Positions 1 to 64,000 of a stretch of DNA of 64,000 nucleotides are shown one piece after another (position 1 is the first letter of the stretch; every line of letters starts with the position of its first letter). The notes beneath the pieces were generated by a model that was not told the DNA's origin, did not search any database, and saw nothing but the letters and a program-made list of their open reading frames with translations. The position numbers and the translations under genes are program-made. The stretch comes from Marinobacter fonticola (GTDB lineage Bacteria > Pseudomonadota > Gammaproteobacteria > Pseudomonadales > Oleiphilaceae): contig NZ_CP043042.1 of NCBI RefSeq assembly GCF_008122265.1, positions 2,418,001 to 2,482,000 on the forward strand, given 5' to 3'.

Positions 1-583
<583 letters not shown>

Positions 584-589
584 TCAGGG

Positions 590-2737
590 TTAGCCAAAGA
601 ACTTTTCGCCATTCTTGGCCATATCACGCAGTTTCTCGGTCGGGTGGTACAACGGACCCAGATCTGCATACTTGTCTGCCAGTTCGACGAACGTGTCGAC
701 ACCCATGTCGTCGATGTAGCGCAGCGCGCCACCACGGAACGGCGGGAAACCGATACCGTAGATCAGGCCCATGTCGGCATCGGCCGGGGATTCGACGATG
801 TTGTCTTCCAGGCAGCGAACGGTTTCCAGGCAAAGCGGGATCATCATACGGGCGATGATATCTTCTTCACTGAAGTCGTTCTTGGACTGAACCACCGGCT
901 CAAGAAGCTTGTAGGCCTCTTCGTCAACGACCTTCTTCTGCTTGCCCTTGCGGTCCAGCTCGTACTTGTAGAAGCCTTTGTCGTTCTTCTGGCCATAACG
1001 GTTGTTGTCGAACATCACGTCGATCGCCGTTGTGCCTTCGTGCTTCATACGATCCGGGAAGCCGTCAGCCATAACTTCACCAGCGTGCTTACCCGTATCC
1101 ATGCCAACGACGTCCAGCAGATAAGCCGGACCCATCGGCCAGCCAAACTTTTCCATCACCTTGTCGACTTGCTGGAAGTCCGCGCCGTCACGCACCAGAC
1201 CGATAAAGCCGCCGAAGTACGGGAACAGAACACGGTTGACCAGGAAGCCCGGGCAATCGTTGACCACGATTGGGGTCTTGCCCATGGCCTTGGCGTAAGC
1301 AACAGTAGTCGCAATCGCACGATCAGACGTCTTCTCACCACGGATGACCTCAACCAACGGCATCATGTGTACCGGGTTGAAGAAGTGCATGCCGCAGAAG
1401 TTCTCGGGACGCTTGAGGTTTTTAGCCAGCAGATCGATGGAGATCGTTGAGGTGTTGGAGGTCAGAATCGCGTCGTCCCGAACCATTTCTTCGGTTTCAC
1501 GCAGAACCGCATCTTTCACCTTCGGGTTTTCAACCACCGCTTCAACAACCAAGTCTACGTTCTTGAAATCACCGTAGTTCAGGGTGGGAGTAATGCTGTT
1601 GAGAACGTCAGCCATCTGGTCGGGCTTCATCTTGCCCTTGTCGACGCGCTTGGCCAGCAGCTTCTTGGCTTCCTTAAGGCCCAGGGCGATACCGTCCTGG
1701 TTGATATCCTTCATGATGATCGGAGTGCCTTTCAGTGCAGACTGATACGCCACACCGCCGCCCATGATACCGGCGCCCAACACGGCGGTCAGTTTCACGT
1801 CGTTGGCTTCCTTCTCCCACAGCTTGGCCTTTTTCTTCAGCTCCTGATCGTTCAGGAACAGGCCGACCAAGCACGCTGCGACGTTGGTCTTGGCCATTTT
1901 GGCGAAGCCCTTGGCCTCAACCTCAAGCGCCTTGTCGCGCGTCAGACTGGCATGCTTCTGCATCACCTTGATAGCTTCGACAGGCGCGGGGTAGTTTTTG
2001 CCCGCCTTGCCGGCAACGAAAGCCTTGGAGATCTCGAATGCCATCATGCTTTCCATGGCGTTGAGCTTGATCTTGCCCTGCTTTTCTTCGCGACGAGCTT
2101 TGTAATCCAGCTTGCCTTCGTTGCACTGCTTGATCAGATCGACAGCAGCCTCAATCAGCTTGCTCCCTTCCAGGACCGCATCCACGGCGCCTTCTTTGAG
2201 CGCCTTGTCCGCCCGGTTCTCAGTACCGCCGGAGATCCATTCGATGGCGTAATCGACACCGATCAGGCGGGACAGCCGCACGGTACCGCCAAAGCCTGGG
2301 AAAATACCCAGTTTGACTTCCGGCAAGCCAACCTTCGCCTTGCTATCCATCACCCGGTAGTCGGTCGCCAGACACATCTCAAAACCACCGCCGAGTGCCA
2401 TGCCGTTAATGGCGGTGACCGTCGGGAACGGCAGATCTTCAATCGTGTTGAATACCTCGTTGGCCTTGAGGTTGTTGGCCACCAGGTCTTCTTCTGAACC
2501 GGCAAACAGTTCGGTAAACTCGGTGATATCAGCACCGACAATAAAGCTATCCTTGGAGCTGGTGACAACCAGGCCCTTGATGTCCTTGGATGCTTTCAGC
2601 TTGTCGGCGGCGGCCCCCAGCTCTTCAATCGTCAAACGATTGAACTTATTGACTGACTCGCCCTGCAAGTCGAAGTTGAGCTGAGCGATCCCGCCTTCGA
2701 TCTCTTTAACCGTGATGGCTTTACCTTCGTAAATCAT
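590..2737 (-). CDS. fadB: Fatty acid oxidation complex alpha subunit FadB
   Basis: Multifunctional enoyl-CoA hydratase/isomerase plus 3-hydroxyacyl-CoA dehydrogenase of aerobic beta-oxidation. At 715 aa it has the usual family length. The N-terminal crotonase half carries GADITEF and the oxyanion segment [15 protein letters not shown]. The dehydrogenase half begins with the NAD-binding [10 protein letters not shown] around residue 320 and has [14 protein letters not shown] chose ATG 2737 ([11 protein letters not shown], the conserved FadB start, GGAG 8 nt upstream) over an in-frame ATG at 2806 that would add 23 atypical residues. It is the first gene of the fadBA operon. A PsrA-like palindrome lies about 110 nt upstream. 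Confidence 0.97.
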
Positions 2738-3248
2738 CAACTGATCTCCAGTCTGTGTTTGGAACTGCACCAACGCCCTTACCGGCAAAAGCCAAGGCTC
2801 ATTCATGCAGAGAGATTTCGGTCACTGCCCGATCATTCGATCCAAAATTCATACAGTCGTTTGAATCGAGTGCCGCACACGATGAAAAAAAACCATGGGT
2901 TTGTCAATTTGTTTCTCTCGACTGATCGATGCGCCAAGTCCTACCCACTCGTCATCCATACGCTTTAATAAACAACAATAAATTATTACAAACAAAAGCT
3001 TATGAAGGGCTTCTAGCTAATGACATGAACTACGCTTCTTAATACCGCCCAAGCTTTGCGCTTAGCGCACCAAAAGGCCGTGTAAAAGCCTGTCAAAACC
3101 GCTTGATTGGTGGGCAAAGTTAATTTAGCCTCACATCCAATCAAGCGACAATAGTCGACGACACTAAACAAGCAAGGCGGTGTCAAAGAGTGTTGCACGC
3201 CCCATAAAAACAAAAGCTAACAGACAATTTAGTACGGAGATTTCGCTA
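2738..3248. other. 511-nt divergent intergenic region (fadBA / secreted protein)
   Basis: No credible gene: the short frames here lack ribosome-binding sites and family resemblance. It separates divergently transcribed fadBA and the secreted protein gene, so it must hold both promoters. A TTGACA hexamer on the minus strand (reverse complement near 2911-2916) has no good -10 at 17 nt, and I cannot assign promoters firmly. The PsrA-like palindrome is listed separately. Confidence 0.6.
2848..2865. promoter_or_regulatory. Candidate PsrA-type operator upstream of fadBA
   Basis: The 18-nt near-palindrome TTCATACAGTCGTTTGAA has 7-nt arms with one mismatch around a 4-nt spacer. Read on the fadB strand it is CAAAC-N4-GTATG, one base away from the C/GAAAC-N2-4-GTTTG/C motif known for PsrA, the long-chain-fatty-acid-responsive TetR repressor of fadBA in Pseudomonas. 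Its position before fadB fits, but the match is short and no psrA gene is in the window. Confidence 0.4.
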
Positions 3249-4106
3249 ATGACTCACTCCGGCATCTGGACTAGGGCGTCGTTTGTGGCGCTGCTTACGT
3301 GCGCGTTGTTGCTCTCACCATTTACCTCACGAGCGGCCGAAAACCCACTTCTTTCCAGCCTCCACGATTTTCGGCTCAGCAATTTTGAAGCGCTTAATGC
3401 CTACTATAATTTCAGCGTTAACGGCTCCACCGAAACCCTGAATGAAATCGTCGCGGCCATCAATACTTCCAACACCCAGATGAACAGCATCGGCGACCAA
3501 AGTTCCGGCTTACTGAACGATGACCAGGTTTCACGGCTAACCCAGGATTTCGATCAATTCAAAGACCTGATGCGGCAGAACATCAACGACGTACGCCAGA
3601 ACGGCTACCCTGATTTGCGCTTAGTATCCGACATGGCCAACCAGGCTGTGACCCTTAGCAAGACCTCAGCTGAAATGTACGATATTGTCCGCACCGACGA
3701 GCAGGTGACGACAGATAAGCGCGTCGAATCCGCTCGTGCGGCGGCCGTTCTGATGGCGCAGATGATGAGCAAGTATTCCGCCCGCTCCACATCGGCTGTG
3801 TCGCAAACATTCCAGGGAGCCGACACCGAAGAGCCTTTGGATGAACAGGCCAAGCAATTCGACGCCCTGCTGTCCAGTATTACCGCCGGCAACCCGAGCG
3901 ACGAACTCCGCGCAGCACTGAGCGGCATCTCGTCCAAATGGGGATTCATTCGCAGCTCTTACGTCAATTACAACGAGAACAACGTGTCGTTTGTTATTGA
4001 CCGCTATTCGCAGGGTATCCTCGAAGGTTTGGACGAAGCCATTAGTGTCATGACGGACAACACGCCGTCGTCGGCCGCAACCACGGCAGACACCTCCACT
4101 AATTGA
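3249..4106 (+). CDS. Secreted helical protein of unknown function
   Basis: 285 aa, not recognised. The first ~30 residues form a Sec signal peptide (basic start, hydrophobic stretch VALLTCALLLSPF, likely cleavage after SRAA). The mature part is predicted mostly alpha-helical, rich in Asn, Ser, Ala and Gln, has no cysteine after the signal peptide, and ends in a low-complexity Thr/Ser/Ala tail. ATG 3249 is chosen because it begins the signal peptide and has GGAG upstream; the longer in-frame start at 3180 would bury it. The helical periplasmic character loosely resembles ligand-binding halves of type IV pili chemoreceptors, but I do not claim this. It is divergent from fadBA; no partner gene is evident. 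Confidence 0.75.
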   Translation: MTHSGIWTRASFVALLTCALLLSPFTSRAAENPLLSSLHDFRLSNFEALNAYYNFSVNGSTETLNEIVAAINTSNTQMNSIGDQSSGLLNDDQVSRLTQDFDQFKDLMRQNINDVRQNGYPDLRLVSDMANQAVTLSKTSAEMYDIVRTDEQVTTDKRVESARAAAVLMAQMMSKYSARSTSAVSQTFQGADTEEPLDEQAKQFDALLSSITAGNPSDELRAALSGISSKWGFIRSSYVNYNENNVSFVIDRYSQGILEGLDEAISVMTDNTPSSAATTADTSTN

Positions 4107-4389
4107 GAGTGACGGGCCTCGGCCCAAACGCTTCGAGTGAACCGCCACGTACCGGCCGCTTGTTCATTCGCACTCCACTGGCTGCCCAGTCGATTGAATT
4201 TTCCAGTTGATTGGGCACGATCAGTGGCCCTCCCGCAGCATCGCGACTTAACACTCGCTTGCCGGAACTCCCCAAGACATAACTTCGCAGTCACGAGCCA
4301 ATATTGCTCACTCGGTTCATCAGGGACACAACTGTTGCCTGAAGAACAATCAAACTGATACCAGAAGTTTTATAGACAAATGCTCTTCC
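4107..4389. other. Intergenic region before marR
   Basis: About 280 nt without a supportable gene. A short GGGCC-TC-GGCCC inverted repeat follows the preceding stop codon but has no T-run. A TAGACA hexamer at 4373-4378 is a possible -35 for marR, with the -10 then falling inside the palindrome at 4390-4407. Confidence 0.5.
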
Positions 4390-4407
4390 ATAGTGTATTT
4401 ACACTAT
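4390..4407. promoter_or_regulatory. Palindromic operator 1, immediately before marR
   Basis: A perfect inverted repeat, ATAGTGTA-TT-TACACTAT. The same TAGTGTA-N2-TACACTA core recurs at 4911-4926 before the transporter gene. MarR dimers bind such 16-20 nt palindromes, and autoregulation is the family norm. It abuts the first usable ATG of marR, so binding would cover the promoter or the transcription start. Confidence 0.75.
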
Positions 4408-4857
4408 ATGACTATTAACAATGAGATGTATGCCATTGTCGCAAGAGACTGCCTGTGTCGCAAAGCTCGCATGGTTGACCGTATGATTACCCGTGCCTAC
4501 GACGATGCCTTGCGGCCGATAGATCTTAGGATTACTCAATTTACGCTACTGGCCGCGATCGGGTATGGCGGACCCAACTCCATCAGTGAACTTGCCGACT
4601 GGTTGGCGATGGAGCGCACTACCCTTACACGAAATTTGAAACTTCTGGAGCAGAACGAATTCATCGCCATGGGTGCCGGGAGCCACCACCGTTCCCGCGC
4701 TATTAAACTCACCGCCCCCGGCAAAAACAAGCTCGAGCAGGCGTATCCGCTATGGCAGGCGGTGCAAGAAAAGTTTCGTGAGAGCTTAGGGAGCGAGGGA
4801 TGGTCTCATGCCCATGACACCCTTGCTCAGCTTGCAGACGCTAAATCAATGAAGTGA
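4408..4857 (+). CDS. MarR-family transcriptional regulator
   Basis: Winged helix-turn-helix regulator of 149 aa. The DNA-binding part runs roughly from residue 45 to 110: ISELADWLAMERTTLTRNLK is the recognition region, and the wing follows around HHRSRAIKLT. A CLC pair at residues 15 and 17 near the N-terminal dimer helix could allow redox sensing, which is inference. No good Shine-Dalgarno precedes ATG 4408 or the alternative ATG 4426. The longer GTG frame at 4393 lies inside the palindrome and is unlikely. It is followed by an intrinsic terminator and then a second operator copy before the MMPL gene, so it most likely represses both itself and that operon. The ligand is unknown. Confidence 0.88.
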   Translation: MTINNEMYAIVARDCLCRKARMVDRMITRAYDDALRPIDLRITQFTLLAAIGYGGPNSISELADWLAMERTTLTRNLKLLEQNEFIAMGAGSHHRSRAIKLTAPGKNKLEQAYPLWQAVQEKFRESLGSEGWSHAHDTLAQLADAKSMK

Positions 4858-4875
4858 ATATTTAGAAAAATTGCC

Positions 4876-4900
4876 GGCCCTCCCCTCAAGGGCCTTTTTT
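4876..4900 (+). terminator. Intrinsic terminator of marR
   Basis: GGCCCT and AGGGCC arms with a 7-nt loop, followed directly by six T residues. It ends marR transcription just ahead of the second operator, implying that the transporter gene has its own promoter. Confidence 0.8.
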
Positions 4901-4910
4901 AGGAAACTTA

Positions 4911-4926
4911 TAGTGTAGTTACACTA
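4911..4926. promoter_or_regulatory. Palindromic operator 2, before the MMPL fusion gene
   Basis: TAGTGTA-GT-TACACTA, a perfect 7+2+7 inverted repeat identical in both arms to the one before marR. A TATAGT hexamer at 4909-4914 (5 of 6 to the -10 consensus) overlaps it, so a bound regulator would block that promoter. It lies 18 nt ahead of the start codon at 4945. Confidence 0.75.
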
Positions 4927-4944
4927 CAAAGAAAGGGACATTCC

Positions 4945-7900
4945 ATGCAAAGCAGAACTGATCGAGCAGGTCGCTTTTACCATCTCATACTGACTTACCG
5001 CTGGTTGGTCATTTTTCTGGGCATAAGCCTGATCGTTGTCGCGGCTGTTTCGTTGCCAGGCCTGGCTAAAGACACGTCCGCTGGTGCATTCATCGATCCT
5101 GAGAATCCCGCGTTGCGCTACCGGGAGAACGTTAAGGAAGTATTCGGCTTAAGCGATCCCATCGTGGTCGCCGTAGCTAACCAAGGTCCAAACGGCATTT
5201 TTAATCCGCCGAGCTTGGGCTTGGTGTCGTGGCTGACCGAGAAAATTCAACGTCTTGATAACGTCGATCCTGAACGGGTAATGAGTCTGGCGACTGAATC
5301 CAACGTTATCGGCAACGACATGGGTATAGAGGTTCACGAGTTTCTCGACCCAGTACCGACTACCCAAACGGAAGTGGCTTCGGTAAGGGCCGCTGTCGAA
5401 AACTTTCCCCTTTACCAAGGCAGCCTCGTTGCTCGCGATGGCCGTGCGACCCTGGTCGTGGTTGAACTGCTGGATGAGGAAAAAGCCCAAGCGACCTACG
5501 ATGCAATTCTGGAGTTGATTTCGTCAGCCCCCAAAGGCCCGGGTGACGAATTGCTCGTAGCCGGCGAAGGTGCTGTGGCAGGTTATCTTTCCAGCTACAT
5601 AGACCAGGATGCACAGCGATTAAACCCTTTTGCCGGACTCATCATTACTCTCATTCTGTTCCTTGCCTTTCGTACGGTCCGGGCCGCATTACTACCCAAT
5701 GCCGTTATCTTGGCGACTGTCGTCATCACATTGGGCCTCATGGCCGCAAGCAATACGCCCTTTTATGTCATCACCAATGGTCTCATTGTCTGCATGATCG
5801 GGATCGCGGTGGCCGATTCGATCCATGTATTCAGTCAATACTATGAAGAGCTCCGAAAAGCACCGACCAGCTCTCAGCACGATCTTATCATTCGCACCAT
5901 GCAAGCCATGACGCGACCCGTGACGTTTACGACCCTTACCACTGCAGCTGGCTTCCTCTCCCTTTACCCGACGACCGATATGCCGCCCATTCAAGCTTTT
6001 GGTCTGTTTGGGGCGCTCGCCGTGACAATTGCCTGGGTTTATACCCTATCAGTGCTCCCTGCGATCATGAGCTTTCTGAAACCACGCGCTAGCAAGTCAT
6101 TCAGAAATACCACCGGAGACGTAGTCAAAAGCCCCAGTTATCGACTCATGGATCGCCTTGGCCGTGCGGTGCTCAATAATCCCAGGGGAATTATCGTATG
6201 CGGCCTGATTGTCGCAGCAGTAGGTGCGGTAGGTTTATCGCAAGTTCAGGTTGAGGACCAGCGAATAGCAAATTTCAAGCCCTCTGAGCCGCTGTATCAA
6301 GCTGATAAACAGATTAATACGTTAATGGACGGAACCTATCATTTGGATGTCGTGGTTGAGACCCCCGAAGATGAAGGCCTACACGACCCGGCCCGGTTAC
6401 GCAAAATAGAGAAACTACAGCGCTTCCTTGAGGAGCAGCCGCACGTTAACGGGACCACGTCCATCGTCGACTACATCAAGCAAATCAATCGCGCCGTCAA
6501 TGAGAACCAAGCCAATGAATTTACCATTCCTGACAACCCTCAGCTGATCGCTCAACTGTTTTTACTGTACGCCACTTCCGGCAGCCCTACCGACTTCGAA
6601 GAGGAAATTGACACTGCACATCGCCAGGCGCTGGTTCGTGCCTATCTCGACACAAACACCTTCGCCAACAATCGTCAGCTTGTTCCCGTAGTCCGGGAGT
6701 ACCTGACCGACCAATTTAACGAACCCGGTCTTACCGCGACCCTTACCGGTCGTGTCAATGTCGACTATCACTGGATTAACGGTGTGGCTGAGAGCCATGC
6801 GGGCAGCGTCATCGCATCGGTCCTGGCTGTACTACTGATGGCCTCTGCGGTGTTCAGGTCTGTGACGCTGGGTGTGTTGGCAGTCGTTCCGGTGGCAATG
6901 TCCATCCTGCTGATCTACGCCGTTATGGGTTTCATGGGAATCTGGCTCGGCGTCGGCACCTCCATGTTCGCTGCGATTGCTATTGGACTTGGCGTTGACT
7001 CCGCTATTCACACCCTTGAGCGCGTGCGTGAACTCGGCAATGACCGAGTGGACAAACCCCTGTCGGTCGCGCTGACCGAACTTTACCCGACCACCGGGCG
7101 CGCCCTGTTTTTCAATCTGGCAGCCGTGGGCCTTGGCTTTGGGGTGCTTTGTCTGAGCGATGTACCTCCGTTAGTCCGGTTCGGTGGTTTGGTAGCGTTG
7201 GCGGTTAGCGCCTCGTTCATCGCAAGCATCACGCTCTTGCCTGCTCTTGTGCTGCTGGTCAAGCCAGCCTGCATTGTCAGTCCAATTGCGCCGCGCGGCA
7301 GACAAAAAAAGGGTGCTGTCACGGCCGCCGTACTGGTGCTTGGGACCGGAATGGTTGCGATTCATGGCATACCTGACGCCAGCGCTGAAGAACTGCCCGA
7401 AGGTGCAGAAATTATGAGCTTCGTCGCGGCGCGGCCGGAAGGACAGCAGGTCACACGCAATATGGTGTTCGAATTAACGGACCGGCGGGACCAGACGCGT
7501 ACGCAGGAGATCAAGGCGTTCAGACGTTATTTCGGCGATGAAAAGCGGACCGCTCTATTTTATACCGCCCCGGCCAATGTCCGTGGTACTGGATTTCTAA
7601 CCTATGACTATGCAAGCGATGCAAAAGACGACGACCAGTGGCTATATCTTCCCGCCTTACGCAAAGTACGCCGCATTCCGGCTTCCAATCGCGGCGATTA
7701 TTTTCTCGGTACCGATTTCAGCTACGAGGAGATCAAGAGCGAAAACAAAGTCAGCTTGAAAGACTACGAATTTCGGACGGTGGGCAAGGAAACAATCGAT
7801 GGAGTTCAGCTATACGTCGTAGAAGGTACAGCGGCGACCGCGGATATCGCCAAAGAGCTTGGCTACAGCAAGGCCGTATGGCGGATCGACCCGGCGATGT

Positions 7901-8124
7901 GGATCTCCCGCAAGAGCGATTACTGGGATGTCAATGGAAACCATCTGAAGACTATTAAAAATCTACAGATCGAGAAGATAGACGACATCTGGACTGTTTT
8001 ACAAGTTCGGGCAATTAACCACAAAAGCGGTCACAGTACTCTGATCACGAGCAGTGATGTCGATTACCAAAGCTCAATACCGGCTCGCACCTTCGAAAAA
8101 CGCGCGCTGGTACGAGGGCAATAA
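4945..8124 (+). CDS. MMPL/RND-family transporter fused to a LolA-like lipoprotein-sorting domain
   Basis: 1059 aa. Residues 1 to about 775 form an MMPL/RND transporter with two repeats, each with one leading helix, a large periplasmic loop and a bundle of five helices. The repeat signature Asp residues are seen in VADSIHVF (D291) and LGVDSAIHTLERVRE (D685). Residues ~815-1059 resemble the 'outer membrane lipoprotein-sorting protein' family, a LolA-like fold (YLPALRKVRRIP, GTDFSYEEI). Between them lies a basic, then hydrophobic stretch ending DASAEE, which looks exactly like a Sec signal peptide, as though two neighbouring genes had fused. Such transporters often export lipids or hydrophobic compounds; the substrate here is unknown. 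The next gene starts 1 nt after the stop. Confidence 0.9.
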   Translation: MQSRTDRAGRFYHLILTYRWLVIFLGISLIVVAAVSLPGLAKDTSAGAFIDPENPALRYRENVKEVFGLSDPIVVAVANQGPNGIFNPPSLGLVSWLTEKIQRLDNVDPERVMSLATESNVIGNDMGIEVHEFLDPVPTTQTEVASVRAAVENFPLYQGSLVARDGRATLVVVELLDEEKAQATYDAILELISSAPKGPGDELLVAGEGAVAGYLSSYIDQDAQRLNPFAGLIITLILFLAFRTVRAALLPNAVILATVVITLGLMAASNTPFYVITNGLIVCMIGIAVADSIHVFSQYYEELRKAPTSSQHDLIIRTMQAMTRPVTFTTLTTAAGFLSLYPTTDMPPIQAFGLFGALAVTIAWVYTLSVLPAIMSFLKPRASKSFRNTTGDVVKSPSYRLMDRLGRAVLNNPRGIIVCGLIVAAVGAVGLSQVQVEDQRIANFKPSEPLYQADKQINTLMDGTYHLDVVVETPEDEGLHDPARLRKIEKLQRFLEEQPHVNGTTSIVDYIKQINRAVNENQANEFTIPDNPQLIAQLFLLYATSGSPTDFEEEIDTAHRQALVRAYLDTNTFANNRQLVPVVREYLTDQFNEPGLTATLTGRVNVDYHWINGVAESHAGSVIASVLAVLLMASAVFRSVTLGVLAVVPVAMSILLIYAVMGFMGIWLGVGTSMFAAIAIGLGVDSAIHTLERVRELGNDRVDKPLSVALTELYPTTGRALFFNLAAVGLGFGVLCLSDVPPLVRFGGLVALAVSASFIASITLLPALVLLVKPACIVSPIAPRGRQKKGAVTAAVLVLGTGMVAIHGIPDASAEELPEGAEIMSFVAARPEGQQVTRNMVFELTDRRDQTRTQEIKAFRRYFGDEKRTALFYTAPANVRGTGFLTYDYASDAKDDDQWLYLPALRKVRRIPASNRGDYFLGTDFSYEEIKSENKVSLKDYEFRTVGKETIDGVQLYVVEGTAATADIAKELGYSKAVWRIDPAMWISRKSDYWDVNGNHLKTIKNLQIEKIDDIWTVLQVRAINHKSGHSTLITSSDVDYQSSIPARTFEKRALVRGQ

Positions 8125-8125
8125 A

Positions 8126-9439
8126 ATGGGAGCATCTATCAACCCAAACCGACTCGCCGCCCTATCACTAATAGGCTGCCTGAGCCAAACAGCGAGTGCC
8201 CTGACGCTCCAGGTCATGGGGGATTTCGACGTAGCCGTCGAAACCACGGATGGCGACCTTCAGAAGTCGGAGTTGGTTCTCACGCCACGGATGGATTTCG
8301 ACTTGCCGGAATCCGTACGGGCCACGGTGATTGCCCGCGGTCGCTTCGACGCCGCTGACGAACTATCTCCAGGCCAACCGCCTCAAAATAGTCGAAGCGA
8401 GTGGAATCGCCGCGTCTACTTGGGCGACCACGGGGACCTGGAATTAAGAGAGGCATACATTGACGGGTTCGCGGGCGATGTCTTTGTCCGCTTGGGAAAA
8501 CAGCAAGTTGTGTGGGGTCAAGCCGATGGCTTAAGAGTTCTGGATGTACTGAACCCCATCGATTATCGCGAGTTTATTCTGCCTGACCTCGATGAGCGAC
8601 GGATACCCCTTTGGATGCTCAACGCCGAAGCGCCATTATGGGAAGGGACGCTTCAGGTCGTTGCGGTCCCGGATCAAACCTATGATGAACTGCCGCCTTT
8701 TGACGGGGCCTTCGGCGTTAGTTCGCGCCTGCTCGTACCGAAAGCCCCTGACGGCGTTCCTGTCACCATAAACGATCCGGATCGTCCCGACAGTCCCTTG
8801 CAAGACGCCGACGCGGGTGCTCGCTGGCAAGCTTTTGTCGGGGGCTGGGACGTAAGCCTAAATTATCTCTATCACTATCACGACCAAGCAGTTTACTACC
8901 TTAACGAGCGCCCAGGCCGCATCGTGGTCAGCCCAACCTATGAACGTACTCATCTCGCAGGGGCGACATTCTCCAATGCCTTTGGTGACTTTGCCCTGCG
9001 CGGCGAAATCGGCTACTCCACAGACCGTTACTGGGTAGCAGACCCTAGTAGCATCGCCAACGGCGTTGCGGAAAGCCCTGAACTGGCTTACGTGATCGGC
9101 CTGGACTACAGCGGATTTAGCGACACATTCTTCAGCATACAGGCCTTTCAAAGCTACCTCACCGATCACGCACCGGGCGTCATCCGCGACAGTTTAGAGA
9201 CACAGCTAACCCTTCGCATCAGACACCTGATTTGGAATCAAGCATTGGGCCTGGAGGCTTTCTTTATACAAAGCGCCAATGACGCTGATGGCTTACTTCA
9301 GCTTGAAGCGAACTATCAGTTTAGAAGCGATCTGGTGGGCCGCGTCGGCGCCGATCTGTTCTTTGGCGATAAATCGGGCCTTTTCGGCCAGTTCCAGGAG
9401 GCCAATCGTATCAATATCGGTCTGGCCTACTCTTTCTGA
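8126..9439 (+). CDS. DUF1302-family outer-membrane beta-barrel protein
   Basis: 437 aa with a signal peptide cleaved near ASA-LTLQ. The segment RLGKQQVVWGQADGLRVLD followed by NPIDYREF is characteristic of DUF1302, and the protein ends GLAYSF with the C-terminal Phe of outer-membrane barrels. ATG 8126 has GAGGG upstream and begins the signal peptide; a longer in-frame start at 8054 would overlap the transporter gene. The single-nucleotide gap from the transporter stop indicates translational coupling. With the inner-membrane MMPL part and periplasmic LolA-like domain this completes an inner-to-outer-membrane set. Function of DUF1302 proteins is not settled; transport of hydrophobic substrates is often proposed. 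Confidence 0.88.
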   Translation: MGASINPNRLAALSLIGCLSQTASALTLQVMGDFDVAVETTDGDLQKSELVLTPRMDFDLPESVRATVIARGRFDAADELSPGQPPQNSRSEWNRRVYLGDHGDLELREAYIDGFAGDVFVRLGKQQVVWGQADGLRVLDVLNPIDYREFILPDLDERRIPLWMLNAEAPLWEGTLQVVAVPDQTYDELPPFDGAFGVSSRLLVPKAPDGVPVTINDPDRPDSPLQDADAGARWQAFVGGWDVSLNYLYHYHDQAVYYLNERPGRIVVSPTYERTHLAGATFSNAFGDFALRGEIGYSTDRYWVADPSSIANGVAESPELAYVIGLDYSGFSDTFFSIQAFQSYLTDHAPGVIRDSLETQLTLRIRHLIWNQALGLEAFFIQSANDADGLLQLEANYQFRSDLVGRVGADLFFGDKSGLFGQFQEANRINIGLAYSF

Positions 9440-9486
9440 TTGTTACGACACACCTGATTGTTACGACACACCTGATTGTTACGACA
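9436..9486. repeat. 18-bp tandem repeat, 2.8 copies
   Basis: The unit CTGATTGTTACGACACAC is present twice exactly and a third time for 15 nt. The first unit contains the TGA stop of the DUF1302 gene. The repeat fills most of the 73-nt gap before the hydrolase gene. The period of 18 keeps one reading frame open, but nothing suggests it is translated. Confidence 0.9.
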
Positions 9487-9512
9487 TAGCCACAATACAA
9501 GGGACGTTTCAA

Positions 9513-10397
9513 ATGAAAATAAAGCGACTGGGAAATAGCATAAGATCGAGCATTGTCGGATCACTATCAGCCGTTATGCCCGCCTACTTTGGTTCGATTG
9601 GCGCTAAGGTCTTCTTGACCCCAAGGCGAAACACAAGTACCCAACACTGGAAAACGGCTTACGACAAGGCCACACGCAGAGAAGTTGAAGTGGAAGGTCA
9701 TCGTGTACCGTTCTGGATACAAGGTTGCGGGCCTCTCGTCTTGCTTGTACATGGTTGGGAGCGTGACCACTTTGCGATGGGGGGATTTGTTCGACCACTA
9801 CTTGATGGCGGATATACGGTTGCTGCCGTCGATCTGCCAGCTCACGGCGAGGCGGACGGAGCCCGCGCGCCATTACCGCTGCTTGCGAAAGCTATCACAG
9901 AAGTCGTATCAACCTTGGACCAACCCTGCAATATTATTGCTCACTCCATCGGTGGCGCCATGACCGTACTCGCGATGGAGGCTCATGGGTTGAAGCCGGA
10001 CCGCGTGGTCCTTATCAGCACCCCAAGATCGGCCGAAGACTACGCTATTGCACAGGGTAAGCATCAAGGCCTCGGACGGCGGGCGTTGCTTAACATGGTT
10101 GAGCAAATATCCCGCGGCCTCGGTGAACCTCTAGAACGCTTCCGCGTTGACAACGCGTTGTTGACTCTCAAAGCGCCTGTACTACTGATTCATGCGGAAG
10201 ATGACGCGATAGTGTCTCTCCAGGATGCAATTGAAAACGCGAAGGCAGGTACGACCCAAACGTTCTGGATTCCAACTGGGGGACACAATCGCATTCTCGG
10301 AAACGAGACGGTCATCGAAAACGCCGTCCAATGGCTGGTATCGCCGATACCTCGACAGGTCATCCCGACACCAGACTTTGCGCTGAGTAGCCATTGA
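9513..10397 (+). CDS. Alpha/beta-hydrolase fold protein
   Basis: 294 aa. The oxyanion-side motif LLVHGWERDH, the nucleophile elbow AHSIGG (Ser), the acid in HAEDDAIV (Asp) and the catalytic His in GGHNRIL form a complete triad in the standard order. There is no clear signal peptide, although the N-terminus contains a moderately hydrophobic stretch. ATG 9513 has AAGGGA upstream; the frame stays open further upstream through the tandem repeat but with no ribosome-binding site. It probably belongs to the MarR-controlled operon as last gene and may process the lipid or ester handled by the transporter, which is inference. Similar proteins are esterases, lipases or thioesterases. Confidence 0.85.
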   Translation: MKIKRLGNSIRSSIVGSLSAVMPAYFGSIGAKVFLTPRRNTSTQHWKTAYDKATRREVEVEGHRVPFWIQGCGPLVLLVHGWERDHFAMGGFVRPLLDGGYTVAAVDLPAHGEADGARAPLPLLAKAITEVVSTLDQPCNIIAHSIGGAMTVLAMEAHGLKPDRVVLISTPRSAEDYAIAQGKHQGLGRRALLNMVEQISRGLGEPLERFRVDNALLTLKAPVLLIHAEDDAIVSLQDAIENAKAGTTQTFWIPTGGHNRILGNETVIENAVQWLVSPIPRQVIPTPDFALSSH

Positions 10398-10670
10398 AGT
10401 AGCCTCATATAGAGGATTCTAGATCAACTACATTTGAAAAAGAGGTCAACCTTGGGCGTGACGCCAGCTCGTCGCCTGTCAGCGCAAATATAGGACCCAG
10501 GCAGGCGGCGAGCGGATGTTAAGAGCAGGGAATGCCTGAGGCAATATGAATAAATTGACACACATCAGCGTTTCATTGGCCGCGCTGGCCTAAATTTATG
10601 ACTCTTCTATAATTTGTGAATATAGCTCGTGATCTATTAGCGCACGCATTGAGCACCGGAGGATACCGAC

Positions 10671-11102
10671 ATGGCAATCTATAAGACGATACTTGCGGCG
10701 ATCGATCTCACAGAAGAAGCGGACCAGATCATAAACCGAGCCCGGGATCTGTGCGGCATCCACCAGGCAGAGCTTATCCTTATACATGTCGTCGAACCCG
10801 TCGGATACGCCTATGGCGGGGATATACCGATGGATCTTACGGAGTTGCAGGACCAGCTCGATAAGTCAGCTCGGGAACAACTTGCCGCTTTCGGCAAGAG
10901 CCATAATATTGCGGACAACAATCTGATGGTGACCGTCGGACGGCCGGAATCGGAAATCCATCGTGTCTGCGAAGAGCGCGGGGTCGATTTGGCGGTTGTA
11001 GGGAGTCACGGCCGCCATGGCATTCAGTTGTTGCTGGGCTCTACGGCAAATGGCGTACTTCATGGTGCCAAGTGCGACGTGCTCGCGGTGCGTCTTAGCT
11101 GA
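10671..11102 (+). CDS. Universal stress protein, UspA family
   Basis: 143 aa, a single Usp domain. The N-terminal YKTILAAIDLTEE strand-loop and the C-terminal nucleotide-binding signature G-x2-G-x9-G-S/T (SHGRHGIQLLLGSTANG) are both intact, so an ATP-binding type is likely. A GGAGG sits upstream of ATG 10671. A TATAAT hexamer at 10608-10613 could be its -10, though no matching -35 is visible. It is preceded by 273 nt with nothing else recognisable and appears monocistronic. Confidence 0.92.
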   Translation: MAIYKTILAAIDLTEEADQIINRARDLCGIHQAELILIHVVEPVGYAYGGDIPMDLTELQDQLDKSAREQLAAFGKSHNIADNNLMVTVGRPESEIHRVCEERGVDLAVVGSHGRHGIQLLLGSTANGVLHGAKCDVLAVRLS

Positions 11103-11236
11103 CACCTATCGGGCTGACTGAATGGTGCGCGGTGGAAGGTCGATGCCGAACCCAGGCAAGTCGCCACAGAACCGCTGATATGTTTCTCAGACCGATGGCC
11201 GGGCGTAAGGTCCGTTGGGCTGGCAAGGACGGGATG

Positions 11237-11923
11237 CTAGCACTCGCCGTCAGCACCTTCCTCTGCGAGGCGAGACTCCAGCTTTCGCAACTGGGTTTCC
11301 AATGAAAAGGTGACGCTGGAGGCCATGGAAAAGAAGTTCAGCAACGCTTTCAAATTACTGTCTCCCTTACAGACGGTATGAATCCGCTGCCAAAGCGCCT
11401 GATTCACCAGCTGTAGCCGCTGATTTCGGTCAACCAATCCTTGCAGGTTCCAGTCGGGCTCGCCATGGTTACGTTTAACGAAGTACTGCTGAAGCAGGTA
11501 GAGCGAAACGCTGCGGGTGATGAACTCTTCGGCATTCGCGAAGGGCATGTGGTGGATCGCCATCGGACGCAGTTCACCGAGGATCGGACACCGGCTGGTA
11601 GCCATAATGAGTCCCAGCAACGAACGCAGGGATTCTTCCAGCGTTGTCTCCTTCTCGTAACGACGGCGTTCATCCTCAACGTTTACCGTCACTTTTTGGT
11701 AGGCGTTCTCGTCACGGAACGCCTCAACGACCGGCAAAATATCGACCGCGGCAGGACAATACTCAACGCGATCTTTTTTGAGCGGACAGTTACTGCATTG
11801 GCAGTGCGCCAACCTCGTCCATTCCGGACGTTCCAAAACCGGCTCGTTCGGTCGCGAGTCAAGACTGACCCGGAACATGCGGGAATCACTGTTGGCTAGG
11901 ACAAAGGTATAGGTGACGCTCAT
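11237..11923 (-). CDS. Conserved-looking protein with a Cys cluster, function unknown
   Basis: 228 aa, not recognised. No signal peptide or membrane helix. The N-terminal third carries HCQCSNCPLKKDRVEYCP, a C-x-C-x2-C-x8-C set that could bind zinc or an Fe-S cluster. A Cys-Pro (SRCPILGELRP) follows around residue 110, and the remainder looks helical, ending in a short charged stretch. An AAGG lies before ATG 11923. It stands alone between uspA and uup on the minus strand. The compact Cys spacing suggests a metal-bound regulatory or scaffold protein, but no function should be assigned. Confidence 0.75.
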   Translation of the reverse strand: MSVTYTFVLANSDSRMFRVSLDSRPNEPVLERPEWTRLAHCQCSNCPLKKDRVEYCPAAVDILPVVEAFRDENAYQKVTVNVEDERRRYEKETTLEESLRSLLGLIMATSRCPILGELRPMAIHHMPFANAEEFITRSVSLYLLQQYFVKRNHGEPDWNLQGLVDRNQRLQLVNQALWQRIHTVCKGDSNLKALLNFFSMASSVTFSLETQLRKLESRLAEEGADGEC

Positions 11924-12128
11924 TCAGTTGACCTTCACAACGACTGCTGAAACATTGATAAACCGAGGCACGAAAGCGTTCCGCCAAGACTCCATCCACC
12001 CAAACTTCATCCACCACCACCTCATCCGCCAAGAGCAATAAGTGTAAAGGAATAGCGCGCTGCAAGGCGTGATGTTTGGTGATATTTTGCAATTTAACGA
12101 GACAAAACAGCCGACTGAATCACGTCAC

Positions 12129-14033
12129 TCAACCGGCCATCTCTTCAAGTTCCATCCAGCGCTCAATCTTGGCTTCGAGGGTTTTCTCGATTTCAGCCAG
12201 CGCCTCAAGCACGCGGGATATATCTTCGTGCGGACGGCTGTAAAATTCAGGATCCGATACTTGCGCCTGGAGCATTTCAATTTGCCCCTCAAGATCGGCG
12301 ATTTGGTCGGGCAACTGCTCCAGTTCCAATTTGTGCTTGTAGCTGAGCTTTTGGGCTGGAGTCGTGGGTTTGGCCTCAATTTTTTGGGATTTGGCATCCT
12401 TCTTCTCCCGCCGCGCCTCAGGCTCGACGGGAACCTCCGCCGGAAACTGGCCGCCCTGGCGCCGCCAGTCGCTGTAGCCGCCAACGCGTGCGGCTACACT
12501 GCCCGACCCATCGAGAAATAACGTATCGGTGACTACGTTGTCGAGAAATTCACGGTCGTGGCTGATTACGATGACCGTTCCGGAAAAATCAACAAGCTGC
12601 GATTCAAGCAGCTCCAGCGTTTCAACATCAAGATCGTTGGTCGGTTCGTCCAATACCAGGATGTTGGCTGGCTTGCTAAACAGCTTGGCCAGCATGAGAC
12701 GCGCTCGCTCCCCACCGGAAAAGACACTGACCGGCGAGCGGGCGCGCTCGGGGGAGAACAGAAAATCCTGCAAATACCCGAGAACGTGCTTTTGCTGGCC
12801 ATTGATGTCGATAAATTCCCGCCCCTCGGCCAAGTTATCCAGCGCGTTCAGGCGAGGATCGAGCTCGCCCCGGAGCTGATCGAAATAGGCAACCGACCGA
12901 TTGGTACCGAGGCGAAGCTGGCCCGACACCGGCTCCAACTCTCCCAGCAGCAGGCGCACCAGGGTGGTCTTGCCGGTTCCGTTCTCACCGATAAGACCGA
13001 TCTTGTCGCCCCGCATCACCGTCAAGTTCAGATTCTCGATGAGGGGTTTGCTTTCGCTGTAACCGAAGCTGGCATCAACGGCCTCCACCACAAGTTTGCC
13101 GGATCGCGCGGCATCTTCGATGGCGAAACTGGCGTTTCCGCTGCGCTCGCGACGCTGCCGGCGCTCGTCCCGCATCGCTTTGAGCGCTCGCACACGCCCC
13201 ATATTGCGGGTCCGGCGCGCCTTGATACCCTGACGAATCCAGGCTTCTTCCTGCTTTAGCCTGCGATCGAACTCGGCGTTGTGGCGCTCTTCTTCTTCAA
13301 GCGCCTTTTCTTTCAGCTCCAGGTAGCGGTCATACGTTGCGGCGAAGCTGATCAACTGCCCGCGATCGAGCTCAACGACGCGCGTTGCCAGCCGGCGGAT
13401 AAACGCCCGGTCGTGACTGACGAACAGCAAAGCACCCGGGAACTGGCGCAGGGCATCTTCCAGCCAGGCGATGGCCGGTACGTCCAAATGGTTAGTGGGC
13501 TCATCAAGCAGAAGTATATCCGGCTCGCTGACCAGTGCCTTAGCGAGCAATACGCGACGCTGCCAGCCCCCCGACAACGTATCCAGAGTGCTGTTTGGAT
13601 CAATCCGGAACTGGGCCAGAATAGCGCTGACTTTTTGATCCAATCGCCAGCCGTCTAGGCTTTCGAGCTTTTCCTGAACGTTCATCAGGCGATTGAGGCT
13701 GGCTTCATCGGCCTGTTGCGACAGCGCATGAAAGTCCGCCAGCAATTGACCGGTTTCGGGGAAGGCGTCGGCAACCACCTCGTAGGCAGTACGTCGCTCG
13801 TCCGAAGGTAGCATTTGCGGTAGAACTGAAAGCACAGTGCCCTCTTCCAGGCGTACCGTGCCACCATCCGGCACCGTCTCCCCGGTGAGGATTTTGAGCA
13901 ACGTCGACTTACCTTCGCCGTTACGTCCCAGCAAACAGACGCGCTCTCCGCGCTCGATGATAAGCCCGGCGTTATCCAGCAATGGATGCAAACCGTAGGC
14001 GAGCGAAACGCTTTCCAGGGACAGCAGCGGCAT
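12129..14033 (-). CDS. uup: ABC-F ATPase Uup
   Basis: 634 aa cytosolic tandem-ATPase without membrane domains, of the ABC-F class that acts on ribosomes or branched DNA. Walker A motifs GRNGEGKST and GENGTGKTT, signatures TLSGGW and FSGGE, and Walker B segments LLDEPTNHLD and VLDEPTNDLD are all present. A basic linker (KARRTRNMGRVRALK) lies between the domains, and a charged C-terminal coiled coil with KLSYKHKLELEQLP identifies Uup among ABC-F members. It starts 3 nt after the MOSC gene stop, so the two are co-transcribed. GAGG about 11 nt upstream lies in the preceding coding sequence. Confidence 0.93.
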   Translation of the reverse strand: MPLLSLESVSLAYGLHPLLDNAGLIIERGERVCLLGRNGEGKSTLLKILTGETVPDGGTVRLEEGTVLSVLPQMLPSDERRTAYEVVADAFPETGQLLADFHALSQQADEASLNRLMNVQEKLESLDGWRLDQKVSAILAQFRIDPNSTLDTLSGGWQRRVLLAKALVSEPDILLLDEPTNHLDVPAIAWLEDALRQFPGALLFVSHDRAFIRRLATRVVELDRGQLISFAATYDRYLELKEKALEEEERHNAEFDRRLKQEEAWIRQGIKARRTRNMGRVRALKAMRDERRQRRERSGNASFAIEDAARSGKLVVEAVDASFGYSESKPLIENLNLTVMRGDKIGLIGENGTGKTTLVRLLLGELEPVSGQLRLGTNRSVAYFDQLRGELDPRLNALDNLAEGREFIDINGQQKHVLGYLQDFLFSPERARSPVSVFSGGERARLMLAKLFSKPANILVLDEPTNDLDVETLELLESQLVDFSGTVIVISHDREFLDNVVTDTLFLDGSGSVAARVGGYSDWRRQGGQFPAEVPVEPEARREKKDAKSQKIEAKPTTPAQKLSYKHKLELEQLPDQIADLEGQIEMLQAQVSDPEFYSRPHEDISRVLEALAEIEKTLEAKIERWMELEEMAG

Positions 14034-14036
14034 TAG

Positions 14037-14846
14037 TTAGTGATCCTCAACATAGTCAACATCAAAGTAATCCCCCACCCGAAGCTCGCCCAGGGCATCG
14101 TGAACCGCATTTACACCGAATACGACGCCATCGGGGGTGCGACGAAAACGGCCAAGCTCCCTCAAGGGCTGCAGGTTATCCGAGCGAACACCCTCGTCAG
14201 GATGAACGGTGGTCATGACACAACGGGTGCAGGGTTTGACCAAACGAAAACGCAAGCTTCCCAGCGACAGTGCCGCCCAGCGATCTTCCTCGAACGCCTC
14301 ACCGCCCGACACCACGATGTTCGGGCGGAACCTGCGCATATCTACCGGCTCACCGATCCGACTTGAAAGCGATTCAAGGGACATCGTATGCGTGATCAGA
14401 AAGGGAAAGCCATCGGCGAAACTGACGCGACGCTCGTCATCGACATACGTGTTGTCGACCGGCCGTAACGTGGACTCGGGCATATAGACAAACTGTACGG
14501 CTTTACCCAGCCACGCACTCAGTTTTTCTGACGGGCCTGGCTGGGCGGGCTGAGCCTTAACCCAGTCACGCCAGACCAGAACACGGCGCGTCTCGTCGCT
14601 GGCAACCACCTTTTCTGGCGCTTCGCCAGGGATACTAATGTGCAACCCTGACGGTGTCAGCGTAGCGTTAACCTGCGCCAGTCGCGGTTGCTCTCGCTGG
14701 GTCACGAAGCGGCCTTCGTCATCGACGATCATCCAGCGCCGGTCGCCAGCAGGTCCAAAGGCGTCAAGCGTCATCGCATCAAGGGCGACGCCGTGCAGCG
14801 ATTTAACCGGGTAAAAGAACAGTTGCTCGATTTTCAACTGCGCCAT
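14037..14846 (-). CDS. MOSC-domain protein (YcbX-like)
   Basis: 269 aa with an N-terminal MOSC beta-barrel domain (FFYPVKSLHG, GDRRWMIVD) and a C-terminal MOSC domain with the conserved Cys in KPCTRCVMT. This family handles molybdenum-cofactor-bound sulfur and, in YcbX, reduces N-hydroxylated compounds. Unlike E. coli YcbX (369 aa) there is no C-terminal 2Fe-2S ferredoxin domain, so an external electron donor would be needed. ATG 14846 has AGGAGG at ideal spacing; an in-frame ATG at 14864 lies before that site. First gene of a pair with uup. Confidence 0.9.
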   Translation of the reverse strand: MAQLKIEQLFFYPVKSLHGVALDAMTLDAFGPAGDRRWMIVDDEGRFVTQREQPRLAQVNATLTPSGLHISIPGEAPEKVVASDETRRVLVWRDWVKAQPAQPGPSEKLSAWLGKAVQFVYMPESTLRPVDNTYVDDERRVSFADGFPFLITHTMSLESLSSRIGEPVDMRRFRPNIVVSGGEAFEEDRWAALSLGSLRFRLVKPCTRCVMTTVHPDEGVRSDNLQPLRELGRFRRTPDGVVFGVNAVHDALGELRVGDYFDVDYVEDH

Positions 14847-14910
14847 GAGTGTGCCTCCTTGCAAAACGCTAAGGATATCAGCGGCGATGGCAGGGTGTCA
14901 GCGAGAAACG

Positions 14911-14942
14911 AAAAAGCCCGGCACAATGGCCGGGCTTTTTTT
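14911..14942. terminator. Bidirectional intrinsic terminator
   Basis: AAAAAGCCCGGC and GCCGGGCTTTTT arms with a 6-nt loop, flanked by A- and T-runs on both sides. On the minus strand it ends tRNA-Gly transcription before the MOSC gene. Confidence 0.8.
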
Positions 14943-14947
14943 GAATC

Positions 14948-15023
14948 TGGAGCGGGAAACGAGATTCGAACTCGCGACCCCAACCTTGGCAAGGTTGTGC
15001 TCTACCAACTGAGCTATTCCCGC
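14948..15023 (-). tRNA. tRNA-Gly (anticodon GCC)
   Basis: 76 nt including an encoded CCA. Acceptor arms GCGGGAA/TTCCCGC, D-stem GCTC/GAGC, anticodon stem CAACC/GGTTG with loop TTGCCAA, and T-loop TTCGAAT are all intact. It is followed on its strand by the terminator at 14911-14942. Confidence 0.97.
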
Positions 15024-15171
15024 TTTTCGTCATGAGGGCGACCCTCTCAACGGCTGCGTATTTTACGCATTCGGCCGCGACCGTCAACACCTGCCCCGCA
15101 CTTTTTTCATTCGGCCTTACTTTTATCAACCGCGCCTATCTATCGGTCAAACTGGCTACCAGTCAAACCGG

Positions 15172-15777
15172 CTATTGGCCATACCGGTTGGCGTCGTTAT
15201 CCAGGTAGGCCTGCTCCTCTGACGTTGGGTATCTGCCCAGCACCTTGTTCCGATGCGGAAATCGACCAAACTGCGCCACGATGTCCCGATGCGCAACGGC
15301 AGACGAGTGAAAGCTCCTAAGCACATCCTTTAGTCGGCCTTGCGCTGTCGCCTCCAGTTGTTCATAGAGCGCCACAGCCTTTTCCTGGTCTTTCAGTCGC
15401 TCGGAATGCTGCAGCGGCATGATAAAAAATGCACGTTGAATCAACGGTAAATGGAGATCCAGCCCCCGCTCAAGCCCCTCAAGACAATTTAGGCGCGCCT
15501 GCCGGTCGTTGTCGTACGCCATCGCACGACCACGGTGGATATTGCGCGTAAACTGGTCCAACAGAATAAGTTCGGCAAGTGCTCCGCCGGGTTCTTCCCG
15601 CCAGGCCTCCAGTCCATTTTCCGAGGCCACCAGCACCAAGGAAAGAAAGCGTCGCCGGATCTCCCAGTCAAAGGCTCGGCTGGATTTGAACCAGCGCTCT
15701 CGGTGGAACGAGTCTGGCACGCCGTCCTTATCCAGCGGTCCGAACCAAAAATGTAGAACTTCCTGCCACGCAAACAT
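15172..15777 (-). CDS. DUF924-family protein
   Basis: 201 aa cytosolic helical protein. The family hallmarks are visible: FWFGPLDKDG near the start, the W-F-x-S segment RWFKSSRAFD, LILLDQFTRNIHRG, and QFGRFPHRNKVLGR near the C-terminus. The fold is TPR-like; biochemical role is unknown. ATG 15777 has AAAGGGA upstream; a longer in-frame start at 15819 lacks a site. Transcribed away from the structured element at 15877-16088. Confidence 0.88.
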   Translation of the reverse strand: MFAWQEVLHFWFGPLDKDGVPDSFHRERWFKSSRAFDWEIRRRFLSLVLVASENGLEAWREEPGGALAELILLDQFTRNIHRGRAMAYDNDRQARLNCLEGLERGLDLHLPLIQRAFFIMPLQHSERLKDQEKAVALYEQLEATAQGRLKDVLRSFHSSAVAHRDIVAQFGRFPHRNKVLGRYPTSEEQAYLDNDANRYGQ

Positions 15778-15910
15778 TCGAATCCCTTTTGACGAGCATC
15801 TGAACAAAGGCTTATTCAAAGGCTCTCTTAGTTTACTGTAGTGACACAGCCTGAAGTGCTTTCTGGTAAGACTTCGCTAGTGTGCCGTGCGGTTAATTCG
15901 CTGATCCAAT

Positions 15911-16007
15911 GAGCCCCTGAGAGCTTTGAGAGCAAGGCGCGGTGGCGAAGGTTTGGTGGTTCCAAATCGAGCCAGCGCAACGCGGCTATCAAAGCTCTCA
16001 GGGGCTC
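15911..16007. repeat. Inner hairpin A of the structured element
   Basis: A perfect 19-bp stem formed by GAGCCCCTGAGAGCTTTGA (15911-15929) and its complement (15989-16007). Imperfect pairing continues inward to a tip of GGTTTGG-TGGTT-CCAAATC. Confidence 0.85.
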
Positions 16008-16014
16008 CCGAAGG

Positions 16015-16054
16015 GCGCGTCGCTGACGACGCCGGGCCGTCGTCAGCGACGCGC
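16015..16054. repeat. Inner hairpin B of the structured element
   Basis: A perfect 17-bp GC-rich stem, GCGCGTCGCTGACGACG with its complement, and a 6-nt loop CCGGGC. No T-run follows, so it is not a standard terminator. Confidence 0.9.
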
Positions 16055-16165
16055 AGTAGATCAGTGAATTAACCGCACGGCACGCTAGTATCCAATCTGA
16101 CATACTTTACGTATAGGTGTTATTAGCGTCAGTTCCGTTACCCCAATCAGGAGTCTTTAGTTTCC

Positions 16166-16543
16166 ATGCAAAATCACCGCGTACTTCTACTGGCCCACGG
16201 CAGCAGCGACCCTAGATGGTGCGAGACCTTTGAGAAGCTGGCCGGCCCGAGCCTGCAGGCTATCCCGGGTGCGGCGATTGCCTATATGGAGCTCAGTCAG
16301 CCATCCCTCAGCGAAGAGATCGCTCGGGCGGCTCGTGACGGCGTATCCGGTGTCACTGTGCTGCCATTATTTCTCGCCGCAGGCCGACACTTGCGCCAGG
16401 ATGTCCCGGCTATGCTGGAGAAGCTGTCAACCGAACACGGCATCGATATCGAGCTGGCCGCGCCCATCGGTGAACACCCTTTGTTGGGTGAAGCTATTCA
16501 GCATATCGTTGAAGAACGTCTTGATAACGATAACCCTCGCTGA
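16166..16543 (+). CDS. CbiX/SirB-like sirohydrochlorin chelatase domain protein
   Basis: 125 aa, a single CbiX half-domain as in short archaeal-type chelatases and in bacterial CbiX-like proteins. LLLAHGSSDPRW holds the first metal-binding His and LPLFLAAGRHLRQDVP the second. This family inserts Co2+ or Fe2+ into sirohydrochlorin for cobalamin or siroheme. No tetrapyrrole genes are nearby, so the pathway assignment is inference. AGGAG lies 12 nt before ATG 16166. The next gene starts 29 nt downstream on the same strand. Confidence 0.87.
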   Translation: MQNHRVLLLAHGSSDPRWCETFEKLAGPSLQAIPGAAIAYMELSQPSLSEEIARAARDGVSGVTVLPLFLAAGRHLRQDVPAMLEKLSTEHGIDIELAAPIGEHPLLGEAIQHIVEERLDNDNPR

Positions 16544-16572
16544 AACTAGGCCAATCCATTGAGGAGGTCACT

Positions 16573-17472
16573 ATGACTCAGCACATCCTGGTCACCGGAG
16601 GAACCGGCTTTATAGGCCAGCGGCTCTGCCCGGAGCTGCTGACTAAGGGCTACCGGCTCACGGTACTGAGCCGGCAGAGCGAGGCCGACGTCAAAGCCCG
16701 TTGCGGTCGCGTGGAGGCAGTCAACCAACTCAGCGAAATATCCCGGTTGCCGCGTCTCAACGCCGTCATCAACCTCGCCGGCGAAGGTATTGCAGAATCC
16801 CGCTGGACCGAAAAACGTAAGCAGGAACTCAGAGACAGCCGCATTGCGTTGACACGCCAACTCATGGAACAGCTTCAGAGCCGCGAGCAACAGCCAGAGG
16901 TTATCGTCTCAGGGTCTGCGGTGGGTTACTACGGCAGTCACGGCGGCGAACCATTGAACGAAGATGGACCCGTCAAGGACGAGTTCACTCACCACCTCTG
17001 TGCAGACTGGGAGTCCGAAGCGTTGCGAGCCCGCGACTGGGGCGCTCGGGTGGCGTTGTCGCGAACCGGCATTGTGCTCGGCCCTGACGGCGGTGCGCTG
17101 GGCAAAATGCTACTGCCTTTCAAACTTGGGCTAGGCGGTCGACTCGGCGATGGCCAGCAGTATATGCCGTGGATACACCGGGAAGACGTGGTAAAGGCCC
17201 TTATTTGGATGCTTGAGTCACCGGAAGCCTCGGGCGCCTATAACGTGGTCAGCCCTCACCCGGTGAGAAACGTGGATTTTACGCGCACACTTGGACGCGT
17301 TCTGGGACGGCCCACCATCATCCCCCTGCCCGCTTTTGCGTTAAAAGCAGGACTTGGCGAGATGTCGACTCTGCTGTTGGACGGCCAACGTGCGATGCCG
17401 GAAAAACTGTATCAGGCAGGATTCGATTTCAAGTACCCCGAGCTTGAAGATGCCCTGCGCGCCATTGTGTAG
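16573..17472 (+). CDS. TIGR01777-family NAD(P)-binding epimerase-like protein (YfcH-like)
   Basis: 299 aa extended short-chain dehydrogenase fold. The Rossmann motif VTGGTGFIGQRL is at the N-terminus and INLAGEGIAESRW, GSAVGYYGSHG (with the Tyr of the active-site region) and PWIHREDVVKAL follow in the order typical of the family. Length matches the usual ~300 aa. Substrate unknown; homologues are annotated as nucleoside-diphosphate sugar epimerase-like without proof. GGAGG precedes ATG 16573. Probably co-transcribed with the CbiX-like gene. Confidence 0.9.
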   Translation: MTQHILVTGGTGFIGQRLCPELLTKGYRLTVLSRQSEADVKARCGRVEAVNQLSEISRLPRLNAVINLAGEGIAESRWTEKRKQELRDSRIALTRQLMEQLQSREQQPEVIVSGSAVGYYGSHGGEPLNEDGPVKDEFTHHLCADWESEALRARDWGARVALSRTGIVLGPDGGALGKMLLPFKLGLGGRLGDGQQYMPWIHREDVVKALIWMLESPEASGAYNVVSPHPVRNVDFTRTLGRVLGRPTIIPLPAFALKAGLGEMSTLLLDGQRAMPEKLYQAGFDFKYPELEDALRAIV

Positions 17473-17588
17473 TGCAACCCGGTTCGGGCTAGCGCAGCGG
17501 CCCGCGTTTGGGCGACGGCTCACAGCGTCGAACGCTATGCAGTGCTAACCTGCCGGCTATCTGACTGAATCAGTATCGACGCTGGCCC

Positions 17589-18149
17589 ATGTACAAGAAA
17601 TCTCTGCTAATCGCTCTAGCCCTTCTCATCGGTGCTTCGCCCTGCTTTGCCGATGGCCGGGCCGCAAAACAGAGCTTCGAAACCTGCAGCATGATTACCA
17701 GCGAGTACATCACCGTGCTGCAGTTGGTTCACCAGGGCTTTACAGGGGAACAGTTGTTGAACGCTCTGCCCGGGCTAAGCGAGGGCGGGGCCACACGTGT
17801 TCGAGAACTGGCAAAAGTCGCAGATCAAGATGGGCTCGTCGACACGTTTTCGTCAGTCAATGCCGAGTACGCCCGCTGTAGCAAGCAGGTGTTCGAGCAA
17901 ACTGGCGCGCCCGATCCGGCCACGCGGGAGGGCCACTTCTATTTCTGCGCCGGCGAGAACAAGCTGCGCCACGAGATACTTTTAGCGGCGACGCTCGAAG
18001 CCTCGAAAAACGAGGTTCTGACGCAGATTCCGGCAAGCCGCCATCGCATGGCCCGCGCTATATTCGAACTACAGGACAACCAGGGCACGTTAGCCGCGTT
18101 CGATGCGATCGGCGACGAGCTGAAGTACTGCCTGAACGGCCAAAGCTGA
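17589..18149 (+). CDS. Secreted protein of unknown function with four cysteines
   Basis: 186 aa, not recognised. The first ~22 residues are a signal peptide (KKSLLIALALLIGASPCFA). The mature protein looks helical and has four Cys, in ETCSMITSEY, YARCSKQ, YFCAGENK and KYCLNG, suggesting two disulfides in the periplasm. No strong ribosome-binding site is visible before ATG 17589, 116 nt after the previous gene. It is followed by the tRNA-Glu promoter, and a short A/T-rich palindrome (CTGAAAATTTTTCAG) lies just after its stop. Confidence 0.75.
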   Translation: MYKKSLLIALALLIGASPCFADGRAAKQSFETCSMITSEYITVLQLVHQGFTGEQLLNALPGLSEGGATRVRELAKVADQDGLVDTFSSVNAEYARCSKQVFEQTGAPDPATREGHFYFCAGENKLRHEILLAATLEASKNEVLTQIPASRHRMARAIFELQDNQGTLAAFDAIGDELKYCLNGQS

Positions 18150-18177
18150 TTTTCCTGAAAATTTTTCAGAAAAGAGT

Positions 18178-18206
18178 TTGACAGCCTGGGGAGCCTTTCT
18201 TAATAT
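18178..18206 (+). promoter_or_regulatory. Sigma70 promoter of tRNA-Glu
   Basis: TTGACA at 18178-18183, a 17-nt spacer, and TAATAT at 18201-18206: a near-consensus sigma70 promoter 38 nt before the mature tRNA. The sequence between is GC-rich just after the -10 (ACGCGCC), like a discriminator of stringently controlled stable-RNA genes. Confidence 0.85.
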
Positions 18207-18244
18207 ACGCGCCACCTCGACGAGGTCAGCGTTTAACGCGCAGC

Positions 18245-18320
18245 GTCCCCTTCGTCTAGTGGCCTAGGACTCCGCCCTTTCACGGCGGCAACAGGGGTTC
18301 GAACCCCCTAGGGGACGCCA
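18245..18320 (+). tRNA. tRNA-Glu (anticodon TTC)
   Basis: 76 nt with encoded CCA. Acceptor GTCCCC/GGGGAC, anticodon stem CCGCC/GGCGG with loop CTTTCAC, and T-loop TTCGAAC are intact. A TTTTTT run follows two nt after the CCA. Confidence 0.97.
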
Positions 18321-18364
18321 CTTTTTTCTTTCGCTGTTCTTCTGCAATTACTGCGTTCTCGCTG

Positions 18365-19492
18365 CTAACCGAGTTTAGACAGCATACGATCCGGAGAAAT
18401 AAACTCCAGCCCCTGGGCAATCGCCACCCCCTCGCAGGTCAGCTTGCCCTGAGCAACATTCAGTCCAGGTAGAAATCCCGAATCGCTTTCAAGCGCTCCG
18501 CGCACCCCTTGATCCGCCAGCTTTACGACGTAGGGTAAAGTCGCGTTCGTTAAGGCCAAGGTAGATGTTCTCGCCACCGCACCGGGCATATTGGCCACGC
18601 AGTAATGCACCACACCGTTCACCAAGTATGTGGGATCGTCATGGGTTGTCGGTCGAGACGTTTCGGCACACCCTCCCTGATCAATCGCAACATCCACCAA
18701 TGCGGCACCTTCCGGCATCACCTTCAGCAGGTCCCGGGTAACGAGCTTGGGTGCTGACGCGCCGGGAATCAGCACCGCGCCGATAACAAGGTCCGCCTCT
18801 TCAAGCACCTTCTCCAGAGCATCGGTGGTCGAATAGAGTGTCGTGATTTGCCCACGATACTGGTGATCCAGTTCGCGCAACACCGGCACCGAACGATCTA
18901 GCACCGTTACCCGGGCGCCGAGCCCGACAGCAAGCTGGGCGGCATTTCGCCCCACTACACCCCCGCCAATGACCACAACGTTTCCAGGGTGGACGCCAGG
19001 CACGCCGGATAGCAAAACCCCACGGCCTCCGCAGACTTTCTCCAAAGCCTGTGCACCTGCCTGGATCGCAAGGCGACCCGCCACCTCAGACATGGGCGCC
19101 AACAGGGGCAACTGCCCTTGGCGGTCAGTCACCGTTTCGTAGGCAATACAGGTAGCCCCGGAATCCATGAGTTCGCGGGTCTGTTCAGCGTCTGGCGCCA
19201 AATGAAGGAAAGTAAACAGGATATGATGACGCCTGAGCTTGCTGCGCTCCTCGGCCAAAGGCTCCTTGACCTTCACCAGTAGCGTTGCCCCCTCGAATAT
19301 TGCAGTGGCATTCGGCACGACCTGAGCACCGGCCCGAGCGTACAGTTCGTCCGGAAATCCCGCCCCCTCTCCTGCACCGGCCTGAACCAGGACGTCATGC
19401 CCATGGTCAGCCAACTCCCGGACGCCCGCAGGTGTAAGCCCGACCCGATATTCATGATTCTTTATTTCCTTGAGCAAACCGACAGTTGTCAT
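18365..19492 (-). CDS. ald: Alanine dehydrogenase
   Basis: 375 aa NAD-dependent L-alanine dehydrogenase, interconverting alanine and pyruvate plus ammonia. [16 protein letters not shown] at the N-terminus, the Lys/His pair in KVKEP and FLHLAPD (catalytic His), the Rossmann [10 protein letters not shown] and the C-terminal [12 protein letters not shown] are all canonical, and the length is typical. GGGAGG lies at good spacing before ATG 19492. It is monocistronic, convergent with the tRNA-Glu gene and divergent from the GGDEF-EAL gene. Confidence 0.95.
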
Positions 19493-19890
19493 CGCAGCCT
19501 CCCGTCCAGTTCTGCGGCGAATTCAGTGGCCGCTGCCCGATTCCATTTGAACTCGGGTACGCCAAGTATAGAAGAATCGCGGGAAGATCAATGGCTCAAG
19601 ACAACCGTTTAACAAGGCGTTCTCTTAGGGCCGGAAAGAGCCCGTCGGTAGTAAGCTTTTGCAAAATCATACGTTTATTTGCGAATCCGAAAAGGCACCG
19701 CAGGAAATCTACTGCTATAGTGGCTAAAAGGCTGATAGAACCTGATTTTTCAGGTGCGATAACAAACAGCCGTCAGGTTGATCCGCATTTTGCTGTTGGA
19801 TACACGTGTGGGTGTATAGACTGCAGATGGATTGCCTGAGCAAAACTCGACACCCGATTCTTTCTATAACAGGCTCTATGAATCGACAGC
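19493..19890. other. 398-nt divergent region between ald and the GGDEF-EAL gene
   Basis: No supportable gene. Short plus-strand frames here have no ribosome-binding site or family features. A small inverted repeat TACAC-GTGTGG-GTGTA occurs around 19801-19816. It must carry the promoters for both neighbours, but I see no clear consensus pair. Confidence 0.5.
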
Positions 19891-22308
19891 ATGTCTAAAT
19901 TGTCGACGCGATTAAGTCAGTTCAAGGCCAGCTCGCCGCTGTCTTTCCGCTTGCTGGCTTACATACTGCTATTTAGCTCGCTATTCACGCTGTTCGCGTC
20001 CGCGATCCAGGTTTATACCGATTTCCGCAACGATATTTCGCTCGTGGACGAGCGGATGTCCGTCATCGAAACAAGCTACGCCAGCAGCCTGTCGCGAAGT
20101 TTATGGGCGCTGGACCAAAAGCTGCTGCAAGTGCAGATGGAAGGCATCCTCAGCCTGCCGGATATCGTTCACCTGCGCCTGAAGATCTTTCCGGATTCCG
20201 AAGTGGTCATGGGCGACGTGCCCCGTGATACCTCGACGATGACCCGTACCTTTGTGCTCAACCACGACGGCGATGAACTCTACAGGCTCGGTGAATTGAC
20301 CATTACCGCCAGCCTCGCCGATATCTATCAGGATTTACGCCGCAAAGTCCTGGTTATTCTGACCACCCAGTTCTTCAAGACGTTTTTCATATCGGTGTTG
20401 ATCATCTGGATATTCCAATATTTCGTGACGCGCCACCTTTCGGCCATGGCGAGCTATGCCCGTAGTTTTTCGTTGCGGGATCTGCAGGAACCGCTGGCAT
20501 TGGATCGTCCCGACACCGACGTCAATCGCCGCGACGAGCTATCCCAGGTGGTAGAAGCATTCAATCAGATGCGCGATCGGTTGAACGACGATATTCGCCG
20601 GCAAGAAGAGGATGCGTCGGAAATCCGCAAACTTTCCATGGCTATTGAGCAAAGCCCGTCTTCCGTGCTCATTTGTGATCGCCACTGGCACATCGAGTTT
20701 TCCAATCATAAGTTTTCCCAGCTCACCGGCTTTCCGCTTGACGAAATACGCGGTAAACATCCGGGAATGTTGACCAGCGATACGTTCTCACACCGGGAAA
20801 ACCAGCAACTCTGGCAAAACATCCGGCTACAGGTGCAGCGCGTCGGTGTCTGGCAGGGCGAGATCAACAGCGCCCGTCGCAGCGGCGAACGCTTCTGGGA
20901 ACAGGTCATCGTGACGCCCATAAAGGACGGAAAAGGCAACCCGACGCACTTCCTGATCCTTGGCGAGGACATCAGCATTCGCAAACGTTACGAGCAGCAG
21001 CTCTTGCGTCAAGCCAACTACGACATTCTGACCGGTCTGCCCAACCGCATGCTGGCGCTGGATCGCCTCAAGTTGGCGCTGGCCCAGGCGCGGCGGGAAG
21101 AAACGCTGGTCGGCGTCATGTTCCTGGACTTGGACAACTTCAAGCACATTAACGACACCATGGGGCATGAAGCAGGCGATAACCTGCTGATAGAGGCTTC
21201 CAGACGCATTTCGAGCTGCCTGCGAGGAACCAGCACCGTGGCCCGCCTGGGTGGAGACGAGTTTCTGGTGATCCTGCCCGGCCTGCGCGAGTCGATTTCA
21301 ACCGAGCAGGTCGCTGACCGCATCCTGCAAACTTTCGCCCCGCCCTTCCATCTGAACGGCCAGGAGGTGTTCGTCAGTACCAGTATCGGTATCGCGATCT
21401 ACCCCACAGATTCCGATAACAGCGGCAATCTGCTTCAGCACGCAGATGCAGCGATGTATCAGGCGAAGAACAAGGGCAAAAGCGCCTACGAACGATTCGC
21501 CCCGGAAATGAAAGAGGTCTCCCACGAGCGTTTGCAGATCGAGTCGCGGCTGCGCCGGGCGCTCGAACTGAACGAATTCGAGCTCCACTTCCAGCCTATC
21601 GTCGAAACCGCGTCCGGTCGCCTGATTGGCGCTGAAGCCCTGATCCGCTGGAACAATCCCACCATGGGACTGGTCATGCCGGACAAGTTTATTCCCCTGG
21701 CGGAAGAGACCGGTCTGATCATTCCTATCGGCGAATGGGTTATTCAGCAAGCGTGTGCTGCGGCCAGCCAGTGGCAGGCCTCCACGGGGCTAACACTCAG
21801 CATTGCGGTCAACGTCTCGCCCCGCCAATTCCGCGATCCCGGCTTTGTCGATGTGGTACAGCGTGCGATTAACGAACAGCAGCTGGATCCCACCCTGTTA
21901 GAGCTCGAAATCACCGAGCGCCTGATTCTCGACAATACCATTGAAACCTCGGATATCCTGCGCCGTCTGGATACCATGGGCGTGCGTTTGTCGGTGGATG
22001 ATTTCGGTACCGGCTATTCTGCGCTGAGTTACCTGAAAAGCTATCCATTCGACACGCTCAAGGTCGACAAGTCCTTCATTCGCGATGTCATTGTCGAAGA
22101 TGGCGACGCCGCCCTGGTCAAAGCCATCATCAACATGGCCCACAGCCTCGGCCTTCAGGTCATCGCCGAAGGTGTGGAAGAGGAAGCACAGACCCACTTC
22201 CTCAAGGCTCAAGACTGCGACTATGCCCAGGGCTATTTCTACAGCCGGCCAGCCTCCGATGCCGATTTCGTCGAGTGGGTAAGGACCCATCATCGGACTT
22301 CCGGTTAA
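19891..22308 (+). CDS. Membrane-bound PAS-GGDEF-EAL cyclic-di-GMP enzyme
   Basis: 805 aa. Two transmembrane helices (about 20-42 and 150-172) enclose a ~110-residue periplasmic sensor; a HAMP-like linker, a PAS domain (~250-370), GGDEF (motif RLGGDEF, G454-F458) and EAL (GAEALIRW, E582-L584) follow. The phosphodiesterase metal motifs are intact: EITERL, DDFGTGYS (D703, D704), KVDKSFI and EGVEEE. The GGDEF site is canonical, but the allosteric RxxD inhibition site is absent (RGTS in its place). It may therefore both make and break c-di-GMP. The ribosome-binding site is weak. It is followed 79 nt later by ackA. Confidence 0.92.
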   Translation: MSKLSTRLSQFKASSPLSFRLLAYILLFSSLFTLFASAIQVYTDFRNDISLVDERMSVIETSYASSLSRSLWALDQKLLQVQMEGILSLPDIVHLRLKIFPDSEVVMGDVPRDTSTMTRTFVLNHDGDELYRLGELTITASLADIYQDLRRKVLVILTTQFFKTFFISVLIIWIFQYFVTRHLSAMASYARSFSLRDLQEPLALDRPDTDVNRRDELSQVVEAFNQMRDRLNDDIRRQEEDASEIRKLSMAIEQSPSSVLICDRHWHIEFSNHKFSQLTGFPLDEIRGKHPGMLTSDTFSHRENQQLWQNIRLQVQRVGVWQGEINSARRSGERFWEQVIVTPIKDGKGNPTHFLILGEDISIRKRYEQQLLRQANYDILTGLPNRMLALDRLKLALAQARREETLVGVMFLDLDNFKHINDTMGHEAGDNLLIEASRRISSCLRGTSTVARLGGDEFLVILPGLRESISTEQVADRILQTFAPPFHLNGQEVFVSTSIGIAIYPTDSDNSGNLLQHADAAMYQAKNKGKSAYERFAPEMKEVSHERLQIESRLRRALELNEFELHFQPIVETASGRLIGAEALIRWNNPTMGLVMPDKFIPLAEETGLIIPIGEWVIQQACAAASQWQASTGLTLSIAVNVSPRQFRDPGFVDVVQRAINEQQLDPTLLELEITERLILDNTIETSDILRRLDTMGVRLSVDDFGTGYSALSYLKSYPFDTLKVDKSFIRDVIVEDGDAALVKAIINMAHSLGLQVIAEGVEEEAQTHFLKAQDCDYAQGYFYSRPASDADFVEWVRTHHRTSG

Positions 22309-22387
22309 CAATAGCTGACTACCACTGGTCCCGTTCCCACCGCACCGGTACACTCGAAATAAAAGGCGGATCAAGGAACGGACGCGA

Positions 22388-23596
<1,209 letters not shown>

Positions 23597-23598
23597 CC

Positions 23599-25755
23599 AT
23601 GGCGAAGAACCTGTTTATTGCGCCCACCGCACTAGGATCCGGCCTGACATCGGTGTGCCTGGGCCTAGTCAGGGCACTGGATCACGTCGGTGTTCGGGTC
23701 GGTTTTTTTAAACCCGTAGCTCAGCTCGTGGACGAAAAGGAAGAGGAAGATCGGTCTATCGCGTTCGTGCGCGCGCGCACCGATCTCAATCCACCCTCGC
23801 CAATCAGCCTGAAGCATGCCCAGAATCAGCTTAACCGGGACAAGTCCGAAATGCTGATGGAAGACATCATCGGCAACTACCAGAAAGCGGCCAGCAATGC
23901 CGACGTGGTGATCGTCGAGGGGCTGGTGCCCGATCGTAGCGAAGCCTATACCGCCCGCCTGAATGTAGAAATCGCCCGCAATCTGGATGCGCAGGTTATC
24001 CTGGTGAGCGCCCCAGGCGAATCCACCCCCAAGGAACTCGACGAGCTGCTGGACTTCTCGGCCCGACTCTACGCAGATCCCGAAGACCCGGATGTTATCG
24101 GCGTTATCCTCAATAAGGTAGGACAGCCGCAGCGGCCCGGCTTACTCCTTCCAGACGTGATACCGACGCGCTCCGAATTGCCGGATTACCAAAGTAAGTG
24201 CGAGATTTTCACGAAAGAAAGGCTCCGTCTTATAGGTAGCGTACCGTGGCAGCCTGAACTATTAGCGCCGAGAGTATCGGATATCGCCAAGTCCCTTGGC
24301 GCCGAGGTGCTGCACGATGGCCAGATCGCACAACGCCGGGTACAGCGTGTCACGGTGTGCGCCCAGACCATTCCCAACATGGTTGAAACCTTGCGCCCCG
24401 GCACGTTGGTCGTTACGCCAGGCGACCGGGAAGACATCGTTGTCGCAACGGCTCTGGCCGCCCTCAACGGTGTACCGCTCGCCGGGGTGCTGCTCACTGG
24501 CGATATCACACCGGATTCCCGAACCATCGAGGCCTGTCGTGGCGCATTAAGAACGGGCCTGCCAGTCCTGCAAGTGGCTACCAACACGTTGGAGACGGCG
24601 TATCAGCTCTCCCGCATTCCATCGGAAGTCCCGGTCGATGACGCAGACCGCATCGAAAAAGTCATGGAAGTGGTCGCAGGAACCCTCGATACCGCCTGGC
24701 TCCAGGAATACTTGCGTATCGAACGGGAACGCCGCCTCTCGCCACCGGCCTTTCGTTACATGCTCTCCGAGCGTGCGCGCAAGGCGCAAATGCGCATCGT
24801 GCTACCTGAAGGAAACGAGCCTCGCACCATCCAGGCCGCCGCCACTTGCCAGGAGCGGGGACTGGCCCGCTGCGTGTTGATCGGCAAGCCCGACGAAATC
24901 GAATCCGTTGCCCGGTCCCAGGGCATTTCATTGCCGGATGAAGTGGAGATCATCGATCCTGAGGACGTTCGCAGCAATTACATAGACCCCATGGTCAAAC
25001 TGCGAAAACACAAGGGACTTGCCCCGGATATGGCGGAAGCGCAACTGGAGGACAACGTGGTGTTAGCCACGATGATGGTCGCGTTAGGGGAAGTGGACGG
25101 CCTGGTCTCCGGTGCAGTACATACCACCGCCAATACGGTGCGACCGGCGCTCCAGCTGATTAAAACCCACGATACGGCCCGCGTGGTGTCCTCGGTTTTC
25201 TTCATGTGCCTGCCCGATCAGGTTCTGGTTTATGGCGATTGCGCCATCAACCCCGATCCGGATGCCGAAGCCCTGGCCGACATCGCCATCCAAAGCGCCG
25301 ACTCCGCCGAACTCTTCGGCGTTACACCGCGCATAGCGATGATCAGCTATAGCACCGGGGAATCCGGCTCCGGAGCAGACGTGGATAAAGTGCGGGAGGC
25401 AACACGCATCGCCAGAGAACGACGGCCCGACCTGATGATCGACGGGCCGCTACAATATGACGCCGCAGCCATCGAAAGCGTGGGCAAGAGCAAGGCTCCG
25501 GACAGTCCGGTCGCCGGCAAGGCCACCGTTTTCATCTTTCCCGATTTGAATACCGGCAATACGACCTACAAGGCCGTTCAGCGCAGCGCCAACGTCGTGA
25601 GCATCGGTCCGATGTTGCAGGGTCTGAGAAAACCGGTGAACGACTTGTCCCGAGGTGCGTTGGTCGAAGACATTGTTTTCACCATAGCCCTGACCGCTGT
25701 GCAAGCCCAGCAGTCAGAAGATACGAAGAGCGGGGATCAATCCGAGGGAGAATAG
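23599..25755 (+). CDS. pta: Phosphate acetyltransferase, long form
   Basis: 718 aa, the long two-part Pta. The N-terminal half has a P-loop-like dethiobiotin-synthetase fold (FIAPTALGSGLTSV) followed by a DRTGG regulatory domain. The C-terminal ~320 residues are the acetyltransferase (LPEGNEPRTIQAA, GLVSGAVHTTANTVRP, SYSTGESGSG). It interconverts acetyl-CoA and acetyl phosphate, pairing with AckA. ATG 23599 is chosen because GAGG precedes it; an upstream TTG (23593) overlaps the ackA stop. Confidence 0.96.
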   Translation: MAKNLFIAPTALGSGLTSVCLGLVRALDHVGVRVGFFKPVAQLVDEKEEEDRSIAFVRARTDLNPPSPISLKHAQNQLNRDKSEMLMEDIIGNYQKAASNADVVIVEGLVPDRSEAYTARLNVEIARNLDAQVILVSAPGESTPKELDELLDFSARLYADPEDPDVIGVILNKVGQPQRPGLLLPDVIPTRSELPDYQSKCEIFTKERLRLIGSVPWQPELLAPRVSDIAKSLGAEVLHDGQIAQRRVQRVTVCAQTIPNMVETLRPGTLVVTPGDREDIVVATALAALNGVPLAGVLLTGDITPDSRTIEACRGALRTGLPVLQVATNTLETAYQLSRIPSEVPVDDADRIEKVMEVVAGTLDTAWLQEYLRIERERRLSPPAFRYMLSERARKAQMRIVLPEGNEPRTIQAAATCQERGLARCVLIGKPDEIESVARSQGISLPDEVEIIDPEDVRSNYIDPMVKLRKHKGLAPDMAEAQLEDNVVLATMMVALGEVDGLVSGAVHTTANTVRPALQLIKTHDTARVVSSVFFMCLPDQVLVYGDCAINPDPDAEALADIAIQSADSAELFGVTPRIAMISYSTGESGSGADVDKVREATRIARERRPDLMIDGPLQYDAAAIESVGKSKAPDSPVAGKATVFIFPDLNTGNTTYKAVQRSANVVSIGPMLQGLRKPVNDLSRGALVEDIVFTIALTAVQAQQSEDTKSGDQSEGE

Positions 25756-25819
25756 ATTAAGCCGATCTCAACTCTGGGTAGCGATTCGCCACCTGTCGGT
25801 TAATGATCGGTACACTAGA

Positions 25820-27238
25820 TCAGCGGGACTTCTTGAGCTTCTCCTTTTTCTTCGTTTTTCGCACATGCTGCATCATGCGCCGTTTTTTGGTCTGCTGACG
25901 GGGTGTTAGGCGGTTCACCTTTCCCGCGAAGGGGTTCTCGCCAGAGCGAAATTCAAAGCGAATCGGCGCGCCGTGTACATCCAGGACTCGCCGGAAGGTG
26001 TTTTCCAGATAGCGTTTGTAAGCCCCTGGCAAAGCGTCGGTCTGATTGCCGTGGACAACGATCACAGGCGGATTGGAGCCGCCCTGATGAGCATACCGCA
26101 GCTTGATGCGGCGTCCGTTGACCAGAGGCGGCTGATGCTGGGTCAACGCATCTTCGAGAATAGCGGTCAGGCGGTTGGTGGGCCATTTCTCCATAGCCGA
26201 TTCGTAGCACTTCTTCACCGAGTCGTACATGACGCCGACACCGGACCCGTGGAGCGCGGAAATGAAATGCTTGTCGGCGAAATCGATGAACTCCAGGCGG
26301 CGCGCCAGCTGCTCTTTCACGTGGCCGCGCTGCTCACCATCCATACCATCCCATTTGTTCACCGCGACGACCAGCGAACGTCCCGCATCCAGCACAAAGC
26401 CAATCAGGTGAAGATCCTGATCCACTAGGCCTTCCCGGGCGTCAATGACCAGGATCACGACGTGGGCATCTTCGATCGCCTGGAGGGTCTTGATAATGGA
26501 AAACTTTTCAATGGTCTCTTTAATGCTCTTGCGCCGCCGCACGCCCGCCGTATCGATCAGGGTGTATTGCTCACCTTGACGCTCGTACGGAATATAGATG
26601 CTGTCCCGTGTCGTTCCCGGCATGTCGAAGACAATCACCCGCTCCTCACCGAGCATTCGGTTGACCAGCGTCGACTTGCCCACATTGGGCCGACCGACAA
26701 TGCCGATACGGACACCCGGATAGCGCTCCGCCACATCCTGCTCGACCTCGCCCGCGGCAGGCAACAGCTCCTCGAGCATCGAACGGATACCCCGGTTATG
26801 CGATGCGGCAATCAGATAAACGGATTCAAAACCCAGCTGGTAGAAATCAGCCGCCGCAACGTCCGGGTCCTGGCCATCGGTCTTGTTAACGACCAGGTGG
26901 GCAGGTTTTCCGGACCGGCGCAACTGGTCGGCAATCAGCTCGTCGCCCGAGTTCAGGCCGGCACGGCCATCCACCAGAAAGAGCACGATATCGGCCTCTT
27001 CGACCGCCATGAGCGACTGGCGAGCCATTTCGGCGTCGATCCCCTCCTCGTCGCCGGTCAGCCCGCCGGTATCGATGACGATAAAGCGCTGGCCCTCGAA
27101 ATTGCCTTCTCCGTACTTGCGATCCCGGGTAAGACCCGAAAAGTCGGCGACCAGGGCATCCCTGGTTCGGGTCATCTGGTTGAACAGGGTCGACTTGCCA
27201 ACATTAGGCCGTCCAACCAGGGCAATTACAGGCGTCAT
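25820..27238 (-). CDS. der: Ribosome-assembly GTPase Der (EngA)
   Basis: 472 aa with two tandem GTPase domains, each with GRPNVGKST, and a C-terminal KH-like domain with a very basic tail ([20 protein letters not shown]). It is required for 50S subunit assembly. Switch and G-motifs (NKTDGQD, NKWDGMD) are present in both domains. ATG 27238 ([12 protein letters not shown]) matches the family start; an in-frame start at 27289 would add 17 unrelated residues. Last gene of the hisS-yfgM-bamB-der run, 67 nt after bamB. Confidence 0.95.
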
Positions 27239-27305
27239 AGAACGTTCGTCAGTCAAAGAGTTTGGAATGGGCAGGCTGAGACTAGTCAACGCGCCCGAAA
27301 TGGTT

Positions 27306-28487
27306 TTATTCGGCTTCCTTTAGCCGGAAGGCTGCCAGTTCACCGCCGTTGCCGTACATGTAGATTAGATCGTCGTTACGTATCATCGGCACCCGCAACC
27401 CTTGCTCATCGATCTGTTCCTGGCCCTGAAGCGAGCCGTCCAACTGCGACAAGATATGCACATAACCTTCGAAATCGCCCGTTAGCAGGTAACCTTCAAC
27501 CGGCAGCAAGCCCGTGGTCTGGCGCCACTCAAGACTATCTTGCACCCACAACTCCTGGCGATTGAACAAATTATACGCACTGATCACGCCGTTGGAGCCG
27601 GAAATATAAACGTTGCCATAGTCCAGCGTCGGCGATTGGAAGCTGGAAGCTTGGCGGCGCCAAATTTCTTGGCCGCTTCTCAGATCGACCGCAGCCACGT
27701 GGCCTTGGTAACCGGTCACGTAAACAACGCCATCCCGAACGACAGGGGTTGCGTCTACATCAACCAAACGCTCCAGCTCGGTACGGCCAGCAGGCTCTCC
27801 TACAGCGTATTGCCATAGCGGTTGGCCGGTTTCCGACAATAGGGCATAGAGTTGGCCGCTGGCGAACGCGACGAGCGTTACTTCCGGACCGACCCAAGGG
27901 GTAGCGTTGCCGCGAAAGCTCAACACGGGAATCACGCCGTCATACTGCCACCGCTTTTCACCGGTTTCGACGTCAAAGGCCAGAGCCTTGCCGTCAATGG
28001 TTTGAGCCACGACGACGGAGCCATTGGACTGCGGCGGCGCCAGTATTTCGCTAGGTAACTCCGCCGCCCAGCGCTCGCCTTCGCCGCTCCGTGGTAATGC
28101 AATCAGCGCACCTTCCCGCGTGCCCAGATAGAGATTCTCGCTGTCCGCGCCGACGCCTGCGAGAATCTCCCGATCCAGATCCCGTTCCCAATTGTAGTCG
28201 CCGGTTTGCGGGTCGAGAGAAACCAGCTCCCCATCTGCAGAGACGGCGAATAACTCGCCTTCGGACAGGACCGGCTGAAGGAACAACAATTGATCGTCAT
28301 GGCCGTCGCCAACGGCAGTATCCCAAACCTTATCTAGCCAAACCGTGCTTTCAATTTCCGGTAACGGCTTGGGCTGTTCGAAGGTGTCGTTTGAACTGCA
28401 ACCCACGAGCAGACCACCCAGAGTTGCGCCCAGGGCGAGATGGCGGACCGTGGCCAGACGACGAGAAAGGCGTGCGCCCCAAGGCAT
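27306..28487 (-). CDS. bamB: Outer-membrane assembly lipoprotein BamB
   Basis: 393 aa. N-terminal lipoprotein signal with lipobox LLVGC, then repeated PQQ-like beta-propeller blades ([39 protein letters not shown]) that form the eight-bladed propeller. It is part of the BAM complex that inserts outer-membrane proteins. ATG 28487 has GGAGG upstream and overlaps the yfgM stop by one base (TGATG), so translation is coupled. The TTG at 28490 is an alternative start one codon upstream. Confidence 0.94.
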
Positions 28488-29137
28488 CAAGCATCCTCCC
28501 CGATTGCCATATCAGCCATCTTCAGCTCAAGAATAGGATTGGGCGCCGGGCCGGATGCTTCGCGGGCCGCCAGATAGGCCTCGCGGGCACCTTCCATGTC
28601 GCCCTGGGCTCGCAAGATGTCACCTTCGAGCTCGGAATACAGTGCCTTGAATTCGCCCGGATCCTCCACGGAGCGCAGCGTGTCCAAGGCCGCTTCGGAA
28701 TCGTCGGTAGCGAACTGGGCCTGGGCCAGGCGCTGGTTGATAACGGTCTTGAGCGAGCCTTCCGGCGCCCGGGCAAGCGCCCACTTATAGCTATCGACCG
28801 CAGCCTGCGGATCACTTTTCTCGGTGAATTGATGAGAAGCCAGAATCAATGTGCCATATACGGCGTATGGGCTGTCCTCATGGTCTTCCTGAAGCTGGTT
28901 GGCAACAAAACCAATGGTCTTCTCCTGCTCGTCGTTGGCGGGCTGATTCATTGAGCTGAGAAGCTGCTGATACTTCGACGCCGCGAGACTCAGCTGTTCG
29001 GCTTGATGCTGCTGCCAAGCCTGCCAGCCAAATACGATAGCCAATGCCGCGCCGATACCGATAAGCAAAGCGGCACCGTTCTTTTTCCACCAATCCTTGA
29101 TTGCTGCAACTTGTTCTTCTTCGGTACGCAATTCCAC
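28487..29137 (-). CDS. yfgM: YfgM-like ancillary SecYEG translocon protein
   Basis: 216 aa inner-membrane protein with a single N-terminal helix (about 20-40: LLIGIGAALAIVFGWQAWQ) after a short cytoplasmic segment, then a periplasmic TPR-like region. In E. coli it works with PpiD at SecYEG to hand proteins to periplasmic chaperones. I prefer the GTG at 29137 (MELRTEEEQ), which has GGGAG at 8 nt; the TTG at 29143 is only 2 nt from it. Sits between hisS and bamB as in Pseudomonas. Confidence 0.9.
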   Translation of the reverse strand: MELRTEEEQVAAIKDWWKKNGAALLIGIGAALAIVFGWQAWQQHQAEQLSLAASKYQQLLSSMNQPANDEQEKTIGFVANQLQEDHEDSPYAVYGTLILASHQFTEKSDPQAAVDSYKWALARAPEGSLKTVINQRLAQAQFATDDSEAALDTLRSVEDPGEFKALYSELEGDILRAQGDMEGAREAYLAAREASGPAPNPILELKMADMAIGEDA

Positions 29138-29186
29138 GTTCAATTCTCCCGTAAAAACAATAAACGCTTAATTCCCGATCGGACGT

Positions 29187-30464
29187 TTAGCCCAGCAATT
29201 CGGATAAAGTTGTGATCAGATCGGTCTGGTTGACGACCTGCTGCTCGCCTTCGCTGCGCAAGGGCTTGACGCTAACGGTTTTCGACGCGACCTCGTCTTC
29301 GCCGATAAGCAGGCCGTAGCGCGCACCGCTGCGGTCCGCCCGTTTCATCTGGCTTCTAAAGCTGCCACCACCGCAATGAGCAACGACGACCTTTTCCGGT
29401 AAGGCATCGCGCAGCATCTCCGAAACACGCAGCGCATCGGCCTCACCGGCCTCGCCCATGCCCATCACGTACACGTCGGCATCGTTGCTGACCGACGGCG
29501 GTACCACTTCAAGGGTTTCAAGCATCAATACCAGTCGCTCGATACCCATTGCGAAACCGACCGCAGGTGTCGATTTGCCACCCAGCTGCTCAACTAAACC
29601 ATCGTACCGGCCACCGGCGCAGACCGTGCCTTGGGCCCCGAGGCTCTCGGTCACCCATTCGAAGACAGTCTTGCCGTAGTAATCAAGCCCTCGCACCAGG
29701 CGCGCATTGATGGTGTACGCTACCCCGGCAAGGTCGAGACGCTGCTGGAGCCCGACAAAATGGGCTGCAGAGTCATCGTCGAGAAAATCCGCAAGGTTCG
29801 GCGCGTCTTTCAAAATGGCCTGGGTTTCCGGCACCTTGGAATCGAGAATGCGCAGCGGGTTGGTTTCCAGACGGCGCCGGCTGTCTTCGTCCAACTGCTC
29901 ACGAAAGTCGCTCAGGTAATCCACCAGCGCAGACCGGAAGGCCTTACGAGACTCCGAGGTGCCAATGGAATTGATTTCCAGGCGTACATGGTCGCCCAAC
30001 CCCAGCGCTTCCCAGAGCCGTGCGGTCATGATCAACAGTTCCGCATCGATGTCCGGCCCTTGCATGCCAAAGCATTCGACGCCGATCTGATGGAACTGAC
30101 GGTAGCGCCCTTTCTGCGGACGCTCGTGGCGGAACATCGGCCCCGCATACCAGAGTTTGCGGGTCTGGTTATACAAGAGACCATGCTCTTCGCCCGCCCG
30201 AACGCAGCCCGCGGTGCCTTCGGGACGCAGGGTCAAGCTGTCGCCGTTACGGTCATCGAAAGTATACATTTCCTTCTCGACGATATCGGTCACTTCGCCG
30301 ATGGAACGCTTGAACAACTCTGTCTGTTCGACGATTGGCATACGGATTTCTTGGTAGCCGTAGCCCCGCAGTACGCGACTCACCGTACGCTCCAGATACT
30401 GCCAGACCGGTGTCTGATCCGGCAGGATGTCATTCATCCCTCGAATTGCTTTGATTTTTGCCAA
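29187..30464 (-). CDS. hisS: Histidyl-tRNA synthetase
   Basis: 425 aa class II synthetase. Motif 2 is [16 protein letters not shown], the histidine-specific segment is [15 protein letters not shown], and motif 3 is in [13 protein letters not shown]. The start [15 protein letters not shown] is universal in HisS, and here its first codon is TTG (30464), with only a weak GGA upstream. The first ATG would be codon 10, inside the conserved segment, so TTG is the likely start. A rare start codon may lower expression. Confidence 0.94.
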
Positions 30465-30573
30465 GGTGTTTTTCCAATCGAATACTTGAGGTCAAAACAG
30501 CGGGGATCCGGCCGACCAGTTCGGCCTGGCCGGAAACGATCATGCATCAGATCACGCCCGAACCCGACTTATG

Positions 30574-31692
30574 TCAATCGTGCGTCCGGGCGATAACCGC
30601 AGCCTCACGCTCTTTGCGCAGCTCGACGGCCTCCCGGATGAGCCGTTCCAGACTATCCACAAGATTTTCATTGTCGAGCTTCTGGTTCGGTTTGCCATCG
30701 ATGTAGAGCAGGTTACGCGGGCTGCCACCGGTGAGCCCGAGGTCGGCCTCCTTGGCCTCGCCGGGACCGTTGACGATACATCCAATAATGGCCACGTCCA
30801 TAGAAGTGTTGACGTCTTCAAGGCGCGCTTCCAGATCGTTCATGGTCTGGATCACGTCGAAGTTCTGACGCGAGCAACTCGGACACGCCACAAAATTGAT
30901 CCCTCGCGCCCGCAGCCGCAGGCTCTTGAGGATATCGTAACCGACTTTTACTTCCTGCACCGGGTCTGCGGCCAGGGAGACACGGATGGTATCGCCGATA
31001 CCATCCATGAGCAGCATGCCCAGACCGATGGATGATTTGACCGTACCGGAGCGGAAACCACCCGCTTCAGTGATCCCCAGGTGCAAGGGCTGCTCGATCT
31101 GCGAAGCAATCTGGCGATAAGCCGCCACCGTCATGAAAACTTCCGATGCCTTCAGGCTGACCTTGAAATCCTGAAAATCATGCCGGTCGAGGATATCGAT
31201 ATGGCGCATCGCGGACTCGACGAGTGCTTCGGGAGTCGGTTCGCCGTACTTCCTTTGCAGGTCTTTTTCCAGGGAGCCCGCATTGACGCCGATACGGATC
31301 GGGATATTGCGATCCTTGGCGGCATCGATTACCGCACGGACGCGATCCTCTCGCCCGATATTGCCCGGGTTGATACGCAAACAATCGACACCGTACTCGG
31401 CTACCTTGAGTGCAATTTTGTAATCGAAATGGATGTCCGCAACCAACGGCACAGAAACCCGTGGACGGATCTTGGAGAAGGCTTCTGCCGCATCCATGCT
31501 AGGTACCGATACCCGTACGATATCGGCACCGGCCTGTTGCAGCGCTTCGATTTGCGCCACCGTCGCGTCCACGTCGCAGGTTTCGGTATTGGTCATACTC
31601 TGGACGGCGATCGGTGCGTCGCCGCCAACCGGAACCGAACCTACGTGGATCTGGCGGGATTTACGTCTCTTGATCGGAGATTCGTGTTTCAT
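30574..31692 (-). CDS. ispG: 4-hydroxy-3-methylbut-2-enyl diphosphate synthase IspG
   Basis: 372 aa [4Fe-4S] enzyme of the MEP isoprenoid pathway converting MEcPP to HMBPP. The cluster Cys are in ACPSCSR and GCIVNGPGE; the TIM-barrel half begins [15 protein letters not shown]. Bacterial length without the plant-type insertion. AGGA lies before ATG 31692. It follows rodZ by 24 nt, and 109 nt separate it from hisS. That gap holds a GGCCGA/TCGGCC-type hairpin near 30510-30530. Confidence 0.95.
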
Positions 31693-31716
31693 AGCGTCCT
31701 GGAATCGTGTTCTGGA

Positions 31717-32904
31717 TCAATTTCCCAATGTCAGGGCGACACGGTTGTTGGGCGCGGGATAGCGCGACAGATCGACAGCTTCACCATTAAAACTCAACGT
31801 TGCAGCATCCGCAGCGCCAAGCACAATCCGGAAGGGTCCCTGCCCTTCATATTGCAGGCTATCACCGGCACGTTTCAGGGAAGCTATCACAGTCTGCCCT
31901 TGCCCGTTTTCGACAGACACCCAGCAATCGCCGGTAAAGTTGCCCGACAACACATCGGTATCGGCCGCTGGCTGGGTGGCTTCGGCTGTCACCGCCGGTT
32001 GATCCGCCGATGCGGCATCCGCGGGGGGCTCATCCGTCTCGGCGCCCTCTTGCGCTTCGTCCGTAGGGGCGGGCGAACTAACCAACGGTTCCTGCTCTGG
32101 CTCTGCCGGGTCCGACACTGACGTAGGCTCTTGCGGCCCAGATTGCTCTTGCTCTGCGGGCTGCTCTTGCTGTGCGGGCTCGGGCTGCTGGGGTGCTGTA
32201 TCTACGACCGGCTCATCTTGTTGCTCCGCCGGCACGCTCTGCTCTGGCTCTGCGGGGGCTTCAGGCTCAGGTGATGCCGGAACCTCTTCTGTCGCCTCCT
32301 CGCTCAGCGATTCTTGATCAGAACCATTGCCTTCATTACCGCCTTCCTCGGCAACCGGCGTCGCCGTTGCGTCGCCCTCTTGTTCGGGCGTCGAAAGATC
32401 GTTGGAAGCCGATTCCGGTTCCTGGACCGATTCATCGGCGGTTTCCATGGCCCCAAAGTCAAAAGGCAACAACTGCCTATCCAGCAACCGCATACCCACC
32501 AGGACAAGGGCCACCAGCAGAAGAATAATCATCGTCCAGCGTGCAATACGACGTTTCCGCTGCTTCCGCCGTTCGATATCTTCGAGCGGGTTATCCTTTC
32601 TTTCGTCCTCAACCTGCTGGCGCATGGGCTCAAGCTCCCAGTCCAGCTTCTCAATCACTGCCGCCGGATCTAAGCCGACCTGCTCAGCGTACGTCCTGAC
32701 ATACCCCTTCAGGAAAAGCTCGCTTCCGATTTTTTCGTACTGGCCCTCTTCAATAGCCTGGATGATCGATGGACGCAGGTGCTGACTATCCGCTACCTGG
32801 GTAACGGACATACCTTTAGCTTCGCGCGCTTTGCGCAATTGATTCCCGACCTCGCCGGCTAGCGCTGGCGCTTCCGGTTGTCTCTGGGCATCATCATTAT
32901 TCAT
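31717..32904 (-). CDS. rodZ: Cytoskeletal/cell-shape protein RodZ
   Basis: 395 aa. A Cro/C1-type HTH (~20-85: LRKAREAKGMSVTQVADSQ) is followed by a basic stretch RRKQRKRRIARW, one transmembrane helix (~120-140), and a ~165-residue low-complexity periplasmic linker very rich in Pro, Glu, Gln and Ala. A C-terminal DUF4115 beta domain (GDCWVSVENGQG) closes it. RodZ links MreB to the elongation machinery. Start 32904 overlaps the end of the pilW-like gene by 8 nt. Confidence 0.92.
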   Translation of the reverse strand: MNNDDAQRQPEAPALAGEVGNQLRKAREAKGMSVTQVADSQHLRPSIIQAIEEGQYEKIGSELFLKGYVRTYAEQVGLDPAAVIEKLDWELEPMRQQVEDERKDNPLEDIERRKQRKRRIARWTMIILLLVALVLVGMRLLDRQLLPFDFGAMETADESVQEPESASNDLSTPEQEGDATATPVAEEGGNEGNGSDQESLSEEATEEVPASPEPEAPAEPEQSVPAEQQDEPVVDTAPQQPEPAQQEQPAEQEQSGPQEPTSVSDPAEPEQEPLVSSPAPTDEAQEGAETDEPPADAASADQPAVTAEATQPAADTDVLSGNFTGDCWVSVENGQGQTVIASLKRAGDSLQYEGQGPFRIVLGAADAATLSFNGEAVDLSRYPAPNNRVALTLGN

Positions 32905-33718
32905 TCGAAATCAGTGCTCTGTACTGTTTGAGTTGTTCTGATTCTGGATACTGGTTGCGGAGAAGTAAAGCAAGGCTGGCCTCCCGGTGCCTGTCACCGT
33001 AAAAATGAGCCAGTTTAAGTCCCGTCAGTAGACTTTCGGGAGAATGGCTTAACTTCGGATCACGCTGAATCATTCCAGCCAAACGCTCATAGTATCGTTG
33101 AGCCTCATCATACTCTCCCTGACGGATCAGTGCCGTTGAAAGCGCCAACAGATAGTTGGCGTTACCACGGGTCAGGTCTGCCGCGCGCCGGTAGCTTTTG
33201 ACGGCAGCCTCGTACTCGCCAAGCTGATCCTGGGTACGGCCGAGGTTGTAAAAAATCGAACCACGATCATTAAAATCGGTATCCTGCGAGGCTCGGCTAA
33301 ACTGTTCCCGGGCGTCTTCGTACTGCCCCTGGCCATAGAGGAAAGCCCCGTAGAAAAGGCGTCCGCGGGTATAGTCCGGATCGCTATCGACAGCCTTACG
33401 GAACGACTGCTCAGCCAGCTCTCCCTCGCCTTCCTGTTGGTAAATCAGGCCCATAGCGGCCAGCGCCCCGGCACTATCTTCATCAAGTTCGAGCGCCCGC
33501 TGCAAATGATCCCTAGCCCGTTCGTAGTTACCTTGGCTGACGTAAGCGGTACCGAGTCTCACGTAGTTCTTTACCGCTTTTTGTTGATCCGCCTCCCTGG
33601 CAAAAGGGCTGTTGGATGTAGTCACGCACCCGGCAAGTGTCAGCGAGCCGAACAATAATAGCAATCTGACAATCAGGACAGTACGACTTGCGTGGACAGT
33701 ACGGCTTGACGATTTCAC
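32897..33718 (-). CDS. pilW: Type IV pilus biogenesis lipoprotein PilF/PilW (TPR)
   Basis: 273 aa. Lipoprotein signal ending LTLAGC, then at least five TPR units (e.g. LGTAYVSQGNYERARDHL, GLIYQQEGEGELAEQSF). It acts as pilotin for the PilQ secretin. The start is GTG at 33718 with no strong ribosome-binding site. The N-terminus contains an internal 18-bp duplication giving SRTVHASRTV. Neighbour order rlmN-pilW-rodZ-ispG is that of Pseudomonas. No other pil genes lie in the window. Confidence 0.9.
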   Translation of the reverse strand: MKSSSRTVHASRTVLIVRLLLLFGSLTLAGCVTTSNSPFAREADQQKAVKNYVRLGTAYVSQGNYERARDHLQRALELDEDSAGALAAMGLIYQQEGEGELAEQSFRKAVDSDPDYTRGRLFYGAFLYGQGQYEDAREQFSRASQDTDFNDRGSIFYNLGRTQDQLGEYEAAVKSYRRAADLTRGNANYLLALSTALIRQGEYDEAQRYYERLAGMIQRDPKLSHSPESLLTGLKLAHFYGDRHREASLALLLRNQYPESEQLKQYRALISNE

Positions 33719-33748
33719 GCTTCACATATCCTTCAACACAGGACGTCA

Positions 33749-34861
33749 TTATGGTGCGACGTTATGCACCTGAATATACCGAGCGCTACGACGCGTACGG
33801 TCTTCGAACTGGCCTACGAGCTGCCCGCAAGCTGCATCTATGTCGTCTCCGCGGGTGGTGCGTACGGTGGTGACGTAGCCTGCCTCATTCAGAATTGACT
33901 GGAAGCGCCGGGTGGCCATAGCCTTGGGGCGCCGGAAATCGCTCTCCGGAAAGGGGTTGAACGGTATGAGATTGATCTTACAGGGCAGATCTTTGAGCAA
34001 GGTTGCAAGCTGATGAGCGTGCTCAAGCTTGTCATTGACGCCGGCAATCACCGTATATTCGATGGTCACCTTACGCTTATCAGGCAGACGCGACATATAA
34101 CGGCGCGTGGCCGCTAAAAGCTCCACAATCGGGTATTTTTTATTCAACGGCACCAGCTCGTTACGCAGCTCGTCGTTAGGCGCGTGCAACGAGATCGCCA
34201 GAGAAACGTCGGACACCTCGCCGAGTTTATCGAGAGCAGGTACGACGCCGGAAGTACTGAGAGTCACCCGACGTTTGGAAATCCCGTACGCCAGATCTTC
34301 CATCATCAGATCCATCGCATCGACGACGTTGTCGAAGTTCAGTAACGGCTCTCCCATCCCCATCATGACCACATTGGTGATGGGACGCTCGGCGTTGGGC
34401 TCAAACGGCATGAATGCACGGCGCGCGACCCAAACCTGGCCGATGATCTCAGCAGCCGAAAGGTTACGGTTGAAGCCGCGCTTTCCGGTGGAGCAGAAGG
34501 TACAGTCAAGGCTGCAGCCGATCTGGGAGGAAACGCAAAGCGTTCCGCGCTGGCCGTCGGGAATCAGCACCGTCTCTACGCTGTTACCGCTGTCCATGCG
34601 CATGACCCATTTACGGGTGCCGTCCTTCGACGTCTCGTCGTAAACGACTTCCGGGCCACGCACTTCAGCAACTACTTTAAGTTTCTCGCGCAACGCCTTG
34701 CTGACGTTAGTCATTTGATCGAAGTCATCGACACCCCGCTGGTGAATCCATTGCAGGATCTGAGTGGCGCGAAACTTCTTCTCGCCTAGAGACTCGAAAA
34801 AAGCCTCCAGCTTGGCCTTTGGCAAGCCCAGAAGGTTGGTTTTTTCGGTCGGCGATGTCAT
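33749..34861 (-). CDS. rlmN: Dual-specificity RNA methyltransferase RlmN
   Basis: 370 aa radical-SAM enzyme that methylates A2503 of 23S rRNA and A37 of some tRNAs. The cluster motif CSLDCTFC, the preceding [17 protein letters not shown] and the second catalytic Cys in [10 protein letters not shown] are present. Length is normal. It is 63 nt downstream of ndk and 30 nt before the pilW-like gene, within the long minus-strand run. Confidence 0.96.
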
Positions 34862-34924
34862 GGCAATAACCTCGATCAGATAACCCGTCGGGACGGGAAG
34901 AACACCTCCCCGCCCCTGACGAAA

Positions 34925-35353
34925 TCAACCGCGTGGGCAGATTTCGTTGTCGTTGAAGAAATAGGCGATTTCGCGCTCGGCGGACTCGGCCGAGTCGGAG
35001 CCGTGAACAGCGTTTGCGTCGATGGAGGATGCAAAATCAGCACGGATAGTGCCAGCGTCCGCTTCCTTCGGGTTGGTTGCGCCCATTAGGTCACGGTTTT
35101 TCTTGATGGCGCCATCGCCTTCAAGAACCTGAACCACGACCGGGCCGGACGTCATGAATGCCACGAGATCCGGGAAAAAAGGCCGCTCTTTGTGCTCAGC
35201 ATAAAAGCCCTCGGCCTGTTCCTGGGTCAGGTGCATCATTTTCGCAGCCACGATGCTCAGGCCACCTTTTTCGAAGCGGGAGTAGATTTCGCCAACGACA
35301 TTCTTGGCTACCGCATCCGGCTTAACGATAGAGAGCGTGCGCTCAATAGACAT
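34925..35353 (-). CDS. ndk: Nucleoside diphosphate kinase
   Basis: 142 aa, complete. Transfers the gamma-phosphate between nucleoside di- and triphosphates through the His in NAVHGSDS; also has the N-terminal [15 protein letters not shown] 35353 carries GGAG upstream; a longer frame from 35425 reads through a hairpin and is not credible. In Pseudomonas the isc genes end just ahead of ndk; here iscS is the direct upstream neighbour, 141 nt away, with a 72-nt hairpin between them. Confidence 0.96.
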
Positions 35354-35374
35354 GCTAAATCTCCAGTTGGTTTT

Positions 35375-35446
35375 AGGAATCTCTGAATAAGTCCATTGGC
35401 GCTTCCGGCTTTCTGGGAGCGCCAATGGACTTATTCAGAGGTTCCT
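35375..35446. repeat. 72-nt inverted repeat between iscS and ndk
   Basis: Two 32-nt arms (35375-35406 and 35415-35446) around an 8-nt loop; 30 of 32 positions pair and the other two are G.T. The arm sequence AGGAATCTCTGAATAAGTCC... is related to a third copy near 38103. It ends 21 nt before the ndk start codon, so it lies in the 5' leader or the iscS-ndk transcript. It resembles a small palindromic MITE. Confidence 0.85.
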
Positions 35447-35493
35447 CAGGTGAAAAACTAGACGGCGATTATACGCGGGAAGCCGGCCACTGC

Positions 35494-36663
35494 CTACCTG
35501 ACACCCGACCTCGAACGACTCAGCTCCCGTAAACGTCCCAGTACGGAGGCTATTTCCGAGGCGGCGAAGTCGATTTCCTCTTCGTTGCTGAATCGCCCCA
35601 AGGAGAACCGAAGCGCGCTATGCGCCAGTTCATCGCTGACGCCCAGAGCTCTGAGTACGTAAGATGGCTCCAAGGATGCCGAAGTACACGCCGAGCCGGA
35701 CGCCACCGCCAGCTCGCGCAGACCAAGCATCAACGACTCACCGTCCACGCCTTCAAAGCTAAGATTGACAATACCGGGAACGGTGAGTTCCGGGTGCCCA
35801 TTCAGAGAAACACCCTCGATACTCAGTACCGCCGCCAGGAAACGCTCTCTGAGCGCGAACAACCGTTCGCGCTCAATATCCAGCTCGTCGGCCGCGATCC
35901 TGAAGGCTTCGCCCATCCCCAAAATCTGATGGGTAGCCAATGTGCCGGAACGCATGCCCCGCTCGTGCCCGCCGCCGTGAATCTGCGCGTCGATTCGGAC
36001 ATTCGGATCGCGACGCACGTAAAGCGCACCGATCCCTTTAGGACCGTATACCTTGTGACCGGAAAGGGAAAGCAGGTCCACCTTGACCCGCGAAAGGTCG
36101 ATCGGCAGTTTGCCGGCCGCCTGAGCTGCATCGACGTGGAAAAGGATCCCGCGATTACGGAGCATGCTGCCAATGGCCGGAACATCGTTGGTCACGCCCA
36201 ACTCATTGTTGACCCACATAACGCTGACCAGGCAAGTGTCTTCCGTTAGGGCCTCTTCAACCCGATCGACCGTAATCCGCCCGTTAACATCCGGCGCCAG
36301 GTAGGTTACGCGCATACCCTGCGTTTCAAGCCAACTGCAGGTATCCAGCACGGCCTTGTGCTCAATCGCTGAAGTAACGATGTGACCGCCTGGAAACCGT
36401 GAAGCCACACCCTTGATCGCCAAGTTATCTGACTCAGTCGCACCGGAGGTCCAAACAATCTCTCTCGGATCCGAGCCGATCAAATCGGCGACTTGACGCC
36501 GGGCGCCTTCGACGGTCGCTTCTGCCTGCCAACCGTAACCGTGAGAGCGGGATGCGGGGTTGCCGAACACACCGTCCAGGGTCAAGTGCTCCACCATCCG
36601 GTTAGCAACACGGGGGTCGACGGGGGTTGTAGCGGCGTAGTCGAAGTAAACTGGCTTTTTCAT
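35494..36663 (-). CDS. iscS: Cysteine desulfurase IscS (C-terminal tail replaced)
   Basis: 389 aa PLP enzyme that takes sulfur from cysteine for Fe-S clusters and tRNA thiolation. The PLP Lys is in [10 protein letters not shown] and the catalytic Cys in SGSACTSAS. The usual ~404-aa enzyme ends with a tail of about 20 residues (in E. coli ...DLNSIEWAHH) that helps bind IscU. Here the protein ends [12 protein letters not shown]. Downstream iscU is absent. The catalytic core looks intact, so sulfur delivery to other acceptors is plausible. Confidence 0.94.
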
Positions 36664-36715
36664 AGCACCCTGGAGTAGTCAGGGCCCGGCGGGGCAGGCC
36701 CGCACAGGCATGGAA

Positions 36716-37201
36716 TCAGACAGGATCGCCCTGCAATAGGCGCCGGGTATTGATGGCCTCGGCCTGGCGCTGGTTCTGACGATGCGCCACCACCTGGATT
36801 TCTCGCTTGCGCATCAGGTCGGCGAGACTGATCTCACTTAAAAACGTATGGATCTGCTCACTGAGATCCGACCAGAGATGGTGGGTCAGACACTTCTCTC
36901 CCTGCTGACAGTCACCCTTATTCTGACAGCGTGTCGTATCCAGAGATTCATTAACAGCGTCGACAACCTCGGAAATAAAAACGGTATCGTGAGGCCGACC
37001 GAGCTGGTACCCACCACCCGGACCACGCACACTGACAACCAGCTTATGGCGGCGCAGTTTGGCGAAGAGCTGCTCAAGGTAAGACAGGGAAATATCCTGG
37101 CGCAGGGAAATATCTGCCAGCGTGACGGGCCCGCCTTCGGCGTGCAGCGCTAAGTCGAGCATCGCAGTCACTGCGTAGCGCCCCTTGGTGGTCAGTCGCA
37201 T
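36716..37201 (-). CDS. iscR: Rrf2-family Fe-S sensing regulator IscR
   Basis: 161 aa. Winged [23 protein letters not shown], then the [2Fe-2S] ligands C-x5-C-x5-C-x2-H ([18 protein letters not shown]). It represses its own promoter when loaded with cluster in E. coli. A good type-1 site overlies its promoter here. 52 nt before iscS, so iscRS is an operon. Confidence 0.95.
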
Positions 37202-37247
37202 GGATCACTGCCTCGAGAGGTCGAAAGATTCATAACTTCAAACTAGA

Positions 37248-37280
37248 AGTATGAATTGACCGACTATTTCAGTCAAGTAT
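37248..37280 (-). promoter_or_regulatory. iscR promoter with IscR type-1 binding site
   Basis: On the minus strand TTGACT (37276-37271), a 17-nt spacer and CATACT (37253-37248) form a sigma70 promoter. The 25-nt stretch 37256-37280 matches the E. coli IscR type-1 consensus at 22 of 25 positions by my reading, including GACT and AGTC half-site cores. It overlaps the -35 and spacer, as expected for autorepression. Confidence 0.8.
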
Positions 37281-37334
37281 TAGGGTTTCGACAAAAACTA
37301 TCGATATAGCAGTCACTTAACCGCAACATATCGA

Positions 37335-38102
37335 TCAGTCCTTATCATCCCGAACGCAATCAAAATCCTCTTCATCGATGTGCGGCATCCTGCCGTTGCG
37401 GTACTCGTTGTCCACTCGCTGCAAAGCCTTGCACATGTTCTCGATCCGGTCATCCACCACCTGCATGTGGTCGAGCAGACTGCGCACCGCGCGGGCCACA
37501 GGGTCCGGCATCTCCTCGGTGACGCCATAAGCATCGAAGCCCATGCGCTTTTCCATTTCGCGCCGCTTCTCACCCTCTTCGGCGCCATCACGCTTGACGA
37601 TGACACGGCCGGGAATGCCCACCACTGTTGCATCGTCCGGAACCGCTTTAGTTACCACGGAATTGGAGCCAATTTTTGCCCTGGCGCCCACCTCGAAAGG
37701 CCCGAGAATCTTGGCCCCGGCGCCCACCACGACGCCATCGCCCAGCGTTGGGTGACGTTTGCCCTTGTTCCAGCTTGTGCCGCCCAGAGTCACGCCTTGA
37801 TACAAGGTAACATCGTCGCCGATAACCGTCGTTTCACCGATGACCACACCCATGCCGTGATCGATAAAAAAACGACGACCGATCGTTGCCCCCGGATGAA
37901 TCTCAATACCCGTCAACCAACGGGCCAAAGTCGATATCGTTCGCGCGAGCCACTTAAAGCCGCGGCACCAGAGACTATGAGCCAACCGGTAAAATAGGAG
38001 CGCATGCAAACCCGGATAGTTGGTCAGAACCTCGAAGGTATTTCGTGCCGCCGGATCCCGGTGAAATACACTGTCGATATCTTCGCGCAAACCATCAAAC
38101 AT
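37335..38102 (-). CDS. cysE: Serine O-acetyltransferase CysE
   Basis: 255 aa hexapeptide-repeat acetyltransferase making O-acetylserine for cysteine synthesis. The left-handed beta-helix is visible ([19 protein letters not shown], with catalytic His; [28 protein letters not shown]). C-terminal extension is longer than in the short epsilon-type. Its ribosome-binding AGAGG is supplied by the repeat half-copy at 38103-38129. Located between trmJ and iscR, matching the cysteine-to-Fe-S theme. Confidence 0.95.
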
Positions 38103-38129
38103 AAGGAACCTCTGATAAGTCTATTGGCG
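38103..38129. repeat. Half-copy of the iscS-ndk palindrome arm
   Basis: AAGGAACCTCTGATAAGTC... followed by TATTGGCG resembles one arm of the 35375-35446 repeat with one deleted A and a few changes. It supplies the ribosome-binding site of cysE (AGAGG on the minus strand) and the last codons and stop of trmJ. Confidence 0.7.
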
Positions 38130-38912
38130 ATTCTGACTCGCCCCGGCACTCTTCTGCACGGCCGTGAGAATACCTCGCAGAATATTGATCTCCATCTGAT
38201 CCAGATGCGCGCGCTGAAATAGCCGGCGCAGCCGGGCCATCAATTGTCGCGGGTTTTCCCGCCGGTGAAAATCGATATCCACCAACACCTGTTCCAGATG
38301 CGCAAAAAAGCCATCGACATCGTTGACCGAAGCCTGCGGAACGTCCCAACCCGCATCGCCAGGCTGCAGTATCGGACGCAAGGCCGTCTCTTCGCCCGCA
38401 TCTTCGAGTGAACGCAACAACTGCATCCGCAACTCGTAGCAGATGACTTGAACGGCCATCGCCAGATTCAACGAACTGTAATCCGGGTTGGACGGAATAT
38501 GTATATGGTAGTGACAACGCTGCAGCTCTTCGTTGCTTAAACCGTGATTCTCCCGACCGAAAACCAGCGCGACGTCTCCCCTGCCTGCTTGTCCAGCCGC
38601 CCTCTCGGCACATTCAGGCGGCGCGATCACGGGCCAGGGCACCTTGCGCCCGCGAGCGCTGGTGCCCATTACCAGCACACAGTCCGAAATCGCTTCGTCC
38701 AGCGTATCGACCACCCGGGCCCGATCGAGGACATCCGAAGCGCTGGAAGCGCGCGCATAGGAGGCTTCGTCCGGGAATGAGGCGGGATTCACCAGCCACA
38801 GATTAGCCACCCCCATATTCTTCATCGCACGGGCGACCGCACCGATGTTGCCCGAATGCGATGTTTCGACAAGGACAATGCGAAGATGGGCATGAGGATT
38901 AGTTGCAGTCAT
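38121..38912 (-). CDS. trmJ: tRNA (cytidine/uridine-2'-O-)-methyltransferase TrmJ
   Basis: 263 aa SPOUT methyltransferase acting at position 32 of tRNAs. RIVLVETSHSGNIGAVARAM is the N-terminal SPOUT signature, ALVFGRENHGLSNEEL contains the AdoMet knot region, and PSNPDYSSLNLAMAVQV completes it. ATG 38912 (MTATNPHAHL) is preferred over 38948, which adds 12 odd residues. The C-terminal SQNRQ and stop come from the repeat half-copy. Divergent from suhB. Confidence 0.92.
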   Translation of the reverse strand: MTATNPHAHLRIVLVETSHSGNIGAVARAMKNMGVANLWLVNPASFPDEASYARASSASDVLDRARVVDTLDEAISDCVLVMGTSARGRKVPWPVIAPPECAERAAGQAGRGDVALVFGRENHGLSNEELQRCHYHIHIPSNPDYSSLNLAMAVQVICYELRMQLLRSLEDAGEETALRPILQPGDAGWDVPQASVNDVDGFFAHLEQVLVDIDFHRRENPRQLMARLRRLFQRAHLDQMEINILRGILTAVQKSAGASQNRQ

Positions 38913-39138
38913 GATGTTTGTCTGTCGCCTCGGGTACATCGGGATCAAGGTATAACGGGGTAAAACTACATCCGTATAACGAGGCGAGCCATGATACCAG
39001 AAACCACCCCAACATCACGCTTGCCGACTGCATTACCCGGGTAATCCACTACGCGTGAGTTAACCAAAAAACGTACAAGGCGCCAGAGCGATTTGCTATC
39101 ATACGCGGCCTTTGAACAGCCAGGTAACAGAGAGCTCC

Positions 39139-39939
39139 ATGCAACCAGCGATTAAGATGGCCCTGCGCATTGCGCGCCAGGGTTCCGAGTACCTCAAGGC
39201 CCATTTTGAACGTCAGGACCCTGCCGCCTCAGATGACGCCGGCGCCCGACAGCAACTGGAACGCGCTGAAGCCTCTCTCTATACCAATTTTTCCGAGCAA
39301 CTCCAGAAAGCGTACAAGGATCACTATATCGCTCCGGCAGGCGATATTGAGGCCTCGGGCCACGAACTGAGCTGGCACATTTTTCCTCTCATCGGCGGCG
39401 AAAATTTCCTGCGGGGCATTCCCGATTTTGCACTGGCCCTGGTTCAGAAGAAACAGGACCGGGCCGAGCATTTGCTTCTGGTGAATCCAATTACCGGGGA
39501 AGAATACTCTGCCAGTCGCGGACATGGTGCCGCCTTGAATAGCCGCCGAATCCGCATGAGCGGCTCCCAGCAAATGGCCAAGGCCACGGTTTCGACAAAC
39601 GTGTTGAACTTTACACGCGAAACCGACGAGCCCTTGGTCTGGGGCGAACTGATCAGCACCCTTGCCTGGGAGTCGGCACAGGTGCGTACCTGCGGTTGCG
39701 TTCTGCTGGACTTAGCGCGCGTCAGCGCCGGCCACCTGGATAGCGTTGTTCTGTTCCGCCCGACAGCGGTTGAGTTATCGCTGGGCTTGCTGCTGACTCA
39801 CGAAACCGGAGGACTGTCCGGCGACTTCGCGGGCAATCCGTCCAGCCAGGGAAGCCACCAACTGGTCATCGCCAATCCCAAGCTGTTCAAGGATGTCCTG
39901 AAGACCCTGCATCCGTTCCGCGGAAGACTGCCTCGCTAA
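39139..39939 (+). CDS. suhB: SuhB-like protein with lost inositol-phosphatase active site
   Basis: 266 aa, similar in length and layout to SuhB/inositol monophosphatase (ends ...KTLHPFRGRLPR) and in the suhB place beside trmJ. The metal-binding residues are gone: the E67/E68 pair is replaced around PAGD (A67, G68), DPLDGTTNF reads FPLIGGENF (F82, I85, G87), and RPWD reads RPTA (A210). Catalysis is therefore unlikely. SuhB of E. coli binds RNA polymerase and NusA in rRNA antitermination independently of phosphatase activity, so a structural role is plausible. ATG 39139 has AGAG upstream. Confidence 0.88.
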   Translation: MQPAIKMALRIARQGSEYLKAHFERQDPAASDDAGARQQLERAEASLYTNFSEQLQKAYKDHYIAPAGDIEASGHELSWHIFPLIGGENFLRGIPDFALALVQKKQDRAEHLLLVNPITGEEYSASRGHGAALNSRRIRMSGSQQMAKATVSTNVLNFTRETDEPLVWGELISTLAWESAQVRTCGCVLLDLARVSAGHLDSVVLFRPTAVELSLGLLLTHETGGLSGDFAGNPSSQGSHQLVIANPKLFKDVLKTLHPFRGRLPR

Positions 39940-39983
39940 TGCAAGCAGCCCTGTCTGTGCTCCCAAGCTGGTAGCCCACACGC

Positions 39984-40014
39984 AAGAAAGGCCGCAAAAA
40001 GCGGCCTTTCTTTT
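39984..40014. terminator. Intrinsic terminator between suhB and secF (convergent)
   Basis: AAGAAAGGCCGC and GCGGCCTTTCTT arms with an AAAAA loop, followed by TT; it serves suhB on the plus strand and may also serve secDF from the other side. Confidence 0.8.
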
Positions 40015-40096
40015 GGTCAACGTATTATAACGGGAATCGTGCGTCAGTCCGGAAACGGGGCAGCCCTGCTGGCTGCTCCGACGGTGCCCCTGGGCA

Positions 40097-41050
40097 TCAC
40101 ATCCGGTTGAGCCACTCCGGCGGCTGCTCTTCCTCTTCCTGTCCGGCTGCGCCTTCTTTCGGCGGGACTATCAGGTCGTCTCGCGTCACACCAAGCACAA
40201 TTAACAGATTCGCCGATACATAGATAGAAGAATAGGTACCCACAATAATCCCGATGATCAAAGCCACGGAGAAATTGTGGATGGCCTCGCCACCCAGGAA
40301 ATAAAGCGACAATAGTACCGCCAGCGTGGTGCCGGAAGTGTTCAGTGTTCGACTTAAAGTCTCGGTGATGGAGTGGTTCACCACCTCTTCCGTCGTACCC
40401 GTGCGTAGCTTGCGGAAGTTCTCCCGGATACGGTCAGACACGATAATCGTATCGTTCAGCGAGTAACCGATAACCGCCAGCAGGGCCGCAAGCACGCTTA
40501 GATCGAACGTCCATTGGAACAGAGAGAAGATCCCGAGAACCACGATAACGTCGTGGGCCAATGGCAATACCGAAGCAACACCGAACTTGAACTGGAAACG
40601 CATCCCAACGTAAATCAGCACGACGAACAGTGCCAGCAAAAGCCCCAGCCCGCTGTCTTCCTTCAACTGGTCGCCGACTTGCGATCCGACGAATTCGGCT
40701 CGAACCATGTCTAGATTGTCACCGGCTGCTCTGAGGTCTCCCGTAATGCGAGACGCCAGCTCGTCGTCGAAATCCTGGCGCAGACGGACCAGCACGGAGG
40801 TTTCGTCGCCAAAATTCTGCACCACGAATTCATCGTAGCCCGCCTCATCCAGCGTCTGGCGGACGTCTTCGAGCGACGGCGCCTGTTCGTAGGAAAACTC
40901 GACAGACGTGCCGCCCGTAAAGTCCAAGCCGAGATTCAAGCCGTTAATCGCCAGGATCACTATGGAAAGCGCGACGGATGCCAGGGACACCACCGACGCA
41001 ATGCGCCGGATCCCCATAAAATTGATGGTTTTTTCGGTCAGTTTAGCCAT
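40097..41050 (-). CDS. secF: Protein translocase subunit SecF
   Basis: 317 aa with six transmembrane helices and one periplasmic domain after the first. GLDFTGGTSVEFSY is the conserved DFTGG motif, and VIGYSLNDTIIVSDRIREN the conserved helix-5 region. With SecD it uses the proton gradient to complete protein export. ATG 41050 overlaps the secD stop by 8 nt (ATGGCTAA), so the pair is translationally coupled; GGAGG lies inside secD. Confidence 0.95.
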   Translation of the reverse strand: MAKLTEKTINFMGIRRIASVVSLASVALSIVILAINGLNLGLDFTGGTSVEFSYEQAPSLEDVRQTLDEAGYDEFVVQNFGDETSVLVRLRQDFDDELASRITGDLRAAGDNLDMVRAEFVGSQVGDQLKEDSGLGLLLALFVVLIYVGMRFQFKFGVASVLPLAHDVIVVLGIFSLFQWTFDLSVLAALLAVIGYSLNDTIIVSDRIRENFRKLRTGTTEEVVNHSITETLSRTLNTSGTTLAVLLSLYFLGGEAIHNFSVALIIGIIVGTYSSIYVSANLLIVLGVTRDDLIVPPKEGAAGQEEEEQPPEWLNRM

Positions 41051-42920
41051 TGGCAAGCTTCCCTCCGATTGCAAGCTTTTCAACCTTGCGACCGCCGTAA
41101 ATCATGTTAATGATGGCCCGACTGACCAGCAGCGCTGTAAACATCGAGGTCAGGATGCCGATACAGAGTGTCACGGCGAAGCCCTTGACCGGCCCGGAAC
41201 CCATAGCGAATAGAATAATCGCGACCAGCAGCGTGGTGATGTTGGCATCGAAAATCGACACAAACGCCCGCGAGAAACCGGCGTTAATTGCACTCTGAGG
41301 CGGCACGCCCAGTCTGAGCTCTTCTTTTATGCGCTCGAATATCAGCACATTGGCGTCGACAGCCATACCGACGGTGAGAACGATACCGGCTATGCCCGGC
41401 AACGTTAACGTGGCGGAGAGGATCGACATGCACGCCACCAGCAGCATCAGGTTGATCGCCAGCGCAGTGTTGGCTACCAGACCAAAGAACCGGTAGTACA
41501 CCAGCATGTACAGCAGAACCAGCGCTAAACCTACCGTGACGGACATCACACCTGCATCGATATTCTTTTGCCCAAGGCTTGGGCCAATCGTGCGCTCTTG
41601 AACAAAGTACATGGGCGCAGCCAGGGAGCCGGCCCGGAGCAAAAGCGCTAATTCCGCAGCTTCAGTGGTGGAATCCAGACCCGTAATGCGGAAAGAGCTG
41701 CCCAGCGTTGACTGGATAGTCGCCAAGCTAATAATACTCCGCTCAACTTTGCGCTCTTCAACCTCCCTCATTTCGCCGTCGACCCGTCTTTCCACGGTTT
41801 CTGTGCGATATTCGATGAAGAGCACAGCCATACGGCGCTTGATCGCATCCCGTGTCGCACGGGTCATCATGTCGCCACCCGTGCCGTCCATGGTGATGTT
41901 GACCTGCGGCTGACCATTCTCGTCAAACGCCTGCTGGGCGTTGGCCACATTCTCGCCGGTGACAATAATCTCTTGCTCCAAACGCGCGGTACGGTCGGCG
42001 TTATCCCGGAAGGGATACACCTCGGTGGCGCTGTCGGGGGCATCCTGCCGAGCTTCAATCCGGAATTCCAGGTTGGCGGTTGCGCCTAATACCCGCTTGG
42101 CCTGAGCCGTGTCCTGCACACCGGGCAACTCGACCACAATACGGTCGCGACCCTGGCGCTGAACCAACGGTTCGGCAACACCCAGTTCGTTAACACGGTT
42201 GCGGATGGTGGTGAGGTTCTGCTGGAGGGCGTAATCCTCTATCTGAGTCACTTCCTGTTCGGAGAGCGTCAACACCAGCTTCGGCTGACCATCCTCACCT
42301 TCGGTCTCATCCAGCAGGAACTGATTGTACTGATTGCGAACGAGGTCGAACGCCTCCTCGCGAGAGGCCTCGTCGCGGAATGTCAGTTCAATGGTATTGC
42401 CTTCACCGACGTCGCCACCGCGATAACGGATGCGCTCTTCGCGCAACTCACGCTTCATCTCACTGGCAAAAACCTCGAGTCGCTTCTGCAGCGCGCTTGC
42501 CATATCGACTTCGAGCAGGAAGTGAACGCCGCCGCGCAAATCCAGGCCCAACTTCATGGGGCCGGCCCCGATACTGCGCAGCCATTCAGGCGTTGTCGGT
42601 GCCATGTTTAAGGCCACTAGGTATTCACGGCCCAGAGCCTCCTGCACAACAGGACGTGCCTTGAGCTGGGCTTCTGCATTATTGACCCGGATAAGCGCGT
42701 CAGGGGGATTCAAGGACGCGTCCTTGACCTCGATGCCGCCCTGCTGCAACGCCTCGACCGCTTGATTGAGGGTGGCCTGATCGACTTGGGTGCTACTGCG
42801 AGCACCGGTGATCTGGATCGCATAGTCGTCGGGAAAGAGGTTGGGCAATGCGTAGATGAAACCGATCACAACCGCGACCAGAATCACGAGGTTTTTCCAG
42901 AGCGGGAATTTATTGAGCAT
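41043..42920 (-). CDS. secD: Protein translocase subunit SecD
   Basis: 625 aa. First helix NLVILVAVVIGFIYALP, a large periplasmic domain (~ residues 30-440) with GLDLRGGVHFLLEVDM, and five more helices including GMAVDANVLIFERIKEEL. RND-type partner of SecF. ATG 42920 has AAGG upstream and starts MLNKFPLWKNL; the in-frame start 42944 adds eight residues without support. Order yajC-secD-secF is universal in this group. Confidence 0.95.
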   Translation of the reverse strand: MLNKFPLWKNLVILVAVVIGFIYALPNLFPDDYAIQITGARSSTQVDQATLNQAVEALQQGGIEVKDASLNPPDALIRVNNAEAQLKARPVVQEALGREYLVALNMAPTTPEWLRSIGAGPMKLGLDLRGGVHFLLEVDMASALQKRLEVFASEMKRELREERIRYRGGDVGEGNTIELTFRDEASREEAFDLVRNQYNQFLLDETEGEDGQPKLVLTLSEQEVTQIEDYALQQNLTTIRNRVNELGVAEPLVQRQGRDRIVVELPGVQDTAQAKRVLGATANLEFRIEARQDAPDSATEVYPFRDNADRTARLEQEIIVTGENVANAQQAFDENGQPQVNITMDGTGGDMMTRATRDAIKRRMAVLFIEYRTETVERRVDGEMREVEERKVERSIISLATIQSTLGSSFRITGLDSTTEAAELALLLRAGSLAAPMYFVQERTIGPSLGQKNIDAGVMSVTVGLALVLLYMLVYYRFFGLVANTALAINLMLLVACMSILSATLTLPGIAGIVLTVGMAVDANVLIFERIKEELRLGVPPQSAINAGFSRAFVSIFDANITTLLVAIILFAMGSGPVKGFAVTLCIGILTSMFTALLVSRAIINMIYGGRKVEKLAIGGKLANG

Positions 42921-43076
42921 GGAATGCCTTGTTTGCTGGACCAAGCCAGCCCTGTGTCATTCTTTAATACCTGCCGCAGCCGGGCGTTGGATCGACTGCG
43001 CCTCTATCAGCACCCGGCCAGGATGGCTCCAGGACCCGATAAAACAAGGGGCACGTGCGTGCCCCTCAGGAAGGTT

Positions 43077-43442
43077 TTAGATGTCTTTCAAGGTGCCTTT
43101 TGGCAGCACGGTGGCTACGGCAACCTTCTGAACCCTAACTTCCACATTGTCAGCCACTTCGACCACGATGAAATCGTCGGTGACCTTGGTGATGCGGCCG
43201 GCAATACCACCGGATGTCACCACCTCGTCGCCCTTGTTCAAACCCGCCATCAGTGACTTATGCTCCTTGGCACGCTTGGATTGCGGGCGCCAGATCAGGA
43301 GGTAGAAGATCAAGATAAAGCCGGCAAAGAAAATGATCTGGCCGATGACGCCCATACCCTGGCCTGCAGCAGGATCCTGTGCAAATGCCATCGCCGGAAA
43401 CGCCGCGAGGCTGACAGTAAGCGCGTTGAGCAAAGCTTTCAT
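43077..43442 (-). CDS. yajC: Preprotein translocase accessory protein YajC
   Basis: 121 aa. A signal-like N-terminus (ALTVSLAAFPAMAFAQ) precedes the conserved membrane helix IGQIIFFAGFILIFYLLIWRPQSKRAKEH and a short beta domain (GDEVVTSGGIAGRITKV). Many YajC proteins are ~85-110 aa and lack the leading hydrophobic stretch, so this has an extra N-terminal segment, as in Pseudomonas. GGAG precedes ATG 43442. It is 156 nt before secD. Confidence 0.93.
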   Translation of the reverse strand: MKALLNALTVSLAAFPAMAFAQDPAAGQGMGVIGQIIFFAGFILIFYLLIWRPQSKRAKEHKSLMAGLNKGDEVVTSGGIAGRITKVTDDFIVVEVADNVEVRVQKVAVATVLPKGTLKDI

Positions 43443-43503
43443 TCGTGTACTCCGTTATTGATTAAAATCCGGGCCCGACTCGTTATCCGGTAGTGGGCGC
43501 ACA

Positions 43504-45722
<2,219 letters not shown>

Positions 45723-45748
45723 GGAGGCTCAACCCAATCTTGGCAAGG

Positions 45749-45788
45749 GGACCTATCGCTAAGGCCTATCACTAGGACCTGTCATTAG
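45749..45788. repeat. Three degenerate ~13-nt repeats upstream of queA
   Basis: GGACCTATCGCTAA, GGCCTATCACTA and GGACCTGTCATTAG follow one another directly in the queA leader region. They could be replication slippage; no function is evident. Confidence 0.5.
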
Positions 45789-45844
45789 AGAACGGGCCAA
45801 AGGTTGGCTCAGATCCCGGAGGGTGCGCTATACATTCTGGAATT

Positions 45845-45931
45845 TGGTGCCGGGGGTGGGACTTGAACCCACACGCAGTTGCCTGCACGAGATTTTGAAT
45901 CTCGCGTGTCTACCGATTTCACCACCCCGGC
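45845..45931 (-). tRNA. tRNA-Leu (anticodon CAA)
   Basis: 87 nt including encoded CCA, with the long variable arm expected of tRNA-Leu. Acceptor arms GCCGGGG/CCCCGGC; anticodon stem GCGAGA/TCTCG region with loop TTCAAAA. It lies between flgL and queA and reads toward queA. Confidence 0.95.
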
Positions 45932-45981
45932 GACTGGAGAGTGTGGCGATTATACTGAGGCGAATTTCAACGTCAACAGAA

Positions 45982-46001
45982 GCCCCGCAAAAAAGCGGGG
46001 C
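45982..46001 (-). terminator. Probable terminator after flgL
   Basis: GCCCCGC-6 nt-GCGGGGC hairpin 21 nt beyond the flgL stop. The T-run after the stem is weak on this strand (TTCTGTT). Confidence 0.55.
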
Positions 46002-46021
46002 CAAAATACTAAAAAAACGAA

Positions 46022-47236
46022 TCAGAGACGATCGAACAACGACAGTTGCGACACCTGGGCAAAGGACTGCTGCGCGGCCTGCAGCACAAAGCTTTGGAAG
46101 CTCAGATTGCTCACCGCCTCGGCGTAGTCCACGTCTTCCAGTTTGGAGCGAATATCCTTCGAGTACAGTGCCGAGTCGTCTAAGAATCCCTGGGTGGACT
46201 CCACGGCGTTCATTCTGCCGCCAAGCTCTGTCTGTTTCAGCAGGATGCTTTCTTGCGCGTTGTCCAGATTGGCTAGCGATTCGGAAATGAAAGCGTCGTA
46301 CTGGGCCCGCCCCATACCTGAAGATTTCTCCATCGAGTCGAGACCCGCGATGAGGTTTTCGATAGTGCCGAAAACGGACTGCTTTTTGTTGATAGCAATA
46401 CTGAACTCGTCGCCGTCCTGAGCGTCATTAACCGTCATTTTCACCCCGGCGACTTCGAACTCGTCGCCGACGCTAGGTGCAGGCGTGGGCGTAAGATCGG
46501 TGCCGTCCGGGCTGGTTACGGATATTTGGCCACCGAGACCGACAGAAACGGTTAGATCGTCCGGTACACGGGGAGCGAACGCGTCCTTCAGCGCTTGTGC
46601 GTTTGTCAATTCAAGGCCCGAGACATAGCTGCCGCCACTATTAGCCGCATTCGGAACAGCGGTAATAGCAGCCGGAACCGCGGCAAATATACCCTTGCCA
46701 TGATCACTGATCGCCACAGTGACGCCGTCGTCGATTTCCAGCTTGCGCTGGCCCTCGTCACCATTGTATTGCCAACTGCCGTCGGGTTGTTTAACAAAGG
46801 CCGGTTGCGAGCCCTGGAAACCGCTGAAGATATACTCGCCGGACGCATCGCGGGTATTGGCGACATTCGCCAGCTGGCCCAAACGCTCTTTCAACTCCGA
46901 GGAAATCGACTGGCGGTCGTTGGCCGACAACGAACCGTTCCCCGCTTGTACCGTCAGCTCGCGAACACGTTGAATAATATCGACTGCACTGGAAAGCGCG
47001 CCCTCTTCCTGCTGCAGCCGATTACTCGCAAGGTCCGCATTGCGCTGATAGGTCTCAATGCGCTTGACCTCCTGATCCAGCTTGAGAATGCGAGCAGCGG
47101 CCACAGGGTCGTCGGACGGCCTGTTCACCTTCTTGCCCGTGGAAATCTGCTCCTGAGTATTGTTCAGGTTGCTGTTCAATTCCTGCAGCCTGTTAATACC
47201 GCTGGAAAAAACCTGTTGCGAAGAAATTCGAATCAT
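46022..47236 (-). CDS. flgL: Hook-filament junction protein FlgL
   Basis: 404 aa. Second junction protein (HAP3) between hook and filament, a flagellin-like protein. The N-terminus (MIRISSQQVFSSGINRLQELNSNL, QISTGKKVNRPSDDPVAA) and the C-terminus (DYAEAVSNLSFQSFVLQAAQQSF) are the paired helices of the flagellin family. E. coli FlgL is 317 aa, so the middle domain is larger. Last gene of the flgF-to-flgL run, 31 nt after flgK. Confidence 0.94.
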   Translation of the reverse strand: MIRISSQQVFSSGINRLQELNSNLNNTQEQISTGKKVNRPSDDPVAAARILKLDQEVKRIETYQRNADLASNRLQQEEGALSSAVDIIQRVRELTVQAGNGSLSANDRQSISSELKERLGQLANVANTRDASGEYIFSGFQGSQPAFVKQPDGSWQYNGDEGQRKLEIDDGVTVAISDHGKGIFAAVPAAITAVPNAANSGGSYVSGLELTNAQALKDAFAPRVPDDLTVSVGLGGQISVTSPDGTDLTPTPAPSVGDEFEVAGVKMTVNDAQDGDEFSIAINKKQSVFGTIENLIAGLDSMEKSSGMGRAQYDAFISESLANLDNAQESILLKQTELGGRMNAVESTQGFLDDSALYSKDIRSKLEDVDYAEAVSNLSFQSFVLQAAQQSFAQVSQLSLFDRL

Positions 47237-47267
47237 TCGGCATCACCTCGCCCCGAGACCGGAGCCA

Positions 47268-49292
47268 TTATCGGAAGCTTTGCAGCAATGTGTTAAACAA
47301 GTCCTGAGCCACGGAAATGACCTGAGCTGAGGCGTTGTAGGCAGCCTGGTATTGGATCAGCCTGCCGGCCTCCTCATCCAAATTCACGCCAGACACCGAT
47401 TCGCGCTGGTTGGTGGCTTGTTCGAGCAGGGTGCTGCCGGCTTCCAGATCGAGCTGACTTTGGCGGGTCTTCACGCCAACGTCCTCAACTAATCCGGCAT
47501 AGCCCTCGGCAAAGCTTTGACTGGCGCCGTTCATCGTATTGGCGGTACCGAGTGCCGCCAGAAGCTCGGCATTGCGGTTGTCCGAGACGCCGCCGGCGTT
47601 GAACGCTATGTTGAACGTATCGCCCGGTTCCGGCTGGCCAGAGACGCTGTACTGGAAGCCTTGGTACGCAGGGCCGTCATTGGGCGAGTCGCTGAACAGC
47701 GTGTTAGCTTGCCCGGTTTTAAAAGTATCCCGGTTAAGCTCACTGCCATTGGCGTCGGTGACAACGAATTCCAATTCATCCCTCGCGTTGAGCTCAAAGC
47801 TGACCTCAAGCGGACCGTTCGCAAGGTTTTGCCGTTCCGTGAATCCGGGCAATAACGCGTTGGTAATCGGATTCCGGACATTAAGCATCGTGCCCTGTGT
47901 GATCGTTCCCGACCCTTTGTTCGCGTCCGCCGTGGTCGCCTTGATCGGGCTTGCCAGTGCCAGATCCTCATCCCGGCGGACCTCCAATCCGATATTGGCC
48001 GCGGCGTTACGTGTGGGCTGGATCCGGAAGCTATCGCCCGCATTGATCGAGCCGCCTTCAAACCGGATGTTGAAACCGGGCATGGTGATCTCGGCCCTCG
48101 GCATATCCGGCAGGCGACCCTGGTTAACGGTTTCCCCGGTAGCTTCGTTGATCAGCTCGTAGTTGCCGTTTTCCCCAAACTTCAACGTCAAGGTGCTGCC
48201 CTCGAGGGCAGCGGTGTCGGTAATCTCGACCGCCAGTTGCGCGTTGTTCGGCGCCTGGTTGTTGTCGTTCGCGATCACGCGGCTGGTCTGGGCAGCAGAT
48301 GCATTGATATCGGTGAAGAACAGACCACCCAAGTCGCCTTCCAGATCCATACCAATTTCATGCTGATGATTCACCGAAGCCGAGAGCGCCAAAGCGACCC
48401 GGCCAAGCTCATCGAAGGCTGGCTGTAGGGCTTCTTTTTCAAAGCGGCGCAATCCCCCCAGCTTGCCGCCGTTGATCTGGTCATCGATCTCCAGGGTACG
48501 GCCGCCAGCTTTCAGGGTCACTTCAAGCGTTGACGGATCAGCGGCGTTTTCCCGCGTACCAAACTGAGCAGCATTTGCGCCGGTAACCAACGCCAGGCCG
48601 TTGCCCAGCGACACGTTCACCTGACTGCCCTGAGTCTCGTTGACTTTGATACTGACCAGTTCGGAAAGCTGCCTCAGTTTTTCATCACGCTTATCGATCA
48701 GCTCATTGGGCATCTTGCCCTGAGCCAGGCCCGGCGATTCGGAAATCGCCAGGTTCAACTCGGCGATACTGTTGAGCAGCGTATTGGCATCTTTAGTGCC
48801 CTGCTGCATCTGGGTTTTGACCGATTCACGCTGCTGAATCATGACTTCTTGCAGCGCCTGAAAGCGATTGACCACCTGCTGGGCTTCGCTGAGAACCATC
48901 TGCCGCTGGGGTAACGACGTGGGATCTTCCGCCGCATTCTGCAAACTGGCAAAGAAGTTATTGAGTGCGTTGCTCAGGCCCGTCGATTCACCGCCCAATA
49001 AATTATCAAGCCGTGTGAGTTCGGTATTGAGCGCCGCTTGCTCGCCCTGAAGCGTAGAACTTTCCCGGACTTGCTGTACCAGATACTCGTTCGCAAGACG
49101 TCGGATGTTGGAAATGGAAACGCCGGTACCGATCGTACCGGCCCCCGAACGCAAACCATCCTGAGTCTCGAACATCACCTCCTGGCGACTATAACCCGGC
49201 GTGTTGGCATTCGTGATGTTGTTGCCCGTGGTATTCAGCGCAGTCTGGTGACCCAGAATGCCGGAAAGACCAATATTGATCAGGCCAGCCAT
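47268..49292 (-). CDS. flgK: Hook-associated protein FlgK
   Basis: 674 aa, first hook-filament junction protein (HAP1). N-terminal GLSGILGHQTALNTTGNNIT and the C-terminal NLDEEAGRLIQYQAAYNAS are the conserved D0 helices. Length exceeds the ~547 aa of E. coli FlgK, owing to an expanded variable central region. A short gap of 5 nt separates it from the flgJ stop, so co-translation is likely. Confidence 0.94.
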   Translation of the reverse strand: MAGLINIGLSGILGHQTALNTTGNNITNANTPGYSRQEVMFETQDGLRSGAGTIGTGVSISNIRRLANEYLVQQVRESSTLQGEQAALNTELTRLDNLLGGESTGLSNALNNFFASLQNAAEDPTSLPQRQMVLSEAQQVVNRFQALQEVMIQQRESVKTQMQQGTKDANTLLNSIAELNLAISESPGLAQGKMPNELIDKRDEKLRQLSELVSIKVNETQGSQVNVSLGNGLALVTGANAAQFGTRENAADPSTLEVTLKAGGRTLEIDDQINGGKLGGLRRFEKEALQPAFDELGRVALALSASVNHQHEIGMDLEGDLGGLFFTDINASAAQTSRVIANDNNQAPNNAQLAVEITDTAALEGSTLTLKFGENGNYELINEATGETVNQGRLPDMPRAEITMPGFNIRFEGGSINAGDSFRIQPTRNAAANIGLEVRRDEDLALASPIKATTADANKGSGTITQGTMLNVRNPITNALLPGFTERQNLANGPLEVSFELNARDELEFVVTDANGSELNRDTFKTGQANTLFSDSPNDGPAYQGFQYSVSGQPEPGDTFNIAFNAGGVSDNRNAELLAALGTANTMNGASQSFAEGYAGLVEDVGVKTRQSQLDLEAGSTLLEQATNQRESVSGVNLDEEAGRLIQYQAAYNASAQVISVAQDLFNTLLQSFR

Positions 49293-49297
49293 ATCCT

Positions 49298-50329
49298 TTA
49301 CTCCTCACCACGCTGATTGAGGGACAGGGTCTCCCCTGTGATTGCCTCAAAAGAATCACTATTGAGAATGCGACGGATCTTCGCGCCATAGGCCGGGTCT
49401 GTTGCATAGCCTGCCGCCTGCAATCCATCCGCAAAGGCCTCGGGATTATCGGCAACCGCCAACACGTCGCGGTAACGCGGATTCCGTTCCAGGAACCCGA
49501 TATAGTCCTCGAAACTGGACTGGTAATCCGGGTAGGCACGGAAAGCCGCACGCTCATTCATTTTCACGCCTTCACGGTATTCGGAGGTCGTGATATCCAC
49601 CGCACTGCCTTGCCAACGGCTGTCGGCCTTGATACCGAACAAATTGAAGCTGTGTTCGCCGTCGGCGGCCTTGATCATGTGCTTGCCCCAACCGGTCTCG
49701 AGCGCAGCCTGGGCCACCATCACCCGGGGATCGATGCCGGAATCGCCGGCGACAGCCTCTGCCATCGGCAGCAGTGTGCGCACGAAATGCTCAGGCGACT
49801 CGAACGTTTCCGGCAGATCGATGGAGACAGTCTCGGCAACCTCTTTCTCGACAACGGCTTCACGCGGTTTTTGAGCAGCCACGCTCTCTGAGATCGCCTT
49901 AACCTCGTCAACTTGTTTGGGCAAGCGCGGCGATAAGGCCGGGAGGCTGCGATCGTAGTCCGCAATCGTGGCCTTATGGCCCGTTGCCTTCGTGCCGCCG
50001 TCGTCCATGCCGGGAATCTGGCGTGACAGTTGCCGGGCCAGGACATCGGAAAGCCCGAGGCCCTGCTGCTGGCTCATGGACAGCGTCAACTGGTTGTCGA
50101 ACATCTCTTGGTAGAACTTCGACTGACTGCTATTGAGGTAATTGCCCTCGGCAAACACGTCGTTCACCGAGCGCATGGACTTCAGCATCTGGGACATGAA
50201 CAGGCTCTCGAACTGCTTGGCCACCTGCTCCAGAGCAGCCTTTTTATCCGTGCGCGCCTGGGTCTTCAGCGCGTTGAGGCCGCTGAATTCGGTATAGAAC
50301 TGCGCACTGTCGAGACGAGAGCTCTGCAT
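49298..50329 (-). CDS. flgJ: Peptidoglycan hydrolase FlgJ
   Basis: 343 aa. N-terminal rod-cap part (KQFESLFMSQMLKSMRSVND) and C-terminal glucosaminidase (VMVAQAALETGWGKH, catalytic Glu; AFRAYPDYQSSFEDYI). It opens the cell wall for the rod. ATG 50329 is preferred: AGGTG is 6 nt upstream, and the adjacent GTG at 50332 is too close. It starts 8 nt after flgI. Confidence 0.94.
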   Translation of the reverse strand: MQSSRLDSAQFYTEFSGLNALKTQARTDKKAALEQVAKQFESLFMSQMLKSMRSVNDVFAEGNYLNSSQSKFYQEMFDNQLTLSMSQQQGLGLSDVLARQLSRQIPGMDDGGTKATGHKATIADYDRSLPALSPRLPKQVDEVKAISESVAAQKPREAVVEKEVAETVSIDLPETFESPEHFVRTLLPMAEAVAGDSGIDPRVMVAQAALETGWGKHMIKAADGEHSFNLFGIKADSRWQGSAVDITTSEYREGVKMNERAAFRAYPDYQSSFEDYIGFLERNPRYRDVLAVADNPEAFADGLQAAGYATDPAYGAKIRRILNSDSFEAITGETLSLNQRGEE

Positions 50330-50337
50330 CACAACAC

Positions 50338-51435
50338 CTAGATGACGATCAGCTCGGCGCGCAATGCACCGGCCTGTTTAAGCGCTTCCAGCACAGCCAT
50401 CACGTCACCGGGGGCTGCGCCAACCTGATTAACCGCCTGAACGATTTCGTTCAGCGTTACCGCCGGACCGAACTTGAACATCCGTGCCGGTTCCTGGGTC
50501 GTGGTAATCGTGCTATCCGGTGTCACCACAGTGTCGCCCTGTGCAAAGGCGTTCGGCTGGTTGACCTGGGGGTTCTCTTCGATGGTCACCGTGAGGCTGC
50601 CATGGGTCACCGCAGCCGGACTGACCTGCACGTTTTGCCCCACAACAATGGTGCCGGTACGGCTATTGATCACGACTTTCGCGGCCTCTTGTGCCGGGTC
50701 GACCTCCATGTTTTCCAGCACCGATAGGAAGCCCACCCGCTGGGAAGGATCCCTCGGCGCCTTGACCGAAATCGATGTCGCGTCATGGGCGTAGGCCATC
50801 TCCGGACCCAGGGTTGTGTTGATGGTTTCAACGACCCGGCGAGCGGTGGTGAAATCCGGGCGCAGCAGATCGAAGGTAATGGTATCCCCCCGGCTGAACG
50901 GCGAGATGACTTCGCGCTCGACCGAGGCGCCATTGGGAATACGCCCCACACTCGGAACGTTGACGGAAATGCGCGATCCGTCCTGCCCGGACGCGCCGAA
51001 GCCGCCGACGACCAAACTCCCCTGGGCCATCGCGTATACCTGGCCATCGGCACCCTTCAGCGGCGTCATCAGCAGGCTACCGCCGCGCAGACTGTCTGCA
51101 TTGCCGATGGACGACACGGTGATGTCTATGTCCTGACCACGCTTGGCAAACGGCGGCAGACTGGCGTGAACCGTCACAGCGGCCACGTTGTCCAGCTTGG
51201 GGCTGACACCCGGCGGCAATGTAATGCCGAACTGGTTCATCAGGTTGCGGAACGTTTGGTCGGTGAACGGCGCCGAATCGCCGGTGCCATCGAGACCCAC
51301 GACCAGGCCGTAACCCACCAACTGGTTCGAACGTACACCCTGTACCCGCGCCATGTCCTTCAGGCGATCAGCCAGTACCGGCTGGACCCATACGGCGAAT
51401 GCAATGAACGCAATAAATGCGCGTAACGATTTCAT
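50338..51435 (-). CDS. flgI: Flagellar P-ring protein FlgI
   Basis: 365 aa periplasmic P-ring subunit with a signal peptide ending [40 protein letters not shown] and [19 protein letters not shown] are conserved; the C-terminus is AELIVI. ATG 51435 overlaps the flgH stop by 4 nt (ATGA). Confidence 0.96.
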
Positions 51436-52109
51436 AGCGGGAACCACTCACTGTTGAAGAAGCGCGACATCCAGCCTTGACGGGTGGCCTGATCGAAATC
51501 GCCGGTTCCGCCATAGGCGATACGGGCGTCAGCGACACGATTGGAAGAAATCGTGTTGTCCGGGTTGATATCCTGGGGACGCACGAGCCCGGTCAGGCGG
51601 ATGTACTCGTCACCGTTGGTGAGCGACAACCACTTCTCGCCGCGGATACGCAGAATGCCGTTGGGATACACCTCGGTGACCGTGACCGTGATGCTACCGT
51701 TCAAGCTGTTGCTTTGATCGGCCTGGGCATCGCCTTCGAAATCACGCTCGAACTTGGGGTTGGTGCCCAGATTCAACTTGTTGAGTCCAAGGATACCGCC
51801 GTCGTTGAAGTTGACCTCGCTGTCCTTGGTAATACTGCTCTTCGCGTCCTTGGAGGCTTGGGTCTGCTCCTCAAGCGTGATCAGCAGGATGTCGCCGACG
51901 TTGAGAGCCACCGTGTCGCCGTAAAAATTGAAGTTACGGGAGGTCTGATAGATCGCGCCGGAGGACGGATCGCGCTGCATCATGGACTGCGCCCTGACCG
52001 GGGCAAACGCAGGATCGTCGGGTATCGCCCGTGGACGGCTGACCGCCTGGCAGCCCTGCAACAGGGCCAGCGATACGATCAGAATCGGTGTGAATCGGAG
52101 TTTCATCAT
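51432..52109 (-). CDS. flgH: Flagellar L-ring lipoprotein FlgH
   Basis: 225 aa outer-membrane L-ring subunit. Lipobox LLQGC around residue 20. Conserved [40 protein letters not shown] and [12 protein letters not shown] are present. Two adjacent ATG codons (52109 and 52106) follow GGGAGG; the second has slightly better spacing. It follows flgG by 26 nt. Confidence 0.95.
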
Positions 52110-52135
52110 TTAACCTCCCTTCCCGTCACGCGGCC

Positions 52136-52924
52136 TTAGCCAACGTTCTGAGATAGGAACTGGAGCATCTGGTCGGTGGTAGACACCACCTTTGAGTTCA
52201 TTTCGTAGGCGCGCTGGGTGGTGATCATGTTCACCAGTTCTTCCACCACCTCGACGTTGGACGATTCAGTCATGCCCTGCTCGATGGTGCCGAGACCGCC
52301 AATACCCGCTTCACCTTCCTGGGGGTCGCCACTGGAGTTGGTCTCGCGGAACAGGTTGTTACCGACGGCCATCAGGCCCTGCGGGTTGACGAAGTCCACC
52401 AGCGTCACTTCACCGAGCTGCACCGGAGCGGCCTGATTTTCGATGACGGCAGAGACCGTGCCGTCGGTTCCGATGGTGATGCTGGTGGTGTTCTCCGGCA
52501 CGTTGATATTCGGCTCCAGCGGATAACCGTTGGCGTTGACAACGTCACCGTCCGCGTTGAGCTGGAACTGCCCGTCCCGGGTGTAGGCGATCTCGCCATC
52601 CGGCAGCAATACCTGGAAGAAACCGCGGCCGTTGACCGCCATATCCAGCGGCTGCTCGGTCACCTGCAGGTTGCCCTGGGTGAACTGCTTGGCGGTGCCC
52701 ACCACACGCACACCGGTACCGAGCTGCAGACCTGAGGGCAACTCGGAATTTTCGGTGGACATGCCGCCTGGCTGACGGTTGATCTGGTACAACAGGTCCT
52801 GGAAAACGGCACGGTCTCGTTTAAAGCCCGTCGTGTTCACGTTGGCCAGGTTGTTGGAAATGGTGGACATGTTGGTGTCCTGCGCACTCAAACCTGTTTT
52901 GCTGACCCAAAGTGCTGGATGCAT
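52136..52924 (-). CDS. flgG: Distal rod protein FlgG
   Basis: 262 aa, usual length. N-terminal ALWVSKTGLSAQDTNMSTISNNLANVNTTGFKRDR and C-terminal VNMITTQRAYEMNSKVVSTTDQMLQ helices are those of axial rod proteins (motif parts given only). AGGAG precedes ATG 52924. The 83-nt gap from flgF contains a nested inverted repeat (GATCG/CGATC and GCGGC/GCCGC). Confidence 0.95.
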   Translation of the reverse strand: MHPALWVSKTGLSAQDTNMSTISNNLANVNTTGFKRDRAVFQDLLYQINRQPGGMSTENSELPSGLQLGTGVRVVGTAKQFTQGNLQVTEQPLDMAVNGRGFFQVLLPDGEIAYTRDGQFQLNADGDVVNANGYPLEPNINVPENTTSITIGTDGTVSAVIENQAAPVQLGEVTLVDFVNPQGLMAVGNNLFRETNSSGDPQEGEAGIGGLGTIEQGMTESSNVEVVEELVNMITTQRAYEMNSKVVSTTDQMLQFLSQNVG

Positions 52925-53007
52925 TGTTTGTCTCCTGCATGGAATCGATCGTCGAAGCGGCGAATTGTTGCCGCCGTCCGATCATTCTCTCCGGCTAAAT
53001 CCGGCTA

Positions 53008-53763
53008 TTAACCAAGGTTCTGCAACAGCCGTGCCGTCGCATCGGAATTACTTTTCGCGGTTTGCATGACCTTCACCTGCATCTCGTACTGCCGTGCAAG
53101 CTCAAGGTTGGAAATCATTTCCTCCACCGCGTTGACGTTGGACGCTTCGAGAAACCCGGACTGCAACCGTACGCTCGCATCCAGTGGTTCGGCACCGTCG
53201 ATGGCCTGATCCGGCTTGCGGCGGACAAAACCGTCGGTTCCTTTCATCAGCGCATCCTGGGGCGGATTCACCAGCTTCAGGCGATCCACTTCCACCAATT
53301 GATCTGGCGGTCCACCTACGGGCACGATCGAGACAGTGCCGTCCTGGCCGATCACCAGGCTGTCGTATGGCGGTAACGCAACCGGGCCGCCGTTTCCGAG
53401 AACGGGCTCACCGGTTGCGGTACGCAACATGCCGTTGACGTCGACGTTCAAACTGCCTGAGCGGGTCAATACTTCTTCCCCCGTCTGCGCCTGAACGGAC
53501 AGCCAGCCTTCCCCGCCGATGGCAACATCAAGCGCTCGGCCGGTTTCCATCATGGCGCCGGCAGAAAGATCGGTGCCCGGGCGCTCGGTCATGGCGTAGG
53601 CGCGCGTCGGGAAGTGCTCGCCGAAGACCGGCATGCTGCGGGCCTGGGCGAAGTCCCGTTTAAAGCCTGTGGTATTAACGTTCGCCAGGTTATTGGCATG
53701 CGCCTGCTGCGCCAGCATGGTTTGCTTGGCGCCGGACATACCGATAAAGATGGATTTATCCAT
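53008..53763 (-). CDS. flgF: Proximal rod protein FlgF
   Basis: 251 aa. Begins MDKSIFIGMSGAKQTM and HANNLANVNTTGFKRD; ends with the rod/hook helix EEMISNLELARQYEMQVK. First gene of a separate operon: a sigma54 promoter at 53803-53820 precedes it, and flgE upstream is followed by a hairpin. AGGAG lies before ATG 53763. Confidence 0.95.
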   Translation of the reverse strand: MDKSIFIGMSGAKQTMLAQQAHANNLANVNTTGFKRDFAQARSMPVFGEHFPTRAYAMTERPGTDLSAGAMMETGRALDVAIGGEGWLSVQAQTGEEVLTRSGSLNVDVNGMLRTATGEPVLGNGGPVALPPYDSLVIGQDGTVSIVPVGGPPDQLVEVDRLKLVNPPQDALMKGTDGFVRRKPDQAIDGAEPLDASVRLQSGFLEASNVNAVEEMISNLELARQYEMQVKVMQTAKSNSDATARLLQNLG

Positions 53764-53802
53764 GGGAAAACTCCTGCCGGATTTTTGACTCTTGGTAGAG
53801 TT

Positions 53803-53820
53803 AAAGCAGAAGTCGTGCCA
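53803..53820 (-). promoter_or_regulatory. Sigma54 promoter of flgFGHIJKL
   Basis: On the minus strand TGGCACGACTTCTGCTTT has -24 GG and -12 GC with exactly 10 nt between, and differs from the TGGCACG-N4-TTGCW consensus at one position. It lies 40 nt before the flgF ATG. Confidence 0.88.
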
Positions 53821-53836
53821 GAAAATCGAAAAGCAG

Positions 53837-53870
53837 CAACAGCCGTGAGTTCAGAGGCTCACGGCTGTTG
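53837..53870 (-). terminator. 13-bp hairpin after flgE
   Basis: CAACAGCCGTGAG and its perfect complement with an 8-nt loop, 13 nt beyond the flgE stop. The run after it is CTGCTTTTCG, so it is a weak or imperfect terminator; it could stabilise the flgBCDE transcript 3' end. Confidence 0.65.
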
Positions 53871-53882
53871 TGGAAGGCAGGT

Positions 53883-55826
53883 TTAGCGGAGGTTGATAAT
53901 CGTCTGGGTGACGGAATCCGAAGTTTCGATGGTCTTGGCGTTGGCCTGGTAGTTACGCTGGGCGATGATCAGGTTCACCAGTTCCGCCGAAAGATCGACG
54001 TTGGACTCTTCCACCGAACTCGCCTTGATCGACCCCAAAGTACCCGTATCCGGTGCCCCAATGATCGGCTGTCCGGACTCGAAGGTTTCTACCCACGAGG
54101 TATCCCCCGTCGGTGAAAGGCCATCGGTGTTATTGAATGCCGCCAGAGCCACCTGCCCCAAGGACTTGGACTGTCCATTGGTGTAACGGGCAAAGATCAC
54201 CCCCTGATCGGAGACATCCAGCCCGGACAAACGCCCGGTAGAGTAACCGTTCTGCTGCTGGTCATTGACCCCGAAGGATGCCCCGTATTGCGTAGCGTCC
54301 CCCAGGTTCAAGACAAAGGCCGAACTCGTGGGCGGCTCCGGAATGGGGCTCACGACGTTACCCGGGTTGATAGGCGGACCATCGGCGCCATTGGGATCGC
54401 CCGCGGCATTTTTCGGTACCCAGTCGGTTACGATAATCTCGCCATTGGTGTTGCCATTGATCGACTCCAGGGAACCGTCCTGGTTAAAGAGAGCGGTGTA
54501 AGGCGACTGGTCAGTGCCCGCAACCATTTCACCGTCGATTTGCAGATAAACAGACCATTGGCTTTGCCCCACCCCGTTTCCAGGGGATTGGTCTTTGACA
54601 AAGAATTGCGTCAACTCATGCGAGTTGCCCAAGCTATCGTAAATGGTCGTAGACGTAGCGTGATTATACGTGCGCTGGTCGATCGGGTTGAAGGCGTTGG
54701 TGACGCTTGGATTGGCAGCGCCATTGTTAAAGTAGGCCACGATATCGGAGCCCGCATCGGGCGAGGTAGCGCTGTTGATGCTGTCGTCGGCCGACAGGCT
54801 CATCAGGAAACCATCGGTTGCAACGGAGCCGCTATCGCCGGAAGCAACGCTGTCAAACGACGTGCTCAGATGCTGACCGCGGCTATCACGTAAAACCAGA
54901 TTACCACCGTCCACCTCAGCACTGACGGAAGACAAGCCAGGCGCGGCCGTAATCGCGGCGGCAAGATTTTCTAAAGAGGCAGGCGACCCCACATCGCCGC
55001 TGTCGAATGTGACATCGGAAGCACCGGCAACCGAGACGCTAAACTGAAAATCGGGTTGACCCAAAGCATTGTTCAACTGGGTCAGATTCGCCCCGCTAAT
55101 ACGCTGCTCGGTGCGTGCCGACGCATTAATACCTTCGATACCGTTTAATAACTCGGCCAGGTAATCTGCACCCTGTCCAGGCGTCAGTGCCGTAGGCAAG
55201 GTTTGGGACTGCGTAGTGCCATCCTGATAAGTAAGAGTAAAAGATTCTCCAAGGATAGCGCTGGTCTCTGCGGCAGAGGGGTTAGACCCCTCTCCCCCGA
55301 TCAGGAAGGCAACCCGGTTTTCGAGTACGGTCTGCCTTGAGTCCAGATTGACGTCGGTCTGCAAATTAGTCGTCCGCCGCGGCGCCAGGTTAGCCGTTTC
55401 AATCTGCAGATCCCCACGCACGCCTGAAAGGTTGCCATCGCCATCCGCGGTGTAGCCCTGAACGCGCATGCTTTGGTTATTAACCACATACCCGTCTTTA
55501 TCGATACTGAACTGGCCTGCACGCGAGTATCGAATTTCGCCGCCGTTGTTCAGCATAAAAAAGCCATCGCCACTAATAGCCATGTCCAGGCCATTATCCG
55601 TAAAGCTGATATTGCCCTGGCCAAATGACTGCTTAACGTCCTGAACATTCACCCCATCGCCGATGGGCGCCGAACCCGACGACAAAAAACCGTTGGCATA
55701 AAGGTCGCCGAACTGGACGCGGCTCTCCTTGAAACCCACCGTGCTGGCATTGGCAATGTTGTTGCCAGTGACATCCAGGTCAGCAGACGCGGCTCGAAGG
55801 CCACTAAGACCGATATTGAACGCCAT
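53883..55826 (-). CDS. flgE: Flagellar hook protein FlgE
   Basis: 647 aa hook subunit. N-terminal GLSGLRAASADLDVTGNNIANASTVGFKES and C-terminal AELVNLIIAQRNYQANAKTIETSD helices are conserved; the middle holds repeated flagellin-hook domains (large: E. coli FlgE is 402 aa). Preceded by flgD by 21 nt and followed by the hairpin at 53837. Confidence 0.94.
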   Translation of the reverse strand: MAFNIGLSGLRAASADLDVTGNNIANASTVGFKESRVQFGDLYANGFLSSGSAPIGDGVNVQDVKQSFGQGNISFTDNGLDMAISGDGFFMLNNGGEIRYSRAGQFSIDKDGYVVNNQSMRVQGYTADGDGNLSGVRGDLQIETANLAPRRTTNLQTDVNLDSRQTVLENRVAFLIGGEGSNPSAAETSAILGESFTLTYQDGTTQSQTLPTALTPGQGADYLAELLNGIEGINASARTEQRISGANLTQLNNALGQPDFQFSVSVAGASDVTFDSGDVGSPASLENLAAAITAAPGLSSVSAEVDGGNLVLRDSRGQHLSTSFDSVASGDSGSVATDGFLMSLSADDSINSATSPDAGSDIVAYFNNGAANPSVTNAFNPIDQRTYNHATSTTIYDSLGNSHELTQFFVKDQSPGNGVGQSQWSVYLQIDGEMVAGTDQSPYTALFNQDGSLESINGNTNGEIIVTDWVPKNAAGDPNGADGPPINPGNVVSPIPEPPTSSAFVLNLGDATQYGASFGVNDQQQNGYSTGRLSGLDVSDQGVIFARYTNGQSKSLGQVALAAFNNTDGLSPTGDTSWVETFESGQPIIGAPDTGTLGSIKASSVEESNVDLSAELVNLIIAQRNYQANAKTIETSDSVTQTIINLR

Positions 55827-55847
55827 ACTTCACCTCACTAAAAACTG

Positions 55848-56522
55848 TTAGTTAATCTGCCGCACATCGGACAGGGCGATCGAGCCCATACCTGCGAGGT
55901 TCAGGGTTACGCTGCCTGCGGTACCCAAGGAAACACTGTCCACATTGGCGCTGACCATCGTGCCGAGCTGCTCCGTGCTGCCGTTGTAGCTGCCACTGGC
56001 TTTGACCATATACGCGCCCTCCGGCAGATCATTGCCGCTACTGTCTTTACCATCCCAAGTAAACGACGTCTGACCGGCCTGGGCCGCGCCAAGGTCAATC
56101 TGGCGCACCAGTTCACCGGAAGAATTCATCACGTCGACACGCAGGCTCGATGTGGTTGCCGGTACACCGATTACGCCCTCAACTTCCCGGGAGGCCCCGA
56201 GAATGCCGGTCTGGGACGGCACTAGCACCGTGCGGCCGACCATTGCCGACGCCTGCAGCGCCTGAGTGGAGCGAAACTGACCGACGACGTCCTGCACGCT
56301 GCCGGACAATCCCTGCATCTCTTCCAGCGAGCTGAACTGGGCAAGCTGCGCAATGAAATCGCCGTTGTCTTGCGGCTCCAGCGGATTTTGATTCTTCAAT
56401 TGAGCAATCATGAGCTCCATGAACTCATTTTTGCCCAACTCATCGGAGGCGCCGGCCGAACTGCTTTGCGTCTGATACTGACTCAGTACATCAGCGGCGG
56501 CGGTATTATTTATCGCGCTCAT
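55848..56522 (-). CDS. flgD: Hook-cap/scaffold protein FlgD
   Basis: 224 aa. N-terminal FMELMIAQLKNQNPLEPQDN-type segment and QLAQFSSLEEMQG are FlgD hallmarks, followed by a Tudor-like and an Ig/FlgD domain (SFTWDGKDSSGNDLPEGAY). It caps the growing hook. GGAG precedes ATG 56522; 22 nt separate it from flgC. Confidence 0.95.
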   Translation of the reverse strand: MSAINNTAAADVLSQYQTQSSSAGASDELGKNEFMELMIAQLKNQNPLEPQDNGDFIAQLAQFSSLEEMQGLSGSVQDVVGQFRSTQALQASAMVGRTVLVPSQTGILGASREVEGVIGVPATTSSLRVDVMNSSGELVRQIDLGAAQAGQTSFTWDGKDSSGNDLPEGAYMVKASGSYNGSTEQLGTMVSANVDSVSLGTAGSVTLNLAGMGSIALSDVRQIN

Positions 56523-56544
56523 GGGTTACTCCTTACTGAGCCGG

Positions 56545-56994
56545 CTACGACTGGCCGAGGGTGAGGATGCGCTGCATCATCGACTTGGCGGTGTTCATCA
56601 CGTCGACGTTCATTTCAAAGCTGCGGGAAGAGGACATCATGTCCGCCATTTCCTCGACCACGTTGACGTTCGGGTAATACACGTAGCCGTCTTCGTTCGC
56701 GGCCGGGTGATTCGGCTCGTAGCGCATCTGTAGCTGCGCATCGCTTTCAACCACGCCATCAACCTGGACACCGGCGGAGGCGGCGCCTTCAGGCCCCCAG
56801 CCGGAACCGAACCCGTCCTGATTCATCATGTTTTGCTGAATGGCGGAAAATACCGGCTTGCGCGCACGATAGGCTTCATCGGTGCTGGAACTGGCGGTTT
56901 CCGCGTTGGCAATGTTCGAAGCGGTGGTATTCAGCCGCAGGGACTGGGCGGTCATGCCGGAGCCTGCGATATCAAAAATGTTGCCGAGTGACAT
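56545..56994 (-). CDS. flgC: Proximal rod protein FlgC
   Basis: 149 aa. SLGNIFDIAGSGMTAQSLRL and NIANAETASS at the N-terminus, and PNVNVVEEMADMMSSSRSFE at the C-terminus, are the conserved rod segments. GAGG lies upstream of ATG 56994. 27 nt after flgB. Confidence 0.95.
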   Translation of the reverse strand: MSLGNIFDIAGSGMTAQSLRLNTTASNIANAETASSSTDEAYRARKPVFSAIQQNMMNQDGFGSGWGPEGAASAGVQVDGVVESDAQLQMRYEPNHPAANEDGYVYYPNVNVVEEMADMMSSSRSFEMNVDVMNTAKSMMQRILTLGQS

Positions 56995-57021
56995 GGTATT
57001 GATCCTCTACCTGCGAAACCG

Positions 57022-57423
57022 TTACTGGCCGGTAATGGCCTTGGTCAGGCCGGTAAACTTGCTGTTCAGAAACTGGAAACTGGCCTGAAAATCCATCGAG
57101 TTGCGCATGAACGTGGCTTGCTCCTGTTGGGCATCCACGGTGTTGCCGTCCAGCGAAGGCTGGTGTGGATTCCGGTATAGTAGCGCTGCCCGTTCGGTCA
57201 TGGCCGCTCCCGTGTCGATATGGCCGTCGTTGGTTCGGGTCATCGATAGCCCTTGGGACGTCGCCTCGGCGGCGCCCAGGGCGGCACGAAAATCGATATC
57301 CCGTGCCTTGAACCCCGGCGTGTCCGCGTTCGCCAGGTTGTTGGCCAAAACCTCAGCTCTTTGAATCCGGAGATTCACCGCTCGCTCATGCACACCCAAA
57401 GCGTTGTTGAAATTGATGGCCAT
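57022..57423 (-). CDS. flgB: Proximal rod protein FlgB
   Basis: 133 aa, the typical length. ANNLANADTPGFKARDIDF is the family signature. ATG 57423 (MAINFNNALGVHER) has GGAG at 8 nt, rather than an in-frame 57453. First gene of the flgBCDE operon under the sigma54 promoter at 57485-57502. The genes usually found upstream in Pseudomonas (flgA, flgM, cheV, cheR) are not here; the neighbour is a nitroreductase. Confidence 0.95.
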   Translation of the reverse strand: MAINFNNALGVHERAVNLRIQRAEVLANNLANADTPGFKARDIDFRAALGAAEATSQGLSMTRTNDGHIDTGAAMTERAALLYRNPHQPSLDGNTVDAQQEQATFMRNSMDFQASFQFLNSKFTGLTKAITGQ

Positions 57424-57484
57424 ACCGTTTCTCCGCGGAGTTGCCCAAAACAAAAAGTTGCCGAAAATCGACTTTGATGAATCT

Positions 57485-57502
57485 AAAGCAATTGGGATGC
57501 CA
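57485..57502 (-). promoter_or_regulatory. Sigma54 promoter of flgBCDE
   Basis: TGGCATCCCAATTGCTTT on the minus strand: -24 GG and -12 GC separated by 10 nt, with TTGCTT at the -12 box. 62 nt before the flgB ATG. In Pseudomonas and Vibrio, class III rod and hook genes use RpoN with FleR/FlrC, consistent with this. Confidence 0.9.
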
Positions 57503-57621
57503 GATTGGCTAAAAGCGGGTGAAGGCGAGGCTGGAGCGGAAACTTTCTAGTTCTGGGATGCAAGCGGGGAAGCAAAGCGGCAAGAGCTTTCCCCCTGCCG
57601 GCTGGATGCAGTATTAATGCC

Positions 57622-58182
57622 TCAATCGTTGGGCCACCGCGAAACGAAACTCTTTGTTTCGGCCGGAGCGACGGACGGTTTATTGACGATTGGCGTACCA
57701 ACGTAGAGAAAGCCGGTAATCGTTTCGTTTGCGGCCAGGCCGAGCCCTTCTCTCACCGCTGAATGGTAGGCGACCGGCCCGGTACGCCACATTCCCGAAT
57801 ATCCGCGAGCCTCCAGGGCAAGTAAAAGGAAAGCCATGCCACACCCGGTAGACAGCGATTCCTCGATTTCGGGGACCTTGGGATGCTTCTGATGGCGCGT
57901 AATACCGACAATCATCATGGGTGCCCGATGAGGCATTTGACGCAGTTTCTGAACCTTGGGGGCCAACGGATCATCCGGATCGGCCGCCGCCGCAAATACG
58001 TCGCCCAAAGCCTCCAAGCCGTCACCCTCGATAATCAGGTAGCGCCAGGGACGAAGGAGCGCATGGTCAGGCGCCCTGGCGGCGCAGGCAAAAGCCTCTT
58101 CCAGAACCGAGGCATCCGGTGCGGGTTCCGCCAGTCTTGGTTCGGACGAGCGGTTCAAAATCGAATTAACAAGCTCACTCAT
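57622..58182 (-). CDS. Nitroreductase family protein (YdjA-like)
   Basis: 186 aa, a short FMN nitroreductase of the YdjA type. SSEPRLAEPAPDASVLEEAF with ARAPDHALLRPWRYLII is the FMN-binding N-terminus, and GCGMAFLLLALEARGYSGMWRTG the core. ATG 58182 has AGGAAC upstream; a longer start at 58251 lacks a site. Substrate unknown. Divergent from the Mpo1-like gene. Confidence 0.9.
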   Translation of the reverse strand: MSELVNSILNRSSEPRLAEPAPDASVLEEAFACAARAPDHALLRPWRYLIIEGDGLEALGDVFAAAADPDDPLAPKVQKLRQMPHRAPMMIVGITRHQKHPKVPEIEESLSTGCGMAFLLLALEARGYSGMWRTGPVAYHSAVREGLGLAANETITGFLYVGTPIVNKPSVAPAETKSFVSRWPND

Positions 58183-58459
58183 ATAAGTTCCTGGTTTGTC
58201 AGGGGCCTGGTTTGACAAGGAAATATAAAACCAGATCGACGCAGATCGCACTATAATTGAGCCACTTCGGTATTACTGCTAACCTTGAGGCATACGTAGA
58301 AGTGCCTAATTTTTGGCGTCCAAAGCGGGTTTCAACGATAGCCGCGAAAGGCTCAGCCAAGGATGAGGTCCAGGACGCAGCAATGCCGTTTTTCCCTGGC
58401 TACCGGGGCACATGATTAATGCTTTGAAGACTATAACAAGAAGTTACCGGCGGAAAGTC

Positions 58460-58774
58460 ATGACCCAAGAAGATCGTGAATTCAAAAGCTTTTCCGAGTT
58501 TTACCCCTATTACCTGGAAGAACACAGCAATCCTACCTGCCGCCGCCTACACTACTTGGGCAGCATGCTGGTCATCGCAGTACTGCTTTACACTATGGCC
58601 ACTACGCAATGGATCTACCTGCTTCTGTTGCCGGTCATCGGCTACGGCTTTGCCTGGCTGGGACACTTCTTTTTCGAGAAGAACCGGCCAGCCACATTCA
58701 AATACCCGCTATACAGTCTCCTGGGCGATTGGGTCATGCTCAAGGACATGCTGACGGGCCGAATCCGGTTCTGA
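58460..58774 (+). CDS. DUF962/Mpo1-like membrane protein
   Basis: 104 aa with two to three hydrophobic segments. HSNPTCRRLHYLGS and the later GHFFFEKNRPATFKYPLYSLLGD match the Mpo1-like family; yeast Mpo1 is an iron-dependent dioxygenase in phytosphingosine alpha-oxidation, and the His residues here (HSNP, LHYLGS, GHFF) could bind iron. ATG 58460 has GGAAAG upstream. Stop is 1 nt before the cyclase start, so the two are coupled. Function in bacteria is not known. Confidence 0.85.
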   Translation: MTQEDREFKSFSEFYPYYLEEHSNPTCRRLHYLGSMLVIAVLLYTMATTQWIYLLLLPVIGYGFAWLGHFFFEKNRPATFKYPLYSLLGDWVMLKDMLTGRIRF

Positions 58775-58775
58775 A

Positions 58776-60194
58776 ATGATGAATGCACCGCTGGCGAGTG
58801 GCAAATCCCTGTTGCTGGACCCCCAGAGCAAACCCGTCGTCATTCCGCCGATGCCCGACTACAACGGTCGAGTACTGGCTTATGTGGGTGCAGCGGCCAT
58901 TATTTTCACCGGCCTGCACACCGGCTTATTTGCTGCGTGGCTGATCTGGTTAATTCCCGCCGCCCTGCTCTGGCCGCACGCGGTTCATTTTATGACCCGG
59001 CGGACGTTTCTGCGGCAATCCCCCCGTATCCGCCACAAGATGCTGTTGCTCGATTGTGCCGTTGGCGGCGCGTTTGTGGGCACCATAGGCCTGATTGCCA
59101 TCCCCGCTTTGTCCGTGACGATGATGCTCATGTTCAGTTGCATGCTGGTGGGCGGCATGCGTCAGTGGCTGTTCGGGATTCTTTGGCTCGTCATCGGCGC
59201 ATTGCTTGGCGTGGGATTAAATGGTCTTGCACCCTCGCTTCAGGCGCCTTTGCTGTTGAGCCTCGTCGCTCTGCTTTGTACCGGACTGTACATCTGCATA
59301 ACCGCCTTTTACGCCCATCAACAGGCGCGGGCGCTGATGACCGCCAAGTCCCAGATCCAATATCAGCGCGAGCAATCCATCGCCCTCTCCCACAAACTGT
59401 CTAAATACCTTTCGCCCCAGGTGTGGCAATCGATCTTTACCGGCGAGCGGGATGTAAGGTTGGAAACCCAGCGTAAGAAATTATCCATCTTCTTCTCGGA
59501 TATCAAAGGCTTTACTCAGCTTTCCGAGGAAATGGAGCCCGAAGCCCTGACCGAGTTGCTCAATCACTACTTCAACGAAATGTCTCAGGTCGCGCTTAAA
59601 TACGGCGGTACCATCGACAAGTTCGTGGGCGACTCGATCATGATCTTCTTTGGCGATCCCACCAGCAGAGGACCCCGGGAGGACGCCCTGGCCTGTGTCT
59701 CGATGGCGATCGATATGCGCAAGCACATGAAGATCATGCGCCAGAAATGGCGTAGCCAAGGCATCAAGACACCACTGGAAATTCGTATGGGCATCAGCGC
59801 CGGCTATACCACGGTCGGCAACTTCGGCGCTGAAAACCGAATGGATTACACGATCATCGGCAAAGAAGTGAACTTGGCGAGCCGACTTGAGTCCCTGGCC
59901 GATCCCGGAGAAATTCTGATTTCCTACGAGACCTTCTCGCTGATCAAGGACAAGATTATGTGCCGGGACAAAGGGGAAATTACGGTGAAAGGTTTTGGCC
60001 GCCCGGTCCCTATCTACGAGGTCATCGACTTCCGCCGGGATCTGGGCGCCGAACGCAGCTTCCTCGAGCACGAACACGCCGGCTTCGCGATGTACCTGGA
60101 TTCGGACAAAGTTAGGGGCAACGAACGGTCCGATATCCTGCGCGCTCTGGAAGAAGCCGTCGACCGTCTACGTCAGGAGGACGACGTTCCTTAA
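58776..60194 (+). CDS. cyaB: Class III adenylate cyclase with MASE2 membrane domain (CyaB-like)
   Basis: 472 aa, about the length of P. aeruginosa CyaB. About six N-terminal membrane helices (~30-185) resemble the MASE2 sensor. The catalytic domain has metal-binding Asp in FFSDIKGFT (D242) and VGDSIMIFF (D286), the substrate-recognising Lys in TIDKFVGD (K282), and DYTIIGKEVNLASRLE with Asp at the adenine-selecting site. The product should be cAMP. Follows the Mpo1-like gene. Confidence 0.92.
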   Translation: MMNAPLASGKSLLLDPQSKPVVIPPMPDYNGRVLAYVGAAAIIFTGLHTGLFAAWLIWLIPAALLWPHAVHFMTRRTFLRQSPRIRHKMLLLDCAVGGAFVGTIGLIAIPALSVTMMLMFSCMLVGGMRQWLFGILWLVIGALLGVGLNGLAPSLQAPLLLSLVALLCTGLYICITAFYAHQQARALMTAKSQIQYQREQSIALSHKLSKYLSPQVWQSIFTGERDVRLETQRKKLSIFFSDIKGFTQLSEEMEPEALTELLNHYFNEMSQVALKYGGTIDKFVGDSIMIFFGDPTSRGPREDALACVSMAIDMRKHMKIMRQKWRSQGIKTPLEIRMGISAGYTTVGNFGAENRMDYTIIGKEVNLASRLESLADPGEILISYETFSLIKDKIMCRDKGEITVKGFGRPVPIYEVIDFRRDLGAERSFLEHEHAGFAMYLDSDKVRGNERSDILRALEEAVDRLRQEDDVP

Positions 60195-60269
60195 CGCCGG
60201 CCCTCGCGACCACGGTTCTAATCGCCATGCATTCGAGCGCATGTAGCTTGCGGGGCCGGCGGCTTCGGT

Positions 60270-61088
60270 TCACTGCCTCAATAGGCGGGGCATCGGCGGT
60301 TCATGCGGATCGGTACTGCGCCAGGGATTGATATCCAAACCGCCACGGCGCGTGTAATGAGCACTCACGGTCAGCGACTCAGGCTGGCAATAGGTCATGA
60401 GGTCGGTGAAGACAGTCTCCACACAGTGTTCGTGAAAATCCTGCTTCTGGCGGAACCCCACGACATAGTGCAAAAGCGACGCCCTGTCGATCTTCCGACC
60501 CGAATAGCGAATCAGCAAACTGCCCCAGTCCGGCTGGCCGGTCACCGGACAGTTGCTTTTCAGCAAGTGAGAACATAACGCTTCGCTGACCCTATCGCCG
60601 CCAGCGGCCAAACGCTCTGGACACGGCGTGTAGGCATCAACCTCTACCGGCTCATCGTCGATCAACTCGAAATCCTGAGGCCGGGACACGATGCTTGAGG
60701 GCGCATCCACCGAATAGATTTCCACCGACACCACCGCCCCGCATGCGCTGGATAGATCCTCGCCAATCCGCTCTTGCACCTGTTCGTGACTGGAAAAGAC
60801 TTCCTGGTTCAGCGAATTCAGGTACAGCTTGAGCGACTTGGACTCGATGATAGTCGGCGAGGCCGCCGGTACGCGGATAACGCCCCACCCGACAGCGGGC
60901 ACGCCGCTCGGACGCAACCACGACAACTCCCAGGCCTGCCACAAATCCGCACCGAACCAGGGCCAGCGGCCATCGTCTAGCCCAATCCGGCGCCGGTTAT
61001 CCTGGCGCGGTACCGGGAACAATAGCTCCGGCGCGTAACGCTCCGGATACTCGCTACTCTTGCCCAAAGGGGCGTCGTGCAGTGCCAT
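60270..61088 (-). CDS. queF: NADPH-dependent 7-cyano-7-deazaguanine reductase QueF
   Basis: 272 aa, the long (YqfF/QueF type II, E. coli-like) form with two T-fold halves. The NADPH signature ESKSLKLYLNSLNQ and the catalytic Cys in KSNCPVTGQPDWGS are intact. Reduces preQ0 to preQ1, the substrate of Tgt encoded at 43504. Convergent with cyaB. Confidence 0.95.
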   Translation of the reverse strand: MALHDAPLGKSSEYPERYAPELLFPVPRQDNRRRIGLDDGRWPWFGADLWQAWELSWLRPSGVPAVGWGVIRVPAASPTIIESKSLKLYLNSLNQEVFSSHEQVQERIGEDLSSACGAVVSVEIYSVDAPSSIVSRPQDFELIDDEPVEVDAYTPCPERLAAGGDRVSEALCSHLLKSNCPVTGQPDWGSLLIRYSGRKIDRASLLHYVVGFRQKQDFHEHCVETVFTDLMTYCQPESLTVSAHYTRRGGLDINPWRSTDPHEPPMPRLLRQ

Positions 61089-61141
61089 AGTCTTATCCTG
61101 TTCGTAGCCTTATCCTGTCCGTAGCGGATCGTCTTGTCCTG
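61089..61141. repeat. Imperfect tandem repeats before queF
   Basis: CTTATCCTGTTCGTAG and CTTATCCTGTCCGTAG, then CTTGTCCTGTCAGTGACG, are three diverged copies of a ~20-nt unit. They fill the gap between the ABC permease stop and queF. Confidence 0.55.
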
Positions 61142-61915
61142 TCAGTGACGGATGCCCTTACCGCGCGCCAGCATCCTCAACGAAACAATGATCAATAACA
61201 CAATGAAGACCAAAATCATGGTCAGCGATATACCAACATGCACATCGGAGAAACCCAGAATGCCGTACCGGAAGGCGTTCACCATATAGAGAATCGGGTT
61301 GATCATCGACACGCCCTGCCAAATATCCGGGAGCAACTTGATTGAGTAGAACACGCCGCCCAGATAGGTCAACGGCGTCAGTATGAATGTCGGCACGATG
61401 GAAATGTCGTCGAATTTCGTGGCCAGCATCGCGTTGATAAACCCGCCCAACGAAAACAGCATCGAGGTCAGTGCCACCGTCAGCACCGTCACCAGCGGGT
61501 GATGTAAAGACAGGTCGGTAAATCCAAGCGAGAGCAGCGTTACAATCAACCCCACGCCAAGCCCCCGAACCATGCCGCCGGCCACGTAACCCGCCAGGAT
61601 CAAGTAATTCGGTACCGGTGAAACCAGCAGTTCCTCAATGCTGCGCTGAAACTTCATGCTGAAGAAAGATGACACCACGTTGGCGTAGGAGCTGGTGATG
61701 ACCGACATCATGATCAGCCCGGGCACAATGAATGACATGTAGTCGTAGCCTTCCATTTGCCCGATGCGCGAACCAATCAGATTGCCGAAGATAATGAAAT
61801 ACAGCGTCATCGTAACGGCTGGCGGCAGCAGCGTCTGTGGCCAAATCCGAGTGAAGCGGCGCACCTCCCGGGTGACGATGGTCATGAATGCCGTTAGTTT
61901 GGCCTGAGGGCTCAT
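61142..61915 (-). CDS. yadH: ABC-2 type transporter permease (YadH-like)
   Basis: 257 aa, six transmembrane helices, ABC-2 family. FIVPGLIMMSVITSSYANVVSSFF and PLTYLGGVFYSIKLLP are conserved. The ATG overlaps the ATPase stop by 4 nt (ATGA). Substrate unknown; E. coli YadGH is likewise uncharacterised. Confidence 0.93.
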   Translation of the reverse strand: MSPQAKLTAFMTIVTREVRRFTRIWPQTLLPPAVTMTLYFIIFGNLIGSRIGQMEGYDYMSFIVPGLIMMSVITSSYANVVSSFFSMKFQRSIEELLVSPVPNYLILAGYVAGGMVRGLGVGLIVTLLSLGFTDLSLHHPLVTVLTVALTSMLFSLGGFINAMLATKFDDISIVPTFILTPLTYLGGVFYSIKLLPDIWQGVSMINPILYMVNAFRYGILGFSDVHVGISLTMILVFIVLLIIVSLRMLARGKGIRH

Positions 61916-62847
61916 GACTGGGCCTCCCCATCGCCATTGGGTTGGACCATGCGAATAAACAGCTCCTCCAGACGGTTGGCCTTGGTGCGCATACTCACCA
62001 CCCGCACGCCTTTGATATCAAGTTGACTGAACACTCCGTTCAGATCTTGCCCCCGGCGTACATCCACTTCGAGTTGGCCGTCACCGTTGAGGCGGGTTTC
62101 GAAATCCGGCAACAGGGGAACCTCATCGAGCGGCTCGGCCGTGTCTAGCAGGAAGGTCTCCAGACTAAGTTGCTTGAGCAAATCGCGCTTGCTCGTACTC
62201 TGGACAATTTTCCCAAGATCGATGATGGCAATGTTACGGCAGAGGGCTTCCGCTTCTTCCAAGTAATGGGTGGTGAGGATAATCGTGGTGCCTTGGCGGT
62301 TCATTTCCTCCAGAAAGGCCCACATGGAACGCCGCAATTCGATATCGACGCCGGCGGTGGGCTCGTCGAGAATCAGCAGGCGCGGTTCGTGGACCAGAGC
62401 GCGGGCGATCATCAGTCGCCGTTTCATGCCGCCGGACAGCATGCGGGCGGGTGAATCACGCTTGTCCCACAGCCCTAGCTTGCGCAGATAACGCTCTGCC
62501 GAATCCCGGGCCTGCCGAATGGGAATGCCATAGTAACCGGCCTGCGTGACGACAATATCGAAGACCTTCTCGAACTGGTTGAAGTTCATCTCCTGGGGCA
62601 CCACCCCCAGATTCATCTTGGCGGCGGACAGATCGGTATCGATATCGTGCCCAAACACGGAAACCTGGCCACCGGTCTTGTTCACCAAAGAACAGACGAT
62701 GCCCAACGTGGTGGACTTTCCAGCGCCATTGGGACCCAGCAGGGCGAAGAAGTCCCCTTCCTTTACCGTGAGATCGATACCCTTGAGCGCTTCGAAACCT
62801 GAATCGTAAACCTTGCTCAGGTTCGCGATCCTGAGTGCATCCGTCAT
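61912..62847 (-). CDS. yadG: ABC transporter ATP-binding protein (YadG-like)
   Basis: 311 aa. Walker A LLGPNGAGKSTT, signature MLSGGMKRRL, Walker B LLILDEPTAGVD and the H-loop TTHYLEEAE are complete. It pairs with the overlapping permease gene as an exporter (the ABC-2 class). Confidence 0.94.
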   Translation of the reverse strand: MTDALRIANLSKVYDSGFEALKGIDLTVKEGDFFALLGPNGAGKSTTLGIVCSLVNKTGGQVSVFGHDIDTDLSAAKMNLGVVPQEMNFNQFEKVFDIVVTQAGYYGIPIRQARDSAERYLRKLGLWDKRDSPARMLSGGMKRRLMIARALVHEPRLLILDEPTAGVDIELRRSMWAFLEEMNRQGTTIILTTHYLEEAEALCRNIAIIDLGKIVQSTSKRDLLKQLSLETFLLDTAEPLDEVPLLPDFETRLNGDGQLEVDVRRGQDLNGVFSQLDIKGVRVVSMRTKANRLEELFIRMVQPNGDGEAQS

Positions 62848-63170
62848 CGGTGCTTGCCTGTAGTCGGGAAAAGCATTTGAAGAACCAGAATTCTGGCCAA
62901 TGTGCCGTTAGCACACTAAGCGAGGAGATCCGCAAGTGCTCCTTCTATAGTGGCGATTCTTGCGAATTCAACCCTTTGCGACGCGTGCTGGGCTCGCCCG
63001 CGCAACGGATAGGATGCGAGAGGGATAGGCCTGGCCTCAGGTGCACATGACTTTGGCAAAGTGCGACGGACGTCCAACAACAGCCCCATTTCACTCCCTA
63101 TAATCGAGGCAAAACAACGACAGACCGCCGCAGCTCAACGGACGGCGAACCATGGAAAGAACGGCAGACT
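62848..63170. other. 323-nt region between yadG and the last gene
   Basis: No supportable gene. A TATAAT at 63099-63104 is a possible -10 for the lipoprotein gene that starts at 63171, but no -35 is clear. Confidence 0.4.
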
Positions 63171-64000
63171 ATGCGACTCAAGCCCCTTGTGTTGATCTCG
63201 TCCCTTGCCCTGCTGCAAGGCTGTTTTGGCGGTGACGGCGATGATGGGGATGACACCCTCACAGGCCAGCTCACGCTCACCGGCGTAGAGGGCCTCGACT
63301 ATCGAACCCAAAGCCAAACCGGCGAAACCGATTCCGCCGGGCGGTTCAGGTACTATCCGGGCGAAACCATCAGCTTTTCGATCGGCAACCTGGAAATCGC
63401 CTCTGGCGTGCCCACCGATAAGGTCATTACGCCCTTACAGTTTCTGCCTGAAAGCCGCGCGGCCCTGCAAAGCGCCATTGCCGACGAGCAGGGCCTGCTC
63501 AGCCATAAGCCGGTCGAACGCCAAGTCATCGGGCTTCCGGCGCTGATCAACCTTACCCGCCTCTTACTCACACTCGATGACAACCAGTCTACGTCCGACG
63601 GCGACGGCGTGACCGTCACCGACCGCGTAATCAGCCAACTTAACGAACAATTGAACACCCTGGACGCGGAGATCGATTTTTCTCAGCCGGTCGGGACTTT
63701 CGCCTTGGCAGATATCCCTGAAAACAGCGAGGACGCTCCGGAGTACTCGGCGGTGAATCGGCTCCTACGCGAGATCTGCTTCTATCCGGAGGATGACGAG
63801 TTGTGCCAGCAACCGCCCACCCAAGCGGAAATCGATGCAGCACCGGAACTGGGCGACGGCGAGGAGCGTGATCCGGACATCGACTACACGCAAGATCTCG
63901 AAAACAAACGCGATCGTATCCTCGACGCCATCCGAGACGTCAACGACATCGACCTGGAGGACGTTGAGGAATACCTGTTGCGGGAACTCGACCGGATCAC
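63171..64000 (+). CDS. Lipoprotein of unknown function (3' end cut off)
   Basis: 276 codons are visible without a stop, running off the window. The N-terminus has a lipoprotein signal with lipobox LLQGC (Cys18), followed by a Gly/Asp-rich stretch (GGDGDDGDD). The next part, QLTLTGVEGLDYRTQSQTGE, resembles the beta-sandwich start seen in surface lipoproteins, then helical, acidic segments follow. Not recognised. Its frame is uninterrupted from ATG 63171 to the end of the window. Confidence 0.7.
   Translation, partial: MRLKPLVLISSLALLQGCFGGDGDDGDDTLTGQLTLTGVEGLDYRTQSQTGETDSAGRFRYYPGETISFSIGNLEIASGVPTDKVITPLQFLPESRAALQSAIADEQGLLSHKPVERQVIGLPALINLTRLLLTLDDNQSTSDGDGVTVTDRVISQLNEQLNTLDAEIDFSQPVGTFALADIPENSEDAPEYSAVNRLLREICFYPEDDELCQQPPTQAEIDAAPELGDGEERDPDIDYTQDLENKRDRILDAIRDVNDIDLEDVEEYLLRELDRI

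Follow-up and report, generated by a model that had tools for sequence, protein, structure and literature searches.

An isc locus reduced to iscR and iscS, with an IscS lacking the IscU-docking tail, in the SUF-containing genome of Marinobacter fonticola and in its relatives

The window analyzed here is a 64,000-nucleotide stretch of Marinobacter fonticola contig NZ_CP043042.1. Its minus strand carries, in order, trmJ, cysE, iscR, iscS, 140 nt of spacer, ndk, rlmN, pilW and, further on, ispG. The features at the locus are as follows (window coordinates).

38121..38948, minus strand: trmJ, conserved flank (NF011694 over cut-off).
37335..38102, minus strand: cysE, conserved flank (TIGR01172 over cut-off).
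37256..37280 (G000:C1:2455256-2455280), strand given as ".": IscR type 1-like site upstream of iscR, 3 mismatches in 25 positions, from a whole-genome pattern search.
36716..37201, minus strand: iscR (TIGR02010 over cut-off, PRK10857 below); the three Cys and the His for a 2Fe-2S cluster are kept, C-x5-C-x5-C-x2-H by motif scan.
35494..36663, minus strand: iscS, a 389-aa cysteine desulfurase without the C-terminal IscU-docking tail (NCBIfam NF010611 over cut-off, 598.4 against 548; TIGR02006 below, 587.6 against 643.2; tail alignment).
35494..35523, minus strand: 3' end of iscS, 10 residues replacing the LSPLWDMYKDGVDL..W.AH tail of iscU-adjacent IscS (alignment).
35354..35493, minus strand: iscS-ndk spacer, 140 nt, where relatives carry iscU-iscA-hscB-hscA-fdx-iscX (synteny).
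34925..35353, minus strand: ndk, right-hand neighbor of the lost genes (NF001908 over cut-off from residue 1).
33749..34861, minus strand: rlmN, conserved flank (TIGR00048 over cut-off).
32897..33718, minus strand: pilW, conserved flank (TIGR02521 over cut-off).

Six genes, iscU, iscA, hscB, hscA, fdx and iscX, are absent between iscS and ndk in the window. An earlier note on this DNA had described an isc operon without the first five of these and with iscS adjoining ndk, and the window bears this out, with iscX missing as well. The note had also read the flank order as that of Pseudomonas, with the assembly genes between iscS and ndk there, and trmJ, cysE, rlmN, pilW and ispG are the flanks of relatives in the order that have a full isc operon. 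The short gap it claimed stands, while its length of 141 nt does not. The ndk frame is listed from a TTG at 35425; we took the ATG at 35353 as the start because translation from there matches the NCBIfam model from residue 1, and the spacer therefore measures 140 nt. Within this spacer lies a 22-bp perfect inverted repeat (35381-35440), and its RNA fold is predicted at -62 kcal/mol (z -7.2). Among 306 fetched loci, an exact copy of one arm was found elsewhere only in the window genome's own L116. The repeat is not favored as a deletion scar, since the loci of five congeners with the same gap hold no exact copy.

The window genome is one contig of 4,543,926 bases at 99.99% completeness, which together with the agreement of the family loci rules out an assembly gap or an incomplete genome; an assembly error is unlikely because ndk comes next after iscS in 30/30 family loci, window included. 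NifU_N, the IscU profile, had no match in the complete genome, in a search whose control was positive in 12/14 genomes. HSCB_C likewise had none, a slightly weaker negative for HscB because this profile missed a G108 hscB (L286) that tblastn found. Searches at the window locus gave no matches for HscA, Fdx, IscX or IscA. A relocated isc cluster, the case that the earlier note had set against its own reading, is thus ruled out for IscU and HscB specifically. The note had further proposed another assembly system, for example SUF, and the genome contains a single suf cluster, sufB-sufC-sufD-sufS-sufA-sufT-sufE, at 3.763-3.769 Mb. This cluster is 1.3 Mb from iscS (3.76 Mb versus 2.45 Mb) and not directly downstream of iscRS. 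SufB, SufC, SufD, SufS and SufT each exceed at least one curated cut-off, with SufBCDS in one cluster (L085 7652-12495), while the SufE-family match (E 5e-33) and the SufA match (E 2e-36) fall below the SufE and SufA cut-offs and were assigned by match and position. ErpA, ThiI and two matches to TusA-family proteins are also present. The note's suggestion that IscS is kept for other sulfur duties fits the presence of TusA and ThiI, which would be its probable clients, as well as the purifying selection described below, and the missing docking tail also supports the note's interpretation. SufS itself (L085 11251-12495) passes the SufS cut-off and has its top score, 603 bits, with a family 2A encapsulin cargo desulfurase model, below the cut-off of 800 for that model.

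The slot after iscR-iscS was inspected at 81 loci from 80 genomes, window included, and occurs in three states. In state A (27 loci), iscU-iscA-hscB-hscA-fdx-iscX follow iscS; no iscX was seen in L281 and L291, and L292 ends after iscU. Seventeen of these loci reach ndk, 3.6-5.5 kb from iscS. State B covers 44 loci: in 43 of them iscS and ndk are separated by 67-535 nt, and no ndk was seen in L228. The window's family is in state B throughout (30/30 loci, window included; iscS-ndk 67-248 nt), which answers the earlier note's call to look for the gap in related genomes: the gap is old, being common to all 30 family genomes inspected. In state C, found in 10 genomes of 8 families other than the window's, suf is located beside iscR-iscS. 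It follows iscS in G095, G096, G107, G110, G137 and G138 and the pair iscS-iscR in G099, while in G115 iscR and iscS enclose it. It is inverted in G132 and also, beyond a further stretch, in G114 (L206, L259). Beyond suf, ndk is found in G099, G107, G114, G115, G132 and G137 (in G115, after iscS) and was not seen on the fetched stretch in the other four state C genomes. None of the 30 family loci has suf in the slot. On plasmid records, the fetched stretches of Azospirillum and Halomonas suf loci carry no iscS. Several variants were observed alongside these states. A lone iscA lies between iscS and ndk in two families, L202 (G104) and L211 (G125), both in state B. Idiomarina zobellii (L030 8276-10577) has the same kind of gap: its tailless iscS is separated from ndk by an inverted gene, read as msrA, and no iscU lies on the stretch. 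In L309 (Halomonas sp. PA16-9), an unannotated record, the sufB matches fall in three pieces.

Across 146 relatives, own genome included, NifU_N was found in 33 genomes, of which 29 were counted as having IscU. Four were set aside: G039 and G044 for their long frames (310 and 341 aa; the G039 frame has a second desulfurase as its neighbor), G118 because the match lies inside a suf cluster, and G145 for a weak, SufU-like score, judged by score only. SufBD was found in 118/146. IscU alone occurs in 26 genomes, SUF alone in 115, both in three (G007, G094, G101) and neither in two, G040 and G141, which are 68% and 75% complete. IscU and SUF are thus almost exclusive among these relatives. In the window's family (91 genomes), SufBD is present in 90 and IscU in G007 only, where a second, complete isc locus (L178) accompanies the gapped one (L177). 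L178 (G007:C5), a complete iscRSUA-hscBA-fdx-iscX in a genome of a SUF family, reflects either re-acquisition or contamination. HscB was detected in 27/146 genomes, all among the 29 with IscU, by the profile that missed the G108 gene. CyaY was detected in 15 genomes, the incomplete G141 and 14/29 of those with IscU, and in 0/118 of those with SUF.

In E. coli, helix R379-K391 of IscS contacts IscU, and IscS(d376-404) does not bind IscU, according to the available text of PMC2854127. In our alignment, every IscS whose gene adjoins iscU has the tail (29/29: 28 from the order and that of E. coli), and no state B (0/44) or state C (0/8) protein has it; nine duplicate rows were dropped, L206 was counted as B, and L298 lies outside the set. 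Half-decayed tails are seen as LSPQWRVFKEK (L203), LSPAWKAK (L180, L193) and VSPQWKRAQKSL (L297). G007 encodes a tailless IscS at one locus and, at the other, a tailed IscS together with IscU. On a quick neighbor-gene tree (trmJ, suhB, ndk, rlmN, ispG; 61 of 83 loci had enough genes, one state C locus among them), loci with and without IscU are intermixed, and at least six changes are forced by well-supported branches. IscU and the tail change together in 6/6 independent pairs on this tree (sign test p 0.03), with zero mismatches in its 61 rows.

The IscS tree itself, built without alphaproteobacterial IscS, gathers all tailed proteins, E. coli included, to one side of a single branch (96/83; its bootstrap had not settled). 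On its own it would allow a single event, and it cannot separate one event from many. AU tests did not reject two neighbor-tree pairings that imply repeated loss (p 0.75 and 0.68), which is no proof of them. The tail was also followed in a separate set of 80 loci, mostly from beta-proteobacteria and with no close relative among them: it is present in 79, and iscU lies on the stretch in 76. The three tailed loci without iscU end less than 1.6 kb from iscS, and the sole tailless case is the Idiomarina zobellii locus. A class-wide count over 369 genomes gave tail plus IscU-grade NifU_N in 157, tail alone in 2, NifU_N alone in 7 (including one or more with a long nif-type frame) and neither in 203, the 2 and the 7 counting against the link. 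We read this count as support only, because the IscU grade (E 1e-36) was set after the list was seen and the 203 "neither" genomes were counted regardless of IscS presence.

Other surfaces of IscS have changed to different degrees. The PLP lysine (K206 equivalent) and the catalytic loop cysteine (C328 equivalent) are present in the window IscS and in 52/52 state B and C proteins. CyaY/IscX contacts R116, R223, R225 and E227, plus F89, are near-invariant in state A but variable in B and C. W45, needed for both TusA and ThiI, is kept in 52/52, and R220, G234 and R237 in 50 or 51 of 52. In E. coli, changing E49 to Ala stopped TusA pull-down, and changes at F89, R116, R223 and R340 also lowered ThiI binding, in the available portion of PMC2854127. 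The E49 position is Ala in the window IscS, with Glu in only 8/44 state B proteins; F89, R116, R223 and R340 vary in state B and read R, T, N, R in the window. Docking of TusA and ThiI on the window IscS may therefore be altered as well. The competition of IscU and TusA for IscS described in the accessible part of PMC11302665 fits an IscS that has been freed. The gene is under purifying selection: iscS dN/dS is 0.04-0.06 in four of five congener pairs, the fifth being saturated, rough values because dS is 1.8-3.3. The window IscS finds a match in 145/146 relatives.

What we take to be the IscR type 1 consensus was used for a pattern search of the whole 4.54-Mb genome. At three mismatches or fewer it has three matches, one each ahead of iscR, sufB and erpA. 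As a control, the reversed pattern gave 0 matches genome-wide. Among 28 family suf loci, 25 have a match with four mismatches or fewer within 400 nt upstream of sufB, and none was found in the other three, all of genus g5. When each upstream stretch was shuffled 20 times, the best match had 4 mismatches at L255 (real value 2) and 6 to 8 at every other locus. As far as the available text of PMC8593673 describes, the E. coli type 1 sites, where holo-IscR binds and represses, are mainly those of isc, erpA and nfuA, and sufA is treated with type 2. Since its sufB carries a type 1-like site, versus this grouping of sufA with type 2, the window suf looks wired as a set of housekeeping genes. At suf loci from other families, sufB has an iscR-like gene ahead of it on its own strand in L257, L258, L262, L263, L265, L267 and L268 (best type 1 match 9-11 mismatches), and a divergent iscR-like gene is seen with a 4-6 mismatch type 1 site in L260, L261 and L264.

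We consider it highly probable that SUF took over cluster assembly under IscR control and that IscS was trimmed to its remaining clients. The window locus would then be the remnant of an ISC operon whose genes for scaffold, chaperones, ferredoxin and carrier had disappeared by the time of the family ancestor. Clusters would be made by SUF, with SufBCD as scaffold, SufS-SufE as sulfur donor, SufA and ErpA as carriers, and SufT. IscR would serve as the retained cluster sensor and, judging from the putative type 1 sites, would most likely bind there and repress iscRS, suf and erpA when clusters are plentiful. IscS would be retained for its desulfurase activity toward partners besides IscU, of which ThiI and TusA are the likeliest (tRNA thiolation, thiamine, molybdopterin). 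Once IscU and CyaY had disappeared, the IscU-docking helix would have been lost and the CyaY/IscX patch would have decayed. Of all this, the gene content, the synteny, the agreement of tail and IscU, and the type 1 sites as matches to a pattern are observations; the clients of IscS, the binding of IscR and the sequence of events are inferred. A continued role of IscS in cluster assembly, as a second desulfurase feeding SUF through SufE or SufBCD, draws on the adjacency of iscS and suf in alphaproteobacteria (in the available part of PMC11475020) and in the state C relatives. However, the suf cluster has its own SufS and a SufE-like protein, and the window iscS lies far from it, so that we regard such a role as improbable. 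It is harder still to credit that iscS and iscR are relics on their way out, with no important function; the tail and the CyaY/IscX contacts are already lost or eroded, as would suit relics, but the low dN/dS of iscS, its match in all but one relative, and the PLP lysine and catalytic cysteine in every state B and C protein speak against it.

The origin of the arrangement is a matter distinct from its function. As a possibility that we put forward tentatively, the position after iscR-iscS may be an exchange slot, in which iscUA-hscBA-fdx-iscX was repeatedly swapped in place for sufBCDSATE; suf would later have moved off in some lineages while keeping its type 1 site, and IscS would each time have lost the docking helix and the CyaY/IscX patch, becoming a donor for its remaining clients only. 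A quick SufBCDS tree rooted on E. coli, restricted to suf loci in which all four genes exceed the threshold (four loci drop out), groups 27 suf clusters of the family in one clade (SH-aLRT 99). Beside it stands a clade of 17 suf clusters (95), made up of the 8 in-situ clusters tested and 9 others. This topology fits, without proving, an in-place swap followed by suf relocation. It can also be read toward a single horizontal exchange, in which an iscR-iscS-suf cassette with a tailless, alphaproteobacteria-like IscS replaced isc through recombination within the flanking genes and spread across the order, with suf moving away later: the 8 in-situ clusters tested form one clade, suf is beside iscR-iscS at this locus in 8 families, and one branch of the IscS tree divides tailed from tailless proteins. 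Against this, the AU tests let IscS follow the neighbor-gene tree, and the half-decayed tails (L203, L180, L193, L297) look like decay in place. On balance we find a single exchange rather unlikely, and less so repeated swapping at the slot.

The mutual exclusion of ISC and SUF is already published; it has been observed especially in Gammaproteobacteria, as the accessible text of PMC10631705 states, and PMC11559095, as far as available, surveys Pseudomonadales. The link between tail and IscU, suf in the slot and the type 1 sites go beyond it. Our literature search, covering few subscription journals, returned no paper that ties IscS tail loss to the loss of IscU. Nor did it turn up one that places suf between iscS and ndk in this order or that gives suf a type 1 site in this group. 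These genomes show the locus in three states, which bears on how a lineage changes from one machine to the other. The natural IscU-free versions of IscS help to separate the IscU/CyaY surface from the surface for other clients, the SPLW tail is a one-peptide sign accompanying IscU, and the putative type 1 site at suf hints that SUF is under feedback control as a housekeeping system.

Compared with the isc operon of Pseudomonas and E. coli (iscRSUA-hscBA-fdx-iscX), the window shares IscR and IscS, and its locus and flanks are as in the isc operons of relatives in the order, but it is without the six genes between iscS and ndk and its IscS is without the tail. E. coli suf has a type 2 site and stress control, unlike the window suf with its putative type 1 site. 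The alphaproteobacterial isc-suf operon (Caulobacter, Rhodobacter; iscRS, then suf) likewise keeps IscR and IscS with SUF, and some relatives, in state C, share its gene order, whereas the window suf lies at a distance of 1.3 Mb and has an IscR type 1-like site of its own. In the SUF-only Pseudomonadales (Halopseudomonas, P. phragmitis), SUF replaces ISC as in the window genome; the available part of that account (PMC11559095) describes no iscRS remnant or trimmed IscS of the kind seen here. Finally, E. coli IscS(d376-404), a laboratory protein that does not bind IscU, lacks about the same piece as the window IscS: the absence engineered there is the natural state in many of the families examined here.
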